NCBI RefSeq assembly: GCF_019048525.1
Contig: NZ_CP077369.1
Coordinates: 2,108,001-2,172,000, forward strand
From: Acinetobacter lwoffii
GTDB taxonomy: Bacteria > Pseudomonadota > Gammaproteobacteria > Pseudomonadales > Moraxellaceae
Direction of reading: 5' to 3'
Length of the DNA: 64,000 nt
This document shows positions 1-64,000 of the stretch, one piece after another. The notes beneath the pieces are model-generated. The model made no database searches. It was not told the DNA's origin and saw only the letters and a list, made by a program, of their open reading frames with translations. The position numbers and the translations under genes were made by a program. Every line of letters starts with the position of its first letter. The first letter of the stretch is position 1.

Positions 1-472
1 CTTTAACCAGAGCAACATCAGCTGTTAAAGATTCTTCCAGAATGTAAGACTTGCCATTAAATTCACGGACATCCTTACCTTCAGCGATCACGGTTCCGAC
101 ACCCGTCGCCGTATAAAAAGCCGGAATACCGGCACCGCCAGCACGTAATTTTTCTGCCAGTGTACCCTGTGGGGTCAGCTCAACTTCCAGTTCGCCATTT
201 AAATATTGACGTTCAAACTCTTTATTCTCACCCACATAAGAGGAGATCATTTTTTTAATTTGTTTGGTTTCCAGCAGAAGTCCGAGACCGAAGCCGTCTA
301 CGCCGGCATTGTTGGAAATACAGGTGAGTTGCTTAGCACCTGTTTCTTTTAGTGCTGTAATCAGGGCTTCTGGAATACCACATAGGCCGAAACCACCAAC
401 GGCCAGAGTATGACCATCTTGCACCACATCCTTTAAGGCGGATTGATCGCTGTCATAAACCTTGTTTGACAT
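1..472 (-). CDS. scoA: 3-oxoacid CoA-transferase subunit A (partial, C-terminus outside window)
   Basis: Translating the minus strand from the ATG at 470-472 gives about 157 residues beginning [20 protein letters not shown], with the family I CoA-transferase alpha-subunit glycine motif [13 protein letters not shown] near residue 26 and SNNAG near residue 53. The enzyme moves CoA from succinyl-CoA to acetoacetate. Acetoacetate is an end product of leucine breakdown, which fits the liu genes just upstream on the same strand. A good ribosome site (AGAGGTGAC) precedes the start; the same sequence precedes liuC. The reading frame continues off the left edge, so subunit B is presumably beyond it. 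Confidence 0.9.
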
Positions 473-565
473 CTTGTCACCTCTATTATTGTTGTAGCAG
501 ACTTCAATCTGCTGCTTATATCCTTATGGCTTGCTTGAAAGCATTTTGCTCAAGCAAGTTTATTT

Positions 566-1468
566 TCAAGCACAGGCTTTTTGCCAATAGGCATTGGCAT
601 AATTGGATGGATTATTGCGCTGCAAGACTTCACTGATATTACGGCTGGCCTGCATCAGGGCATCCAGCTGAATACCGGTTTGAAAGCCCATATTCGAGAG
701 CAGGTAATACAGGTCTTCAGTTGAGACATTGCCGGAAGCGCCTTTGGCATAAGGGCAACCACCTAGGCCGGCAATGGATGAATCAAAGACCCGAATGCCT
801 TGCAGTAAAGACTGGTAAATATTGGCAATGGCCATGCCGTAAGTATTATGAAAATGGCCTGCCAAAACTTTAGTATCAAGTTCAGCCAGACAGGCCTCCC
901 AGACATTTTTCACCCGATCCGGTGTTGCTGTACCAATGGTTTCACCCAATGACACTTCATAGCAGCCCATCTCCAGCAAACGCTGGGTGACTTTGACCAC
1001 CTGCTTCGGATCAATGGCACCTTCATAAGGACAGTCCGCCATGCAGGAAACATAGCCACGTACCTTAATATCATTGGCTTTGGCTGCTGCCATGACATCG
1101 GCAAACTTCTCGAAGCTTTCATCAATCGAGCAGTTGATGTTTTTGCGGGTAAAGCTTTCAGAAGCTGCAGTAAATACCGCCACTTCCTTGCAACCCACAG
1201 CCAGTGCCGATTCAAAACCTTTCATGTTTGGGGTTAATAAACTGAACTGAATATTCGGATCTTGGGGTAGGCTGGCAAAGAGCACATCACTGTCTGCCAT
1301 TCGCGGTACCCATTTGGCTGAAACGCAGGAGCCGACTTCGATGGACTGCAGACCGGTTTTCATTAGGTCCAGAATCAGGTTTTTCCGGTCATCCAATGTC
1401 AAAGGTATTTTTTCATTTTGCAGGCCATCGCGTGGCCCGACCTCTACGATTTTGACAAAATCCGTCAT
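566..1468 (-). CDS. liuE: Hydroxymethylglutaryl-CoA lyase
   Basis: This 300-residue TIM-barrel lyase splits HMG-CoA into acetyl-CoA and acetoacetate, the last step of leucine degradation. Visible signatures are GPRDGLQNE at 11-19, the metal-binding HFHN at 205-208, and the family signature GLGGCPYAKGASGNVSTED at 234-252 with the expected catalytic Cys238. Its start overlaps the stop of the preceding carboxylase gene by 4 nt (ATGA), with a strong GGAGGAAG ribosome site inside that gene, so the two are translationally coupled. Length is typical for the bacterial family. Confidence 0.95.
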   Translation of the reverse strand: MTDFVKIVEVGPRDGLQNEKIPLTLDDRKNLILDLMKTGLQSIEVGSCVSAKWVPRMADSDVLFASLPQDPNIQFSLLTPNMKGFESALAVGCKEVAVFTAASESFTRKNINCSIDESFEKFADVMAAAKANDIKVRGYVSCMADCPYEGAIDPKQVVKVTQRLLEMGCYEVSLGETIGTATPDRVKNVWEACLAELDTKVLAGHFHNTYGMAIANIYQSLLQGIRVFDSSIAGLGGCPYAKGASGNVSTEDLYYLLSNMGFQTGIQLDALMQASRNISEVLQRNNPSNYANAYWQKACA

Positions 1469-3459
1469 GCCACTTCCTCCGCCAGAGGCTGGAACTCGAC
1501 CAGTTCATCACCGGCTTTAACCTGATCACCCTTCTGAAAATATGAGCTTGCGATGATGCCGTCATGCGGTGCGCGAATCGAGTATTCGATCTTCATGGCT
1601 TCCAGCGTCATCAGCACATCATCTTTTTTGACTTTGTCATTGGCTGCCACGAGCACCTGGGTAATGACACCTGGCATTGGTGCGATCAGGTTATTTTCCG
1701 TGCCTTGTTCATCCTGATTATTAAAATCAGACTTCAAGTAATTAAACTTATAGCTTTGACCATTCTGGAACAGGGTAATGCCTTGCTCACTCTGGCTAAA
1801 AGCCAGTTTTTGCTGTTTACCCGCCAGTTGCAAGGCTAAAGTATGGGCATCGACGAGTTGACCCTGAATCTGAATTTGCTGACCGTTATAGCTGGCAACA
1901 AAGCCTTGATCTTGGGTGCTGAACTGAATTTTCAGGTTAATGCCATTGCGTTGTAATTGCACTGTATGACTATTCTGTTGGTTTAAGCGCCAGAATGCTT
2001 GCTGCTGCCATACCGGGTTGCTTGGAACGGGATTCTGTGCCTGATGTGACAGAAGTTCAATCAGTGCGGCACTAACTACCAGTTCGGCACGGATATCCGC
2101 AGAAGGTTTGAGCAGAAATTCTTCTTCACGCTGAATCAGGCCAGTATCTAAATGTGCATTTTTAAACGAGTCACACAGCACCAGGCGATCTAGAAAAGCA
2201 ATATTGTTACCCAGACCATCGACATGGAACTGACCCAGCGCATGGTGCATCTGGGTTAGGGCTGCTTCACGATTTTTACCCCAGACAATCAGTTTGGCAA
2301 TCATCGGATCATAATAAGTGCTGATCTCGTCGCCTTCGACAATACCGCTATCGACACGTACACAGTCACTTTGCTCCGGATAATGCAGGTAGCTGATCTG
2401 ACCGATCGCCGGGATAAAACCTTTTTCCGGCTCTTCAGCATAGACACGGGCTTCAAGCGCATGACCGTGAATCTGCAATTCATGCTGCTGCTTCGGTAAA
2501 GGTTCACCAAAAGCTACGCGCAGTTGCCATTCTACCAGATCCTGTCCGGTAATCATTTCAGTCACCGGATGTTCAACCTGTAGGCGGGTGTTCATTTCCA
2601 TGAAATAGGCCGTACCGTCTTGCTCGACAATAAACTCTACCGTACCGGCGCCAACGTAATTCACTGCACGAGCGGCATCAATCGCAGCCTGACGCATCGC
2701 TTCCAGTTTATCTTCTGGCATTTTTGGTGCAGGCGCTTCTTCTAGCACTTTCTGGTGGCGACGTTGTACCGAACAATCACGCTCAAACAGATGTACATAG
2801 TTGCCATGTGTATCGCCAAAAACTTGCACTTCAATATGACGTGGCTGAATCACATAACGTTCAATCAGAACGTCTTCATTGCCAAAACTTGAACGTGCTT
2901 CACTCTTACATGAAGCAAGCGAGCTAAGAAAATCTTCGCTGCGTTCCACCAGACGCATGCCTTTACCGCCACCACCGGCACTGGCCTTGATCAGTACCGG
3001 ATAGCCAATATTGTCTGCCTGCTGTTTCAGGAAGTCGGCATCCTGATTGGTCCCATGATAGCCGGGGGTTAGAGGCACACCGGCTTTTTCCATCAGCGCT
3101 TTAGAGGTGGCCTTTAGACCCATTGCCAGAATGGCATCGACTGGCGGGCCAATAAAGACAATATTGTTGTCCTGACAGGCCAAGGCAAACTGGTCATTTT
3201 CGGACAGGAAACCATAACCGGGGTGAATCGCCTGGGCACCAGTGTTTTTGGCTGCCTGAATAATGCGATCAATTTGCAAATAACTTTGAGCTGCTGGCGA
3301 TTCACCAATATAGATCGCTTCATCGGCCAGTTTCACATGTTGTGCCTGCGCATCAGCATCGGAATAGACGGCAACGGTGGCAATTCCTAATTTCTTCGCT
3401 GTACGAATCACACGGCAGGCAATTTCACCACGGTTGGCAATTAAAATCTTCTCAAACAT
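1465..3459 (-). CDS. liuD: Methylcrotonoyl-CoA carboxylase, biotin-containing alpha subunit
   Basis: This 664-residue protein carboxylates its biotin with bicarbonate and ATP and passes the CO2 to the beta subunit, which converts 3-methylcrotonyl-CoA to 3-methylglutaconyl-CoA. Order of domains: an N-terminal biotin carboxylase with the glycine-rich ATP-grasp loop KASAGGGGKGMR and the MEMNTRLQVEHPVTE stretch, a less conserved middle region, and a C-terminal biotinyl domain whose EAMKIEY places the biotinylated lysine at about 623. GAGAAGGA lies before the ATG. It is separated from liuC by 19 nt and belongs to the same operon. Confidence 0.96.
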   Translation of the reverse strand: MFEKILIANRGEIACRVIRTAKKLGIATVAVYSDADAQAQHVKLADEAIYIGESPAAQSYLQIDRIIQAAKNTGAQAIHPGYGFLSENDQFALACQDNNIVFIGPPVDAILAMGLKATSKALMEKAGVPLTPGYHGTNQDADFLKQQADNIGYPVLIKASAGGGGKGMRLVERSEDFLSSLASCKSEARSSFGNEDVLIERYVIQPRHIEVQVFGDTHGNYVHLFERDCSVQRRHQKVLEEAPAPKMPEDKLEAMRQAAIDAARAVNYVGAGTVEFIVEQDGTAYFMEMNTRLQVEHPVTEMITGQDLVEWQLRVAFGEPLPKQQHELQIHGHALEARVYAEEPEKGFIPAIGQISYLHYPEQSDCVRVDSGIVEGDEISTYYDPMIAKLIVWGKNREAALTQMHHALGQFHVDGLGNNIAFLDRLVLCDSFKNAHLDTGLIQREEEFLLKPSADIRAELVVSAALIELLSHQAQNPVPSNPVWQQQAFWRLNQQNSHTVQLQRNGINLKIQFSTQDQGFVASYNGQQIQIQGQLVDAHTLALQLAGKQQKLAFSQSEQGITLFQNGQSYKFNYLKSDFNNQDEQGTENNLIAPMPGVITQVLVAANDKVKKDDVLMTLEAMKIEYSIRAPHDGIIASSYFQKGDQVKAGDELVEFQPLAEEVA

Positions 3460-3478
3460 TGTAGGATCCTTCTCGTTG

Positions 3479-4273
3479 TTATGCCGTGGTCTTGATCCAA
3501 GCCGGGCTTTGTTTGTTCAAAAATGCATTCAGTCCATTTTTCGCCTCATCTCCCTGGCGAATATGGGCAATATGCTGTGCTGTTTTAAGCAGTAAATCTT
3601 CGGTCAATACCTGTTGGTCAACCAGTTGAATCAACTGTTTCGATGCGCTCTGTGCGGCAGGACCACCAAGTAAAAGTGCTTCCACAATTTCATCAATTTT
3701 GCTGTCGAGCTGTTCTGGTGGAGTGACTTCATGCGCAAGACCAATGCTTTTGGCCTGTTCAGCAGTAATCCGCTCGGCAGTCAGGAAATAACGTGAAGCT
3801 TGACGTGTACCAATTGCACGAATTACATACGGGCTGATGGTCGAAGGTGCCAGACCTAAGCGAACCTCGGAAGTGGCAAACTTGGCATCTGTACTGGCCA
3901 CACAAATATCACAGGCTGAGGCCAGCCCCATGCCGCCACCAAAGGCAATGCCGTGTACCCGGGCAATGGTTGGCTGTTTTAAGGTCGCCAGACTTTGCAG
4001 CATTTTTGCCAGTTTGAGCGCATCCGCCTCATTGTCTGCCTGTGATGCCTGACCGGCCTGTTTCATCCAGTTCAGATCCGCACCCGCAGAGAAGCTTTTG
4101 CCACGACCCGCCAGAATCACCACGCGTACATCATCACGGTTATTTAAAGACTGGAAGCAAGCATGCAGTTCTTCAATGACTTGAGTATTAAAGGCATTGT
4201 GCAGTTCAGCACGGTTAATCCAAACCGTTGCCACCTGATTCTGCTGTTCGAGCTGTAAAAATTGATATGTCAT
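3479..4273 (-). CDS. liuC: Methylglutaconyl-CoA hydratase (enoyl-CoA hydratase family)
   Basis: A 264-residue crotonase-fold protein. The CoA-binding segment FSAGADLNWM is at 61-70 and the second oxyanion-hole loop GIAFGGGMGL at 108-117. Between the two subunits of methylcrotonyl-CoA carboxylase, the expected reaction is hydration of 3-methylglutaconyl-CoA to HMG-CoA. Family membership is clear; the exact substrate rests on its place in the operon. It lies 11 nt after liuB and has an AGAGGTGAC ribosome site. Confidence 0.92.
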   Translation of the reverse strand: MTYQFLQLEQQNQVATVWINRAELHNAFNTQVIEELHACFQSLNNRDDVRVVILAGRGKSFSAGADLNWMKQAGQASQADNEADALKLAKMLQSLATLKQPTIARVHGIAFGGGMGLASACDICVASTDAKFATSEVRLGLAPSTISPYVIRAIGTRQASRYFLTAERITAEQAKSIGLAHEVTPPEQLDSKIDEIVEALLLGGPAAQSASKQLIQLVDQQVLTEDLLLKTAQHIAHIRQGDEAKNGLNAFLNKQSPAWIKTTA

Positions 4274-4284
4274 TTTGTCACCTC

Positions 4285-5886
4285 TTACATGCGGAACACG
4301 CCGAATTTGGTTGGCTGGATGGGCGCATTCAGGGCTGCAGCTAGACTTAAAGCCAGAACCTCACGTGATTGCGCCGGATCAATCACACCGTCATCCCATA
4401 AACGCGAAGACGCATAATAAGGATGGCCTTGGCGTTCGTATTGATCACGAATTGGTTGTTTAAACTGGTCTTCTTCTTCAGCTGACCAGCTGCCGCCTTT
4501 CTGTTCAATCTGGTCACGTTTTAAGGTCGACAAAACGCTAGAGGCCTGTTCACCGCCCATCACTGAAATACGCGAGTTTGGCCAGGTCCACATAAAGCGC
4601 GGCGAGTAGGCGCGGCCACACATACCGTAGTTGCCAGCACCAAAAGAACCGCCAATCACTAGAGTCAACTTAGGCACATTGGCGTTGGCGACGGCCATCA
4701 CCAGCTTGGCACCATTTTTGGCAATGCCTTCATTTTCATACTGGCGACCGACCATAAAGCCGGTAATGTTTTGCAGGAAAATCAGCGGAATATTGCGCTG
4801 GGTACACAGTTCAATAAAATGTGCGCCTTTTTGGGCAGACTCGGAAAATAGAATGCCATTATTGGCAATAATCCCGATTGGCATGCCATAGAGCTTGGCA
4901 AAACCGGTCACCAGGGTAGTGCCGAAACGTGCCTTGAACTCGTCAAAACGTGAGCCATCGACAATACGCGCTATCACTTCACGGATATCAAAAGGCTTGC
5001 GCGCGTCACTCGGCACAATGCCGTACAGTTCCGAACTGTCAAACAGCGGCGCTTCGATTTCATCTGCGGTCTTGTTTGGCTTTTTGTTCAGGTTGGCCAC
5101 GATGTTGCGGGCAATCGCAAGTGCATGTTCATCGTTTTCAGCCAGATGATCAGCCACGCCAGACAAACGGGTATGCACATCACCACCACCGAGATCCTCA
5201 CTGGACACCACTTCACCAGTAGCTGCCTTAACTAGAGGAGGGCCGCCTAGGAAAATGGTGCCCTGATTGCGGACAATAATGGTTTCATCTGACATGGCAG
5301 GCACATAAGCACCGCCTGCAGTACAGCTGCCCATCACCACTGCAATTTGGGCGATACCTTGGCTCGACATACGTGCCTGATTGTAGAAAATACGGCCGAA
5401 GTGATCGCGGTCTGGAAATACTTCATCCTGTAAAGGCAAATATGCACCGCCTGAATCCACCAGATAAATACAAGTCAGATGGTTCTGTTCGGCAATTTCC
5501 TGGGCACGTAAATGCTTTTTCACTGTTAATGGATAATAAGTACCGCCTTTCACCGTAGCATCATTGGCGATGATCATGCAGGTCACACCGTTGACCTGAC
5601 CAACACCAGCGACCACACCTGCGGCAGGAACATCATCCTGATACACCTGATAGGCAGCCAGCTGACCAATTTCCAGAAAAGCGGTTCCTGGATCGATCAG
5701 GTGATTAATCCGTTCACGGGGGAGTAATTTGCCACGGTCCAGATGTTTTTGACGGGCAGTTTCGCCACCACCCAAAGCAATTTTTTCAATTTTCTGTTTT
5801 AGGTCATCCACCAGTTGCAGCATGGCAGTCTGGTTGGTTTTAAACTCTTCACTACGTATATTGATTTTGCTCGATAACTGATTCAT
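4285..5886 (-). CDS. liuB: Methylcrotonoyl-CoA carboxylase, carboxyltransferase beta subunit
   Basis: This 533-residue carboxyltransferase has two crotonase-like halves. [16 protein letters not shown], and later [20 protein letters not shown], are the usual beta-subunit acyl-CoA and biotin-binding loops. It pairs with the biotinylated subunit downstream. I chose the ATG at 5886 over one 9 nt upstream at 5895, because AAGGA lies 8 nt before the former but directly abuts the latter. It is separated from liuA by 26-35 nt and co-oriented with it. Confidence 0.95.
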
Positions 5887-5921
5887 GACCAACATCCTTG
5901 TTTTATTCTAAGTGTTAAGGT

Positions 5922-7094
5922 TTAGGCTGTTTCGTTGAAAAGTTCACGGCCAATCAGCATGCGGCGGATTTCTGAAGTACCGGCGCCAATTTCATACAGT
6001 TTGGCATCACGCCATAAACGGCCGGCAGCAAATTCGTTGATATAACCGTTACCACCTAAAGTCTGAATGGTTTCTCCTGCCATCCAGGTCGCTTTTTCAG
6101 CAGCATATAAAATGGCACTGGCAGCATCTTTACGCAGGCTACGGCTATGCTCAGCTTTGTCACATTCAGCACCGACCGCATAAACCAGTGCCTTACAGGC
6201 TAGCCAGGTCGAATACATGTCGGCAATTTTGCCTTGCATTAACTGGAATTCGCCCAGCGCCTGACCAAACTGTTTACGGTCATGAATATATGGAATCACG
6301 GTATCCATACAGGCATCCATAATCCCCAGTGGGCCAGCACTCAATACAGCACGCTCATAGTCCAGACCACTCATCAAGACCTTGGTGCCATTACCGACGC
6401 CGCCCATGACGTTTTCTTTGGGTACTTCGACATTGTCAAAAAACAGCGGATAAGTGTTTGAACCGCGCATACCCAGTTTGTCCAAATGTGTGCCATGACT
6501 GAAACCTGGCATATTTTTTTCAACCAGAAAGGCGGTCATGCCTTTGGCGCCGGCCTGCAAATCGGTTTTTGCATAGACCACCAGGACATCGGCATCGCCA
6601 CCATTGGTGATCCACATTTTTGAACCATTCAACAGGTAGTGATCGCCTTTGTCTTCTGCTTTCAGTTTCATGCTCACCACATCCGAGCCTGCATTCGGTT
6701 CAGACATTGCCAAGGCACCGACATATTCACCTGAAATCAGTTTAGGCAGATAACGCTGTTTCTGTTCTTCAGTACCATTTCGCTTAATTTGGTTTACACA
6801 TAGGTTAGAATGTGCGCCATAGGACAGCCCAATGGATGCAGAAGCACGGGAAATTTCCTGCATGGCAATGATGTGCGCCAGATAACCAAAATTTGAACCG
6901 CCATATTCCTCACTGACTGTCAGCCCGAGCAGGCCCATCTCGCCAAACTTTTTCCAAAGGTGGGCAGGGAACTTGTTGTCACGGTCAACCTGTTGAGCAA
7001 TCGGGGTAATTTCTTTGGCGCAAAAAGCGGCCACTGAATCACGAAGCGCTATTAGAGTTTCATCCAAACCGAAATCCAAGCTTTGTAAATTCAT
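5922..7094 (-). CDS. liuA: Isovaleryl-CoA dehydrogenase
   Basis: This 390-residue flavoprotein of the acyl-CoA dehydrogenase family oxidises isovaleryl-CoA to 3-methylcrotonyl-CoA and hands electrons to ETF. Visible are the signature [13 protein letters not shown], the substrate loop [20 protein letters not shown], and [14 protein letters not shown]. That last segment carries the catalytic glutamate position typical of isovaleryl-CoA dehydrogenases rather than the C-terminal Glu of other family members. It is the first gene of the minus-strand leucine operon and faces a divergent TetR regulator across about 150 bp. Confidence 0.95.
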
Positions 7095-7184
7095 TCTTCA
7101 TCCATCCTGAGGTTATATTTGTTGTGTCCAAAAAAGCATTTTTGTTGTGCTTGTGGTTTTAACATACAATGAAAAAATAAAAAA

Positions 7185-7222
7185 GTGAATCTATATTCAC
7201 AAAATGATTTACAATTCATTTT
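7185..7222. promoter_or_regulatory. Two tandem operator-like inverted repeats between liuA and the TetR gene
   Basis: The first is GTGAAT-CTAT-ATTCAC at 7185-7200. The second is AAAATGA-TTTACAAT-TCATTTT at 7201-7222. Their cores (7186-7199 and 7205-7218) fit one 14-nt pattern, TGAnTnnnnATTCA, and start 19 bp apart. They lie in the only promoter region shared by the divergent liu operon and its TetR-family neighbour. Autoregulated dyads in this position are typical of the family. Assigning them as the TetR binding site is inference. Confidence 0.6.
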
Positions 7223-7242
7223 ATCTTGTTGAGAATAATTTT

Positions 7243-7878
7243 ATGAGTTATAAAAGATCATCATTGATGCAGGAACGAATGGAACAAAATCGCCTGTCGA
7301 TTTTGGAATCTGCTCGTGAACTGATTATTCAAGGGGGCTTGAAGGAGGCATCGATTCAGGCGATTGCAGAGCGCGCAGGCGTTTCTACAGGGCTGGTCTA
7401 TCGATATTTCGAAAGCAAAAGCCAGATTTTGATCGAGGTTTTGTCGGCCGCGATTCAGCATGAAGTCGGGATCCTGAACCATATTGCCGAGTCAGATTTG
7501 TCGCCAAAACTGAAATTGCAAAAATCTGTTACAACTTTTGTCAAGCGTGCCATGAATAGCCCCCAACTGGCGTATTCACTGATGTTCGAACCGGTTGATC
7601 CGGAAATGGAACATGAGCGTTTTCGCAGTAAGCAGCTGCTCAAGCAGAGCATTAAGGAAATTCTGGCCGAAGGAAAGGTCAATGGAGAATTCGAATTTGA
7701 AGATTTGAATACGGCAGCGTTGGGCGTAGTTGGTGCCATGACCTTTGTCGTGATTGAACCTTTAAATCCGTCCCGAAATGTCATGTTTGATCAGAAGTAT
7801 AAGGATCACTTTGTCAAACAGATTGCCGATTTTTGTGTCAACGCAGTACGTGGACAGGAGGAAAATTTACAAGCATAA
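7243..7878 (+). CDS. TetR/AcrR-family transcriptional regulator
   Basis: About 211 residues. The N-terminal helix-turn-helix has the usual TetR pattern IQAIAERAGVSTGLVYRYFESKSQIL, followed by a helical ligand-binding region without recognisable specificity. Divergence from the liu operon suggests it represses leucine degradation and responds to a pathway acyl-CoA. An in-frame ATG at 7204 would add 13 residues, but it lies inside the second dyad and has no ribosome site, so I prefer MSYKRSS at 7243. Many other bacteria use a MerR-type LiuR in this role. Confidence 0.88.
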   Translation: MSYKRSSLMQERMEQNRLSILESARELIIQGGLKEASIQAIAERAGVSTGLVYRYFESKSQILIEVLSAAIQHEVGILNHIAESDLSPKLKLQKSVTTFVKRAMNSPQLAYSLMFEPVDPEMEHERFRSKQLLKQSIKEILAEGKVNGEFEFEDLNTAALGVVGAMTFVVIEPLNPSRNVMFDQKYKDHFVKQIADFCVNAVRGQEENLQA

Positions 7879-7976
7879 ACACACAAAAAACCGGTACACA
7901 GACAAGGTCGTCGTGGTCATAAAACAATTAGTAAAGTTGAAAATCAGAATTACAAAGAATCAAGGAGATCGATTCA

Positions 7977-9665
7977 ATGACACAAGTACGGTTAAGCTAT
8001 GCCTATGGAACCAGCAGCCAGCCTTTATTGGGCATGACGATTGGTGAAAAATTTGATCAGGCTTGCGAGCGGTATGCAGAACGTGATGCGGTAGTGAGTT
8101 TGCATCAGAACATACGCCTCAGTTACCGGCAGCTACAGGAACAAGTCAATGCCTTTGCCTGTCAGCTGCTGAAAATGGGTATGCAAAAAGGTGATCGTCT
8201 GGCGATCTGGTCGCCGAACTGTGTGGAATGGACCATTACCCAGTTTGCAGCCTTCAAGGCAGGCATTATTCTGGTGAATTTAAATCCAGCTTATAAAAGC
8301 AACGAGCTTGAATATGTGCTAAACAAGGTCTCCTGTAAGGGACTGGTGATTGCAGCGCAGTTTAAGACGACGGACTATCAGGAAATTCTGACTAAAATTG
8401 CACCGGAATTGCAGGAAACCGAAGGTAAATTCCTTAATGCAGAGCGACTGCCACATTTAAAGCATGTGATTAAAATTGATGATCAGCAGCATACCGGCAT
8501 CCACCGTTTTCAGGATTTACTAAGCTCGCCTAGTGCGCAAGAGTTGGAACAACTGCAACAGATCTCCAGTGAATTGCAGTTTGATGAAACGATTAATATC
8601 CAGTTTACCTCGGGCACTACGGGCAATCCGAAAGGCACCATGTTGACCCATAATAATATTTTAAATAATGGTTATTTTGTCGGTGAAGCCATTCATTTAG
8701 GGCCAGAAGACCGTGTCTGTATTTCAGTGCCTTTATTCCACTGTTTTGGTATGGTCATGGGCAATCTGGCCTGTATTACGCATGGCTCTGCCATGATCTA
8801 TCCGTCTGCCGTGTTTAATCCGCTGGAAACCTTAAAAGCCATCCAGCAGGAAAGATGTACCGCGGCTTATGGTGTGCCGACTATGTTTATTGCGGTGCTG
8901 GAACATGAACAGTTTGACGAGTTTGATCTGTCCAGTCTGCGTACCGGGATTATGGCGGGTAGTCCATGTCCGCAGGAAATTATGCAGCGCGTGATTGAAC
9001 GGATGCATATGTCTGAAATCACGATTTGTTATGGCATGACTGAAACCGCACCCGTCAGTGCACAAAGCTCAACGGCAGACAGTGTCGAGCAACGTGTCAG
9101 TACGGTTGGCCGGGTACATCCGCATCTGGAAGTTAAAATTGTCGATGAAAATGGCAAGGTGGTTCCACGCGGCCAATTGGGTGAGCTGTGTGTACGTGGT
9201 TATTCAGTGATGCTCGGTTATTGGGAAGATCAGGATAAAACCCAGGAAGTGATTGATGCGGCGCGCTGGATGCATACCGGTGATATCGCTGAAATGGATG
9301 ATGAAGGCTTTGTCAAAATCAAGGGCCGAATCAAGGACGTGGTGATTCGTGGAGGGGAAAACCTGTTCCCGAAAGAAATTGAAGATTTCCTTTATACCCA
9401 TCCGGCTGTTTCAGATGTACAGGTGATTGGGGTGCCAGACCATAAATATGGTGAGGAACTTTGTGCCTGCATCATCCTGCATGAAAATGATCCTTGTACT
9501 GAAGAAACCATCCGTCAGTATTGTAAGGAGCATATTTCTCACAATAAAGTGCCGCGCTATGTGCGTTTCTTCCAGGAATTTCCAATGACGGCTTCAGGGA
9601 AGGCGCAGAAGTTCAAATTGCGTGAATTTATGCGTGAAGAGCTGAACTTGAAAGAGATTGCTTAA
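7977..9665 (+). CDS. AMP-binding acyl-CoA synthetase (FadD-like)
   Basis: A 562-residue ANL-superfamily ligase that activates a carboxylic acid as its CoA thioester through an acyl-AMP. Motifs in order: the phosphate loop TSGTTGNPKGT, YGMTETAPVSAQ, GYSVMLGYWED, TGDIAEMDDEGFVKIKGR, and the C-terminal lysine segment MTASGKAQKFKLRE. A clean AAGGAGAT ribosome site lies 9 nt before the ATG. Next to the liu regulator, the substrate may be isovalerate or another short to medium branched acid. Substrate choice cannot be read from the sequence. Confidence 0.9.
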   Translation: MTQVRLSYAYGTSSQPLLGMTIGEKFDQACERYAERDAVVSLHQNIRLSYRQLQEQVNAFACQLLKMGMQKGDRLAIWSPNCVEWTITQFAAFKAGIILVNLNPAYKSNELEYVLNKVSCKGLVIAAQFKTTDYQEILTKIAPELQETEGKFLNAERLPHLKHVIKIDDQQHTGIHRFQDLLSSPSAQELEQLQQISSELQFDETINIQFTSGTTGNPKGTMLTHNNILNNGYFVGEAIHLGPEDRVCISVPLFHCFGMVMGNLACITHGSAMIYPSAVFNPLETLKAIQQERCTAAYGVPTMFIAVLEHEQFDEFDLSSLRTGIMAGSPCPQEIMQRVIERMHMSEITICYGMTETAPVSAQSSTADSVEQRVSTVGRVHPHLEVKIVDENGKVVPRGQLGELCVRGYSVMLGYWEDQDKTQEVIDAARWMHTGDIAEMDDEGFVKIKGRIKDVVIRGGENLFPKEIEDFLYTHPAVSDVQVIGVPDHKYGEELCACIILHENDPCTEETIRQYCKEHISHNKVPRYVRFFQEFPMTASGKAQKFKLREFMREELNLKEIA

Positions 9666-9730
9666 ACTTTATTTTTTACGTTAGAACTAATCCTAAAGCT
9701 AACAATTAATAGCAACTCATCAGAGAGCCC

Positions 9731-9820
9731 GGCGACATGGATGTCGCCGTTTCACTGTATGGCAGGGATGCCATATCAGTGAAACAAAAGGGTTTGGTTA
9801 CTTTGCCCCGTCAAAGTAAC
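9731..9820. repeat. Three-hairpin structured intergenic element
   Basis: Three consecutive inverted repeats fill the 308-bp gap between the synthetase and the methyltransferase. They are GGCGACAT-GGATGTCGCC at 9731-9748, a longer stem GTTTCACTG...CAGTGAAAC closing 9749-9785 with an inner GGCAGGGATGCC stem, and GTTACTTTG-(6 nt)-CAAAGTAAC at 9797-9820. From memory, very similar sequences recur between genes in many proteobacteria. No reading frame of note crosses it. The remaining DNA up to 9973 shows nothing else I can support. Confidence 0.6.
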
Positions 9821-9973
9821 GAAAAACCTGCGCAATGGACGTTCAATATATCTAGCAGTTTGAGGTTGTACATTTAGCAAGATTCTAAAATGTCTGTAAA
9901 TGAATTTACTGATCACGACGGTCTGGTAATAGAAATACATGAATGTACTGAACATCTAAAATCAGAGTAAAAT

Positions 9974-10642
9974 ATGGCAAAAAACTTTCACAGTGAAGTC
10001 GTGGTCGCCAGTTATGACGATCATATCCGTAAACTGATTCCCGGTTATGAACTGGTGCATCAGCAGATTGAAGCAATTCTCAGCACTGAACTCCCAGAAA
10101 CCGCACATATATTAATAGTGGGTTGCGGAACAGGTTATGAATTGTCGTATTTATTAGAGCAACATCCAGACTGGACCTTTACTGCAATTGATCCATCAGC
10201 AGCTATGCTGGAACAGGTTAGTAAAAATCTGAATTCCATAGATCAACAAAGGGTACAACTTATCCAAAGCACAATCCAAGATTTGAATCAGCCGGATACG
10301 TTTGATGCTGCGTTGGCCATTCTAGTGGCACATTTCATTCCAAATTCCGAAAAAAACGGATTTTTTCAGGCTATTTATCAGTGTCTTAAAACCAATGGTC
10401 TTGCATTGACCTATGATCTGATGCAACCTGAAGATCAGCAAGACATTAAAACTATGCAGAAGATGGCACAACAGACAGGGTTGAGTGTAACGCAAAGTAC
10501 CAAGATGATTGAACGCTTGGAGCAGGATTTTTACTTGTTATCTGCGCATAATTTTAAAGCGCTTTTAACCAAAGTCGGATTTAAACAGTGCAAAATTTAT
10601 TGTCAAATCATGGATTATCATGGCTTTTTGCTCAGAAAATAA
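9974..10642 (+). CDS. Class I SAM-dependent methyltransferase
   Basis: A 222-residue Rossmann-fold methyltransferase. Motif I is ILIVGCGTGYELSYLL near residue 45, the acidic end of strand 2 is FTAIDPSAAMLEQ, and the post-I region ends with AALAILVAHFIPNSEKNGFF. No substrate-specific domain is visible. It is co-oriented with the next two genes, but gaps of 60-80 bp make a common transcript uncertain. Confidence 0.85.
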   Translation: MAKNFHSEVVVASYDDHIRKLIPGYELVHQQIEAILSTELPETAHILIVGCGTGYELSYLLEQHPDWTFTAIDPSAAMLEQVSKNLNSIDQQRVQLIQSTIQDLNQPDTFDAALAILVAHFIPNSEKNGFFQAIYQCLKTNGLALTYDLMQPEDQQDIKTMQKMAQQTGLSVTQSTKMIERLEQDFYLLSAHNFKALLTKVGFKQCKIYCQIMDYHGFLLRK

Positions 10643-10704
10643 AGATAAAAGCACTTTTTGTAAACTCTAAAGTTTAAGTGAATATTCAGGGAAGTATTAA
10701 AACA

Positions 10705-11502
10705 ATGTCGGCATATTACAGTTTTATTCAGCGCGAACAGCATGCAGATGGCAGTACTACGGCTTATTACCGTTCTAATATTCATGCACAAGGTGCGTGG
10801 AATCCGCATGAGCAGCACATGGCGCCAGCCACCGGTATTCTATGCGTCGAACTGGAACAGTTTCAGCCACGTGCTGACATGCGTATTGGTCGGGTCGGGC
10901 TGGATATTTTTGGCCTGATAGCCTTTGGTGAATTTTCGATTACCACACGCATGATCCGTCCGGGTAAAACCATTGAACTGGTTGAAGCTGAAATGTGTGC
11001 CAATGGTAAAACCTGTATCGTGGCACGCGCGTGGAGAATGCTAACTTCAAATACCACGGCCATTGCTGGAGTGGAAGATTTTCCGATCGAAAGTCCAGAA
11101 TATTTACCGGTTTGGGAGGGTATGCGCTGCTGGCCGGGCGGTTATATCCAGAGTATTGAAACCCGGGCACATGCTGACCATCGTGCAGGCAAGGGCATTG
11201 TCTGGCTAAGAAATTCGCTGGACATGGTAGAAGGTCAACCGACGACAGACTTTAGTCGTTTGCTCGGTATGGTCGATACGGCCAATGGCATTGTGCCACG
11301 TCAGGACCCGAATTCCGGTTGGGGATTTCCGAATCTGGACCTGCAGATTCATATGCACCGTCTGCCGCAGGGTAAATGGCTGGGACTGGAAGTGGTGCAG
11401 CAATATGGTGAAGATGGTATTGGTCTGACCAGCGGGATTCTGCATGATGTTCATGGACCTTTTGGTCGAAGTGAACAGATTCTGACCCTGCGAAAGTTCT
11501 AA
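10705..11502 (+). CDS. Thioesterase-family (double hotdog) protein
   Basis: About 265 residues with the layout of TesB-like acyl-CoA thioesterases: an N-terminal hotdog with the GRVGLDIFGLIAFGEF and RPGKTIELVEAEM segments, and a C-terminal hotdog ending LHDVHGPFGRSEQILTLR. It probably hydrolyses an acyl-CoA, but the substrate is unknown. I start it at the ATG at 10705 (MSAYYSF), preceded by AGGGAAG, rather than at an in-frame GTG at 10678 that lacks a ribosome site. Confidence 0.75.
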   Translation: MSAYYSFIQREQHADGSTTAYYRSNIHAQGAWNPHEQHMAPATGILCVELEQFQPRADMRIGRVGLDIFGLIAFGEFSITTRMIRPGKTIELVEAEMCANGKTCIVARAWRMLTSNTTAIAGVEDFPIESPEYLPVWEGMRCWPGGYIQSIETRAHADHRAGKGIVWLRNSLDMVEGQPTTDFSRLLGMVDTANGIVPRQDPNSGWGFPNLDLQIHMHRLPQGKWLGLEVVQQYGEDGIGLTSGILHDVHGPFGRSEQILTLRKF

Positions 11503-11584
11503 AGTCTATTCGAAACATCAAGGCCAATTGCCTCAATCTTTATTTATTGGCATGCTGTGCGTAATTTATCAGGAAGAACAGCAG

Positions 11585-12361
11585 ATGCGGATCAGTATGA
11601 TTGGGGCAGGGCGAGTGGCATATCATCTTGCCCTTGTATTGTCAGCACACCATGAGATCGTACAGATCTACAGTCGAACCCTAGAAAAAGCACAATATCT
11701 GGCTGAGCAATTCAACGCTCAGGCCATCGCTCAGCCTCAACAGCTGGATCATGAGGTGGATCTGGTCATTATCGCGGTCAGTGATCAGTCGATTGCCAAC
11801 GTCATTGAACAGATTCATCCGTATCTACAGCAGAATCTGATCGTACATACCTCTGGCAGCACCCATCTCAATTTACTGAAAAATGTGCATGCGCGTGCAG
11901 GCGTATTTTATCCTTTACAGACCTTTAGTCTCGAACGCCAGATTGATTGGCAGCAGACGCCACTGTTGATTGAAGCGGTGAATGAACAGGACCAAATCCT
12001 GTTATTAGAACTGGCAAATAGCCTAAGCAATCGTGTTTATACTTATAGTTCCAGTCAACGTCTCAGTTTGCATCTTGCAGCGGTATTTGCCTGTAATTTT
12101 GCCAATTACTGTTATGACATGGCCAAGCAGGTGGTTGATGTACAACAGGTCGATTTCAGTTTGTTGTATCCCTTAATGCTGGAAACTGCCAATAAAGCCA
12201 CTCAGAATGATCCCAAACAAATGCAGACCGGCCCAGCGATGCGTGGTGATCAGAATATCTTGAATATGCATCAGCAGATGTTAGCCAATATGCAGCGAGA
12301 AGATTTACAAAATGTCTATCAGTTGTTGAGCCAGCAGATTCTCACGCGTCATCAGAAATGA
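11585..12361 (+). CDS. Rossmann-like/DUF2520 domain protein
   Basis: About 258 residues. An N-terminal NAD(P)-binding fold (ISMIGAGRVAYHLALVL, then DLVIIAVSD and HTSGST) is followed by a helical C-terminal domain resembling ketopantoate-reductase-type dimerisation domains. This is the Rossmann-like plus DUF2520 arrangement; no reaction is established. The start at 11585 has AGGAAGAACAGC upstream. An in-frame ATG at 11528 would add 19 poorly conserved-looking residues. Confidence 0.8.
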   Translation: MRISMIGAGRVAYHLALVLSAHHEIVQIYSRTLEKAQYLAEQFNAQAIAQPQQLDHEVDLVIIAVSDQSIANVIEQIHPYLQQNLIVHTSGSTHLNLLKNVHARAGVFYPLQTFSLERQIDWQQTPLLIEAVNEQDQILLLELANSLSNRVYTYSSSQRLSLHLAAVFACNFANYCYDMAKQVVDVQQVDFSLLYPLMLETANKATQNDPKQMQTGPAMRGDQNILNMHQQMLANMQREDLQNVYQLLSQQILTRHQK

Positions 12362-12413
12362 AGAAGCTGATAATTTATCTACGAAGCAGGGTTCAAAGCC
12401 AAATTTTTCCCAT

Positions 12414-12444
12414 AAAAAAGCGCTGAATAATCAGCGCTTTTTTT
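12414..12444. terminator. Bidirectional terminator
   Basis: AAAAAAGCGCTGA-N4-TCAGCGCTTTTTTT, with a run of A on one side and T on the other, between convergent genes. Confidence 0.9.
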
Positions 12445-12454
12445 GAGTCTTAGA

Positions 12455-13171
12455 TTAAGAAATTTTCTTAAAGATAAAATCATTAATCTTGTGACCTGCT
12501 TCAATCCCGCGACGTTCAAACTTGGTTTGTGGACGCCATTCCGGACGAGGATAGCTATTGCCTTTGCCCGCCAGATTTTCCAGACGTGGACGTTCTTCCA
12601 ATACTTCTATCATCCATTCCGCATACGGTTCCCAGTCCGTTGCAGCATGGAAAGTTCCGCCAAGCTCCAGCTTTTGCTCCACCAGCGGCATACGGTCATG
12701 CGAAACAAAGCGGCGTTTAAAATGACGTTTTTTCTGCCATGGATCAGGGAAGTATAACTGAACTGCATTAATACTATTGTCTGGCATTTCACGTAATACC
12801 TGAATTGCATCAGCATCCAGCACACGTAAGTTCGTTAGGCCTTCAATACCTGCTTCATACACGCACTGCGCAATTCCAGGTACATGGACTTCAATTCCGA
12901 CAAAGTTACGTTCAGGATTAGCTTTGGCCATCAATACCAGTGAACGGCCCATACCAAAACCAATTTCTACAGTCAAAGGACGTTCAGGATGTTCAAAGTG
13001 CTGACGCAAATCACCGACTGGATATTCCAAAATTAAGTGACCATATTGTTCAAGCGCAGTACGTTGAGAGGTATTCAGCGGCATTGAGCGGCGCATAAAC
13101 GTCACGATTTCACGGTGCTCGCTTAAGTTTTCCAGCTCCACGACTTGCTGGTCTAATTGATCGTTCGACAT
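12455..13171 (-). CDS. trmB: tRNA (guanine-N7)-methyltransferase
   Basis: A 238-residue TrmB that makes m7G46 in tRNA variable loops. The SAM motif EIGFGMGRSLVLMAKANP, the LDADAIQVL segment, and the highly characteristic FPDPWQKKRHFKRRFV are all present, along with the C-terminal TKFERRGIEAGH. Length is typical. Confidence 0.96.
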   Translation of the reverse strand: MSNDQLDQQVVELENLSEHREIVTFMRRSMPLNTSQRTALEQYGHLILEYPVGDLRQHFEHPERPLTVEIGFGMGRSLVLMAKANPERNFVGIEVHVPGIAQCVYEAGIEGLTNLRVLDADAIQVLREMPDNSINAVQLYFPDPWQKKRHFKRRFVSHDRMPLVEQKLELGGTFHAATDWEPYAEWMIEVLEERPRLENLAGKGNSYPRPEWRPQTKFERRGIEAGHKINDFIFKKIS

Positions 13172-13280
13172 AACTTTGGCAAATCTAAAAATTCAGAATG
13201 CGGTATTTTAAGTCCTGAGCCGAGCAAGTCAAACTTTTCTCGGTATTTCTCCATAAAAATCGGCAAGATCTTCCAGATAA

Positions 13281-13310
13281 AATAAAAGAGCCAATTGAGG
13301 CTCTTTTATT
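13281..13310. terminator. Terminator after the SulP gene
   Basis: AATAAAAGAGCC-N6-GGCTCTTTTATT hairpin. It is symmetric and so could work both ways, between the divergent 5' side of trmB and the 3' end of the transporter. Confidence 0.8.
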
Positions 13311-13322
13311 AATCATCGTTCA

Positions 13323-14768
13323 TCAGCTACTAAACCGGTCGATCAATGTACTGCTGGCTTCATTCAAACCAATCACCCTTACATCTATCCCTTGGGCTTT
13401 AAACTTCTGAATCACGTTATTCAGCATATTGACCGAAGTCACGTCCCAAATATGCGCATGGGTCAGATCCAGTTCGACATGCTCAAGCTTCTCTTTAAAA
13501 TCAAAGAACTGATAGAACTTCTCTGAACTGCTAAAGAATATCTGTCCAGAAATAAAGTAGCTGCGTGAATGAGCCGAATTCAAATGCGTATAGACATGTA
13601 CGGTTCTTTCCAGTTTATTAATAAAGAACAGGGCAGAGAGCAATACGCCGACAAATACACCAAGCGCCAGATTATGAGTGGCAAGCACGACAATAATCAC
13701 GGCAATCATCACGGTATTAAATTCTAGCGGATGTTTGCTGAATTGCTTGATTGCTCCCCATTGAAAGGTGGTAAATGCCACCATAATCATGATCGCAACC
13801 AGCGCTGCCATTGGGATATAAGCCAGCCAGTCTTTCAAAAAAACCACGAGACACAGCAGAAACACGCCAGCGACCAGAGTCGATAAACGGGTACGTGCCC
13901 CTGAAGACACATTGATAATTGACTGGCCGATCATGGCACAACCGGCCATCCCGCCCATAAAGCCGCTGACAATATTGGCCATACCCTGACCACGACATTC
14001 CTGATGACGGTCACCTTCAGTTCCGGTCACTTCATCAATGACCGTAGTGGTCATCATGCTTTCCAGCAAACCGACAGTCGCCAAGGTAAAGGAATAAGGC
14101 AGGATAATTTGCAAGGTTTCCAGATTGAGTGGAATTTCTGGAATCAGGAATACTGGCAAAGTATCCGGGAATTGTCCAAGATCGCTCACGGTACGCATAT
14201 CTGCACTTAACAACAGCGCCAACCCGCTTAATACGATAATACAGATTAAAGGTGAGGGAATGGCTTTGCCAATTTTCGGGATATACGGAAACAGATAAAT
14301 AATTGCCAGACCAATCGCAATAAACAGATAACCGGTGCTATCCATCCGGTTAATTTCCGGGATTTGTGCCACAAATATCAGGATCGCCAAGGCATTCAAA
14401 AATCCGTATACCACCGCCTGCGATACAAAGCGCATTAATTTAGCGACTTTAAAATAACCCGCAATGACCTGAATGATGCCGGTCAGAATTGTGGCAGCCA
14501 ACAGATATTGCAAACCATGTTCTTTTACCAAGGTAATCATCAAAAGTGCCATTGCGCCTGTAGCCGCAGAGATCATGGCAGGACGGCCACCAAAAAAGGC
14601 AATGGATACTGCAATGCAGAAAGAGGCATATAAACCGACTTGCGGATCGACACCGGCAATGGCAGAGAAGGCAATTGATTCAGGAATCAGGGCAAGTCCC
14701 ACCACCAGACCTGCCAATACATCTGTGCGGATATTGGAAAACCATTCTTCTTTTTTCAGGCTAATCAC
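13323..14768 (-). CDS. SulP-family anion transporter with STAS domain
   Basis: This 481-residue inner-membrane protein begins with a cytoplasmic segment and continues through many hydrophobic helices ([33 protein letters not shown] is the SulP signature). It ends in a short STAS domain ([20 protein letters not shown]). SulP proteins carry sulfate, bicarbonate or dicarboxylates; the substrate is not evident. It is shorter than many members because the STAS part is brief. The start codon is GTG. Confidence 0.9.
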
Positions 14769-14985
14769 GAAATATCATCTAAATTTGGAAAACCTGTGTA
14801 TGTTAAACAGATAGAGATAAAAATCTACACAAGATTGACTTGCAAAAGCCCGGAATATCCTGAATATTGAATGAGTAACTGCCCTGAGGTGACAGTTACG
14901 CTTTTTTGCAATTTACAGGTTTGATCACTTGAAAGTTTGTCAGAAGCGATTTAAAACATTGAGAAGTGTATAACAAGGATCAGAA

Positions 14986-15597
14986 ATGAAGCTTTACTAT
15001 TCACCAGGTGCCTGCTCACTGGCAGCACATATTATTTTAAATGAAATTAATGTCGATTTTGATTTGGAACGTGTTGATTTAAAAACACATAAAACAGAAA
15101 AAGGTACGGATTATTACGAAGTTAATCCTAAAGGCTATGTACCAGCGTTAGAAATTAACCCTGGTCTGATCCTGACAGAAAATGTTGCAATTCTACCGTT
15201 TCTTGCTCAACACGATCCAAAACAAGATCTAATTCCACCATCGGGCATGGGACGTGCCAAAGTGCTGGAATGGTTAGGTTATCTGAACTCTGAACTACAT
15301 GATGCCTATGCGGTGTTCTTCGGTGGCAAGTTATCCGAAGATGAAAAGAAAAAAGCCTATGCAGAGATTGATCGACTATTGAGTTATATCGATAAAGCGA
15401 TTGGTGAATCGGACAATGATTATCTGGTGGATGATAACTTTGGGCCTGCGGATGCCTATCTATTTGTCTTGACCAACTGGTCGAACCAGATTGAGCATGA
15501 TTTGAGTCCATATAAAAATATTATTCATATCCGTAATAAAGTGGCAGAACGTCAGTCTGTACAGATTGCTATGCGTGATGAAGGTCTGATTCCTTAA
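14986..15597 (+). CDS. Glutathione S-transferase
   Basis: A 203-residue cytosolic GST of the bacterial beta type. It opens MKLYYSPGACSLAAHI, the thioredoxin-fold N-terminus with the conserved Tyr/Ser/Cys10 region, has NPKGYVPAL before the cis-proline, and LTENVAILPFLA after it. The all-helical C-terminal half includes DNFGPADAYLFVLTNW. AAGGATCAGAA precedes the ATG. It probably conjugates or reduces small electrophiles. Confidence 0.92.
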   Translation: MKLYYSPGACSLAAHIILNEINVDFDLERVDLKTHKTEKGTDYYEVNPKGYVPALEINPGLILTENVAILPFLAQHDPKQDLIPPSGMGRAKVLEWLGYLNSELHDAYAVFFGGKLSEDEKKKAYAEIDRLLSYIDKAIGESDNDYLVDDNFGPADAYLFVLTNWSNQIEHDLSPYKNIIHIRNKVAERQSVQIAMRDEGLIP

Positions 15598-15605
15598 CTA
15601 AAAAC

Positions 15606-15640
15606 AAAAATAAAGGACTCAATTGAGTCCTTTATTTTTG
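15606..15640. terminator. Bidirectional terminator
   Basis: Fifteen-base stem AAAAATAAAGGACTC / GAGTCCTTTATTTTT with an AATT loop, between convergent gst and thiG. Confidence 0.9.
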
Positions 15641-15651
15641 TTCATGAAAAT

Positions 15652-16434
15652 TTATTTAAAGAAATAGCCGGTTTCCGGTGAGCTGGCATTGGCCATACGC
15701 TTGCGCGGCATACGGCCTGCAAGAAAAGCTTCTCGGCCTGCTTCAACGGCTTTTTTCATCGCAGATGCCATTAATACCGGATTTTGTGCAGCTGCAATCG
15801 CTGTATTCATGAGTACACCATCACAACCCAGTTCCATCGCAATCGCGGCATCACTCGCTGTACCGACACCGGCATCGACTAGGACAGGAACTTTGGCATT
15901 TTCCTTGATGATTGACAGGGTATGTGGATTCAGAATGCCCAGACCAGAACCAATCAGGCTACCCAATGGCATAATCGCAACACAGCCCATGCTTTCCAGC
16001 TCTTGCGCCACGATCGGATCATCCGAGGTATAAACCATGACCTCAAAGCCATCGTCAATCAAGGTGCGCGCAGCTTTCAGTGTTTCGGTTACGTTTGGAT
16101 AAAGTGTCTTTTCATCACCCAAAACTTCAAGTTTGACCAGATTGTGGCCATCGAGCAACTCACGCGCCAGCATACAGGTGCGGACGGCACTATTGGCATC
16201 GAAGCAACCTGCGGTATTCGGCAAAATGGTATATTTTTCCGGAGGAATGACTGACAGCAGGTTCGGCTGGTCAGGATCTTGGCCAATATTGACACGGCGA
16301 ATAGCGACAGTGACAATCTCTGCACCACTGGTTTCAATGGCCTGCTGAGTTTCATTTAAATCTTTGTATTTGCCCGTGCCTACCAAAAGGCGTGACTGGA
16401 ATTGGCGTGAACCAATCTGTAATAAATCTTGCAT
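15652..16434 (-). CDS. thiG: Thiazole synthase
   Basis: About 260 residues. ThiG condenses deoxyxylulose phosphate, dehydroglycine and ThiS thiocarboxylate into the thiazole phosphate of thiamine. The [15 protein letters not shown] segment holds the Schiff-base lysine region; [13 protein letters not shown] and the phosphate-binding [18 protein letters not shown] follow. I start it at the ATG at 16434 (MQDLLQIG) because the upstream extension overlaps thiS and does not resemble the family. thiS ends 14 nt before. Confidence 0.96.
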
Positions 16435-16448
16435 AATTGTCCCGAGTA

Positions 16449-16646
16449 TTAGCCGCCACCGACCGCGTGAATAATTTCTATTTTGTCTGTATCGCAAATT
16501 GGCGTATCGCCCAATCTGCTTTTAGGAATAATCATTTCATTGACTTCAACTGCAAAACGCTTACCCTCAAGCGCCATACTCTGAATCAGTTCCAGCAGAT
16601 TCTTGCAGTGAGTTTCCTGTTGTTCGCCATTGATGTAAATCATCAT
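16449..16646 (-). CDS. thiS: Thiamine biosynthesis sulfur carrier
   Basis: A 65-residue ubiquitin-like carrier ending HAVGGG. The C-terminal Gly-Gly is adenylated and converted to the thiocarboxylate that supplies sulfur to ThiG. A GGAGGGTT ribosome site precedes the ATG pair. It is directly upstream of thiG and surely co-transcribed. Confidence 0.94.
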
Positions 16647-16681
16647 TCTAGCAACCCTCCATGATTAAGTGTTGTTCAAAC

Positions 16682-17047
16682 TTATCTGGCGTATTTTAAA
16701 GCATTCCAGGCCAGAATTAACCATCCGGCAATCATTAAAGCCCCGCCGATGGGCGTAATAGCACCTAAACCGCGGGGTAATCCTAAGGCCATGATATACA
16801 GTGAGCCAGAAAACAGTAAAATGCCGACCTGAATCAGACCGAAGCTCCATTGAATGGGCAATGCAGGGATGACTTTCGCCAGTAAAGAAAGAATCAGTAG
16901 TCCTAAGGCATGATAGAAAAAATAATCCGTTGCCGTTTGCCACCAGCCGAGCTGTGCTTCAGTCGCCCGCGCTTTTAAACCATGTGCACCAAAAGCACCG
17001 AGCATGACTGCAAGTGCCAAATTAAGTGCTGAAATCGCAATCCACAT
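16682..17047 (-). CDS. DUF423 membrane protein (YgdD-like)
   Basis: A 121-residue protein with four hydrophobic helices. It opens IAISALNLALAVMLGAFGAHGLK, the DUF423 N-terminal pattern, and contains GAITPIGGALMIAGW near the end. No function is established for the family. It lies 35 nt upstream of thiS on the same strand. Confidence 0.88.
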   Translation of the reverse strand: MWIAISALNLALAVMLGAFGAHGLKARATEAQLGWWQTATDYFFYHALGLLILSLLAKVIPALPIQWSFGLIQVGILLFSGSLYIMALGLPRGLGAITPIGGALMIAGWLILAWNALKYAR

Positions 17048-17110
17048 TTGAATTGATCTTCCTGATAAAGTTTGCGCTCAACCTTAGCATAAATTCAAAA
17101 TGCGGACATA

Positions 17111-17138
17111 AAAAAGCCTTCATCAAAGAAGGCTTTTT
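17111..17138. terminator. Terminator after rpoH
   Basis: AAAAAGCCTTC-N6-GAAGGCTTTTT hairpin just beyond the rpoH stop. Confidence 0.85.
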
Positions 17139-17166
17139 CGAGGTAAATCAGTAACAGAATTTGGTG

Positions 17167-18036
17167 TTAATTGGATGACATCGCCACTTTAATTTTTTCC
17201 ATGGCATTTTTTTCCAGCTGACGAATACGTTCCGCAGAAACATTATATTCCGCTGCAAGCTCATGCAGGGTCGATTTCTCGTCATCTAGCCAGCGACGCT
17301 GCAAGATATTACGTGAACGATCATCTAGCTGATCCATGGCTTCATGCAGGGCAGAGGTGCTTTGCTCCTCATAGTCTTCATTTTCAATCAGACGAGCCGG
17401 GTCATAACGATTATCTTCAAGATATAACGCTGGTGCCACATGGGTGGAACCTTCATCATCGTCATCGCTTGATGCATCAAAAGCCGCATCATACGCCGTC
17501 AGACGGCCTTCCATTTCCAGTACTTGTTCTGGTGTGACATTTAAATCATTGGCAATAGACTGTGCTTCTGCGAGCGTCAACTTTTTCGATGATTTCTTCA
17601 GGCTTCGCAGATTAAAGAACAGTTTACGTTGCGCTTTAGTGGTGGCGATTTTCACAATACGCCAGTTACGGATCACATATTCGTGAATTTCCGCCTTGAT
17701 CCAGTGCACGGCAAATGACACCAGACGTACGCCCATATTCGGGTCAAAACGTTTTACAGCTTTCATCAGGCCCAGGTTGCCTTCCTGAATCAGGTCGCCT
17801 TGTGGCAAACCATAACCTGCATAACTACGCGCAATATGTACTACAAAACGCAAATGCGACATGACCAGCATTTTCGCTGCATCTAAATCTTGGTCATAAT
17901 AATAGCGTTCAGCCAACTCTTTTTCTTGTTCGGCCGTTAAAATCGGAATCTGATTGACAGTGCTGATATAAGCACCGAGGTTGACACCTGGCGCCGATAA
18001 TGACAGGGGCATTAACTGATTGCGGCTGTCACTCAT
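17167..18036 (-). CDS. rpoH: RNA polymerase heat-shock sigma factor (sigma-32)
   Basis: This 289-residue sigma factor directs RNA polymerase to heat-shock promoters. Region 2 ([38 protein letters not shown], then [22 protein letters not shown]), the RpoH box [13 protein letters not shown], and region 4 ([24 protein letters not shown]) are complete. AAGGAGA lies 6 nt before the ATG. A short acidic run of Asp residues near 195 lies between regions 2 and 4. Confidence 0.97.
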
Positions 18037-18172
18037 GTGTTCTCCTTGAAGTGCGGGATAACCCTAAACTAGGTTTTATCTTAATCCAATCTCTCCGCAA
18101 ATAATGGATATTTGGGTAGAGAAATGTAAAAAAGTATACGAAAGTGAAGATCAACAGTTTAATTGAAAATTT

Positions 18173-18406
18173 TTAAGATTCAATTAAGTAGTGAAACTCT
18201 GTATCAGAAATTTTTTTAAATTCAAGCTTGAGCTGATGCAGCTGACAATAGCGGCTGACATCTGTCTGGCTATGCGGATCAGATGATTTCAGCAGGAATG
18301 TTTTCTGATTTCCGGCCTTTAGTGCGCGCTTTAACATTAATAGCGGCATCGGGCACGGTTTTCCCATAGCGTCTATAAGGCTGAATTGCGCTGGATATTC
18401 GGACAT
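18173..18406 (-). CDS. TusA-family sulfurtransferase-like protein
   Basis: A 77-residue protein with the TusA/SirA motif DAMGKPCPMPLLMLKRAL; the presumed persulfide cysteine is Cys18 in CPMP. Family members relay sulfur to tRNA thiolation and cofactor pathways. Which partner it serves cannot be told here. Confidence 0.85.
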   Translation of the reverse strand: MSEYPAQFSLIDAMGKPCPMPLLMLKRALKAGNQKTFLLKSSDPHSQTDVSRYCQLHQLKLEFKKISDTEFHYLIES

Positions 18407-18788
18407 TGCGGTTTTATTTAGATGGCAGAAAAGGCTATAAATAGTAGCAAATATGATGCCAGAACCAAACTGGTTTCAGAAAAAGAAGATCTAAATGACT
18501 TTATAAAGTCTTTTGACAATTTTCATGAAAAAAATAACTAAATCAAACAGAACATGCTAAAAAAAATCTATTAATTGTGATAAACCCATGTTAAGCTCGT
18601 TGCGTATTTGGGACTTTGAATAAACAAAGTGATTGTTTTTCACCCTATTACATAAATGGATGTAACCGGGATTTTGTTGATAGTTTTACAGAATGATTAC
18701 AAGCTTAAAAATAATATTTTCAAACTTGTTTGCTCTGCTGTTTGCAACACCGGGTGGTCCTTCTTTTAGTTTCAATGAGGATTAACTT
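18407..18788. other. Long leader region upstream of the cold-shock gene
   Basis: This 382-bp gene-free region is A+T-rich. The stretch from about 18650 to 18788 likely contains the promoter and a long untranslated leader of the cold-shock gene, as is usual for the family. I see no hairpin strong enough to name and no convincing short gene. Confidence 0.4.
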
Positions 18789-19004
18789 ATGACAGCTGCT
18801 CGCGAACAAGGCGTAGTTAAGTGGTTTAACGATACTAAAGGCTTCGGCTTTATTCAACGTAACGGCGGTGATGACGTATTTGTTCATTTCCGTGCTATCC
18901 AAGGTGACGGTCACCGTTCACTTCGTGACGGCCAACGTGTTGAATTCAGTGTTGTTAAAGGCCAAAAAGGCTTTCAAGCTGAAGAAGTTCAACCATTAGA
19001 CTAA
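18789..19004 (+). CDS. Cold-shock domain protein (CspA family)
   Basis: A 71-residue five-stranded OB-fold RNA chaperone. RNP1 is KGFGFIQRN and RNP2 is VFVHFRAI, both intact with their aromatic residues. It binds single-stranded RNA and DNA and melts secondary structure after temperature downshift. TGAGGAT lies before the ATG. A terminator follows. Confidence 0.96.
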
Positions 19005-19026
19005 TCTTCGGATTAAGCTAAAAAGA

Positions 19027-19057
19027 AAACGCTCCAATATAACTTGGGGCGTTTTTT
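19027..19057 (+). terminator. Terminator after the cold-shock gene
   Basis: AAACGCTCCAA-N6-TTGGGGCGTTTTTT, 22 nt beyond the stop. Confidence 0.9.
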
Positions 19058-19105
19058 GTTTATACTATCCCTATCTTAGTGATTACCCAATTAGAGCACC
19101 GCTTT

Positions 19106-20257
19106 ATGTCATCTGGTTTTGAAACCTTAAATTTACATCCCAATCTAAAAAAAGCGATTGATGCTTTAGGCTTTACCACCATGACGCCTATCCAGCAGAA
19201 GGTTTTGAAATTCACGCTGGCAGGACATGATGCCATTGGCCGTGCACAGACAGGTACAGGCAAAACTGCTGCCTTTTTAATTAGTATCATGAATGATCTC
19301 TTAAATAATCCGATTCAGGAACAACGCTATCGTGGTGAGCCACGTGCGCTGATTTTGGCACCGACCCGTGAACTGGCGTTACAGATCGAAAGCGATGCAC
19401 AGGATCTGGCGAAATATGCTGGTCTCAATGTGGTGACCTTGCTGGGTGGTGTGGATTTTGACAAGCAAAAGAACCAGCTTAATAAAGCGCCTGTCGATAT
19501 TATGGTGGCTACACCGGGTCGTTTGATCGATTTTGTAGAACAAAAAGAAGTCTGGCTGGATCAGATTGAATTTTTGGTCATTGATGAAGCCGACCGCTTA
19601 CTAGATATGGGCTTTATTCCTTCAGTAAAGCGCATTGTGCGTTTCTCGCCGCGTAAAGAACAACGTCAGACTTTAATGTTCTCTGCAACTTTCAGCTACG
19701 ATGTGCTGAATCTTGCACAACAATGGTTATTTGAACCGGTCACAGTTGAAATTGAACCGGAAAAGAAAACCAATGCCGATGTCGAGCAACGGGTTTATAT
19801 GGTCGCCAAGGCGGACAAATATAAATTGTTGCAAGAAATCTTGCGTGATGAGCCGATTGAAAAAGTCATGATTTTTGCCAACCGTCGTGATCAGGTGCGC
19901 AAACTTTATGACCATTTAAAACGTGATGGCTATAAAGTAGTGATGCTGTCTGGCGAGATTGCTCAGGACAAACGCCTTAAAATGCTGGATCAGTTCAAAA
20001 ATGGTAAACATAACATCATGATTGCAACGGATGTGGCAGGTCGTGGCATCCATGTTGATGGTGTATCGCATGTGGTGAACTTCACCTTGCCGGAACAGTC
20101 GGATGATTATGTGCATCGTATTGGTCGTACCGGTCGTGCGGGAACCAGTGGTGTGAGTATCAGTTTCCTTGCAGAAGATGATGCGTTCTATCTGCCAGAA
20201 ATTGAAAAAGCCATTGGTCAAAAATTGCCTTTGACCCGTCTGGAAGGTTATTGTTAA
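19106..20257 (+). CDS. DEAD-box ATP-dependent RNA helicase
   Basis: About 383 residues, RhlB-like in length. All core motifs are visible: Q-motif region MTPIQQKVL, motif I AQTGTGKT, Ia [15 protein letters not shown] in [19 protein letters not shown] in [17 protein letters not shown], and [12 protein letters not shown]. There is no long basic C-terminal tail. I start at the ATG at 19106 (MSSGFETL) rather than an in-frame GTG at 19079. It probably assists RNA turnover or ribosome assembly. Confidence 0.92.
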
Positions 20258-20269
20258 TCCAGACCATCG

Positions 20270-20297
20270 AAAAACCGCTCTTGAAGAGCGGTTTTTT
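20270..20297. terminator. Bidirectional terminator
   Basis: AAAAACCGCTCTT-GAAGAGCGGTTTTTT between the convergent helicase and lipoprotein genes. Confidence 0.88.
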
Positions 20298-20318
20298 ATT
20301 GCGCTATGGTTTATTAGC

Positions 20319-20699
20319 TTATTTGGCCTGACAGCGGAATGTAAGAACCGTCTGATAATCATCATTTTGGTTTAAACCGGTATTGGTACCTGCGATATTC
20401 CCGAGAACGGTAGCTGCTGCCTGGATCATCTGACCTGTTTGTTCATCGACCACGCCTTTTAAAGCGCCGTTATAAGCTGTCTTTTCATCCACAATAATTG
20501 GGGTTGATCGAGAGCCACAGGCTTTATTGGCCGCAGTAATCGCATTGTTTTTCGAGGTCAGTTGATTTTTACCTAATCCGGTCACCTCATACTGGTTATT
20601 TTCCTTTTGAACGGCCAAAGCAGTCGGGTTTGAGGCACAGGCAGTAAGCAGTAATGCGGAAATAGCCAATCCGCTGAAAGTGATTGTTTTTTTCATCAT
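20319..20699 (-). CDS. Small predicted lipoprotein
   Basis: 126 residues. A charged start (MMKKT), a hydrophobic stretch and the lipobox LLTAC give a lipoprotein signal; the mature protein would begin at about Cys21. The rest includes two further cysteines (near 62 and 123) and no family I recognise. It may be anchored in the outer membrane; function unknown. Confidence 0.75.
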   Translation of the reverse strand: MMKKTITFSGLAISALLLTACASNPTALAVQKENNQYEVTGLGKNQLTSKNNAITAANKACGSRSTPIIVDEKTAYNGALKGVVDEQTGQMIQAAATVLGNIAGTNTGLNQNDDYQTVLTFRCQAK

Positions 20700-20957
20700 G
20701 AAATCTCAAGTAAATACGATGCTGAATATTTCAACACAGCAAGCAGCGCAGATTTTGTAGCTGTTGTATAGGTTTGGCAATTTTTGGTATAGCTCTATGT
20801 GACTTAGGTGAAAAATAGAGCAGTACGGGATTGAAAAACCAAGCAAGTTTATTTTTAAGTGGTGATGAGCTGGCTGAATCGCTATGAAGTTTCTAGCGTA
20901 TTTTTCTTTGAATATGCTAATCTTGAGTATAGTTTTTAAGTGTAGATATACAAGGCA

Positions 20958-21539
20958 ATGACGGAATCTGCGATTGACATCGTTCATCAAAATATTCACC
21001 AACGACAATCGATTGGTCATCTGCTGGCACCGGCACCGAATGCAGAACAACTGGAAAAAGCCTTTCAGGCGGCATTAACTGCACCCGATCATCATCGGCT
21101 CAAGCCGACCACATTTGTGGTGGTTCCAGATAATCAGCGTGAAGCTTTTGGAGAGTTGCTGTCGCAGGCGCTCGTCGATTTGGGTGAAACTGAAACAGCG
21201 CAGATTGAGCGTGTTAAAAATCATCCATTTCGTGCGCCTTTATTGGTACTTGCCTTAACGCGTTTGCAGGATCATCCTAAAGTTCCTCATTTTGAGCAAA
21301 TCCTTAGTTCAGGCGCAGCGATTCAGAATTTTCTGCTGTCACTTCAGGTTCAGGGTTTCTCAACCATGTGGCGTAGCGGTGCTGTAGTCGAGTCTGGCCT
21401 GTTTAAGCAGGCATTGGGAATTTCAAAAGACGATCTGGTCTCGGGTATTATTTATATTGGCACTGCCGCAAAAGCAATTCCAGCACGCACAGAGATTCGA
21501 ACCGGTGATTTTGTCAGTTACTGGAACCAGAACAGCTAG
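20958..21539 (+). CDS. Nitroreductase-family flavoprotein (YdjA-like)
   Basis: A 193-residue single-domain nitroreductase. The FMN-contacting N-terminal region (RQSIGHLLAPAPN) and the GAAIQNFLLSLQVQGFSTMWRSG helix match the small YdjA branch. It probably uses NAD(P)H to reduce a small aromatic or quinone-like substrate. The gene ends in TAG, one of several genuine TAG stops in the window. Confidence 0.85.
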   Translation: MTESAIDIVHQNIHQRQSIGHLLAPAPNAEQLEKAFQAALTAPDHHRLKPTTFVVVPDNQREAFGELLSQALVDLGETETAQIERVKNHPFRAPLLVLALTRLQDHPKVPHFEQILSSGAAIQNFLLSLQVQGFSTMWRSGAVVESGLFKQALGISKDDLVSGIIYIGTAAKAIPARTEIRTGDFVSYWNQNS

Positions 21540-21572
21540 TTTGCACGGTATAACAGGATATTAAAAAATAAG

Positions 21573-22646
21573 ATGTCAGAATTAAATTTCTCAAAACTGG
21601 TAGAACCGGTTGCAGTTGATCATAAGACAGCTTTAAGAGTAACGGTATTGGGTGGGGGCAGCTTTGGTACTGCAATGGCCAATACTGCAGTGCGTAATGG
21701 TTGCAATACCATGATCTGGATTCGTGATGAAGCAGTTGCGGCAGATATTAATGCCACCCATATCAATAAACGCTATTTGCCAGATTTTAAGTTAGAAGAA
21801 AATCTGCTGGCGGTGTCAGACCTGGAACAGGCTGTGCGTGATCGCGATATTATTTTAGTCGCAATTCCGAGCCATTCTTTCCGGGATGTTTTGCAGCAAA
21901 TCAAACCTTTTATTACATCGCAAGCCGTGATCTCGCTGACCAAGGGTATTGAAGCCAAAACCTTTAGTTTCATGAGCGATATTATTCGTGAAGTGTTGCC
22001 TGAAGTGCCTTATGGTGTGTTATCAGGACCGAATCTGGCCAAGGAAATTGTGGCAGGACAGCCGGCAGGAACCGTGATTGCCAGCCAGTCCGAGCTGGTG
22101 CGTTATGCCGTACAACAAGCCCTACATAGTGCCTTGTTCCGCGTATTTGCTAGTGATGATGTGCATGGGGTAGAACTCGGGGGCGCATTAAAAAATATCT
22201 ATGCTGTCGCGATGGGCATGGCTGCTGCGTATAACGTGGGTGAAAATACCAAGAGTATGATCCTGACCCGTGCTTTGGCCGAAATGAGCCGTTTTGCAGT
22301 AAAACTCGGTGCTAATCCGCTGACTTTCCTTGGGCTTTCAGGTGTGGGTGATTTGTTCGCTACCTGTAGCAGCCCTCTTAGCCGTAATTATCAGGTGGGT
22401 TATGCGCTTGGTAAAGGTAAAACCTTGGAGCAGGCAACGACTGAGTTGGGGCAAACGGCAGAAGGGATTAATACCATTGTACAGGTCAAGGCACGTTCGG
22501 AAGAGCTCGATGTGTATATGCCGATTACCTCGGCCTTGTATGATGTGATTTTTGAAGGTGCGCCGCCACTCAATATTGCATTGTCATTGATGAAAAACGG
22601 TCATCGCAGTGATGTTGAATTTGTCTTGCCACATCATCAAGTCTGA
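21573..22646 (+). CDS. gpsA: NAD(P)-dependent glycerol-3-phosphate dehydrogenase
   Basis: This 357-residue enzyme reduces dihydroxyacetone phosphate to sn-glycerol-3-phosphate for phospholipid synthesis. The nucleotide fold VLGGGSFGTAMANTAVRNG begins near residue 25, after an extra 20-residue N-terminal tail. SLTKGIE, LSGPNLAKEI and GALKNIYAVAMG (catalytic Lys region) follow. It leads a co-oriented set with sixA and gspL. Confidence 0.96.
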   Translation: MSELNFSKLVEPVAVDHKTALRVTVLGGGSFGTAMANTAVRNGCNTMIWIRDEAVAADINATHINKRYLPDFKLEENLLAVSDLEQAVRDRDIILVAIPSHSFRDVLQQIKPFITSQAVISLTKGIEAKTFSFMSDIIREVLPEVPYGVLSGPNLAKEIVAGQPAGTVIASQSELVRYAVQQALHSALFRVFASDDVHGVELGGALKNIYAVAMGMAAAYNVGENTKSMILTRALAEMSRFAVKLGANPLTFLGLSGVGDLFATCSSPLSRNYQVGYALGKGKTLEQATTELGQTAEGINTIVQVKARSEELDVYMPITSALYDVIFEGAPPLNIALSLMKNGHRSDVEFVLPHHQV

Positions 22647-22722
22647 TCTATAACACAGGGACTGTCTGCGAATTGTCATATTCGCTGCTTATCATGCAGG
22701 CAAAAGAATATAAGGAAATCAA

Positions 22723-23178
22723 ATGCAACTGACTTTAGTTCGACATGGCGAGGCCGCGCCACCGGTCAATGGTAATGACACCAAGCGACCTTTAACGGAG
22801 CGTGGTCATCAACAGGCTGAGCAAACTGCACAGTTCTTAAAGGATCTGATTAAGCCTGAAGTCTTTGTGGTCAGTCCGTTATTGCGTGCGCAGGAAACTC
22901 TGGCACATTTGCAGCAGTATTTTAAAGATGTGCCGGTGGTGATCTGTAATACCATCAAACCGGATGATGATGCCAAAGTTGCAGTAGAATGGTTGTCGCA
23001 ACTGCCTTATGAGTCGATTGCAGTGGTGTGTCATATGAATGTGGTGGCACATATGTCTTCCATTCTGCTGGCTGAATCTTTTCATCCCTATGCATTGGCA
23101 GAGACACGTATTTATGATCAGGCGGTGATTGCCCCGGGTTTATCCACACAGATAAAAAGCTTTATTCCTACACTATAA
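22723..23178 (+). CDS. sixA: Phosphohistidine phosphatase SixA
   Basis: A 151-residue histidine phosphatase. The catalytic LVRHGEAAPP is at 4-13 and the second histidine lies in VVCHMNVVAHM. In other bacteria SixA removes phosphate from histidine-containing phosphotransfer proteins. The short single-domain length fits. It is close upstream of gspL in the same direction. Confidence 0.92.
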   Translation: MQLTLVRHGEAAPPVNGNDTKRPLTERGHQQAEQTAQFLKDLIKPEVFVVSPLLRAQETLAHLQQYFKDVPVVICNTIKPDDDAKVAVEWLSQLPYESIAVVCHMNVVAHMSSILLAESFHPYALAETRIYDQAVIAPGLSTQIKSFIPTL

Positions 23179-23208
23179 AAAATTAATTAAAACGGCAGAA
23201 CACAATCA

Positions 23209-24348
23209 ATGTTGTATTTATGGATGCCAGAAGCCAATGGGGTTTGGCAATGGTCAACTGGGGAGTTCTGGAACACTGCGCACACACTTGAGCAGCTGAT
23301 TCAGGATATACAAGCTCATCATGGCGAAGAGGCAGTGGTATTTTTCCCGAGCCGTCATGTGCAAATTTTGCAGCAGACCTTGCCCAAGAGCCAATATAAG
23401 AAAATGGGCAATGATGGCATTAAATATTTGCTCGAAGAATATGTGGTGCTGCCGGTAGATGCCATGAAAGTGCTGCATCATTTTCAACAGCCGGATCAGA
23501 TCAGCATTATAGGAATTGCGAATTCTACGCTTGAGACCTTGCAACATGCTTTAAGCCTGATCCCGGTCAAGCTAGCAGCTTTGTTGCCGGACTTTTTGGT
23601 GCTGCCGATTCCTGAGGCCAACCAGCGTGTGATTGCTCAAATTGGTGGGCGTTTGCTGGTGCGCGAGTCGGAATATATCGGTCAGTCGCTAGATGATCTG
23701 AGCCTTTATCTGGATTATCAGCCCAAGGACCTCAGCTATAAGGTGAGCAACCTGAATCAGGAGCAGTTGCGTAGTCTTGAAGCACTGGTCACTCAGGAGC
23801 AACTGGAGTCTTTCCAATATGGAATTCCTGTACTGAAAAAACCGAAACAGCATCCGTTTAATGTCTTGCCTAAAGCAAAATCCGATGGTGCTATTTCCGG
23901 CTACTGGAAAGCCTGCGCGGCAGTTTTTCTGGGTATTTTGGTGTTGCAGTTTAGTTATGATGCTATGCGCTGGTATCAATATAAGAAAGTGGCGAATCAG
24001 ACTGCTGCGCAAGCCATTGACCAGTTTAAATACTGGTTTGGACAAAATTATCCGGTCACTGAGCAGAATATCAAAAGTCAGTTTGAAGGGCAGTTGCGTC
24101 AAAGCCAGATTGCAGATACGCATGCATTACAGCTGATTAGTCGGGTGGGGCCTGTCTTGATGCAAAATCAGATTGTGGCACAACGGGTGAATTATGATGC
24201 TTCTGTGCTAAGTATGGAACTTAAAGCCAATTCATCAGAAACGTTAAATGCACTGACCACACAATTAAGCCAGCAAGGCTTTAAGGTGGAGCTGGGGAAT
24301 ATTCAGGCCAGCGGAACAGCTGCGATCGGACTGGTGAGGATTCAATAA
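23209..24348 (+). CDS. gspL: Type II secretion system protein L
   Basis: This 379-residue inner-membrane component links the cytoplasmic GspE ATPase to the periplasmic platform. An actin-like cytoplasmic domain occupies roughly 1-235, a single membrane helix (ACAAVFLGILVLQFSYDAM) follows, and a periplasmic ferredoxin-like domain ends the protein. Its stop codon overlaps the gspM start (ATGA-type arrangement at 24348), so the pair is coupled. In this genus T2SS genes are scattered rather than in one operon. Confidence 0.9.
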   Translation: MLYLWMPEANGVWQWSTGEFWNTAHTLEQLIQDIQAHHGEEAVVFFPSRHVQILQQTLPKSQYKKMGNDGIKYLLEEYVVLPVDAMKVLHHFQQPDQISIIGIANSTLETLQHALSLIPVKLAALLPDFLVLPIPEANQRVIAQIGGRLLVRESEYIGQSLDDLSLYLDYQPKDLSYKVSNLNQEQLRSLEALVTQEQLESFQYGIPVLKKPKQHPFNVLPKAKSDGAISGYWKACAAVFLGILVLQFSYDAMRWYQYKKVANQTAAQAIDQFKYWFGQNYPVTEQNIKSQFEGQLRQSQIADTHALQLISRVGPVLMQNQIVAQRVNYDASVLSMELKANSSETLNALTTQLSQQGFKVELGNIQASGTAAIGLVRIQ

Positions 24349-24827
24349 TGAAAGGCATTGAAGCGCTACAAAATCGTATGGATCAGTCTTTTGAAAAACT
24401 GAGTGATTATCTGGACAGCTTGTCGGTACGTGAACGGGTAATGGTGATTTTTACCACTGTTTTTGTGATTGTGGCGGCAGTCGGTTCTGCACTCTGGTAT
24501 ATGCATCAGGCGGCAGATACCCAGCAAAAACGCTTAAATCAGCTGAAAGATACCATTGTTTGGATGCAAAGTAATGCAGTAACCATGAAACCGGCTGGGG
24601 ACACCCAACTGGATGCAGCGGAGAAAGTACAGCGAGTCGCACAGCAGCAAGGATTGTCGGTGGCTTCCCAGCAAATGGAAGGAAAAATTCAATTGGCGGT
24701 CATGCATGAAAATTATGCAGTACTGGCAAATTTCCTGACTCAGCTGGCACAAATGGGGCTAAGTATCGAGAAAATGGAACTAAATAATGAGGCAGGACAG
24801 ATTAAATTAACGGCGACCATACAATAA
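24348..24827 (+). CDS. gspM: Type II secretion system protein M
   Basis: 159 residues with a short cytoplasmic start, one membrane helix (VMVIFTTVFVIVAAVGSALWYM, about 31-52), and a small periplasmic domain. This is the GspM pattern; it stabilises GspL. It overlaps gspL by one base. Confidence 0.9.
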   Translation: MKGIEALQNRMDQSFEKLSDYLDSLSVRERVMVIFTTVFVIVAAVGSALWYMHQAADTQQKRLNQLKDTIVWMQSNAVTMKPAGDTQLDAAEKVQRVAQQQGLSVASQQMEGKIQLAVMHENYAVLANFLTQLAQMGLSIEKMELNNEAGQIKLTATIQ

Positions 24828-24917
24828 ACGGTAAAAATAAAGATTTGCAAAGCATGGTTTTTTTGTCAGCCTATGCCTATAATATGCCGACTTAAAAAGC
24901 AGTAGACTTTTCTGGAT

Positions 24918-25919
24918 ATGTTGTATTCTCTAGCCCGCCCTTTGTTGTTTTCTTTAGCACCAGAGCGTGCACATGAGCTGACATTATCACTATTGAAATC
25001 ATCCCATAAAATGGGCTTGATGCGTCAAAACGTTGCTGCGAAACCTGTGACCTGTATGGGAATCGAATTTCCCAATCCGGTAGGTCTTGCGGCAGGTTTG
25101 GACAAAAATGGTGCCTATATTGACGCCCTTGCCGGTCAAGGTTTTGGTTTTATTGAAATTGGTACCATTACCCCGCGACCGCAAGCCGGCAATCCTCATC
25201 CGCGTTTATTCCGTTTGCCACAGGCCAAAGCCATTATTAACCGTATGGGCTTTAATAATGATGGCGTGGATCAGCTGGTTGAAAATGTCAAAGCGGCCAA
25301 ATTTAAAGGTATTCTCGGTATTAATATCGGTAAAAACGCTGATACTCCGGTAGAAAAAGCAGTAGATGATTACCTCATCTGTTTAGAAAAAGTCTATAAT
25401 TATGCTTCTTATATTACCGTCAATATTTCTTCTCCCAATACCAAAAACCTGCGCAGCCTGCAAAGTGGTGATGCACTCACCGAACTGCTGGAAACATTGA
25501 AGAAGCGTCAGCTTGAATTGGCTCAGGAATACCAGCATTATGTACCTTTGGTACTCAAAGTGGCGCCTGATCTGGATAACAGCGATATTGCCTTTATTGC
25601 CAAACAGTTATTGCAATTCAAGATCGATGGTCTGATCGTGACCAATACCACACTGTCACGTGAAGGGGTAGAGGGTCTGGAGCATGCAGAGGAAGCGGGC
25701 GGTTTGTCTGGCGCGCCAGTATTTGAGAAAAGTACCGCATGTCTGGCTGCATTTGCTGCGGTATTAAAAGGACAAATTCCATTGATTGGTGTGGGTGGTA
25801 TTCTTTCAGGTGCAGATGCTGTTTCCAAGAAACAGGCAGGCGCCAGCCTTGTACAGGTTTATAGTGGCCTCATCTATACTGGACCTAAACTTGTAAAAGA
25901 TTGTGTAGACGCACTTTAA
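24918..25919 (+). CDS. pyrD: Dihydroorotate dehydrogenase (quinone), class 2
   Basis: This 333-residue FMN enzyme oxidises dihydroorotate to orotate and passes electrons to quinone at the inner membrane. The N-terminal amphipathic helices typical of class 2 are present. [13 protein letters not shown], the catalytic-serine region VNISSPNT, and the FMN phosphate loop [12 protein letters not shown] follow. Confidence 0.96.
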
Positions 25920-25924
25920 ATCCT

Positions 25925-26506
25925 ATGAATGCCATTGATATCTTTCTACTGATTATCTTGCTCATTGGAGGGCTCAACGGTTTGCGTCAAGGATTTATTA
26001 AAGCCTTTGCGAACTTAGTGGGATGGATCTTTGCCCTGATTGTTGCGGCAAAATATTCAACGCTACTTGCGCCGTCTATGGTTGCTCTGAGTACAGATCC
26101 AGTTGTACAAAAGATTGCGGCCTTCGCCTTTATCGTCCTGCTGATTGTAGTTCTGACCTGGATCGTTACTGCACTGTTGAACCGTATTTTAAAGAGTCTT
26201 AAACTGGGTCCTCTCAACCGTCTGGCTGGTGGTGTCTTTGGTAGCCTGAAAGGTTTGCTCATTGTCCTGATTACCATGCAGGGGATTGGTCCGTGGGTAG
26301 AAAGCTCGCCGCACTGGAAACAGTCCAAGTTTATTCAAGCCTTATTGCCTTATGCGCCTTGGGCGACTCAAATGTCGAAAGAAGCCGCGAATGGCGCACT
26401 ACAACATATCAAGCCTGAAGGGGCATCGAAACCTTCAGCTTCATCATCTGAAACATCGTCCAAATCTGGAGTTGCAGATGAGTCTACAAATAATCCTTTT
26501 TATTAA
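25925..26506 (+). CDS. cvpA: CvpA-family membrane protein
   Basis: About 193 residues with four hydrophobic helices (IDIFLLIILLIGGLNGLRQGF, NLVGWIFALIVAA, IAAFAFIVLLIVVLTWIVTALL, LKGLLIVLITMQG), followed by a Ser-rich hydrophilic tail. CvpA is usually next to purF, as here (purF starts 25 nt later). Its role is membrane-related and still loosely defined. The ATG at 25925 is just after the pyrD stop. Confidence 0.9.
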   Translation: MNAIDIFLLIILLIGGLNGLRQGFIKAFANLVGWIFALIVAAKYSTLLAPSMVALSTDPVVQKIAAFAFIVLLIVVLTWIVTALLNRILKSLKLGPLNRLAGGVFGSLKGLLIVLITMQGIGPWVESSPHWKQSKFIQALLPYAPWATQMSKEAANGALQHIKPEGASKPSASSSETSSKSGVADESTNNPFY

Positions 26507-26530
26507 TCCTAGCTTGTCTGCGAGGTTGCT

Positions 26531-28066
26531 ATGTGTGGAGTAGTTGGTATAGCTGGTAAATCACCCGTTAACCAAATGTTGTTTGATGCATTAACGATGT
26601 TACAACATCGTGGACAAGATGCAGCTGGGATCGTGACATGTGATGAAGGACGTTTATTCCTGCGCAAAGACAATGGTATGGTACGTGATGTATTCCATAC
26701 CCGTCATATGCGTGCTTTGAAAGGAAATTACGGTATTGGTCATGTGCGTTATCCAACAGCCGGTTCATCGAGCAGTGCTGAAGCACAGCCGTTTTATGTG
26801 AACTCGCCGTACGGGATTACCTTGGCACATAATGGTAACCTGACCAATGCCGAAGAAATTCATGATGACCTGTTCAAAACTGACTTGCGTCATATGAACA
26901 CTGATTCTGATTCGGAAGTCCTGCTAAACGTGTTGGCGCATGAATTGCAAAAACATGGCAAATTGGTACCAACGTCAGAAGATATTTTCCATGCGGTAAC
27001 ACGTGTGCATGAGCGTTGTAAAGGTGCTTATGGCGTAGTGGCGATGATTACCGGTCAAGGGCTGGTGGGCTTCCGTGATCCAAATGGTATTCGTCCACTG
27101 ATCTACGGTTCACGTGAAACTGAACAGGGTATGGAATATATCATTGCTTCTGAGTCGGTTGCGATTACTGCACTGGGCTTTAAAGTTGAGCGTGATATTT
27201 TGCCTGGTGAAGCGGTATTTATTGATTTAGAAGGTAATTTTTTTACCAAGCAATGTGCGGCGAATGCTGAATACCGTCCTTGTATTTTTGAATATGTTTA
27301 TTTTGCCCGTCCAGATGCCATCATTGATGGAATCTCGGTGTATAAAGCACGTTTGAAAATGGGTGAGAAGCTGGCGCAAAAAATTCTGCGTGAGTGGGGT
27401 GAAGAGCATGATATTGATGTGGTGATTCCGATTCCGGATACTTCACGTACTTCAGCGCTAGAACTTGCCAATATGTTGGGCGTGAAATTCCGTGAAGGTT
27501 TCATGAAAAACCGTTATATCGGCCGGACCTTCATTATGCCTGGTCAGCAGCTGCGTAAAAAATCGGTACGTCAAAAACTGAACCCGGTTGAGCTTGAGTT
27601 TAAAGGTAAAAACGTACTGTTGGTGGATGACTCGATTGTCCGTGGTACGACCTGTAATGAAATTATCCAGATGGCTCGTGATTCTGGTGCGAAAAAAGTA
27701 TTCTTCGCTTCTGCAGCACCGATGGTGAAATATCCAAACGTTTACGGTATTGATATGCCGGCGAAATCTGAGCTGATTGCATCGGAACGTAGCGTGGAAG
27801 AAATCCGTGAAATTATTGGTGCTGACCGTCTGATTTTCCAGGATCTGGAAGATTTGAAAGATGCGGTAAGAACCACCAAAGTACCGGATGTCAAAGACTT
27901 TGATTGTTCAGTCTTTGATGGCATCTATGTTTCGGGCGGTATTGATGCGCAATATCTGGATGATCTTCAGCAAAAACGTAGTGACAGTGCCATGAAAGAA
28001 AGCAATTATATTGATGTCAATATTGATGCAGCTTCAGTGGATTTGACTGGCGTACGCGAAGTCTAA
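26531..28066 (+). CDS. purF: Amidophosphoribosyltransferase
   Basis: A 511-residue enzyme for the first committed step of purine synthesis, PRPP plus glutamine to phosphoribosylamine. It starts MCGVVGIAG; removal of Met exposes the nucleophilic Cys. Conserved HNGNLTNA and the PRPP loop [13 protein letters not shown] are clear. The GAGG ribosome site precedes the ATG. Repression by PurR would need an operator that I cannot identify here. Confidence 0.97.
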
Positions 28067-28084
28067 GTAGTTAAAATCATCATG

Positions 28085-28112
28085 AAAAAGCGGGAATTTC
28101 CCGCTTTTTTGT
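28085..28112. terminator. Terminator after purF
   Basis: AAAAAGCGGGAA-TTTCCCGCTTTTTT hairpin 19 nt after the stop. Confidence 0.9.
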
Positions 28113-28155
28113 TTTATGATGAGCCCATTGAAAATCATCATTTTAGGATTCTGCA

Positions 28156-30045
28156 TTGCGAAACGTAGGATACGATTTTATAAAAAACAAAAATATAGTA
28201 CTGCCTGTAAGTTTTTGCCTGATTGCAATTCTGTTGACTATTTTTATTATTAATACCGTTGTTGGTCTCTTTGTTTTTTATACTGATCCTAGCCAGTCAA
28301 TCTTCTGGCATGCGCTGAGTCCTTACCTGATTGCTTTGTTGTTATGTGCCATGATGATCTCGGTCATCTACGAGTTTTATATTTTTCGGAATGGTGGTTA
28401 TTCACTGGCGAAGCAGTTGGGTGCGCGTCGGTTGAGTCCGATGGACAGTATTCCAGAAGAAAGTGCTGCACTGCACATTAACCAGCAGCTGGCAGAGACT
28501 TTTCTGATTGATGTTCCGGCGGTATATGTGCTGCCCGATGAAGTTGGTGTCAATGCATTGACGGCAGGTTTTAGTCCGCGGGATACCGCAATTATCCTGA
28601 CTTGGGGTGCGATACAAACACTGGATAAAGTCGAGCTGTATGGCTTGCTCAGCCATGAATTCAATAAAATTCTCTCTGGTGAAGCTGCGGAAAATACCCG
28701 CCTGAAAATCCTGTATAGCAGTTTAACCACGTTTAGTCAGTGTGGCAGTAAGATTGCCAAGTCCGGTTTTTATCGAGCGGGTAGTCCGCGTGAAAACAAG
28801 TTTGAAACTTTCTATGTTGCAGTCGGTGCGGTGATCTGGCTGATTGGTAGTTTGGGTGTTTTGATTTCCCGTTTTATTAAATATATTTCACTGGGTGGTC
28901 GGACCTATAAAAATGATCGAAAGACCCGACGCCTAATTCAAAATGATGCCAATATTCAGACTTTACTCAGAATCCATGTGCATCATTCTGGCTCCCAGAT
29001 TTATAGTGAATATGCTGAATCCATTTCACATATGTGCTTTGCCAATTCCTTGAGCCCACAAAACTGGCTGAATATTCATCCCCATATCAATCAGCGGATT
29101 TATGAATTAAATCCTGCCTTGATTCAGGACTTACAGCTTGAGAATCTGAAAAAACTCAAAAATCAGCCTTTGTTTAGTTTGTTCCGTTCTTTAGAAGAAG
29201 TGGTGCCTGAAACTGCAATGAGCTGGAGCTCGCCACAACCTTTGCCATTATTGCGGCTGTCTCCGATCAGTTTTGCGATTAAAGATGCGATCAAACCACT
29301 GAATCCGGAACTTCGGCTCAAGATGCCACGTCCGGAACTGATTGAGCGTGCATTACAAACGGCAACCGGTTCTCGTGAAGTGATGGTCGCCATTTTAATG
29401 ATTCGTCAATATCGTGAATTTATTCCGACTGAGGCTGAAGTCAGCCGTGCCATTGTAGATTCATTGCTCAATCTGGACGGGCGGGTGCATATTTCGATTT
29501 TTCAGCAAGCCTGCAAGAATATTGGTGGCATGCCGACAACTGTCGCACGGCAGTTTTTGATGAAGCTGGCACGGATCATTCAGGAAGATGGCGAAATTGG
29601 CCTGTTGGATGCATTATTACTGGAATGTGTGAAATATGAGTTAAATCTGCTTCCTGCACATACGCCTACAGCACTCGATGAGGTCAAGCCACAGATTGTG
29701 CGTTTGATCGACGCCTTGCTGCATGTACAGCAGATTAATAGCGGCAACCAGCTTGAGGTGCGGGAGCGGATTTTAAACCGGATTCTGACCGCTCAGGAAC
29801 TGGACTTATATAATGAAATTTCTGATGAGCCGATTGATCTAGCAGAAATCCTGAATGATATTGCGGGGCTATTATTGCGTGATCGCCTCAGTATTTTAGG
29901 TATTGCAGAGGCCTGTTTGTGGAGTGATCGTATCGTGACACAGGATGAGTTGGACGTGATGGAGCTGTTGTATTGGCGCTTGGGTTTTGAGGCAGAACAG
30001 GTCGTTCAGCAAATGTTAAAGAAGAACAGTTTAACCATTCTGTAG
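28156..30045 (+). CDS. M48-like membrane protein with a broken zinc motif
   Basis: 629 residues from a TTG start preceded by AGGA; no usable ATG lies upstream of residue 66. Two membrane helices (about 15-42 and 52-76) precede a domain with the HtpX/M48 layout (PAVYVLPDEVGVNALTAGFSPRDTAIILTWGAI). Where the family has HExxH it reads H167-E-F-N-K171, so the second zinc histidine is lysine. The distal Glu helix also looks lost. A third helix (about 224-243) and a long helical C-terminal part follow. It is probably a non-catalytic relative of the protease family. Confidence 0.7.
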   Translation: MRNVGYDFIKNKNIVLPVSFCLIAILLTIFIINTVVGLFVFYTDPSQSIFWHALSPYLIALLLCAMMISVIYEFYIFRNGGYSLAKQLGARRLSPMDSIPEESAALHINQQLAETFLIDVPAVYVLPDEVGVNALTAGFSPRDTAIILTWGAIQTLDKVELYGLLSHEFNKILSGEAAENTRLKILYSSLTTFSQCGSKIAKSGFYRAGSPRENKFETFYVAVGAVIWLIGSLGVLISRFIKYISLGGRTYKNDRKTRRLIQNDANIQTLLRIHVHHSGSQIYSEYAESISHMCFANSLSPQNWLNIHPHINQRIYELNPALIQDLQLENLKKLKNQPLFSLFRSLEEVVPETAMSWSSPQPLPLLRLSPISFAIKDAIKPLNPELRLKMPRPELIERALQTATGSREVMVAILMIRQYREFIPTEAEVSRAIVDSLLNLDGRVHISIFQQACKNIGGMPTTVARQFLMKLARIIQEDGEIGLLDALLLECVKYELNLLPAHTPTALDEVKPQIVRLIDALLHVQQINSGNQLEVRERILNRILTAQELDLYNEISDEPIDLAEILNDIAGLLLRDRLSILGIAEACLWSDRIVTQDELDVMELLYWRLGFEAEQVVQQMLKKNSLTIL

Positions 30046-30249
30046 AAAATAAATGACAACGCGCAGCTTTAGCCGGAATCTGTTATAACAGCAGGAATGG
30101 TTTAATTGTGTATTAAAAGCACGGTTTTTAGCAGACAGCTAAACTTTGTACTAGAATCCATCAGGATAAAAAAGAAAAGCTGAAAAAGTTCGGCAAAGCA
30201 CAGGCAATCCGGCTAAAATGTTCAGCCTGAAATTGGTGATGATGAAAAG

Positions 30250-30894
30250 ATGATTGGGCATCAGCGTGACATACTGGCAACATTAGGAATCGATCTCTGG
30301 ATTCCTAGGGACAGCGCATGTCAGCCGCACCAGGTTTCGATCTGGCGTGATCAGGCTGCACCTGAATTTCACACCGATATCGTCTTACCACAGCCTGCTT
30401 CCGTAGAGGCGTTGGCTGATCTACCGATTCCTGAGCCAGAGCCAATTGTTACGCTTAAGGTTGATACACCACCTGCGGCACCGACTCACATTGCACCTGT
30501 TCAGGAACAGCGTGAAATCGTACAAATCCCGCCATTCAGTTTGCAGGCTTTAAGTCTGGCACATTGCAGTATCGTGATTGATGCAACTGCAATGACCGAA
30601 GACACCCAGAATTTATGGGGCAATATCCAGCGTGCAGTCCCAGGTGAGTTTCATGAGCTGAACTGGCCATTTCCCTGGGCCAATGTTCAGGATGGACATG
30701 GTGTAGAATCCTATATTCAGGGTTTTCTGGATGGAATGAGTGCAGAGAAAAATATTATTTTCCTCGGGCCTGTAGCGCATATATCAAATACGAAAATGAT
30801 CCAGTTGGCATCTTTACAAGAAATGCTGGATCAGCCGATTCTAAAAAAACGTTTATGGCAGTTTATGCAAAATAGGACTGCCAGTCTGGGATAA
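30250..30894 (+). CDS. Probable divergent DNA polymerase III psi subunit (HolD-like)
   Basis: 214 residues without an obvious family. The N-terminus QRDILATLGIDLWIPRDS matches in spacing and character the start of E. coli psi (RRDWQLQQLGITQWSLRRP), the part that binds chi. The C-terminus ILKKRLWQFMQN resembles psi's ending ARAALWQQI. Between them are a Pro/Glu-rich linker (about 55-95) and a compact alpha/beta region. If correct, it joins the clamp loader to SSB through chi. The assignment is by eye and needs a profile search. Confidence 0.5.
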   Translation: MIGHQRDILATLGIDLWIPRDSACQPHQVSIWRDQAAPEFHTDIVLPQPASVEALADLPIPEPEPIVTLKVDTPPAAPTHIAPVQEQREIVQIPPFSLQALSLAHCSIVIDATAMTEDTQNLWGNIQRAVPGEFHELNWPFPWANVQDGHGVESYIQGFLDGMSAEKNIIFLGPVAHISNTKMIQLASLQEMLDQPILKKRLWQFMQNRTASLG

Positions 30895-30916
30895 TCTTGC
30901 TGTGGAATAAAAATAG

Positions 30917-31882
30917 ATGAAACAAAAAGTGGTTGTATTTAGTCAAATTGATACTGATATTCAAAACAAGCTGGAACAAAATTATCAGGTTAGTTATATA
31001 CAACCGAAGCTAGGCGATGTGAATCAACAGCTTTTGCAGCAGGTTCAGGATGCTGATGGCATGATTGGCGCAGGGCGCTTGTTGAATCGCGATAATCTGG
31101 CCAGTGTCACCCGGTTAAAAATTATCTCCAGTGTCAGTGTCGGTTATGACAACTATGAACTGGATTATTTAAATGAAAAGAAAATTTATCTCAGTCATAC
31201 GTCGCATGTACTGACTGAAACCACTGCTGACCTGGCTTTCACTTTACTGATGTCAGCAGCACGCAAAGTGGCTTACTTGGATCAATGGACCAAGCAGGGA
31301 CAATGGCAGCGTACCGTGGGCGAAGCACAATTTGGTATGGATATTTTTGGAAAAACCCTCGGAATTATTGGTCTCGGTCATATTGGAGCTGCAATCGCAC
31401 GTCGTGGTTTTTACGGTTTTAATATGAATATTCTGTATCATAATCGTCGGGAAAAACCAGAACTTGCTCAAGGGTTGAATGCGAAATATTGCCAGCTTGA
31501 GGAACTGTTACAGCGTTCTGACTTTGTGGTCGTTGCAGTAGATTTGAATGCGGATTCTAAGGCGCTGATTGCGACAGCGGAATTGGCTAAAATGCAATCC
31601 CATGCAGTATTGGTCAATATTTCACGTGGCTCGGTCATTGATGAACAGGCATTAATTTCAGCTTTAAAAGCCAAGCAGGTTTTTGCTGCCGGTCTGGATG
31701 TGTATCAGAAAGAGCCGTTAAAGGAATCGGAATTATTCCAGTTGGATAATGTGGTTACATTGCCACATGTGGGTTCGGCCACTGCAGCCACCCGTAAAAA
31801 AATGGCAGAACTGGCTTATCAGAATCTTGTTGATGCCTTGGAAGGACGAGTGCCCCGTTATGTGGTCAATCCGGAATTTTAA
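30917..31882 (+). CDS. D-isomer 2-hydroxyacid dehydrogenase
   Basis: 321 residues. The NAD(P) fold GKTLGIIGLGHIGAAIARRG is near 145, with the R-E-H catalytic set (VNISRGSVIDEQAL, DVYQKEP, LPHVGSATAATR). It resembles the glyoxylate/hydroxypyruvate and 2-ketogluconate reductase group (GhrB/TkrA). The start lies 22 nt after the psi-like gene, so both may share a transcript. Confidence 0.88.
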   Translation: MKQKVVVFSQIDTDIQNKLEQNYQVSYIQPKLGDVNQQLLQQVQDADGMIGAGRLLNRDNLASVTRLKIISSVSVGYDNYELDYLNEKKIYLSHTSHVLTETTADLAFTLLMSAARKVAYLDQWTKQGQWQRTVGEAQFGMDIFGKTLGIIGLGHIGAAIARRGFYGFNMNILYHNRREKPELAQGLNAKYCQLEELLQRSDFVVVAVDLNADSKALIATAELAKMQSHAVLVNISRGSVIDEQALISALKAKQVFAAGLDVYQKEPLKESELFQLDNVVTLPHVGSATAATRKKMAELAYQNLVDALEGRVPRYVVNPEF

Positions 31883-31998
31883 AATGCATCTGATTCGTCG
31901 TTTAAATGGTATTAAAAAATAACATTTTCTTGCGTCTCTGCTCATTGTTCAATGCTATATTCAAGATAAATTAGATCGGCAGGATTAGAGATTTTTCA

Positions 31999-33441
31999 TT
32001 GAAACGATTGGCGCTGGCGTGTGGCTTAAGTCTGTATATGGTAGCAGGGCACGGCTCTAACCATGATTTTAATCAAGTAAATGTACAATTTTCTGTGCCT
32101 GATATTGGTACAGGCGTCGGCTTACTCGATCAACAAAAAGAAAAAATGATCGGTGAAAAAGTCTATCGTGAAGTGCATAAACAAATGCCAGTCATGCAGA
32201 ATCCATGGCTTGAAGATCAACTGCTTTCGGTATTTTCTCATATACTGAGTCAAACTCAGTTACAACAGCCGATCGGTTTGCTGGTGATTAATGATCCGCA
32301 AATTAATGCTTTCGCCGTACCGGGTGGCCTCTTTGCACTTAATGCTGGTCTGATTAATTCAGCCCGAAACATGGATGAAGTGGCAGGAGTGATGGCGCAT
32401 GAAATTGCACATGTCACACAACGTCATTACAGTCGTTCTCAGGATGCATTTAAAGGCCAAGGTTTACTGGCGCTAGCCGGAATTCTCGTCGGTGCTTTGG
32501 TCGCTTCTCAGGCAGATGGTGATGTCGGCACAGCGGTCATGATGGGTTCACAGGCAGTACTTCTAGATAAACAGCTCACCTATAGTCGTAATCAGGAGCG
32601 CGAAGCAGACCGGATCGGGATGCAGTATATGTACCGTTCTGGCTATAACCCGCATAGCATGGCAGACTTCTTTGAGGTCATGCATCGCTCGACCAGCCGA
32701 TTGAGCTTTCTGCCAGATTTCTGGTTCACTCATCCACTCACCACAGAGCGTATGAGTGAAGCGCGTTTACGTGCCAACCAGCTTCCTGCGGTGAAACGCA
32801 ATCTCAATGATCAAGACTTTGAAATTATCAAGTGGTATAGCAGGGTATTGTCTGGTCAGACCAATGCAGAGCAGCTTATCCTGATGGACCGGCAAAATAA
32901 TTTTGCAGGCCAGCTTGCCTTAACTGCCTATCAAATACAGCAAAGTGATTTCCAGGCCGCGCAGGCCACTTTAGATCGAGCAAAAAAGCATAACCAGATG
33001 CATCCTTTACAGGTTTTATTCCAGACTGATATTTATTTAGCTCAGAACCAGCTTGATGCAGCTTTGGAAAGTGTAGCGTCAGCAGCGCGGATCATGCCGG
33101 AAAATCGAGCGCTCAATTATAAATATGCAGAAGTGCTGATTCGCGCCAAGCAACCCGATAAAGCAAAAGTTTTAGTGCAGCGATTTCTAAATGCCAATTC
33201 ACGAGATGTCAGTGGCTGGCGACTAATGCAACTGGCTGCCAATGCAGAGCCAGATTCGCCGATTAAGGCTGCTAATGTGCTGCGCTATCGTGCAGAAGTA
33301 GAATACTGGTCAGGATATGAAGAAACTGCCATCAAATCATTATTACATGCACAGCGTAGCGTAAAGAATAATCAATCTTTATCGTCCACCATTCGCCAGC
33401 GTCTGAAGCAGATGCAGCAGGCACATCAATATAAGATTTAA
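31999..33441 (+). CDS. BepA-like periplasmic M48 metalloprotease with TPR repeats
   Basis: 480 residues from a TTG start. A signal peptide (MKRLALACGLSLYMVAG) leads into an M48 domain with intact zinc motif H134-E-I-A-H138 and a downstream QEREADRIGMQYM supplying the third ligand. The second half is helical with tetratricopeptide-like repeats. BepA-type proteins help assemble or degrade outer-membrane proteins such as LptD in the periplasm. Its intact active site contrasts with the degenerate M48 relative 4 kb upstream. Confidence 0.9.
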   Translation: MKRLALACGLSLYMVAGHGSNHDFNQVNVQFSVPDIGTGVGLLDQQKEKMIGEKVYREVHKQMPVMQNPWLEDQLLSVFSHILSQTQLQQPIGLLVINDPQINAFAVPGGLFALNAGLINSARNMDEVAGVMAHEIAHVTQRHYSRSQDAFKGQGLLALAGILVGALVASQADGDVGTAVMMGSQAVLLDKQLTYSRNQEREADRIGMQYMYRSGYNPHSMADFFEVMHRSTSRLSFLPDFWFTHPLTTERMSEARLRANQLPAVKRNLNDQDFEIIKWYSRVLSGQTNAEQLILMDRQNNFAGQLALTAYQIQQSDFQAAQATLDRAKKHNQMHPLQVLFQTDIYLAQNQLDAALESVASAARIMPENRALNYKYAEVLIRAKQPDKAKVLVQRFLNANSRDVSGWRLMQLAANAEPDSPIKAANVLRYRAEVEYWSGYEETAIKSLLHAQRSVKNNQSLSSTIRQRLKQMQQAHQYKI

Positions 33442-33548
33442 AGCTGAACTGGGTTTTAAGTTTTTGTATCAGGATGATATAGCAAGAATATATTCAATCA
33501 GGCTACAATATTTTTGAAAGATCAGCGTGAATCAAATTGAAGCATAAT

Positions 33549-33908
33549 ATGAAAAAAATACTATTGGGCGTGTGTCTACTGGGGTGGAGTTATGGGGTTT
33601 TTGCTGCGAGTGCAGTTGAATATGTGGAAACGATAGAACGAATTAATGCGGATTATAAAAAGGAATCGCGTCAGTTTTTAAGTGGTTTAAATCCGCAGCA
33701 ACAGGGATTTAGTCCTGAGCAGAATGCAAAATTTTGTGGAATTGTAGGACGCTATGTTGATCGTTTATATCAAGCCGCTGACCAGAATCGTGCTTATCTA
33801 GATCGTCAGTTTCAAAATATGAGTAAACAGGATGTAATTGTAGAAGTGAAATCGTCTAAAGAGATGCAATTACTTAAGCGTTATCAGGTCGATTGTAATT
33901 TGCAATGA
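33549..33908 (+). CDS. Small exported protein of unknown function
   Basis: About 119 residues. The signal peptide MKKILLGVCLLGWSYGVFA with an AxA-type cleavage site precedes a helical, charged mature part with two cysteines (in AKFCGIVG and the C-terminal VDCNLQ) that could pair in the periplasm. I use the ATG at 33549; a TTG at 33537 would add four residues. No family recognised. Confidence 0.7.
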   Translation: MKKILLGVCLLGWSYGVFAASAVEYVETIERINADYKKESRQFLSGLNPQQQGFSPEQNAKFCGIVGRYVDRLYQAADQNRAYLDRQFQNMSKQDVIVEVKSSKEMQLLKRYQVDCNLQ

Positions 33909-33977
33909 GAATACGTCAGGAACTGTCTTTGATTAAAGGCAGTTCAACGTTAAAGAGGAAATGCTAGAGAGTATGGA

Positions 33978-34424
33978 TTAAGCAAGTTGCGCTTTGATTT
34001 TGGCGGAAACTTGTGCAGGATCGGCGCGCCCGGCTATGAGCGGACGCAGAGAATTCATCACCTTACCCATATCTTTCATGCTAGTAGCTTGTTGCGCTGC
34101 AATAGCTTGCGCAATCATGGAATCAAGTTCTTCCTCAGTCATAGCTTCTGGTAGAAACTGAGACAAAATCTCAATTTCGGCTTGTTCCTTACTAGCTAAA
34201 TCATCTCGGCCAGCGCCTGCAAAGGCTTTAACCGATTCTTTACGTTGTTTAATTTGTTTTTCAATGACCGCAAGAACCTGAGCGTCGTCAAGTTCTTTGC
34301 GCTCATCGACTTCGATTTGCTTAATTGCTGCCTGTAGACTACGAATGACCGTCAGCTTGGACATTTCTTTGGCACGCATTGTTGCTTTCAAAACATCCGT
34401 GATTTGGTCTTTTAAAGTCGTCAT
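33978..34424 (-). CDS. GatB/YqeY domain protein
   Basis: A 148-residue helical protein. EKQIKQRKESVKAFAGAGRDDLA and the C-terminal MKDMGKVMNSLRPLIAGRADPAQVSAKIKA match YqeY, a homologue of the tRNA-binding tail of GatB. Function is unsettled. It directly follows rpsU, an association that recurs in many bacteria. Confidence 0.9.
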   Translation of the reverse strand: MTTLKDQITDVLKATMRAKEMSKLTVIRSLQAAIKQIEVDERKELDDAQVLAVIEKQIKQRKESVKAFAGAGRDDLASKEQAEIEILSQFLPEAMTEEELDSMIAQAIAAQQATSMKDMGKVMNSLRPLIAGRADPAQVSAKIKAQLA

Positions 34425-34457
34425 TATTTATTCCAGGCAATCAATCACAAATTAATC

Positions 34458-34673
34458 TTAGTAAAGGCGAGTTGTACGTACTGATTCACGCGCCAATTTC
34501 TTTTGGTAGCGTTTAACAGCAGCAGCTTTTTTGCGCTTACGTTCTTGAGTTGGTTTCTCGTAGAATTCACGCTTACGTACGTCAGCAAGAACACCCGCTT
34601 TTTCGCATGAACGTTTGAAACGACGGATAGCTACGTCTACTGGTTCGCCTTCTTTCAATTTAACTTGTGGCAT
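34458..34673 (-). CDS. rpsU: 30S ribosomal protein S21
   Basis: 71 residues, very basic. It contains [44 protein letters not shown], the S21 pattern. GAGGATTC precedes the ATG. It is divergent from tsaD, as in many gammaproteobacteria. Confidence 0.98.
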
Positions 34674-34820
34674 GAAGAATCCTCATATCAGTTAGGGTAA
34701 GATCTCGGGCTGAATTGCCCTCAATCACAAGTGAAGGTCAGCATTTTACTCATTTACATCTCATACCACAAGTCTATAATAGTTGCTGCAATAGAATTGA
34801 TACAGGTTATAGGCAGTTTA

Positions 34821-35837
34821 ATGATCGTTTTAGGCTTGGAAACGTCGTGTGATGAAACAGGACTTGCGCTGTATGACAGCGAGTTGGGTTTGCGCGGACA
34901 GGTGCTTTATAGCCAGATTAAACTGCATGCAGAATATGGCGGTGTAGTTCCAGAGCTGGCGTCACGTGATCATGTGCGTAAACTGATTCCACTTATCAAT
35001 GAGCTGCTTGAACAGAGCGGCGTGAAAAAATCAGAAATTGATGCAGTCGCATATACCCGTGGCCCGGGTCTGATGGGCGCACTCATGACCGGTGCATTGT
35101 TTGGTCGTACTTTGGCCTTTGCGCTGAATAAACCCGCAATTGGTGTGCATCATATGGAAGGTCATATGCTGGCACCTTTATTGTCAGAAACTCCGCCTGA
35201 GTTTCCATTTGTCGCATTGTTGGTATCGGGTGGACATTCTCAGCTCATGGCTGCTTATGGCATTGGCCAGTATGAACTCTTGGGTGAATCCATTGATGAT
35301 GCGGCAGGCGAAGCATTTGATAAAGTCGCGAAGATGATGGGTCTGCCGTATCCGGGTGGCCCGAATATTTCCAAACTGGCAGAGCAGGGCGATCCAAATG
35401 CATTTGCATTCCCGCGACCAATGCTGCATCAAGGTTTAGAATTTTCATTCAGTGGTCTAAAAACCGCAGTTTCTGTACAAATGAAAAAACTCGGTGATGA
35501 AAACCGCGATGCCGATATCGCTGCCAGTTTTCAGGAAGCCATTGTCGATACTCTGGTGAAAAAGTCGGTGAAAGCACTGAAGCAAACGGGGCTTAAACGC
35601 CTGGTGATTGCGGGCGGTGTTAGTGCCAACAAGCGTTTACGTGAGCGTTTAGAAGCAGATTTAGCCAAGATTCGTGCATCTGTTTATTATGCTGAACCTG
35701 CACTCTGTACAGACAATGGTGCCATGATTGCTTTTGCGGGCTATCAGCGTCTCAAAGCAGGACAGCATGATGGCTTGGCTGTGACGACAACTCCACGTTG
35801 GCCAATGACGGAACTGACTAATCCGACTGAGGCATAG
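34821..35837 (+). CDS. tsaD: tRNA N6-adenosine threonylcarbamoyltransferase
   Basis: 338 residues. TsaD transfers the threonylcarbamoyl group onto A37 of ANN-decoding tRNAs, working with TsaB and TsaE. The start [14 protein letters not shown] is the standard N-terminus, so I reject 30 extra residues upstream. The metal site HHMEGHML and the ASKH-fold [12 protein letters not shown] are intact. It ends in TAG. Confidence 0.97.
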
Positions 35838-35852
35838 ATTTCAGGCTTGAAG

Positions 35853-35878
35853 AAAAGAGGCTTAGGCCTCTTTTTTAT
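35853..35878 (+). terminator. Terminator after tsaD
   Basis: AAAAGAGGC-TTAG-GCCTCTTTTTT hairpin 16 nt after the stop (the central bases are shared between arm and loop). Confidence 0.85.
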
Positions 35879-36041
35879 TGTGAATTTTTAAATGAAAACT
35901 TATAGCAACGGTATGTTGTAAATATATAGTTTTATAGCTGTATTTAGAACTCTTATATTCTATTGAAACTGGAAAAATAGTTTAATAGCTTAAGTTGATA
36001 TCATGCATATTTTTACAGGTTTGCAGCAGAGGCAATCTCGA

Positions 36042-37001
36042 ATGGAAAATATAAATTTCAAAAGTTTTCAGGATGCTGGAGAGGCGGTGTTAAAGTTTTT
36101 GCATCAGCATTTTGGCTTTAATTTATGGATGATCACCCGGGTAGAAGGCCAAGACTGGATTGTGCTGCAAAGTGAAGATCATGGTTATGATATACGACCC
36201 GGTCAAGTGTTTCAGTGGGCTGATTCTTTTTGTTCTCATATGGTCGCAGGTAAGGCCCCGAGAATTGCCCCCCGCTCTGAAGAAATTCCTTTATACGCCA
36301 CAGCGCCGATTAATCAGCAGGTCTGTATAAAATCTTATATTGGTCAGCCACTCCTTAAAGAAGATGGCAGTTTGTTTGGAACACTCTGTGCGATTGATCC
36401 AGAAACCAAATCGGAAGCTATTGTGCAAGATATGCAACTGGTCGAGTTGTTGGGACAATTGCTCAGTTCGATCTTGCAGGCAGAATTACGTCAGAGTGAG
36501 CAGATAAGACAGCATGAATTATTGCAGGAAGAAGCCAGTAAAGATGAATTGACCGGGCTCTATAATCGCCGGGCCTGGGAAAAACTGCTGCGAGCTGAAG
36601 AAGAGCGTTGCAAGCAATATGGTCATCCCGCCGCTGTATTATTTATTGACCTGAATGACCTAAAAAAGGTGAATGATAGTTTGGGTCATGATGAAGGTGA
36701 CAGGCTGATTCAAAATGCGGCTCAAGTATTACGAGATAATGTACGGATCAACGATATTGTTGCCCGTTTGGGTGGTGATGAGTTTGTGATTCTTAGCGTA
36801 GAAAATGATGAAACGGGTACTGAAAGTTTAGTGGATCGTTTAATTAATGCCTTTGCAGCAGCAAACATTGGCGCAGCGATTGGTATGGCGATGCGTCATC
36901 CGAGTCAGGGTTTATTTGCAGCGCTCGCACAAGCGGATCAGAACATGTTTGAATATAAACGTCGGAAAAAATCCAGTGAATCCGTGAGCAATCTCAAATA
37001 A
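36042..37001 (+). CDS. GAF-GGDEF diguanylate cyclase
   Basis: About 319 residues. An N-terminal GAF sensor domain (YIGQPLLKEDGSLFGTLCAIDP) precedes a GGDEF domain with DELTGLYNRRAW, LFIDLNDLKKVNDSLGHDEGD and the active-site RLGGDEFVIL. It should make cyclic-di-GMP in response to an unknown ligand. There is no membrane helix. AGAGG lies 9 nt before the ATG at 36042, so I prefer that start to the ATG at 36003. No inhibitory RxxD motif is apparent before GGDEF. Confidence 0.9.
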   Translation: MENINFKSFQDAGEAVLKFLHQHFGFNLWMITRVEGQDWIVLQSEDHGYDIRPGQVFQWADSFCSHMVAGKAPRIAPRSEEIPLYATAPINQQVCIKSYIGQPLLKEDGSLFGTLCAIDPETKSEAIVQDMQLVELLGQLLSSILQAELRQSEQIRQHELLQEEASKDELTGLYNRRAWEKLLRAEEERCKQYGHPAAVLFIDLNDLKKVNDSLGHDEGDRLIQNAAQVLRDNVRINDIVARLGGDEFVILSVENDETGTESLVDRLINAFAAANIGAAIGMAMRHPSQGLFAALAQADQNMFEYKRRKKSSESVSNLK

Positions 37002-37490
37002 TTTCTGCTTAAAATTTTCTGTAAATGATTAAGTATCTCATATCATAAAAATGATCATTTTCTATGCTCTAAAGTCATCCTATCTTTCAATATTCTCTTT
37101 CATAATCATGAATGAAAAGTTGAACATGATTCTCCATAAAAAGAAAATTCAATCCATCTTTAACTTAACAATTACAAATTTTATAAGCTTTGTTGCAAAG
37201 TAAATTGATTTAATTAAATGCGCTTTAATTGTATTGAAAAGTGACACTGGTAAGGAACAAGATTCACATAAGCACTTCATTTCTTATGATAATTGTTGTT
37301 TGAAATATACATTAAAATTACAGAACCAAAAATTTCTTTGTTTAAAGATAAAGCGATATCGAAGGATAAAGCTGGCTGCCAAGAAAAAATATCACCGGCA
37401 GAAATAGCATTTGAGCTGTTCAGTTTCGAGAAGGCCAATCTTTAGTGATCACCAAATAAAAATGCAAAGAAATTTTAGGGAATAAATTTT
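37002..37490. other. Gene-free A+T-rich interval
   Basis: 489 bp between the cyclase and the lipoprotein gene. I see no RNA gene, no repeat and no convincing terminator, only A+T-rich DNA presumably carrying the lipoprotein promoter. Confidence 0.4.
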
Positions 37491-38537
37491 ATGAAAAAGC
37501 AGATTTCTATCTTTGGACTTGCTCTTGTTTCGGGTTTAATGAGTGCCTGTGGCGGTGGTGGGGGAAGTAGCTCAGACAGTCCTACTGTCACTACACCTCC
37601 AAATGTTCCTACGGAAAGTATTTCCCCTGAGCTTTCAGAGGAGTTTGTCCCGTTTGAAGATCAGGATATTGTAAAGAAAATTCGCGATAAAATTTCCGGA
37701 AATACCAGTAATGATACCGACTATAATGTTGCTCTAGGTCACATGATTGGAGAAGTATTCGCAGATTATCCTTATGGGCGTACTGCACGTATTATCAAAA
37801 TTTATAATTTGGGCATCAATAGTATTAAATATCCAAATCTGATCTGTTCGGAAGTCAATACCACTGGTTCGGTCAAAACCCTGAAATTAAAAACAGATAA
37901 AGATAACTGTATTATTCTGGATAAAACTTACCGTAAAGGCTCAAACATTACTCAGACGGTGAATGGTGACACGACGACTTTAAGCTTTAGCAATGTCCGT
38001 TATGGTTCAAATGTAGATTTTAATCTCAAGGACGACTACCTGATTTCTGGCACAATTGCGCATCGTAAAACCAAAAATAACATGGGGCAATCCGAATCTT
38101 ATCAAATCGATCAGTTGGAATTCCAGCGTATCGCCGAGACCGGTCAGGCAGGTACTTCTGGAATCGCATTTGATACAAAGAGCAAAGAATATCTGCAGGT
38201 GCGTAATTATAATTACAGCTTGGTTGATGATTATGGTAGTGGCAGTAATGGGATTCGTACCTTAACCAGTCGTGGTATGATTATCGGTCAGCCTGATCTG
38301 GCAGATTATCGTTACAGTTTTGATTTTAATACCACGACACCATTTAAAATGGATGAAACCGTATTAAATAACTATAAGCATTTGCCAAAAGAGGGCGTGC
38401 TTAGAATTAAGGACAGCGATGATCAGGTGATTGAAGTCAAACAGAACCAGCCTGAATCATTGAAGGCTACTGTTTATTTCAATGGCAGTGAAATTGATGA
38501 CCTGCTATGGTCTACCATTATCGGTGATAAACAATAA
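37491..38537 (+). CDS. Large predicted lipoprotein
   Basis: 348 residues. The signal peptide ends in the lipobox LMSAC, and the mature part begins with Cys followed by five glycines and a Ser/Pro/Thr-rich linker. This is a common tether for surface-exposed Acinetobacter lipoproteins. The remainder is beta-rich in appearance and matches no family I know. It has its own terminator and long upstream region, so it is probably monocistronic. Confidence 0.75.
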   Translation: MKKQISIFGLALVSGLMSACGGGGGSSSDSPTVTTPPNVPTESISPELSEEFVPFEDQDIVKKIRDKISGNTSNDTDYNVALGHMIGEVFADYPYGRTARIIKIYNLGINSIKYPNLICSEVNTTGSVKTLKLKTDKDNCIILDKTYRKGSNITQTVNGDTTTLSFSNVRYGSNVDFNLKDDYLISGTIAHRKTKNNMGQSESYQIDQLEFQRIAETGQAGTSGIAFDTKSKEYLQVRNYNYSLVDDYGSGSNGIRTLTSRGMIIGQPDLADYRYSFDFNTTTPFKMDETVLNNYKHLPKEGVLRIKDSDDQVIEVKQNQPESLKATVYFNGSEIDDLLWSTIIGDKQ

Positions 38538-38548
38538 TTCGAGATGTC

Positions 38549-38579
38549 AAAAAAGCCCTGTATTTCCAGGGCTTTTTTT
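38549..38579 (+). terminator. Terminator after the lipoprotein
   Basis: AAAAAAGCCCTG-N6-CAGGGCTTTTTTT hairpin 12 nt after the stop. Confidence 0.9.
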
Positions 38580-38638
38580 GTTATTGATTGGGGAGAAGTC
38601 TTTATTACAAAACTATTTTGAATAGCCGTGCTAATAAA

Positions 38639-38959
38639 TCAGGTAACTGTAGCATCCAATAACAATTCGGCGGGATAAACCGCTTGCCATGAAGTTTTAA
38701 ACTGTTTATGCACTTGGTCAATTGGGAAAGTACTGAGTTTTGCAATATTTTGCGCTTTTTGAATATTGTCGGCGCGCATATATGCAATCAAATAGTCCTG
38801 ACCATGAAGTTGCAGATAAAACCAGGACTCGACATGAACCTGTTCAGCCTTAAGCGTTTCAATTACTTCGTCTTGACGTGCTTTCAAAGTACGCTGCCAG
38901 TCATGAACTTGCTGCATGTGTAAGGGCTTAAGTTGAATGAGAACTGCGCCGACATCCAT
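38639..38959 (-). CDS. DUF6176-like small protein
   Basis: About 106 residues beginning MDVGAVLIQLKP. The pattern of an N-terminal beta strand, then WQRTLKARQDEVIETLKAEQVHVESWF, resembles the DUF6176 ferredoxin-like fold. I start at 38959: an upstream in-frame ATG at 39052 would run back through the terminator at 39008-39035. Function unknown. Confidence 0.65.
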   Translation of the reverse strand: MDVGAVLIQLKPLHMQQVHDWQRTLKARQDEVIETLKAEQVHVESWFYLQLHGQDYLIAYMRADNIQKAQNIAKLSTFPIDQVHKQFKTSWQAVYPAELLLDATVT

Positions 38960-39007
38960 AATTTTAATTTTCTTTTGAATATCATCATTATATAAATGAT
39001 TTATATG

Positions 39008-39035
39008 AAAAAAGCGACCTGAACCGGTCGCTTTT
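39008..39035 (-). terminator. Terminator after the AAA ATPase gene
   Basis: AAAAAGCGACC-tgaac-CGGTCGCTTTT hairpin just beyond the ATPase stop on the minus strand. Confidence 0.8.
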
Positions 39036-39041
39036 AAGTTG

Positions 39042-39914
39042 TTAAGAGGCATTTAGTTGGGTTGAACCAATCCAGTGTTTGGAAAACTGATAGGCAGCAC
39101 GTCCTGAACGTTGACCGCGTGCCTGACACCAGCGTAGGGCTTCAGCACGGGTTTCTGGCGTGAGTTCCATGCCTGCCTTTTTGAGGTAATGTTCGACAAT
39201 TTCCAAATACAGGTTCTGATCCATTGGATAGAAAGACAGCCATAAACCAAAGCGGTCAGACAGTGAAATTTTTTCTTCAATCGCTTCCTGAGGATGTAAT
39301 TCAGTATATTGCGGCACATCAACTCGGGTAACGGGCGTATTTTCATGCATGAATTCGGGTAATAAATGACGACGGTTACTGGTCGCATAAATCACAAAAT
39401 TGCTGGAACCGGACTGTAAAGAACCATCCAGAACACTCTTTAAACTGCGATAATTTTCATCTTCGGCATTAAAGGCCAGATCATCACAGTAGACAATAAA
39501 CTTCTCTGGACGCTCTGCAATGAGTTGCTGAATTTGAGGCAGATCGGATAAATCATCCCGTTCGATTTCAATTAATCGTAACCCTTGATCTGCATACTCG
39601 GTGAGTAGGGCACGAACAATGGAGGATTTACCCGTACCGCGTGAACCGGTCAGTAAGACATCATTGGCAGGTAAGCCGTTTAAAAACTGCAACGTGTTCT
39701 GGATGACTTTTTCTTTTTGTCGCTCAATCCCTTTTAAATCGGCCAGTTCCATCTGTCTAAGCTGATGAATAGGTTTGAGTTCACCATGTTGCCATTTATA
39801 GGCATGAGCAGAAAAATCAGGAATTTGTTTTAGTTCGGGCAGACTTTGCTGAAGTTGCTGCAGAACAGTCGAAAGGGCATTTAAAATATGGTCAGGTAAC
39901 TCAATTTTCGCCAT
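39042..39914 (-). CDS. DUF815-family AAA ATPase
   Basis: 290 residues. Walker A is GSRGTGKSS near 93-101, Walker B is KFIVYCDDLAF, sensor 1 is FVIYATSNRRHLLPE, and the arginine-rich RGQRSGRAAYQF stretch is at the C-terminus. DUF815 proteins are widespread in proteobacteria, with no agreed function. No partner gene is obvious here. Confidence 0.88.
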   Translation of the reverse strand: MAKIELPDHILNALSTVLQQLQQSLPELKQIPDFSAHAYKWQHGELKPIHQLRQMELADLKGIERQKEKVIQNTLQFLNGLPANDVLLTGSRGTGKSSIVRALLTEYADQGLRLIEIERDDLSDLPQIQQLIAERPEKFIVYCDDLAFNAEDENYRSLKSVLDGSLQSGSSNFVIYATSNRRHLLPEFMHENTPVTRVDVPQYTELHPQEAIEEKISLSDRFGLWLSFYPMDQNLYLEIVEHYLKKAGMELTPETRAEALRWCQARGQRSGRAAYQFSKHWIGSTQLNAS

Positions 39915-40102
39915 GATTTAACATTACAGATTTAAAATTATGGCTAAGATAGTACCATTGCAAAATTCACAGTCAAAGCCAGAAAAGTATGATAATTTGC
40001 TTAAAGTAGAGAATTTTCGTTATTGTAGAGGATAGAAAATTTGTACACATTTTCTGGCTCTGGGTACGAGCTGTATCAAGAATAAATATAGGGAAAAGGC
40101 AG

Positions 40103-41614
40103 ATGCTGTTTAAAGATTTTACTCAGGATATTAATCCACATCAGGCCTATCGTATTAAAAAGCTCAAGCAGCAGCTGCAACAGGCTGAGTCCTATGAGGA
40201 ATGGAAATATATTGCCCTGAAAATAGATGAAGAATCAGGTGCACAGGAATGGAAATTTGATAACAGTTCACCCTACTTTGATGCAGAAGTGATCGCACAT
40301 CGTCTGGGTAAATTACGACGCTATCGACAACAAAAGCGCACCCGTGACCTGATGTATATTTTGCGCGAAGGCCTGAGCTACGATATTGCCAACATTGCCC
40401 ATCCTCTACTGTTTACCGAAGCCTATGTGGGCACTAAAAGAATTATTGAAGATTATGTCGAAGAAGTCAGCCAAGGCTTAGCCTATATTGCTTCAATAGA
40501 CTGTACCTGTCTCAGTATGGAAGAAAAAATCGAATATTTTCAGCATTGTCAGCGCGCCTATGGCCAGCCAGCCCTGATGTTTTCCGGTGGTTCGACGCTG
40601 GGTCTGTTTCATACTGGTGTATGCAAAGCCTTAATGGAGCAGGACTTGTTGCCGAAGGTAATGTCCGGTTCAAGTGCGGGTGCCATCATGACCGCCATGT
40701 TAGGTGTATCCAAACCTTCGCAATATATTGATATTTTGAAAGGCCATAATTTCTTTCATGAGGCTTTTCATTTCCGCACCATGAGTGAATTGATGAAAGG
40801 TAATGGTGGTCTGGCGGATGTAAAATATCTAAAAAAATTTCTGGTCGAAAATCTGGGTGATCTGACCTTCGAAGAAGCACTCAAAACCTCAGGTCTGCAT
40901 ATCAATATTGCGGTTGCACCTTATGATGCTGGACAGGATGCACGCATTTTAAATGCCTATACTTCTCCGGATTTGCTGGTCTGGAGTGCGGTACTGGCGT
41001 CTTGTGCGGTGCCGGTTATGTTTCCACCGGTTCGTTTGACCAGTAAGCGCTATGATGGTCAATATACGCCTTATATGGGTTCAACCCGCTGGGTGGATGG
41101 CAGCGTGCGCAGTGATTTTCCGCAGGAGAAAATGGCACGCCTGTATAATATTAATTATACCATTGCCAGTCAGACCAACCCGCATATCGTGCCATTCATG
41201 CAGGATGATATTTCACGTTTCCGTAAAGGTACCTTGACCTGGCCGCAACGGATTGTTCGCCGTCAGGGCGCGGTGATTACCAAAGGCATGATGGATTTTG
41301 CCAGAGAGCATGCCGGAAGCTTACCTCCTGTACGCCGTCTGCTGGATCATGGCTATGGTGTAGTTGACCAGCGTTATTATGGTGATGTGAATATTGTCGG
41401 TAAATATAGCCTGCGCCACTATAGCTATATGTTGCAGAATCCACGGCCGTATCTGTTTAAAATTTTACAGCGTGAAGGCGAGCGTGCCACATGGCCGAAA
41501 ATTTCCCTCATTGAGACTCAGGAACGGGTCGGGAAAACTATTCAGCATTGTCTGGAGCTGCTAAATTATCAGCATACACTTAATCCAATACCTGAATACA
41601 TTGCCACGACTTAA
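40103..41614 (+). CDS. DUF3336/patatin-like phospholipase
   Basis: 503 residues. An N-terminal DUF3336 region (RTRDLMYILREGLSYDIANIAHP) precedes a patatin domain with the oxyanion loop GGSTLGLFHTG, nucleophile GSSAGAIMTA, and the aspartate in WVDGSVRSDFP. This arrangement is that of yeast-type triacylglycerol lipases and bacterial relatives; it probably hydrolyses acyl esters at membranes or lipid inclusions. The next gene starts 14 nt before this one ends. Confidence 0.88.
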   Translation: MLFKDFTQDINPHQAYRIKKLKQQLQQAESYEEWKYIALKIDEESGAQEWKFDNSSPYFDAEVIAHRLGKLRRYRQQKRTRDLMYILREGLSYDIANIAHPLLFTEAYVGTKRIIEDYVEEVSQGLAYIASIDCTCLSMEEKIEYFQHCQRAYGQPALMFSGGSTLGLFHTGVCKALMEQDLLPKVMSGSSAGAIMTAMLGVSKPSQYIDILKGHNFFHEAFHFRTMSELMKGNGGLADVKYLKKFLVENLGDLTFEEALKTSGLHINIAVAPYDAGQDARILNAYTSPDLLVWSAVLASCAVPVMFPPVRLTSKRYDGQYTPYMGSTRWVDGSVRSDFPQEKMARLYNINYTIASQTNPHIVPFMQDDISRFRKGTLTWPQRIVRRQGAVITKGMMDFAREHAGSLPPVRRLLDHGYGVVDQRYYGDVNIVGKYSLRHYSYMLQNPRPYLFKILQREGERATWPKISLIETQERVGKTIQHCLELLNYQHTLNPIPEYIATT

Positions 41615-42422
41615 TTTAGATCATCTCGATATTTCTGATTTTGAACTACGAACCAAAGCCCGTAGTCTGGGTTTTGGTCGGCGTCTTTATTATGCCAAGG
41701 GAAATGCGCTCTGGCTAAAAACCCAGATATCGCATAGATCTGATAGTTTAATATCATCTCCACATGCTGAACTAGGCTGGCAACATGAGCTGGATTTTTA
41801 TCAGGCTCATGCCAGCTCAAGTGATCTAAATTTTTTCCTTCCACATCAAATTATTCAACAGCCTTTCAAGATCAATCATGAACAATTTGAGCAGGCCTTA
41901 ATTCTGGTCGATGCGCCGGCGCATTTTCAGATCATGCCGCATCAGCAATCCATCACGCAAATTCGGCAACATTTGCTGCAAGCTGTGGAGCCTTTAATCT
42001 GCCTGCAAGAATTGGGTTATTTGCATGCCGATTTAAAGCAAGAACATTTTGTAAATAATCAGGGCAGGGTCTGCCTGCTTGATTTTGAGCATGTCCAAAT
42101 ACTCCATCAGAATGACCTGCATGAACTGAATGCGACACCGCGTTATATGGCACCTGAACTGTTTCAAGGCCAAGCTAAAAGCTTACAAAGTGAAGTTTAT
42201 GCTTTGGGTGTTATTTTTTATGAGTGGTTGAGTGGTCAGCGTTTACAGGCGACAGATTATCTGGATTGGGCCTTTTTGCATTGTCAGCGTCTGAAAGTTG
42301 AGTTACCGCAGCACTTACAGGCTTTTCAAGGCTTATTAGAAGAAATGTTAAGTAAGCAGAAGCAGCATAGATTGGCCGATTTTCAAGCGGTTAAAGACTA
42401 CTTAATGACTGAAATTGAATGA
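41601..42422 (+). CDS. Protein-kinase-like phosphotransferase
   Basis: 273 residues. The C-lobe shows a kinase layout: LHADLKQEHFVNNQGRVCLLDFEHV (catalytic loop HADLK, then DFE in place of DFG), PRYMAPELF (APE), and SEVYALGVIFYEWLSG. The glycine-rich loop is weak (SLGFGRRLYYAKGN) and a lysine follows at LWLKTQ. It could be a Ser/Thr or small-molecule/lipid kinase. It overlaps the patatin gene by 14 nt, so the two are probably translationally coupled. Confidence 0.7.
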   Translation: MPRLNLDHLDISDFELRTKARSLGFGRRLYYAKGNALWLKTQISHRSDSLISSPHAELGWQHELDFYQAHASSSDLNFFLPHQIIQQPFKINHEQFEQALILVDAPAHFQIMPHQQSITQIRQHLLQAVEPLICLQELGYLHADLKQEHFVNNQGRVCLLDFEHVQILHQNDLHELNATPRYMAPELFQGQAKSLQSEVYALGVIFYEWLSGQRLQATDYLDWAFLHCQRLKVELPQHLQAFQGLLEEMLSKQKQHRLADFQAVKDYLMTEIE

Positions 42423-42489
42423 GAAAAATACAATAAAACTCGGATTGTTTCTTATTTAATCAAACGAGTGTTTTTTTATGATAAACGGC

Positions 42490-42516
42490 TTGTCAGCTGG
42501 AAATGATCTCTATAAT
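42490..42516 (+). promoter_or_regulatory. Promoter of first tRNA block
   Basis: TTGTCA at 42490-42495, a 15-bp spacer, and TATAAT at 42511-42516. The same TTGTnA-15-TATAAT arrangement precedes all three transcription units of this locus. Confidence 0.7.
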
Positions 42517-42529
42517 ATACACAGCCATT

Positions 42530-42614
42530 GGGGACGTGGCGAAATTGGTAGACGCACTGGATTTAGGTTCCAGCGCCGCGAGGTGTGAGAGTTCGAGTCT
42601 CTCCGTCCCCACCA
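42530..42614 (+). tRNA. tRNA-Leu(TAG)
   Basis: 85 nt with encoded CCA. Acceptor GGGGACG/CGTCCCC, anticodon loop TTTAGGT in stem CTGGA/TCCAG, and a long class II variable arm. First of four identical copies in this locus. Confidence 0.96.
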
Positions 42615-42649
42615 ATCGATATTTGGGTAACTGGATATTGGGTGGAAGT

Positions 42650-42723
42650 AGAGGATTGGTGTAATGGTAGCATGACGGTCTCCAAAACCGTTCGTCAAGG
42701 TTCGAATCCTTGATCCTCTGCCA
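42650..42723 (+). tRNA. tRNA-Trp(CCA), atypical body
   Basis: 74 nt with encoded CCA. Acceptor AGAGGAT/ATCCTCT, anticodon stem ACGGT/ACCGT with loop CTCCAAA (anticodon CCA), T arm CAAGG-TTCGAAT-CCTTG, discriminator G. A1-T72, G73 and CCA are the known Trp identity elements. The D arm (GTGT-AATGGTA-GCAT, two wobble pairs) and 4-nt variable loop are unlike the usual proteobacterial tRNA-Trp. Confidence 0.85.
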
Positions 42724-42762
42724 AAGTTTGAAAGAAATCCAACGCTAAGTTGGTACCCTGAT

Positions 42763-42847
42763 GGGGACGTGGCGAAATTGGTAGACGCACTGGATTTAGG
42801 TTCCAGCGCCGCGAGGTGTGAGAGTTCGAGTCTCTCCGTCCCCACCA
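42763..42847 (+). tRNA. tRNA-Leu(TAG)
   Basis: Identical to the gene at 42530-42614. Third gene of the first block; a terminator follows directly. Confidence 0.96.
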
Positions 42848-42854
42848 TCATATT

Positions 42855-42882
42855 AAAGCAAGGCTAATGCCTTGCTTTTTTA
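42855..42882 (+). terminator. tRNA block terminator
   Basis: AAAGCAAGGC-N4-GCCTTGCTTTTTT, a strong hairpin 7 nt after the tRNA CCA. Confidence 0.9.
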
Positions 42883-43185
42883 TTGCCTGAAATTTGAGGG
42901 CGGTTTTTTTAGTACCAGATTTTTGCTGTCAAGATTGATGAACATCAATGCGTTCTGGGCTTAAATTATCTAGCGAATGATTGCAAGGGCAGGGCTTTAG
43001 TAAATTTCATTGTATTGCTGCAATAATTCATGCGATCTGTATATTCAATAATTTAAATGTTATATGGATCAGTCCCATGGTGTCTAACAATTTTATATAT
43101 TGGTCTAAATAGAGCAGTATTTGCTCAATAGGGAATTAACTGATTAATTTTTGATATAAAAGTATTTAGCTTTTTATAGAACTAC

Positions 43186-43212
43186 TTGTGAATCAGGTCT
43201 GATCGCTATAAT
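43186..43212 (+). promoter_or_regulatory. Promoter of tRNA-Leu(CAG)
   Basis: TTGTGA at 43186-43191, 15 bp, TATAAT at 43207-43212, then ATACACAGCCAT as in the other two units. The preceding 300 bp (42883-43185) holds nothing else I can identify. Confidence 0.7.
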
Positions 43213-43224
43213 ATACACAGCCAT

Positions 43225-43310
43225 GGGGATATGGCGGAATTGGTAGACGCACTGTGTTCAGGTCGCAGCGCCTTCTGGGCGTGAGAGTTCGAGTCTCTCT
43301 ATCCCCACCA
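43225..43310 (+). tRNA. tRNA-Leu(CAG)
   Basis: 86 nt with encoded CCA. Acceptor GGGGATA/TATCCCC, anticodon loop TTCAGGT in stem CTGTG/CGCAG, long variable arm. It is a separate unit between the two repeated blocks. Confidence 0.96.
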
Positions 43311-43317
43311 TCATATT

Positions 43318-43345
43318 AAAGCAAGGCGAGTGCCTTGCTTTTTTA
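43318..43345 (+). terminator. tRNA-Leu(CAG) terminator
   Basis: Same stem as the block terminators (AAAGCAAGGC/GCCTTGCTTTTTT) with a different loop. The interval 43346-43640 after it is A+T-rich, with nothing I can name. Confidence 0.9.
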
Positions 43346-43641
43346 TTGCCTGAAATTTGGCAAAGCCGTTGTATTTATGCTGTGTTGTATTCTGATTCCA
43401 TGCACTGCTTCAAAAATAATTTATGAATAATAGTTTCAGTATTTTGAATGCTCATGTTGATCAAGATTAGAAATTTATTTGAGTTTTAATTTGAAATGTT
43501 GGAATTGAATCGAAATGATTAAAAATAACGAATGGGCAGTCATATCTTCAAATCAATCAAATTTTCGACATAAATTTTATAAAAAATTAAACTAACTGTT
43601 TATTTTATAGCGGAATAGATTGTGATTGCTTGTAAAATCGC

Positions 43642-43668
43642 TTGTCAATGCCGGTCTATCTCTATAAT
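43642..43668 (+). promoter_or_regulatory. Promoter of second tRNA block
   Basis: TTGTCA at 43642-43647, 15 bp, TATAAT at 43663-43668. Confidence 0.7.
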
Positions 43669-43681
43669 ATACACAGCCATT

Positions 43682-43766
43682 GGGGACGTGGCGAAATTGG
43701 TAGACGCACTGGATTTAGGTTCCAGCGCCGCGAGGTGTGAGAGTTCGAGTCTCTCCGTCCCCACCA
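43682..43766 (+). tRNA. tRNA-Leu(TAG)
   Basis: Copy of the 42530 gene in the second block. Confidence 0.96.
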
Positions 43767-43801
43767 ATCGATATTTGGGTAACTGGATATTGGGTGGAAG
43801 T

Positions 43802-43875
43802 AGAGGATTGGTGTAATGGTAGCATGACGGTCTCCAAAACCGTTCGTCAAGGTTCGAATCCTTGATCCTCTGCCA
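43802..43875 (+). tRNA. tRNA-Trp(CCA), atypical body
   Basis: Identical to the gene at 42650-42723. Confidence 0.85.
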
Positions 43876-43914
43876 AAGTTTGAAAGAAATCCAACGCTAA
43901 GTTGGTACCCTGAT

Positions 43915-43999
43915 GGGGACGTGGCGAAATTGGTAGACGCACTGGATTTAGGTTCCAGCGCCGCGAGGTGTGAGAGTTCGAGTCTCTCCGTCCCCACCA
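43915..43999 (+). tRNA. tRNA-Leu(TAG)
   Basis: Fourth identical Leu(TAG) copy, last gene of the second block. Confidence 0.96.
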
Positions 44000-44006
44000 T
44001 CATATT

Positions 44007-44034
44007 AAAGCAAGGCAAATGCCTTGCTTTTTTA
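44007..44034 (+). terminator. tRNA block terminator
   Basis: AAAGCAAGGC-AAAT-GCCTTGCTTTTTT, 7 nt after the last tRNA. Confidence 0.9.
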
Positions 44035-44059
44035 TTGCCTCAAATTTACTAAACAAAGA

Positions 44060-44080
44060 AAAGCCCATCGAAATGGGCTG
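44060..44080 (-). terminator. Terminator for the small minus-strand gene
   Basis: AGCCCAT-CGAA-ATGGGCT. On the minus strand it ends in TTTT, about 70 nt beyond the stop of the 67-residue gene at 44152. Confidence 0.7.
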
Positions 44081-44151
44081 AATAACTGGAGAATAGCGCT
44101 GTTGAATCAGTGGAAAGATTAATTTATTTTTCTTCTCTTAAATAGAAGCAA

Positions 44152-44355
44152 TCAGGCTTTTAAATGATCTTCAAATTCCTCGCCTAACTGTAGTGCCAGA
44201 GCATTACCTGCCAGATCACAGGTCACCAGGCCATATTCTTTCTTGAAGCTGAAACTGAAACCACGATCATCCGCCAGGGTGCGTACCGAATATCCTAATT
44301 TTTCTAACCATAGTCGAAATGCAATCAAATTTTTCGCTTTAACCACTTTTTTCAC
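44152..44355 (-). CDS. Small hypothetical protein
   Basis: 67 residues from a GTG start with GGAG 7 nt upstream and its own downstream terminator, so I believe it is real. It begins MKKVVKAKNLIAFRLWLEKLG and ends with an acidic EEFEDHLKA. No family recognised. It may be a small nucleic-acid-binding or regulatory protein, but nothing shows that. Confidence 0.65.
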   Translation of the reverse strand: MKKVVKAKNLIAFRLWLEKLGYSVRTLADDRGFSFSFKKEYGLVTCDLAGNALALQLGEEFEDHLKA

Positions 44356-44788
44356 GAGATCACTCCTTCATCATTGTTAAATCTTAAATAAGGGTGAAAA
44401 ATTATCTTTTAAAGGGCAAATGCCTTTATTTAAATTAATTTAAATGAATTTGTGTATATAGTGAACATCGGTTGATTAAGAAAAAATCAATTTAAACGTT
44501 AAGTAAATGATTTTTATCATATTGAATAGGTTGTAACTAAATATTAAGCTTTTATAAGCTATAAATTTGGATAATTAATTTTCTAATTCAATAGCTTATT
44601 AGTGAAACAGGTTATTTCCTAATTTTATCAATCGTATGAAATAGAAAATTTCAGATCTAGAATGAGGAAATTAAAATCCAATCGACTTATTTATTAAAAG
44701 AATACCGGCTGCTGGTTTTCTGATCTTCAGCTCGATTTGCATGCTTTATACTGTCTGAAATGTAATTCTCAAACTGAATACCCGCACC
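44356..44788. other. Gene-free A+T-rich interval
   Basis: 433 bp. The only structure I note is an 18-bp perfect A/T palindrome (ATTTAAAT-TA-ATTTAAAT) at 44428-44445 and a short TTGATT/AATCAA hairpin near 44471. No gene or RNA is supported. Confidence 0.4.
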
Positions 44789-45061
44789 ATGACTGAATTA
44801 ACCATTGAAGACTATGTGAATTAGCAAATTGAATTAATGCAGCAGCAGGGACTTGATCCGGTTGCTGTGATGTTGGGACATGAAGACTGGTTGAGCTTTA
44901 GTATTCAGTCGAAAGTGGCCTATACGCCTTTCGGCAGTGCCCGTCGTTATCAGCCTGCTTTAGGTGGCTTGCTACTGGTACGTATTGATGAAATGCAGGC
45001 GGTGCGTGTCGTGACTCAAGGTGAACTGGATACTTATGCACAAAGTAACCAGATTCTTTAA
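44789..45061 (+). pseudogene. Small gene interrupted by an amber codon at position 12
   Basis: Read from the ATG at 44789 the frame gives MTELTIEDYVN, then TAG at 44822-44824, and continues in the same frame (QIELMQQQGLDPVAV...) to a TAA at 45061, about 90 residues in all. Downstream it looks well preserved, with no second lesion. CAG to TAG is the simplest change. A restart at the ATG at 44837 is possible but has no ribosome site. The protein is not one I recognise. Confidence 0.6.
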
Positions 45062-45244
45062 CATTGCTTCATGCGATACATACGTTGTCAGTTTTAGTGA
45101 ATAGAATCCAAGAAACTAGTTACTGCTATCCTACATATCATCATTCGGGATCGACATGGCCAATGTCACTTTTAAAGTTGAACGACAGAACTAATGTCAT
45201 GCTCTGAAAGCAGACATTTTATTTCTATTTTGGTTTACAGTTTA

Positions 45245-45272
45245 ATTTTGAATAATGCCCATTATATTAAAT
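45245..45272 (+). repeat. Degenerate dif-like site, distal end of cassette 1
   Basis: C-box-like ATTTTGAATAA (9 of 11 against ATTTCGTATAA), spacer TGCCCA, and D-box-like TTATATTAAAT at 45262-45272. It is inverted with respect to the canonical site at 45794-45821. An 18-nt palindrome, CCCATT-ATATTA-AATGGG (45258-45275), overlaps the D box. Confidence 0.55.
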
Positions 45273-45301
45273 GGGTGCAAATGAGAGAGGGTATCTAAAT
45301 C

Positions 45302-45703
45302 TCACTTGTTAAAAATAGACAGTATAGACAGTGAATCGTTCATGAAGTACATGGTTAAATATCCCAATATTACAAGCCATATCAGGATAATAATTCCTGC
45401 TGCCCAACGGTTTATAGGCCTTTCAACTAAGGTTTCTCCAAGAATTCTACAATCATCTACAATGTTTTGTGGGGTAAGCTTGATAACTAATAAAATACCT
45501 AAAGGTACAATAATAATATCGTCTAAATACCCAAGTACGGGAATAAAATCTGGAATTAAATCAATTGGTGAGAAGGCATAAGCAGCAATAATTAAAGCTA
45601 AAAACTTTACAGAATTGGGCGTTCGCTTGTCTTTTGCAATAAGCCAAACAACCAAGATGTCTTTTTTAATTGATTTAGCCCATTGCTTGATTCTTTGATA
45701 CAT
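45302..45703 (-). CDS. YkvA-family (DUF1232) membrane protein
   Basis: 133 residues. The DUF1232 core AYAFSPIDLIPDFIPVLGYLDDIIIVPLGI spans about 45-75 with hydrophobic helices around it, and a further helix near 105-120 (AAGIIILIWLVILGYLTMYF). Family function is not known. The gene lies alone between inverted dif-like sites, and its codons are richer in A and T than its neighbours'. Confidence 0.85.
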   Translation of the reverse strand: MYQRIKQWAKSIKKDILVVWLIAKDKRTPNSVKFLALIIAAYAFSPIDLIPDFIPVLGYLDDIIIVPLGILLVIKLTPQNIVDDCRILGETLVERPINRWAAGIIILIWLVILGYLTMYFMNDSLSILSIFNK

Positions 45704-45793
45704 AGCAAATATTAAAAGAACTATAGAGATTTAATCATAAGAGAGTTCTCTTAAAACAATATAGATTTTTATTATCCTATTACGATTTTCTAA

Positions 45794-45821
45794 AATTAAC
45801 ATAATACGCGTTATACGAAAT
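45794..45821 (-). repeat. Canonical dif-type XerC/XerD site
   Basis: On the minus strand: XerC box ATTTCGTATAA (45821-45811), spacer CGCGTA, XerD box TTATGTTAATT (45804-45794). These match the box sequences of Acinetobacter dif and plasmid dif sites as I know them. TTAGAAA continues the identity with the site at 62803 on the XerD side. Confidence 0.85.
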
Positions 45822-45865
45822 GCTATTTTTTATTTTATACAAATTATATGTTTAGCGTATAAGTG

Positions 45866-45897
45866 AAAGCCCAATTCAAGTAAATTGGGCTTTTTTA
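45866..45897 (+). terminator. Outward-facing terminator beside cassette 1
   Basis: AAAGCCCAATT-N6-AATTGGGCTTTTTT. The T run points away from the dif site, opposite to the cassette gene. The stem begins 45 nt beyond the XerC box; the same arrangement, at 44 nt, occurs beside the second cassette. The rest of the interval to 46207 is A+T-rich with no gene I can support. Confidence 0.8.
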
Positions 45898-46207
45898 TTC
45901 ACTTGTTAGGTTCCATGCTGATTATTTAAGCAATGTTCCACGAATTTCTCTAATTTAAATCAATATCATCCTGTTATTTATAAGTCATTATTTCATGTGT
46001 TGGAACTGAAATTGGTTTCTAAAAAAATAGAGGACTTGATTAATTATAAGAAAGCAAAAAATGGCACAGAAAGACATTTTTTAGATGGAGATTCAACTTA
46101 TTCCAATTTGTGCAAAATTTGTACGTGCCTTTCAATAACATTCTATGCATCGCAAATGACAAATAAGTAAGTCGGCTGAAGCATTGATCTTCAGCTTTGA
46201 ATCCGGT

Positions 46208-46942
46208 TTAAAACTGATCTTTCAGGGTTCTTAAACGCTGGAATTCTTCCACGCTTTCTGCGCGCAGAAAAGGATTGGTTTGCAATTCATCTTCAATACT
46301 ACTTGGCAGCGTGCACTGGCCTAGTATACGCAAACGCTCAATATGTTCGAAGCGTTCCAGAATTGCCGAATTGTCCGGTTCAACGTGTTTGGCAAACTGT
46401 GCATTCGATAATGTGTATTCATGGGTGCAATAGACTTGGGTGCGCGGTGGCAAGGCAGCCAGACGGGACAGTGAATGATACATCTGTGAATAGGTGCCTT
46501 CAAAAACCCGGCCACAACCCATGGCAAATAAGGTATCGCCGCAGAACAGCACATCAATCGCATCAATAAAATAAACAATATGGCCGAGTGTATGCCCGGG
46601 TACAGCAATCACCTGGATATCTATTCCATGAAAATTAAACTGTTCTTCATGCTCAAGAGGATGGGTGATAAACGGAATTTTGCTTAGTTCTGCCCGTGGG
46701 CCATACACAGGCAGATTTTGTCCTTGGATCAGTTCCGGCACACCGCCAATATGATCTTTATGCCAGTGAGTCAGCCAGATTTGACTTACAGTTAAACCGT
46801 GTTCGGCACAATAGTCTTGTACCAATTCTGCTTCGGTTGGATCAATCACAGCCACCTGATGCGACGCGGTATGTTCAAGCAACCAGATATAATTTTGCAG
46901 TGAATTCTGGACATCAATACAGTGAATTTTAAAGGGTGTCAT
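46208..46942 (-). CDS. gloB: Hydroxyacylglutathione hydrolase (glyoxalase II)
   Basis: 244 residues of the metallo-beta-lactamase fold. The metal motif THWHKDHIGG is at about 58-67, followed by VPGHTLGH, CGDTLFAMGCGR and YCTHEYT. It hydrolyses S-lactoylglutathione to lactate and glutathione, completing methylglyoxal detoxification. Length fits. Confidence 0.95.
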   Translation of the reverse strand: MTPFKIHCIDVQNSLQNYIWLLEHTASHQVAVIDPTEAELVQDYCAEHGLTVSQIWLTHWHKDHIGGVPELIQGQNLPVYGPRAELSKIPFITHPLEHEEQFNFHGIDIQVIAVPGHTLGHIVYFIDAIDVLFCGDTLFAMGCGRVFEGTYSQMYHSLSRLAALPPRTQVYCTHEYTLSNAQFAKHVEPDNSAILERFEHIERLRILGQCTLPSSIEDELQTNPFLRAESVEEFQRLRTLKDQF

Positions 46943-47059
46943 AGCACATCACATCAAATGAAGATTATAGATAAAGTAGCATAATTTCGGATACTCTGGT
47001 GCTGGTTGATATCGTCTGATCATCCGCGATTACTTTCATTTATTCCAAATTTGAAAAAT

Positions 47060-47647
47060 TTATAATTCCGGATCATCAATGCTCACCGCATTGCCGATGG
47101 TGTAAAAATGCCCGCCGGCTACATGATGAATACTTTTCCACTCTTCATCCACTTCATGATAATGCCAGTGGCCGTCGCGGAAGACCCGATCATCGGCATA
47201 GGCTGCAATCACCTTGCCTATAAACAGGTCATGCATTTGCTGGTTATGCGGCTCAGGAATCATCTCGCAGAGTATCCAGGCCGCACAGCCTTGTACTACA
47301 GGAATATCAGCATCAGGAAAATGAAATAGTTCTACTCCGGATTGTGCCAGTTTGTCAGGCACATCATGCAGGCTCTGCGTACCCAGACGATAGACCATAT
47401 TCAGTTGTTTCAATGTTGGAATTTGCAGCGCGAAATAACCTGATTTTTCAATAATATTTCGGGTTTTGGTACTTTTGTCCAGAACCACGGTCACTTTGGC
47501 AGGACTGAATTCCAGTGCGCATGCCCAGGCCGCTGCCATGACATCTGTATCCTGCTGGTCTTGAGCAGATACCAGCACAGTAGGTCCATGGGTAATCAGA
47601 CGATAAGCTTTTTCTAAGGGAACACTTTGAAGATGGGAGTTTGTCAT
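47060..47647 (-). CDS. Flavin reductase-like domain protein
   Basis: 195 residues of the split-barrel FMN-binding type. It begins with YRLITHGPTVLVSAQDQQDTDVMAAAWACALEFSPAKVTVVLDKSTKT, the usual flavin-reductase opening, and ends with GGHFYTIGN. It probably binds FMN; substrate unknown. Confidence 0.85.
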   Translation of the reverse strand: MTNSHLQSVPLEKAYRLITHGPTVLVSAQDQQDTDVMAAAWACALEFSPAKVTVVLDKSTKTRNIIEKSGYFALQIPTLKQLNMVYRLGTQSLHDVPDKLAQSGVELFHFPDADIPVVQGCAAWILCEMIPEPHNQQMHDLFIGKVIAAYADDRVFRDGHWHYHEVDEEWKSIHHVAGGHFYTIGNAVSIDDPEL

Positions 47648-47766
47648 GCAGCACCATTTGCTCTATTTATTTAATAGGCTAGATTAATGAGATCATTAAC
47701 ATATTCAAGTTCCTTCTTGCAAAAAAGCTTTTAAACTGGAGATCGTTATATTCAGGAATTCAAAAA

Positions 47767-48588
47767 ATGAAAATGTACCAGGTCGATGCGTTTACCACAG
47801 AACTGTTTAAAGGCAATCCCGCAGCCGTGATTGTGCTGGATGAATGGCTCGAAGATGGTCTGATGCAAAATATCGCCTTGGAAAATAATCTGTCTGAAAC
47901 GGCTTTTGTTAAAGTTATCGATAGCGATAATTATGCCATCCGCTGGTTTACGCCAACCAAGGAAGTAGATTTTTGTGGTCATGCGACATTGGCCAGCAGC
48001 TTTGTACTATTCAATCAATTTGATACGGGGAAAACGATTCATTTTCATGTAAAAGACTTAGGCATTTTTGTAGTCAATCAGGATGCAGATGGCAAGATCA
48101 GAATGAACTTTCCAGTTCGTCGTGCAGAGCCAGTTGCTGAATATCCTGAAGCTTTAAGACAGGCCTTGAGCAAACCGTTTAAACAGGTTTATCTGAACGC
48201 GCAGGGCTATATTGTTGAATATGAATCGGTACAGGATGTGCTGGATGAAACGCCTGATTTTGAATTGTTGAAACAGTTGAATGGCAAACGTACTGCGATT
48301 ACTGCTCAAAATACCTATTTAGATGTTGCAATTACTTCACAAGATACCCAATACGACTGTATTTCACGTTATTTTGCACCGAGTAATGGAATCAATGAAG
48401 ATCCGGTAACCGGTTCAATTCACACTGGAATTGCGCCGCTCTGGGCCGAGAAACTTGGTAAAAATGAACTGGTTGCCTATCAGGCCTCGGCGCGTGGTGG
48501 GGTGCTATATTGTGCCTTGCAAGATCAGAATCGAATTGAAATTTCCGGTTACGGCAAGCTATATATGCAGGCTGAGATTTATCTTTAA
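47767..48588 (+). CDS. PhzF-family isomerase-like protein
   Basis: 273 residues with the diaminopimelate-epimerase-like fold. Landmarks are VDAFTTELFKGNPAAVIVLD at 4-23 (the NPAA segment), NLSETAFV with the catalytic-Glu position, FCGHATLASSFVLF, and GINEDPVTGSIHTGIAPLW. AGGAATTC precedes the ATG. No phenazine genes are nearby, so the natural substrate is unknown, as for most of the family. Confidence 0.9.
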   Translation: MKMYQVDAFTTELFKGNPAAVIVLDEWLEDGLMQNIALENNLSETAFVKVIDSDNYAIRWFTPTKEVDFCGHATLASSFVLFNQFDTGKTIHFHVKDLGIFVVNQDADGKIRMNFPVRRAEPVAEYPEALRQALSKPFKQVYLNAQGYIVEYESVQDVLDETPDFELLKQLNGKRTAITAQNTYLDVAITSQDTQYDCISRYFAPSNGINEDPVTGSIHTGIAPLWAEKLGKNELVAYQASARGGVLYCALQDQNRIEISGYGKLYMQAEIYL

Positions 48589-48731
48589 TTTTTTAATTAC
48601 ATAGAACTACATGTCGTCAGGTGAGACGGCATGTTATTTTGATGGTCCGGCTTGGAATAGATTATTCAGAAAAAGAATCATTCTCTAAGAAGGGCGCGAA
48701 TAAAAATTTATATTTATAATTTGGATGAAGA

Positions 48732-51503
48732 ATGTTGCTACGTTATAAAAATTTAAGTCTGGCGATTGTATTGTCTGGCTGTAGTGCACTGAGTTTTGCA
48801 CAACCTGTTTTGGTGAAAACGGAACAAAATGTTGAAGAATACCGACTGGATAATGGACTGCGCATTATCCTGGCACCGAATGATAAAGAAAATAAAGTTT
48901 TTATGAATACGGTCTATCTGACCGGCTCCCTGAATGATCCTCAAGGCAAGGGCGGTCTGGCGCATCTGCTGGAACATTTGGCCTTTAAAGGCACAGAAAA
49001 TGTCAAAGGGGATGAATTCCAGCGTCGACTGGATCAATATACCTTGATGACCAATGCCAGTACCGACTATTACTCAACCAAATATACTAATGTGATCCGT
49101 CCTGAAAAAACTGCGCTGAGTGAAGTCATTTTTCTCGAAGCCGAACGCATGGACAAGCTGGTGCTTCAGGAAAAATATGTACCGACTGAAATTGATATTG
49201 TAAAACGCGAGCGTGAAATTCGTCTGGATCAGCCATTTTCAGTATTGATCGATCAGGTGTTTAAATCTGCTTATGGCAATCAGTATTTAGGCCGTTTGCC
49301 GATTGGTGACCTAAATGAGCTGCAATCAATCAATATGCAGGAACTAAACCATTTTTACCGTCAATGGTATGCACCGAATAATGCCTTTGTGGTCATTTCG
49401 GGCAAATTTGATAAGGCCGAAGTCTTAAAACAGCTGGATACGCATTTCAGTCCGATTCAATCCCGAAATGTACCAGCGCAAGTGAAAGTCCCAGCGCTTA
49501 AACCAGAGCAAATCAAACAGCGTGAATTTACAGTAAAGAAAGGCAGTGATCTGGCCAAGTTTAATCTTTATTTGAATCAATCCGAAGAAAGCATTAAAAC
49601 GGCTTTGGCTGTTTCGCCAACGCTCTATACTTTGCAGCCAAGTGGACATCTCTATCAGAATATGGTGGAAACTGGGAAGTCAACAGCGGTGCAATCCAGT
49701 ACCTGGCTGGATAAAGACTTTAATCTGGTGTTTATGGGAGCAATCTATGCTCCGAATCATCAGGCACAAGCGATAGAGCAGGGACTGATTCAAGGCGTAG
49801 AACAGAGTCAGCCATTTACCGAAGCAGAATTAAACCGGGCTAAAAATCTGACCCGAAATCAGGCCGACAATATTAAAAACAGTGCGACTGCTTTGGGTTC
49901 ACGTTTAAGCGATTATGCAGTGGCGTATTCAGGTGACTGGAGCCAGTATTTTAAAGATCTGAATTCAATTCAAAGCCTGAGTGTGAATCAGGTCAATCAG
50001 GTCTATAAGAGTTTTTTAAAACCTGAATACCGTATTTCTGGCAATATTTTACCTACCCCGGAAGATCAGAAGAAAGCGCAGGAACTGGCACAGACAGAAG
50101 CACCGGCAAAAACTCTGGATCAGCAGGCCGAAACAGAAGAGCCTCTGAAAGATGTCAGTGTCTATCAGGCTGAAGTAAAACAATATATACAGCAGTCCAA
50201 ACAGTATTTGCATAGTAAAGACAAACAGATTCAGCGTGGCAAGTTGAAAAATGGCATTAAATACGCGCTGTTTCCGACGACTACACGCGATGATAAAGTC
50301 TATGCCACAATTTCACTGGATTTTGGTAGCGCTCAAAGTCTGATGAATAAAGGCGAGATTCTTGATCTGACCGCTTATTTAATGTTGCGCTCATCGAAAA
50401 CCCAAAGCTTGCAGCAGATTGCCGATAAAATTATTGAAGTAGGCGGTTCGGCGACTGCCAGTGCATCCGGCAATGGCCTGACCTTGCAGATCAGCGCCAA
50501 AAAAGAAAAGTTTGAAGAGTTTTTCCAGTATGTGGTTGATGTACTGAAAACGCCGGCATTTGAGCAAAGCCAGTTTGACTTGATCAAGAGTCAAACTTTA
50601 TCCAGTCTGGATCGTCCTTACACTGAACCAGATACCGTGTCGAGCTTGACGATAGCGCGAACTCTCGAGATCTATCAGCCTGGCGATCTGCGTTTCCATT
50701 TCGAGCCTGAACTGGCCAAAAAACAGTATCAGAAAGCGACTCGCGAACAGGTTATGGCACTGTATCAGCAGTTTTTAAAAACCCAGCATGCACAAATCGC
50801 GGTCACAGGTGAGTTTAATCCAAAATCGATGCAAAAAACGCTGAAAAACAGTTTCTCAGACTGGAAAGCTACACAGCCTTATGAGCGTCTGAAATCGGAA
50901 TATCGAAGCTATCCAGCCCAGAAAATTCATGCGTTGTCTGAGCAGCGTGAATTCGGGAGTTATGAGGCATTCATGAGCATGCCGGTCGGCGCAGATCATG
51001 CCGATGCACCTGCATTACAGGTATTTCGATATATTCTGGGTGATTCACAGTTATCGTCACGACTGGCACAAGAGCTACGCGAGAAAAATGCCCTAGTCTA
51101 TGGTTTTAGTGCAGATGTGCAACTCGATGAATGGGCAGATGTGGGCGCCATGATGATTAGTGCCAATTATACGGCTGGAAAATCCGCACAGGTTTCTCAG
51201 GCAGTGCATAAGGTACTCAATGAACTGCTGACACGTGGCGTGACTGAACAGGAAGTCGAAGCGGCAAAAGCCAGTATCTTGAAACAGCGTTTAACTGCAC
51301 TCGAAGATGATCGCCGTATTCACACTATGTTGATTCCACAGCTGGAAAAAGACCGTAATCTGGTTTACCGGGAAAAACGTGATCAGGCGATTGCTCAACT
51401 GAGCAAAGCCGATATTGATGCCATGATCAAAAAATACATCAAGCCGGACCAGCTGGTGGAAGTGATGGCTGATCAGTACGGTAAGCAAGTTAAAACATCA
51501 TAG
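48732..51503 (+). CDS. Two-domain M16 zinc metallopeptidase
   Basis: 923 residues, two M16 repeats. The first half has the inverted zinc motif H78-L-L-E-H82. The second half, beginning around RGKLKNGIKYALFPTTT, lacks it, as usual for this family. The start gives an export signal with a possible lipobox (VLSGC, Cys17) or cleavage after SFA (residue 23); I cannot decide between them. It probably degrades peptides in the periplasm. It ends in TAG and is followed by a strong terminator. Confidence 0.92.
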   Translation: MLLRYKNLSLAIVLSGCSALSFAQPVLVKTEQNVEEYRLDNGLRIILAPNDKENKVFMNTVYLTGSLNDPQGKGGLAHLLEHLAFKGTENVKGDEFQRRLDQYTLMTNASTDYYSTKYTNVIRPEKTALSEVIFLEAERMDKLVLQEKYVPTEIDIVKREREIRLDQPFSVLIDQVFKSAYGNQYLGRLPIGDLNELQSINMQELNHFYRQWYAPNNAFVVISGKFDKAEVLKQLDTHFSPIQSRNVPAQVKVPALKPEQIKQREFTVKKGSDLAKFNLYLNQSEESIKTALAVSPTLYTLQPSGHLYQNMVETGKSTAVQSSTWLDKDFNLVFMGAIYAPNHQAQAIEQGLIQGVEQSQPFTEAELNRAKNLTRNQADNIKNSATALGSRLSDYAVAYSGDWSQYFKDLNSIQSLSVNQVNQVYKSFLKPEYRISGNILPTPEDQKKAQELAQTEAPAKTLDQQAETEEPLKDVSVYQAEVKQYIQQSKQYLHSKDKQIQRGKLKNGIKYALFPTTTRDDKVYATISLDFGSAQSLMNKGEILDLTAYLMLRSSKTQSLQQIADKIIEVGGSATASASGNGLTLQISAKKEKFEEFFQYVVDVLKTPAFEQSQFDLIKSQTLSSLDRPYTEPDTVSSLTIARTLEIYQPGDLRFHFEPELAKKQYQKATREQVMALYQQFLKTQHAQIAVTGEFNPKSMQKTLKNSFSDWKATQPYERLKSEYRSYPAQKIHALSEQREFGSYEAFMSMPVGADHADAPALQVFRYILGDSQLSSRLAQELREKNALVYGFSADVQLDEWADVGAMMISANYTAGKSAQVSQAVHKVLNELLTRGVTEQEVEAAKASILKQRLTALEDDRRIHTMLIPQLEKDRNLVYREKRDQAIAQLSKADIDAMIKKYIKPDQLVEVMADQYGKQVKTS

Positions 51504-51510
51504 TGTTGAT

Positions 51511-51541
51511 AAAAAATCCCCTCAAGTGAGGGGATTTTTTT
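51511..51541. terminator. Terminator after the M16 gene
   Basis: AAAAAATCCCCTC-AAGT-GAGGGGATTTTTT, suitable for both convergent genes. Confidence 0.9.
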
Positions 51542-51557
51542 ATTTTAGTTTTATGCT

Positions 51558-51824
51558 TTAGGTTGCTCTATGGCTAAAAACAATCCCTCCAGTTAAGCTT
51601 GCAAGGATAGATAGGAGCAGACTCCAAACAGATACAATAAGAAGGAAAATCAATATTCCACAGCCAAGCAAAGTTGAAACGAAAGCAATATCTTGATCAA
51701 AAGGATGATGGATCGCCACTTGATAATAATAAGACGTTATCCAGCTTGAAATAATAGTGAGTAAAATACAAAGTCCTTTGCCTGAAGGCGTATTTAGACT
51801 GGAATCTGTTATCCAACTTAGCAT
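51558..51824 (-). CDS. Small membrane protein of unknown function
   Basis: 88 residues with two hydrophobic helices (GLCILLTIISSWITSYYY and LLGCGILIFLLIVSVWSLLLSIL). It lies 12 nt beyond the broken amidohydrolase on the same strand and before a terminator. No family recognised. Confidence 0.55.
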   Translation of the reverse strand: MLSWITDSSLNTPSGKGLCILLTIISSWITSYYYQVAIHHPFDQDIAFVSTLLGCGILIFLLIVSVWSLLLSILASLTGGIVFSHRAT

Positions 51825-51836
51825 GTCCTCATCTAC

Positions 51837-52901
51837 TCAAAGTCGATAAAAACGTTTAGCATTTTCATAAAAAATCGGCTTTAAGGCATTTTCATTGTAG
51901 TCCTGCACAATATCGCTAAAGGCATCAATAATGTTGGTGAGTGAGCTACTGACACTGTCCATTGGAAAGTTGGATGCAAACATCACGCGCCCAGAACCAA
52001 AACAGTCTAAAGTATGCTGGATCACGGGTGCGGCACGTTCCACTAATTCCTGTTTACTTGCCAGCCGTTTCTGCGTGTGAAAATCATGTCCCAAGACTGG
52101 CATAAACAGACCAGACATTTTGGTCGATACATTTTTGCATTCGGCCAGTTCTGCCAACTGATCTTTCCAGTCTGCAAATATCTGGGTGCGATCTTGTTCG
52201 GTCTTGCCTGTAGCTTTGCTCACTTTGCCAAATAAACCTGCGGGCGTACCCAGATGATCCAGCACAATAGGGGTGTTTGGAAAGGCTTTGGCCAGCGCAG
52301 TAACATCCGCAATCTGGGTAGAGTACACCCAGGCATCAAAGCTTAAATCTTGCCTGGCCAGTTCGTCAAAGCCCTTCAGGAAATCTGTGTTGCGATAGAG
52401 ATGCGGTTCATCGGTCTAGGCATGAATCCCTTTATCTGGATGTACTGCAGCCATTTTACGGATGCCCCGAAACTTGGGAGAAGCTTTGCGATGCAATTGA
52501 ATCAACTGTTTAAAATTTTTCTGCCGCGGATCCGCCGTGGCGACAATTCCACCCAATTGGATAGTGTGCTGATCAAAAGGAAGCCCAGCGATAAAACGGG
52601 TTTCATTTACCACACCCGTACCTTTATGGTCATGCCAGCTGGCTTCAACATGCACAATCTGCTCTATTTCATAATGTCCTGCATCTTTCTTGTAATTTGC
52701 AGGCAGATAAGGTGCAGTCAGGTGCTGTGTCAGGCCAATGGTCTCAATGACGTCTCTGGGTTTCAACAGTCGAACCATTCTGTCTAGTAATTTGGGATGA
52801 TTGCCGAACAGCTTTACCGCTAGCGCTGCCGCATGTGGGGTATTGTACGGATCCCATTGGTGGATATGAGGGTCAATGATCGGGAAGGGAAGTTGCTGCA
52901 T
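51837..52901 (-). pseudogene. Amidohydrolase interrupted by an in-frame TAG
   Basis: The frame from 52901 begins with PIIDPHIHQWDPY, the metal-binding start of the amidohydrolase_2 (TIM-barrel) family, and runs 161 residues to a TAG at 52416-52418 after GIHA. It continues in the same frame with TDEPHLYRNTDF... through VLDHLGTPAG and MFASNFPMDS to a stop at 51837. Apart from that codon the 355-residue protein looks complete. Without readthrough the barrel would be cut in half. It may have acted on a lactone or cyclic acid. Confidence 0.75.
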
Positions 52902-52986
52902 GCTATGCCTTGTTTTCGTTTATTTATTATTCAATTTATATAGTGCTTAAATCACTTTAAAGTCAATATGATAAATGACAGCAAAT

Positions 52987-53009
52987 AAAAAAAGCCCCGC
53001 GGGGCTTTT
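52987..53009. terminator. Terminator after the DUF3144 gene
   Basis: AAAAAAAGCCCC-GCGGGGCTTTTC hairpin 11 nt beyond the stop on the minus strand. Confidence 0.8.
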
Positions 53010-53019
53010 CGTATTTTAA

Positions 53020-53421
53020 TCAATGATCATGCTTGTGATCATGGTTATGCTTGTTGGCATGAAACTCTTCATTGTGACGGAAACGTAAATAGTTTTCGAA
53101 CTGTTCACAGTATTCATCATAGTTATCTTCCAGCATCATTTGAAATTGCTGCAAGATATAAGACATGACCTGATCTTTGGCATCGCGCATTTCATTCCCA
53201 TCTTTAAAGTTATTCGCTGCCACCCAGGTATTGAAACGGGCAGTACCAAATAACATCGCCGCACTGACTTGACCGCGCTTATCGCTCGGTTTTTCCTGTG
53301 AGCCTTTTTCTACGCGACAAAACTCGTTGGCTTGTTGAATAAATTCATCAGCACGTTCAAAGAATGCCGCATTTAACGCTTCTTCTTCGGTTACATCGGT
53401 TGCTTCAATCTTTTGAACCAT
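53020..53421 (-). CDS. DUF3144-family protein with His-rich tail
   Basis: 133 residues. FFERADEFIQQANEFC and VSAAMLFGTARFNTWVAANNF fit DUF3144, a family without known function. The C-terminal tail (HANKHNHDHKHDH) is very rich in histidine and aspartate and could bind nickel, zinc or cobalt; that is inference. Confidence 0.8.
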   Translation of the reverse strand: MVQKIEATDVTEEEALNAAFFERADEFIQQANEFCRVEKGSQEKPSDKRGQVSAAMLFGTARFNTWVAANNFKDGNEMRDAKDQVMSYILQQFQMMLEDNYDEYCEQFENYLRFRHNEEFHANKHNHDHKHDH

Positions 53422-53523
53422 GAATTTGTTCCTAACACTAAAATCTCAATCGTTAATTATAGGCAAAGCCTTGCAGAAACTAAACCTTTGCCTTAATCTA
53501 AAAAATAGCCTAAGCATATAAAA

Positions 53524-54165
53524 GTGAATGCCATGCAGGATGCGATTGCAGTACAAAGCCTAAAAAGTGATATTGCCTTATTGCGCCAGAATATTTGGCC
53601 ACCGGCAAATCTAGCCAATGTTGAAGGCTTGCCGATTTATTATGGCAGCCAGTCACAGGTAGATGAATACTATAGCCAGTGGCTCGGGCTGATTGAAAGG
53701 GCACAGGATCTGTTTCAGCCTTTTATGGAAGATGAAATCTTGGATGCGATCCATCTGCCGAGTCATTTAAACTTGCCGCTGTTTTATTTTCATGTTGACC
53801 GGATTCGCATTAATAAAACCCGCGCCAAGGAATCCAAAACTTTTCGTGGGGTCGCCAGCCTGATCGAAAAATGCGGCCAGTTCGAACCCGAGCAGATTGC
53901 AGCCATGCGGCAGTGGCTTGATAGTGACGATACTGCAGCTTTGGTGGCACACCGTGAATTTGTGGATTTACGCACTTATGTGTTTCAGCATGGCCAGAGC
54001 GAATATACACGCACCCGTTTTTATGTGAATGGGATCGTGCTGAGTGTCGAACCACATTTTGAGCTGGTCGATGCACGCGATAAGCCACGCAAGCAACGCA
54101 GCGACAGTTATAACGATCCTCTGGCAGATAATAATACCTGGAAAGTGTTTGGCAAATATCGCTAG
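53524..54165 (+). CDS. Hypothetical protein
   Basis: 213 residues from GTG, or 210 from the ATG at 53533; neither start has a strong ribosome site. The protein is soluble and mixed alpha/beta in look, with HVDRIRINKTRAKESKTFRG, and ends with a polar tail. No family recognised. It is convergent with the CYTH-CHAD gene, 22 nt away, and ends in TAG. Confidence 0.65.
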   Translation: MNAMQDAIAVQSLKSDIALLRQNIWPPANLANVEGLPIYYGSQSQVDEYYSQWLGLIERAQDLFQPFMEDEILDAIHLPSHLNLPLFYFHVDRIRINKTRAKESKTFRGVASLIEKCGQFEPEQIAAMRQWLDSDDTAALVAHREFVDLRTYVFQHGQSEYTRTRFYVNGIVLSVEPHFELVDARDKPRKQRSDSYNDPLADNNTWKVFGKYR

Positions 54166-54187
54166 CACAGTTTGACCAAGCCCGGTC

Positions 54188-55642
54188 TTACCAGAAGCGC
54201 TTGGTATTTTCTGCAAACTGCTGTAAACGTTCTGCTGCTTCACTCGACAAACGCTGCTGTTCCGCACTTATCCAGCCCAGCACAAACCAAGCCTTGGCCT
54301 GTTGTTTGACATAAGGTCTAAATAATTCGTCTGCTACAAACAGGTCATTATAATGCCCAAGGCTTTCCTGCAAGGGTTTTAAGGCTTTTAAATAAGCTTT
54401 AACCTCTTTTTCAGGAAATAAGCTTTGCAAGAATTCTACGTTATAGCGTAAGCGTTTGACCCGTTTGCGTGTGCGATGTCGGGATTCAATATCCAGTTCT
54501 TGATAGTTCTCGGTATCCTGATAGATTTGCTGATGCAGCTTGCTCAGGCCTTTACACAAAATTTTATGCGAAGACTTAGCTTTACCCTCTGTATTTTCTT
54601 GGCTAAAGCTGAATAGTTGCAGCATTAATTCTACTGTGGCAGGACTTCTAAACAGCGCACTGATATTTGGCTGTTTTTGACGGTGTGGCGGTAATTTCAG
54701 TAAGGGGGAACCTGCTTTTTCCAGTTGTGGAATCAGGCTTTCTGCCAAGGCATCGCGATCTCGGGTAGAACCCAATTGCTGAAAAATATCCCGTAGCTGT
54801 TCCGGCCATTCTGGCTGTACATGTTCAGTCACGGACTGGAAAATTTTAAAAGCACTGCGCAAACGTCGAATCGCAACACGTGCCTGATGCACATGATCAC
54901 TATTATAATTTTCGGCAGCAATCGCCGTCGCATTTGGGAAAAGATGAGCCAAACAATTGACGACAATCTTTTGCAAAATCGTACTGATCTGATCTTTCTG
55001 CTCAAGCACTAAGGGAAGCTGATGCTGAACCGGTAGACTCTCTTCACCATGTAATAAGGCAAAACCGCGTTCCGATTTGCTCCGTGTATCCAGCCACAAA
55101 GCATAACGCTGAACCCAGGGCTGAATGAAATCAATCAATTCACTCAGCTGGCCGGATTTAAGCTCAAATTCGACCTCATAAATATCGATGGCTTGATCAT
55201 TGTGCCGAATTTCTCCGACATCAAAAGCAATCTCAATCTGGCTGTCCAGATGACTTTCTGTGAGTACATACCGTACGACATCTGTTTCAAATTGCAGAAT
55301 AAGTGGTGTCTCCAGATCACCGATCGCCTGTTTCAGAATTTTTTTTGCCGGTTTATGTTTGCGATATAACTGAAAATCACAATGTTCCGGAGGACTTTTT
55401 AATTCATGCTCAAGTTCAAAACGTTCAAATTGTTGTTCGGTCGCTGCTTTCAGGGTTTGAATCCATTGCTGGTCTTCCAGACGTTGCCGCAGGGCAATCT
55501 GATGTTGTTGTAATTGCTGTGCTTCAGTATCAAAATAGCGTGCACACAGGCGATGCCGAGTCGGCTGAAGTTTCTGAATGTCCTGTTCAAATTGCACACG
55601 AGACTGTGGCGGAATCTGAAATTTGAGTTCTATTTCTGCCAT
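54188..55642 (-). CDS. CYTH-CHAD protein (YgiF-like inorganic triphosphatase)
   Basis: 484 residues. The CYTH domain begins EIELKFQIP (the ExExK metal/triphosphate motif at 3-7) and fills about 1-200. The CHAD domain follows with VHQARVAIRRLRSAFKIF and HRTRKRVKRLRYNVEFL, the conserved His/Arg pairs that bind polyphosphate. CYTH proteins of this type hydrolyse inorganic triphosphate. A divergent paralogue lies immediately upstream on the same strand. Confidence 0.9.
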   Translation of the reverse strand: MAEIELKFQIPPQSRVQFEQDIQKLQPTRHRLCARYFDTEAQQLQQHQIALRQRLEDQQWIQTLKAATEQQFERFELEHELKSPPEHCDFQLYRKHKPAKKILKQAIGDLETPLILQFETDVVRYVLTESHLDSQIEIAFDVGEIRHNDQAIDIYEVEFELKSGQLSELIDFIQPWVQRYALWLDTRSKSERGFALLHGEESLPVQHQLPLVLEQKDQISTILQKIVVNCLAHLFPNATAIAAENYNSDHVHQARVAIRRLRSAFKIFQSVTEHVQPEWPEQLRDIFQQLGSTRDRDALAESLIPQLEKAGSPLLKLPPHRQKQPNISALFRSPATVELMLQLFSFSQENTEGKAKSSHKILCKGLSKLHQQIYQDTENYQELDIESRHRTRKRVKRLRYNVEFLQSLFPEKEVKAYLKALKPLQESLGHYNDLFVADELFRPYVKQQAKAWFVLGWISAEQQRLSSEAAERLQQFAENTKRFW

Positions 55643-55723
55643 CGGGTCATTCCTCCGCGATGTTGGTTTTACAGATTAATATAGCCCAAAGATCGGCAGG
55701 GGTGTGATGTGCTTCTGCAACAA

Positions 55724-55750
55724 AAAGCACGCCATAGAAGGCGTGCTTTG
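55724..55750. terminator. Hairpin between the two CYTH-CHAD genes
   Basis: AAAGCACGCC-N6-GGCGTGCTTT after the distal paralogue. Its T run is short, so termination may be partial. Confidence 0.6.
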
Positions 55751-55795
55751 AGTTTTTCTTGTGATATTTATTTCAATATTTTTATTTCAATATGT

Positions 55796-57262
55796 TTATT
55801 TCAGGAATTTACGACTGACCAGGAACTGTTCGGTCGCTTCAAGCAGTTTTTGCGCATAGACTTCCTGCTTGGCGGTCAGCCAACCCAGCACAAACCAGTC
55901 ACTTGCTTCCAGCTCGGTCTGCTGAATATAAACTGCAGAAGAGGCCAAAGTTTGATATTCACTGGCTGCCAGTTGAGCATCGTTCAGCGCTTTGCTGTAT
56001 TTCTGCAAATTTTTGACATCATAGATCGTGGTTAAAATCGGAAAGCTGAATTTCAGTTCCTGAATCCGGCCCGACAATTGATCCAGACTTTCAAAATCAG
56101 TGATATCCGTCTGATTCATTTGTTCCTGCAAGGCTTTATATTGCTGTTGCAAGGTAGTTTGCGCAGCGGTTTTCAGATCCAGGGAAGCATGCTCATTTTC
56201 ATTTAAGCTGAACATCAGTAATTCCAGATAATGATGCACATTCTGGGTAGACTTGACCAGATTGCCGAGTTTCTCCTGCGCATACAGAATATCTTTGCTC
56301 AGATTTTCTGCCGTGGTTGGATTTTGCAGGAAGCCGGCCAAGCTGTTTTGCATGTGTTGCAAATGTTGCAGATGTTCAAATTGCTGCTTAAAGGCCGCCA
56401 GTTGATGTGCCCATTTGTCCGAAAGCTGAGGATGCCAGTCTTTGAACAGCAGCAAGGTCAGATATAAGTGGTCTAGTGCCAGTCGTGCCTGATCAATATG
56501 TTCCTGCTCTGCGACCTGTGCTGCAATCGCCGCGATATTCGGCAATAAATGCTGCATCTGCTGCGCAATCAGACTGCACATGGTTTTACTGGCGCTGTCT
56601 TTTTTGCTGATCTGAAATTCTTTGCTGAGAGTCGCAGGGCTAACGCGCTGTGAAGTGGCCAATAAATTGCCTATTTCTGCCTTGCTGCGTACATCGAGCC
56701 AGAGCTGGTATTTCTTGACCCATTCAAAACTAAAGGCCAGCAGATGTTGAATTGAACCATTTTTTAGTTCGAACTCGACTTCATGTACTTCTTGCTCGGC
56801 ATGCTGAGTACGGATCTGTCCAATATCCAGGCTGACTTCGATCTGGGTATCTTCATAGTCAATTACCCTTAACGTGCGGGAAATATCGGTTTCAAACTGG
56901 AGTTGTAGCTGGTCGAACTGATTACCGAGCGCATTGCTGAGAATTGTCCCGGCTTCTGGAAATTCCTTATAAATATCTAAATCCAGTTCAGGAGATGCAG
57001 TTAATTTCCCTAGATCATGATTATGTTCAAAGCGTTCGATATGGCTTTTTCCGGCCGCTTTTAGGGTTTGAACCCAACGTGTACCTTCCAGACGCTGACG
57101 TAGTGCCACCCCATGCCGGGCCAGTTGGCGGTCGGCAGTATCATAATATTTGGCTTGAAGCTGGATCTGTTGAGACTTTTTCGGATCAAGTGCCTTGAGC
57201 AGCGCAGTGCGTCTTGCCGCAGGAATCTGGAACTTGAGTTCAACTTCAACCATGATGATCAT
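55796..57262 (-). CDS. Second CYTH-CHAD protein with degenerate CHAD domain
   Basis: 488 residues. The CYTH half is good (VEVELKFQIP keeps ExExK; TKAEIGNLL and DTQIEVSLDIG are present). Where the neighbour reads HQARVAIRRLR, this one reads DQARLALDHLY. The second HRTRKRVKRLR helix is replaced by DQLSGRIQELK. The CHAD part has therefore lost most of its His/Arg signature. It probably keeps triphosphate-tunnel activity but not polyphosphate binding. Confidence 0.85.
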   Translation of the reverse strand: MIIMVEVELKFQIPAARRTALLKALDPKKSQQIQLQAKYYDTADRQLARHGVALRQRLEGTRWVQTLKAAGKSHIERFEHNHDLGKLTASPELDLDIYKEFPEAGTILSNALGNQFDQLQLQFETDISRTLRVIDYEDTQIEVSLDIGQIRTQHAEQEVHEVEFELKNGSIQHLLAFSFEWVKKYQLWLDVRSKAEIGNLLATSQRVSPATLSKEFQISKKDSASKTMCSLIAQQMQHLLPNIAAIAAQVAEQEHIDQARLALDHLYLTLLLFKDWHPQLSDKWAHQLAAFKQQFEHLQHLQHMQNSLAGFLQNPTTAENLSKDILYAQEKLGNLVKSTQNVHHYLELLMFSLNENEHASLDLKTAAQTTLQQQYKALQEQMNQTDITDFESLDQLSGRIQELKFSFPILTTIYDVKNLQKYSKALNDAQLAASEYQTLASSAVYIQQTELEASDWFVLGWLTAKQEVYAQKLLEATEQFLVSRKFLK

Positions 57263-57581
57263 CCTATCTGTTCAGTGCAATTAAGCACTGAATCTTCACT
57301 TGAATAAGGTTTTGAAATGAGGCGGACAGCAGCCGCAATTATATTTTTAGATTTGTGCGCAGCAGATTGTAACCAAAATCAAAATGCATGTAAGACTTGA
57401 CTGAGCATAAAAAGCTTAAACAGAAGTTTGAAACTTAGATTTCATCGGTTCATTTTAGGCTAAAACGATCGGATTTAGGCGTTCACGGGGATGTGCAAGA
57501 TACATTGAAGCGCGAATCAAAAGGCTGTTATTTGGCCAAAATATACGCTAAGGTAAAACAAAAACGTCAGGATGATGACAG
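57263..57581. other. Gene-free interval with divergent promoters
   Basis: 319 bp between divergent genes; presumably both promoters. I see no hairpin, repeat or small gene that I would defend. Confidence 0.4.
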
Positions 57582-57965
57582 ATGAATGTACAAGTACAAC
57601 CAGAAAGTAAGAATGAGGTGGTGGTTCAGACCCAGATGCCGATTAAGAATTATCATGAATTTTATCGCTTCTATTTGACCGAACATCGGCATATCATCAG
57701 CCGCCGTCTGCACGTGGCCGGCAGTAGCATCGGTTTATACTGTTTTGCTAAAGCCATTCGTCAAGGCAAGCCGCGATATTTTGCCTATGGTTTACTCTCG
57801 GGCTATGCTTGTGCCTGGGTCGGTCATTTTATCTTTGAGCGCAATAAACCAGCCAGCTTCAAACAGCCTGTATATAGCTTTATCTCGGACTGGCGCATGT
57901 TTGCCGATGTCCTGCGTGGTAATATCAGTCTGATCGACCTTAAATACGATAAAATTTCCCGTTAA
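57582..57965 (+). CDS. DUF962/Mpo1-like membrane protein
   Basis: 127 residues. FYRFYLTEHRHIISRRLHVAGS and WVGHFIFERNKPASFKQPVYSFISDWRMF are the conserved His-containing parts of the DUF962 family. The yeast member Mpo1 is an iron-dependent dioxygenase acting on 2-hydroxy fatty acids. The key histidines are present here. Two short hydrophobic stretches lie between them. Confidence 0.88.
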   Translation: MNVQVQPESKNEVVVQTQMPIKNYHEFYRFYLTEHRHIISRRLHVAGSSIGLYCFAKAIRQGKPRYFAYGLLSGYACAWVGHFIFERNKPASFKQPVYSFISDWRMFADVLRGNISLIDLKYDKISR

Positions 57966-58116
57966 GCCAGAATGACTTTTATCGGAATGTGCCCACTTAA
58001 AGCATGAAATTTCGATAAAAGCCTTGCAAGTCTAGAATTATTATTCTAATAATTATGGTATTGCAGATTAGGTTTTTTGATCAACTATTATATTTTAATT
58101 AATACATCAGTTTTCC

Positions 58117-58147
58117 AAGCCTGGAGCGACCTTCTCCGGGCTTTTTT
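58117..58147 (+). terminator. Terminator in the intergenic region
   Basis: AAGCCTGGAG-N7-CTCCGGGCTTTTTTT, with one G-U-compatible pair; about 150 nt after the DUF962 gene. Confidence 0.8.
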
Positions 58148-58244
58148 TATGCCTGTTTGCTACCAATAAATGTTCAAGATTTTGCTCATGCTATTGTGTA
58201 AATATTCATAGAAGAATTCATGTGGATTTGTGCTGAAAGTAAAA

Positions 58245-58304
58245 GATCCTTTCTGGCTTTGAAACGTTTTCCCACAAACGAATGACTCAAAACCAGAAAG
58301 GATC
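58245..58304. repeat. Long imperfect inverted repeat A
   Basis: GATCCTTTCTGGCTTTGA at 58245-58262 pairs with TCAAAACCAGAAAGGATC at 58287-58304; 17 of 18 positions match, with a 24-nt loop. It is not followed by a T run, so it is not a plain terminator. Confidence 0.8.
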
Positions 58305-58461
58305 GGGTATTACAAACACAGGTATTTATTTTTCTGTTTATTTTCTGTGTCTAAGGCTATTTAAGACGCTTCGCGCCGATTGGGCTATCCCTGAAAATGG
58401 GTATTTTTAATATTAATTAATTTGAGTACGCTTGAGCCAGGCGAAAAAAAGACAAAAAAAT

Positions 58462-58516
58462 CGCTCTTAGAATTTTGCAACTTCTCCACCAAGTTATCTG
58501 CAAAATCCTAAAAGCG
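58462..58516. repeat. Long imperfect inverted repeat B
   Basis: CGCTCTTAGAATTTTGCA at 58462-58479 pairs with TGCAAAATCCTAAAAGCG at 58499-58516; 16 of 18 positions match, with a 19-nt loop. Unlike repeat A in sequence. Confidence 0.75.
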
Positions 58517-58711
58517 TTTGTCGGAGGGCGTAAGCATTAACACGTTATAATTATTGTTATAAGGCGATTAAAACGCAGATTTGAAAGTCCGTATATCCCT
58601 GAAAATGGTGATATTTGAGATTTAATTGACAAATTGCGCTAAAAAACTGCAAATCTGTTGCTGCCCAGTCTTAGAAACAGCAAGATGGCGGCAATTAAAC
58701 CGAGTTATGCC

Positions 58712-58717
58712 TATAAT
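58712..58717 (+). promoter_or_regulatory. Candidate -10 box for thiE
   Basis: Perfect TATAAT, preceded by TGCC, ending 28 nt before the chosen ATG; no good -35 at standard spacing. Transcription from here would give a very short leader and leave the stem-loops outside the message. Confidence 0.45.
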
Positions 58718-58745
58718 AGAGCCATCCTAGCAAGTGGCGAGCAAG

Positions 58746-59366
58746 ATGCGCGGTTTATATTTAATTACCAATGATGATCCATTAGAGCTTTTATTAGCGA
58801 AGTTGGAAGGTGCAATGGCCAATGGTGGTGTTGCGGTCTTGCAATATCGCCGTAAAAAAGTGGCGAAAGAAGATCAAATTTACGAAATCGAGTACATGAA
58901 AGCCATGTGTGCTGAATATGGCGTACCTTTCGTGATTAACGATGATCTGGAAATGGCGGTTAAATACGGCGTGGGTGTGCATTTAGGCCAGGATGATGGT
59001 TCGATTGTCGACGCTGTTGCGCGTTTGCCTAAAGGCGTGTTGATTGGCCGTAGCTGTAATAACTCACTTGAGCTGGCTAAACAGGCCATTGCCGATGGTG
59101 CGAATTATGTGGCATTTGGAGCAATTTATGCGACTGATAGTAAACCTGAAGCGGGTAATATTGGTCTTGAAACCTTAAAACTGGCCAAAGAAAAATTGAA
59201 CGTGCCTCTCTGTGCCATTGGTGGTTTAACGGTTGAAAATTCAAAGGATGTCATTGAGTCAGGTGCGGATTATTGCGCGGTGATTAGTGATATATTGGGA
59301 CTTCCTATGAATGCCATTCCTGAACGTTTAGATGAATGGTCTGCGCTTTTTCAAGCTACAGCATAA
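58746..59366 (+). CDS. thiE: Thiamine-phosphate synthase
   Basis: About 206 residues. ThiE joins hydroxymethylpyrimidine diphosphate to thiazole phosphate; its partner genes thiS-thiG are 42 kb away. VLQYRRKKV, VPFVINDDLEMA, GVHLGQDDG, YVAFGAIYATDSKP and CAIGGLTVEN are the family landmarks (here QYRRK where QxRxK is usual). An in-frame GTG at 58734 would add four residues; I use the ATG at 58746. Confidence 0.93.
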   Translation: MRGLYLITNDDPLELLLAKLEGAMANGGVAVLQYRRKKVAKEDQIYEIEYMKAMCAEYGVPFVINDDLEMAVKYGVGVHLGQDDGSIVDAVARLPKGVLIGRSCNNSLELAKQAIADGANYVAFGAIYATDSKPEAGNIGLETLKLAKEKLNVPLCAIGGLTVENSKDVIESGADYCAVISDILGLPMNAIPERLDEWSALFQATA

Positions 59367-59404
59367 AATTTTTTGATTGATTTAATTTTGAGTCGAGTGC
59401 CTTC

Positions 59405-60706
59405 ATGAGCTTATCTCCAAAGCAAGAACAATTGTTCAAACAAGCCAATAAACATATCCCGGGTGGCGTCAATTCACCTGTACGCGCATTTAATAGTGTC
59501 GGTGGGACGCCGGTCTTTATCGAAAAAGCCCAAGGTGCGTATCTGTATGATGTCGATGGCAAACGTTATGTGGACTATGTAGGTTCATGGGGGCCGATGA
59601 TTTTGGGTCATGCGCATCCAGCGATTATTAAAGCGGTTCAGGATGCCGCAGTAGACGGTTTGAGCTTTGGTGCGCCCACAGTTCATGAAACCACACTGGC
59701 AGACATTATCTGCGAGATCATGCCATCGATTGAGCTGGTTCGTATGACCAACTCAGGTACAGAAGCGACCATGACCGCGATTCGTTTAGCGCGTGGTTAT
59801 ACTGGCCGTGACAAGATTGTAAAATTTGAAGGCTGTTATCACGGTCATTCGGATTCATTATTGGTAAAAGCCGGTTCAGGTTTATTGACCAGTGGTGAAG
59901 GGGAAGCGACGTCGGCAGGCGTGCCAGCGGATTTTGCAAAACATACGCTGACACTTCCATATAACGACATCGCGACTTTAAAAGAATGCTTTGCCAAATT
60001 TGGTTCGGAAATTGCCGGCGTGATTGTTGAGCCAGTCGCAGGCAACATGAACTTGGTGAAACCAATTGACGGTTTCCTGCAAGCGATTCGTGATGTCTGT
60101 GATGAACATGGTTCAGTGTTTATCATTGATGAAGTAATGACCGGTTTCCGTGTCGGTTTGGGTGGTGCGCAAGCACATTATGGCGTTACTCCGGATTTAA
60201 CCACTTTAGGTAAAATCATTGGTGCAGGTCTGCCAGTGGGCGCTTTTGGTGGTAAGCGTGAAGTGATGGAATGTATTGCACCACTGGGTAAGGTATACCA
60301 AGCAGGTACATTGTCGGGTAATCCACTGGCAATGCGTGCCGGTATCGAGATGTTCAAGCATTTACGTACCGAAGGTTTTTATGAAAAATTAACCGCACAA
60401 CTCGAAAAATTGCTCGCCGGTTTACAAACTGCTGCTGATGAAGCAGGCATTCCATTCAAGACCCAACAAGTGGGCGGTATGTTTGGTCTTTACTTTACCG
60501 ATCAGGAAGATATTACTAGCTTCGACTCTATGCTGAAATGCGATGTCGATGCGTTCCGTAAATTCTTCCATGGCATGTTAAATCGTGGCGTAAACCTTGC
60601 ACCATCTGCTTTTGAAGCAGGATTTATTTCTGCTGCGCATAGTGATGAAGATATTGCTTACACGATTCAAGCGGCTAAAGAAACTTTTGCTGAGATGAAA
60701 GCGTAA
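59405..60706 (+). CDS. hemL: Glutamate-1-semialdehyde 2,1-aminomutase
   Basis: 433 residues. A PLP enzyme that makes 5-aminolevulinate in the C5 haem pathway. [54 protein letters not shown] and [18 protein letters not shown] (with the PLP lysine in TLGK) are all intact. Its 3' hairpin has been split by an insertion sequence. Confidence 0.97.
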
Positions 60707-60726
60707 TACCTCTCCCAAACCCTCTC

Positions 60727-60733
60727 CTTAAAG
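60727..60733 (+). repeat. Target-site duplication, left copy
   Basis: CTTAAAG directly abuts the left inverted repeat of the insertion sequence and is repeated at 62106-62112. Confidence 0.75.
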
Positions 60734-60751
60734 GCATAGGTATCTACACAT

Positions 60752-61984
60752 CTATGAGATACCTAATGCCATTGTGGCTATCTCATTGAGTTCATCTATT
60801 GAATATTCCGAGAGCAGTTGAAGAGTGTTCAGTAAAATCGAAAGCCCTGCCAATAAGGCAGGTGCACTTTCCAACCTACCTCTTTTCTGCTGCCGACCTG
60901 AAAGACGGGTGAGAAATACACGAATTTTCTGATGGTGTTCATCTTCAGAACGCTGGATTCGCCAAGTTAAAACACAAGCCATACAGCTAATCAGTAACCG
61001 CCTTAAAATGGCTTCAGGTCTGGTCTGAAGCCATGCTTCAATATCATGACCTGCCTGCTTGAGCAGCTTGAAATAGCATTCAATTGTCCAGCGCCAGTAA
61101 TACCAGGTCGTCATCTCTACCGTAGTAATCTCTGATGGAACATTGCTGATTAGTGACCATCTTGCGACGGTCTTATCCTGATCATCTTTCACTACGGCAA
61201 CAATTAATCTGGCTTCAATCGCACTCCCTGGCTGGGGAGCAACCCGTTGGCCTGAATCGTCATTTCTCTTCGGTTTTGCTGCACGTGTTATCCGGATAGC
61301 AGTTTCTCCCACATGCAACATATGCCGGTTTCCTTTATAGGCAATCGGCTGGACCTGCTGCGTTTCTACTCGTTCTGCGGCTTCTGCAACTTTGCATGTT
61401 TTGCCCTGATGCTCAATTCGATGGCCTTCTTTCGCCCGAATCAGCCATTTAAAACCCTGGCTGCTCATTTCCCTTAGGTGGGCAATGGAGTCACCTTCAC
61501 GATCAATGATATGAACACATGTTTTCTCAATGGGATATTGTTCAATCACTTTGATTTGTTCGGTAAGTGAATCTAGATGAGATTTGCGCCCAGCAGAGTG
61601 TTGACTGAATGTGGAATAGCAGCCTGAGGCATCTGATAGTGTCTGCGCCAGTGGCGCAATAGGTAGTCCCGAGGCTGCATCAACCAGCAGACTGCTTTGC
61701 AATTCATAGCCTGAATCATATTGATGGGTTCTTTGCAGGCGCTGAATTTTATGATGGTGTTTCACATACTGTAGCTGAGACCAGTCATGAACAATCAATG
61801 CATATTGATGCGGTGATGCCTTGATCTGTTCACATGCAAGATGTTCAATTGGCTGGTTTAACTGACTAAAAGAGATTTTGTCATTATTCAGGAATCGCCA
61901 GACCGCTTGTGTGGTTGCGAAACTCGACTTTTGGGCAGAAGCCAGGTCTTTGATTGCCGGAGCAAGTGAAGCAAGAGGGTTCAT
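60752..61984 (-). CDS. IS4-family DDE transposase
   Basis: 410 residues. The IS4 signature Y-(2)-R-(3)-E-(6)-K is present as YYWRWTIECYFKLLK, with candidate catalytic aspartates in IVHDWSQL and IIDREGDS. The N-terminus (TTQAVWRFLNNDKISF) resembles the transposase DNA-binding part of Tn5-like relatives. The frame is intact and ends 2 nt from the left inverted repeat. Confidence 0.93.
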   Translation of the reverse strand: MNPLASLAPAIKDLASAQKSSFATTQAVWRFLNNDKISFSQLNQPIEHLACEQIKASPHQYALIVHDWSQLQYVKHHHKIQRLQRTHQYDSGYELQSSLLVDAASGLPIAPLAQTLSDASGCYSTFSQHSAGRKSHLDSLTEQIKVIEQYPIEKTCVHIIDREGDSIAHLREMSSQGFKWLIRAKEGHRIEHQGKTCKVAEAAERVETQQVQPIAYKGNRHMLHVGETAIRITRAAKPKRNDDSGQRVAPQPGSAIEARLIVAVVKDDQDKTVARWSLISNVPSEITTVEMTTWYYWRWTIECYFKLLKQAGHDIEAWLQTRPEAILRRLLISCMACVLTWRIQRSEDEHHQKIRVFLTRLSGRQQKRGRLESAPALLAGLSILLNTLQLLSEYSIDELNEIATMALGIS

Positions 61985-62041
61985 ATTGAGCTTTACAAGG
62001 CTGTTATAGCGCTTGACAAGACGCTGGTCCAGGCCAGAGAT

Positions 62042-62073
62042 GTTAAATTGAAGAGCATGCTCTTCAATTTAAC
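62042..62073. repeat. 32-bp perfect palindrome inside the IS right end
   Basis: GTTAAATTGAAGAGCA and its exact complement form an uninterrupted palindrome between the transposase start and the right inverted repeat. It may shield the transposase from outside transcription or bind the transposase. Confidence 0.8.
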
Positions 62074-62105
62074 GCAAAGTTCAGGAATTGTGTAGATACC
62101 TATGC

Positions 62106-62112
62106 CTTAAAG
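62106..62112 (+). repeat. Target-site duplication, right copy
   Basis: CTTAAAG next to the right inverted repeat, followed by GAGAGGG, the partner of CCCTCTC on the left side. Confidence 0.75.
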
Positions 62113-62228
62113 GAGAGGGCTTTCATCTATCGAATAGAAATGAAAATTTAAAGACTTCCTCCAGTATTCTTGCGCTATATATGGCTCAGGCTTAGGGGGA
62201 ATTACATTTAAAATTAGAGATCATTTTC

Positions 62229-62645
62229 ATGCAAACCAAACATTATTTGACTTTAAGCGATGCGGAATTTTTATTAGATCAAGCCCATCAATATGCCATT
62301 CAGAACAGTTTTAATGTCAGTATTGCAGTCGTAGATGAAACGGGTAATTTGCTTGCGATGAAGCGTATGGATGGTGCAGCACCGATGACTGCAAATCTGG
62401 CCGTCGAAAAGGCTAAATGTTCAGCTATGAGTCGCCATCCCTCCAAACTGTTTGAGGATATTATCAAAGGCGGACAGATGGGTTTTCTGACCATGGAAAC
62501 TTTCTCAGGAATGTTGGAAGGTGGTGAACCGATTCTGTATCAAGGCCAGCTCGTCGGTGCGATGGGTGTGTCGGGTGTGAAGTCGTTTGAAGATGCGGAG
62601 ATTGCACAGGTAGCCATTGAGAAATTTTTGGCTAAGCAAAGCTAA
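62229..62645 (+). CDS. GlcG/HbpS-family protein
   Basis: 138 residues. SIAVVDETGNLLAMKRMDGA, ANLAVEKAKCSAM and LVGAMGVSGV are the family pattern (formerly DUF336). Members include GlcG of glycolate operons and the haem-binding HbpS. Neither context is present here, so function is open. Confidence 0.88.
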   Translation: MQTKHYLTLSDAEFLLDQAHQYAIQNSFNVSIAVVDETGNLLAMKRMDGAAPMTANLAVEKAKCSAMSRHPSKLFEDIIKGGQMGFLTMETFSGMLEGGEPILYQGQLVGAMGVSGVKSFEDAEIAQVAIEKFLAKQS

Positions 62646-62730
62646 TCCAAAATAGAAATTGATCAGCTTAATTTAATAAAATCATTCAAAGTTGTACCAA
62701 AATGAAGCGTGGAACGTGAAATATCAACTA

Positions 62731-62760
62731 AAAAGCCCAATCGCTAATGAGTGGGCTTGT
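62731..62760 (-). terminator. Outward-facing hairpin beside cassette 2
   Basis: AAGCCCA at 62733-62739 pairs with TGGGCTT at 62752-62758. On the minus strand the hairpin ends in TTTTT, so it points away from the dif site, opposite to the cassette gene. It stands 44 nt from the XerC box, matching cassette 1. Confidence 0.65.
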
Positions 62761-62802
62761 CTATATACAATAAAGTTATAATTTAAAAAGGAAATCAAAA
62801 GA

Positions 62803-62830
62803 ATTTCGTATAACGTGTATTATGTTAATT
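62803..62830 (+). repeat. Canonical dif-type XerC/XerD site
   Basis: XerC box ATTTCGTATAA (62803-62813), spacer CGTGTA, XerD box TTATGTTAATT (62820-62830). Both boxes are identical to those at 45794-45821; the spacers differ by one base. Orientation is opposite to that site. Confidence 0.85.
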
Positions 62831-62865
62831 TTAGAAATAATTAAAAGTTTGGAAATACTAGTGAA

Positions 62866-63168
62866 ATGCAACTTATAGAAATAGAGCCTTATTTTTGGGA
62901 ACTATATGAGGATAGCGAAAATATATACCTCAATGTTTGTATAAATATGAGTGCAGTTTCTTGGGCGAAAACTATCTGCCTAGATAAACAAACGATTCAG
63001 CAATATCAGACTCAAGGAAAAGGTTTTATTGATGACTTAGCTAAAAGAATTGAAAGCAGCCAATTTAGAAAAGATTATGAAAGATTTTATTCATTTCCAG
63101 ATGCCTCCGCAGAACAAAAAGAGGGAATGCTTCTAGCATTTAATGAATATAGGGCTAAGCAAAATTAA
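62866..63168 (+). CDS. Hypothetical protein carried by the dif-like cassette
   Basis: 100 residues, MQLIEIEPYFWELYEDSENIY at the start and a helical, charged C-terminus ending EYRAKQN. No family recognised. Codons are more A+T-rich than in flanking genes. It starts 35 nt after the XerD box and its stop is one base before the 3' palindrome. GGAAAT lies upstream of the ATG. Possible roles (small immunity, antitoxin or anti-phage protein) are guesses from the setting only. Confidence 0.7.
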   Translation: MQLIEIEPYFWELYEDSENIYLNVCINMSAVSWAKTICLDKQTIQQYQTQGKGFIDDLAKRIESSQFRKDYERFYSFPDASAEQKEGMLLAFNEYRAKQN

Positions 63169-63172
63169 AGCC

Positions 63173-63200
63173 ATTTAATATAATGGCGATGATACGAAAT
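63173..63200 (-). repeat. Degenerate dif-like site, distal end of cassette 2
   Basis: On the minus strand: C-box-like ATTTCGTATCA (10 of 11), spacer TCGCCA, D-box-like TTATATTAAAT, the same D variant as at 45262. The palindrome GCCATT-TAATAT-AATGGC (63170-63187) overlaps it. Confidence 0.55.
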
Positions 63201-63253
63201 TAGAACAATAAACCTCTGTGAAATCAAAGTGTTTTTCAAATCGATGCTAAACT

Positions 63254-63284
63254 AAAATAGCATGAATCATCATGCTATTTTGTA
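63254..63284. terminator. Strong hairpin before the last gene
   Basis: Perfect 12-bp stem AAAATAGCATGA-ATCA-TCATGCTATTTT, with A and T runs at its two ends. It probably stops transcription leaving the cassette side. Confidence 0.75.
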
Positions 63285-63300
63285 TTTATAAGAGCCTCCC

Positions 63301-64000
63301 ATGCTGTACCCCATCCCTAAAAAAATCCAACTTGCTCCATCCCAAGCCAAATGGCAGCTTGCATCAAATGAATCTGTTTTGGTTTTAGTGGGATTACAAA
63401 ATTTAAGGATGATGGTAGGCATACAAGAAAGCGACCTAATGAGTCATCTGATCCAGATCAGCAATAAAGCCAAAGCACTCGATATTCCGATTGTTGACTT
63501 ATATGGTGATGACCTGATGCAAGGCATGCAGCAATTGGGAGAATATGCCTCAACGCATCCGCAACTAATTTTTGCCGGTCAGGTCACGCCAATGCTGAAA
63601 CAGATTTTGCCGCATCTGATGAGTGTGACGGATCAAATCGGTGTGGTCGATGACGCCATTTTAGTGGCGAATCAAGATCAGCATATTCAATGGATCGAAA
63701 ATATTTCGGCACAGGGCATACATCACTTAAATACTTATAGCCTGACTCGCTTATGGGATTTAAGCGCGCCGTCAGAATATGTATTGTCGACCAAAGGCAT
63801 TATGTTGGCTGTCGCAGAACAGCTGGATATGGATGCCTTGGAAATTGATCCCTATGTCGATTTAAAAAATTATGGTCTGGATTCGGTAGCGGTGGTGAGT
63901 CTAGTCGGTATATGGCGTGCGCATGGTGCCAATATCCGTTATGAAGATGTGCTAAAGCATCCGTCTTTGCATGAATTGGCAGGCTTCATTTTACAATCCT
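63301..64000 (+). CDS. Isochorismatase-like protein with carrier domain (EntB/BasF-like, runs off the end)
   Basis: At least 233 residues from the ATG at 63301. The N-terminal 160 residues follow the isochorismatase fold (IPKKIQLAP at the start, then ESVLVLVGLQN). The catalytic Asp that normally precedes the Met/Leu-Gln is glycine (G31). The C-terminal part is a phosphopantetheine carrier domain with LKNYGLDSVAVV, attachment Ser195. The layout is that of siderophore aryl-carrier proteins, here perhaps carrying without hydrolysing. Downstream biosynthetic genes would lie outside the window. Confidence 0.8.
   Translation, partial: MLYPIPKKIQLAPSQAKWQLASNESVLVLVGLQNLRMMVGIQESDLMSHLIQISNKAKALDIPIVDLYGDDLMQGMQQLGEYASTHPQLIFAGQVTPMLKQILPHLMSVTDQIGVVDDAILVANQDQHIQWIENISAQGIHHLNTYSLTRLWDLSAPSEYVLSTKGIMLAVAEQLDMDALEIDPYVDLKNYGLDSVAVVSLVGIWRAHGANIRYEDVLKHPSLHELAGFILQS

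Follow-up and report, generated by a model that had tools for sequence, protein, structure and literature searches.

The locus analyzed here raised the question of whether a small gene of Acinetobacter lwoffii, enclosed by two inverted Xer recombination sites, belongs to an exchangeable cassette and, if so, of which kind. The window, i.e., the whole stretch of 64,000 nucleotides that was analyzed, corresponds to C1:2108001-2172000 of a 3.47-Mb genome in 9 contigs (G000; G, L and C numbers denote genomes, loci and contigs). A previous sequence-only reading had described positions 62803 to 63200 as the second of two cassettes sharing one architecture and differing in their gene. It is considered likely, with good confidence, that this element represents one D-type dif module, located in a chromosomal slot that is conserved and the contents of which would be swapped through plasmid-chromosome cointegrates formed by XerCD. 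The features are collected in Table 1, and published work is cited from excerpts of open-licence PMC articles.

Table 1. Features of the two cassettes and of the surrounding slot, in window positions.
Feature	Position	Strand	Observation
D-type dif module, XerD boxes inside, cargo P0001	62803..63200	+	398 bp; site pattern scan
C/D site, XerC ATTTCGTATAA, spacer CGTGTA, XerD TTATGTTAATT	62803..62830	+	perfect 28-bp site, 0 mismatches, expected 0.00
Inverted D/C site, XerC ATTTCGTATCA, spacer TCGCCA, XerD TTATATTAAAT	63173..63200	-	remnant test 0/500 shuffles
Cargo CDS P0001, 100 aa	62866..63168	+	4 nt from stop to inverted site
Left flanking gene of slot, HbpS-like (PF03928)	62229..62645	+	Pfam match
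Right flanking gene of slot, ATG at 63301, runs past window end	63301..64000	+	sequence; adjoins slot in relatives
Left arm, homologous to OrfX-side end of Rep_3/OrfX plasmid backbone	62646..62802	+	106/161 positions match own small contig C6 (0/300 shuffles)
First cassette, DUF1232 (PF06803) cargo	45245..45821	-	architecture as second cassette
First cassette C/D site, spacer CGCGTA	45794..45821	-	same two boxes as 62803-62830
First cassette DUF1232 CDS	45302..45703	-	Pfam
First cassette inverted far site, variant D box TTATATTAAAT	45245..45272	+	site scan
Outer arm of first cassette, resembling plasmid OrfX-side end	45822..46103	-	alignments to C6, pAb244_7 and C7

Sites were scanned as an 11-6-11 XerC/spacer/XerD pattern of 28 bp at ≤3 mismatches. 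Three were found in the 64-kb window. In 100 shuffles the mean was 0.00 and the largest count 0, so chance rarely yields sites of this kind, and the refuting condition named earlier, equivalent site spacing around random genes, fails. The two sites of the module are inversely oriented with their XerD boxes inside, the arrangement of a D-type dif module. As had been noticed before, the boxes of the left site are those of the first cassette, and an inverted degenerate site lies within 5 nt of the stop. The right site has 3 mismatches to the scan pattern, or 2 if either XerD end is permitted, and with changes in both boxes it may be weak or dead. These mismatches would favor the idea that dif-like sequences surround an ordinary gene by chance. 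This idea is, however, already refuted by the shuffles, by reversed-pattern controls with 0 sites in all of the 30 genomes listed, by plasmid copies in which the module has the same length and its sites the same positions (see below), and by an IS that ends 5 bp outside the XerC boxes of the slot in G048 and G053, as read at the junctions. Insertion 5 bp from XerC boxes is the published habit of IS1202-family elements (PMC10132070), which target such sites and do not belong to the module.

The variant D box TTATATTAAAT, presented earlier as common to both cassettes, is indeed present in the two of them and also in some further slot genomes. In the P0001-bearing relatives G048, G053 and G113, as on the plasmids that were fetched, the far D box is, however, the ordinary TTATGTTAAAT, and therefore the variant is no hallmark of the element. 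A circle joining 63200 to 62803, which had been put forward as a junction to look for, is not expected from two inverted sites with unlike spacers; for the same reason, neither excision nor inversion of the module would be predicted to occur unaided. A XerD gene above its cut-off is present in the genome. Rfam models at gathering scores matched tRNAs alone in the window; seven tRNA genes, with two similar runs of three among them, lie at 42530-43996. Close to the slot, a transposase-like ORF (DDE_Tnp_1) occupies 60752-61984; this stretch is absent from G053, in which window position 60734 is joined straight to ~62105.

No match to P0001 was obtained in Pfam, NCBIfam, PADLOC or PHROGs, and a PDB profile search gave one match with an E of 0.23. 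Most of the cargos scanned also lacked a Pfam family above cut-off, in line with the earlier view that the cargo is unrecognizable; the phrase "reservoir of unknown small functions" remains a description. An alignment search yielded 237 family members, and the organism names among the best 120 of 237 were Acinetobacter, bar one Pseudomonadota MAG. When plasmids and chromosomes were searched, as had been proposed, P0001 turned up in 6 of the 72,556 plasmid records. These six come from Acinetobacter, and the protein identity is ~88% (none above ~89% in these records), one copy being cut by an IS. Relatives were present in 70 of the 175 genus genomes of the comparison set (one genome per species), and the protein was 100% identical in four, own genome included. 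Five plasmid loci were fetched: in L031, L032 and L034 the module measured 398 bp with both sites at identical relative positions, and in L033 an IS had taken its left end. The whole module was 91% identical to the plasmid copies at the DNA level, and it also recurs, bounded by sites, in G048, G053 and G113. P0001 and the pMRA plasmid copy differed at 24 positions (7, 8 and 9 by codon position; dN 0.059, dS 0.218), which suggests, rather than proves, selection on the protein, and P0001 is probably a real protein. An immunity function was considered owing to an Imm63 neighbor on one plasmid and was dropped, as relatives of P0001 lie at unrelated chromosomal places and PADLOC gave no match. In L047, L055, L056, L059 and L063, distant relatives of P0001 adjoin putative ATP synthase genes (as read).

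The DNA of 62100-63900 matched 168 of the 175 genus genomes. A sample of 40 stretches was drawn from the matches listed, both flanking genes being present in 38. Where these genes lay ≥300 bp apart, which was the case at 36 loci counting the own one, a remnant test was applied, in which a site was called at p ≤0.002. The left site was called in 21 of the 36, the right site in 18 and both in 14; G048, the good left site of which is shifted by the IS, brings the two-site loci to 15 of 36. Seven loci had the left site alone, three the right site alone, and eleven neither. In the two-site slots the left site lies +123 to +171 from the left gene, mostly at +156 to +158, and the right site -89 to -159 from the right gene, mostly at -102/-103, these right-hand distances being 2 bp too long because the third base of the ATG was taken as the gene start at every locus. 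Several of the 11 site-less loci hold other genes between the flanking genes, so the interval also receives inserts by other routes, and in G105, G157 and G020 the flanking genes are just 5-24 bp apart.

The contents of this slot differ among the loci with recognizable sites. P0001 is carried by G000, G048 and G113, and by G053, in which the contig ends just beyond the module. A 229-aa gene was found in G054, a 276-aa gene in G050, G051, G052, G055 and G173 (broken in G050 and G055), genes of 145 and 173 aa in G170, of 198 aa in G039, of 158 and 77 aa in G127, of 110 aa in G028 and of 148 aa in G101. G083 holds putative transposase-like ORFs (as read), and G106 has ~4.8 kb, with its right site located elsewhere. 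The 15 two-site loci carry nine different contents; in pairwise blastn of these, 35 of the 36 pairs had no similarity and one had a 22-bp match. The earlier expectation of different cargo within the same Xer frame was thus borne out even at the same chromosomal place. At G042:C5:335800-338300 (L109), the left site of the slot has decayed, and the gene inside, of 234 aa, matches P0001 distantly (27%).

Cargo and flanks were then compared between genomes. Between G000 and G113, 340 of the 342 bases of the module interior are identical, whereas the left and right genes reach 79.6% and 72.6%; the best changepoints, 62804 and 63178, both fall within the sites, with 99.5% identity inside and 70.4% outside. 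Likewise, the 276-aa cargo of G052 and G173 is 94.8% identical against 80.5% and 76.7% for the flanking genes, its left changepoint lying ~120 bp inward of the site. The reverse is seen in the close relative G054, in which flanks ~95% and 91% identical to those of the window enclose an unrelated cargo between good sites; the gene is therefore not fixed at this place among close relatives, whereas fixation would have refuted the sequence-only reading. One locus thus holds different cargos with breakpoints in the sites. Cargo and flanks have separate histories, and slow vertical inheritance does not produce such discordance.

These data bear on two other explanations. Acinetobacter species are competent, and natural transformation with homologous recombination could have swapped the contents, the dif sites serving as short conserved anchors or being leftovers. 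The match of slot-region DNA across most of the genus and the several relatives with other genes and unrecognizable sites agree with it. It is nevertheless regarded as rather unlikely, since the fall from 99.5% to ~70% identity within both 28-bp sites leaves almost no homologous anchor, the module ends keep one polarity, and the compared plasmids resemble the window beyond the module in site and arm sequence alone. Under the second explanation, the slot goes back to one capture of a plasmid fragment together with its module, inherited ever since, and later unrelated insertions and decay have produced the slot variation; the degenerate right site would suit it. The same cargo in distant lineages, with an identity far above that of the flanks, and the other cargo of G054 speak against it, and for the present slot it appears very unlikely.

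The plasmid pool was searched with six slot cargos, and 4 of the 6, P0001 among them, recurred on Acinetobacter plasmids with dif sites alongside. The 276-aa cargo is present on pA2584 (92%), where a C/D site stands just ahead of it and repM and a DNA-binding gene (orfX by position) precede it. The 229-aa cargo was found on 11 plasmid records (41-90%), with dif sites in all three of the loci fetched, at the gene end in L151, and the 158-aa cargo on ten A. baumannii plasmids (84%), both sites being present in the fetched pAb244_7. The 173-aa cargo had plasmid matches at ≤40% alone, and the 198-aa cargo had no plasmid match in this search.

Additionally, sites were examined genome-wide. The own genome holds 30 sites at ≤3 mismatches, five on the chromosome contig and 25 on other contigs. 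The spacer of the main dif has been given as tgtata (PMC10132070), and by this spacer the main dif is G000:C1:2389296, 218 kb from the module; site 2561894 (GGTGTA) was considered for this role and rejected in its favor. A TGTATA-spacer site was listed in 27 of the 30 genomes (not in G016, G141 and G148; G130 has a second, degenerate one). Elements of the IMEX type integrate at the main dif, which is not the location of the module. Clustering of slots near the terminus was considered, the slot lying 196-289 kb from the main dif in nine genomes compared, and is not claimed, as extra sites lie far from the main dif in other species, e.g., G067, G068 and G158. The XerD-box end was linked to the spacer end among the 30 own sites: 14 combined GTA with AATT, 0 had GTA but a different box end, 1 had AATT but a different spacer, and 15 were others (Fisher P 2e-7). 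In the slots listed, every left site found carried the AATT end (GATT in G101) and every right site the AAAT end, except that the right D box of G173 has diverged. A constant polarity of this kind would be predicted if exchange is spacer-matched at both ends. That the central nucleotides of Acinetobacter dif sites fall into two clusters had already been reported (PMC6449649).

The module has chromosome on both sides, with recognizable C-module DNA in the left arm only. This arm shows GTGGAAC at 62709, a hairpin (AAAGCCCA...TGGGCTT) and an AT-rich stretch reaching the XerC box. On retesting, its 157 bp scored against C6 at 0/400 shuffles, and more weakly against contig C7 (11/300); the slot arms of seven relatives gave 0/400 against C6 in all seven and 5 to 81 of 200 against C7. 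The C6 arm was found on 17 of the 22 GTA-type sites tested (C6's own site counted). Chromosomal sites in this test were those of the own genome plus eight loci from seven other genomes. Among the chromosomal GTA-type sites the arm was present at 0/400 in 10 of 11, the eleventh (L164) having an IS between arm and site, and it was found at 0 of the 9 other chromosomal sites, main dif included. Four of the 14 own GTA-type sites lacked it, all on other contigs, and 5 of the 14 non-GTA sites on other contigs gave weak scores. In the slot, all 21 loci with a left site carried the C6 arm (0/400; G048 left out, its IS lying in between), as did 4 of the 14 without one (G160, G002, G019 and G072). The right arm had no plasmid likeness at the loci tested. 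The arm is thus homologous to a plasmid backbone end, from which we infer its capture by the chromosome. Both 62709-62802 and 45822-45941 contain the conserved arm, i.e., the GTGGAAC motif, the hairpin and a stretch like TATGATTTATATnnAATAAAA, and this arm beside the XerC boxes may possibly act as an accessory element.

The first cassette offers a different picture. Its arm matched C6 at 210/285, pAb244_7 at 199/289 and C7 at 132/188 positions (0/300 shuffles each). The far part (~46040-46103) aligned with the last orfX codons of C7, decayed and with stops, and a protein-level search for OrfX in it gave nothing significant (best E 4.3). The same insert is carried by eight close relatives, and in G138, G162 and G163 the flanking genes lie 1-12 bp apart instead. 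No exchange is seen here, which, with the decayed arm, fits a single capture inherited since. At the third chromosomal site, 2561894, the inner sequence is unrelated in G000, G048 and G050, and the outer flanks contain 89-96% identical stretches; the slot at 62803-63200 is therefore not unique. This third chromosomal slot, represented by G000:C1:2560000-2564500 (L162), L163, L164 and L167, has a GTA-type site with inner sequence differing among close relatives.

For the preferred reading, exchange of a single D module by XerCD, the following course is proposed. The chromosome would have captured one end of a Rep_3/OrfX plasmid backbone, that on the OrfX side, and would thereafter act as the C module of a plasmid. 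Once such a plasmid is in the cell, XerCD would recombine a matched pair of the left type (xxxGTA) and thereby fuse the plasmid with the chromosome; a matched pair of the right type (xxxCCA) would then resolve the fusion, so that one D module replaces another in a fixed orientation. The distinct spacer of the main dif, TGTATA, may separate this exchange from the resolution of dimers. The identity of the sites, the conservation of the slot, the replacement of cargo and the polarity of the ends were observed, and the two Xer steps are inferred from the published plasmid model, in which a cointegrate is formed at one matched pair and resolved at the other (PMC13141974; PMC11705084). In PMC11705084, GGTGTA and T/CCGCCA spacer pairs formed cointegrates, and two T/CCGCCA sites recombined without FtsK; the slot spacers fit both classes, the left being GGTGTA-like and the right, TCGCCA, falling within T/CCGCCA. 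Against the proposal, the excerpts of this 2025 laboratory study report cointegrates and no exchange of the genes between sites. Recombination by homology at the short sites is also possible. Further points against the proposal are the altered boxes of the right site, the lack of a P0001 copy beyond ~89% protein identity in the plasmid records, the 11 loci with neither site recognizable, the inward left changepoint of the 276-aa cargo, the weak C7 scores of the slot arms, the own GTA-type sites without the arm, the non-GTA sites scoring weakly for it, and the first cassette with its unexchanged insert. More tentatively, and at somewhat less than even odds, several docking slots, each with a captured Rep_3/OrfX end and a GTA-type C/D site, would swap D modules by a natural recombinase-mediated cassette exchange, with the ~100-bp arm as an accessory and TGTATA insulating dimer resolution.

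The element itself is of a known kind and no new cassette system, as dif/pdif modules have been described already, on chromosomes included; the new part is the conserved, plasmid-derived, cargo-swapping chromosomal slot. The D modules of Acinetobacter Rep_3/OrfX plasmids have the same inverse XerC-spacer-XerD sites with XerD boxes inside, small cargo and spacer classes; they alternate with C modules, and the published model has one module replaced by another through a cointegrate (PMC13141974). By contrast, the chromosome here would take the C-module part, and replacement is observed between species at a conserved slot. PMC6449649 and PMC12907356 describe additional dif sites and modules of Acinetobacter chromosomes, nearer to pdif than to the main dif; their excerpts deal with sites, individual modules or a resistance island, whereas an orthologous slot is compared across species here. 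The XerCD cointegrates of A. baumannii plasmids (PMC11705084) were likewise spacer-matched, their GGTGTA and T/CCGCCA pairs corresponding to the two ends of the slot; unlike the slot, they involved laboratory plasmids and the flanked genes were not exchanged. In the excerpts of open-licence PMC literature, no report was found of modules exchanged at an orthologous slot of the chromosome, nor of chromosomal dif sites accompanied by arms of a plasmid backbone, bar IS-borne plasmid fragments (PMC10132070).

Integron gene cassettes have one attC site per gene and an adjacent integrase gene. They resemble the slot contents in placing different small genes in one frame; here, two inverted Xer sites argue against an integron gene cassette, and the host XerCD would stand in for the integrase.

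Single dif module exchange has been proposed for plasmids from comparisons (PMC13141974) and was not seen in the excerpts of PMC11705084. Swapped cargo at an orthologous slot of the chromosome records such exchange in nature, and the model becomes directly testable. The origin of the extra chromosomal dif sites is left open in the excerpts of PMC6449649; the plasmid arm offers an answer, suggesting that these sites are ends of captured Rep_3/OrfX plasmids. The slot also shows how genes of the plasmid pool, a cargo pool of mostly unstudied small genes, can enter the chromosome although they bring no recombinase with them.
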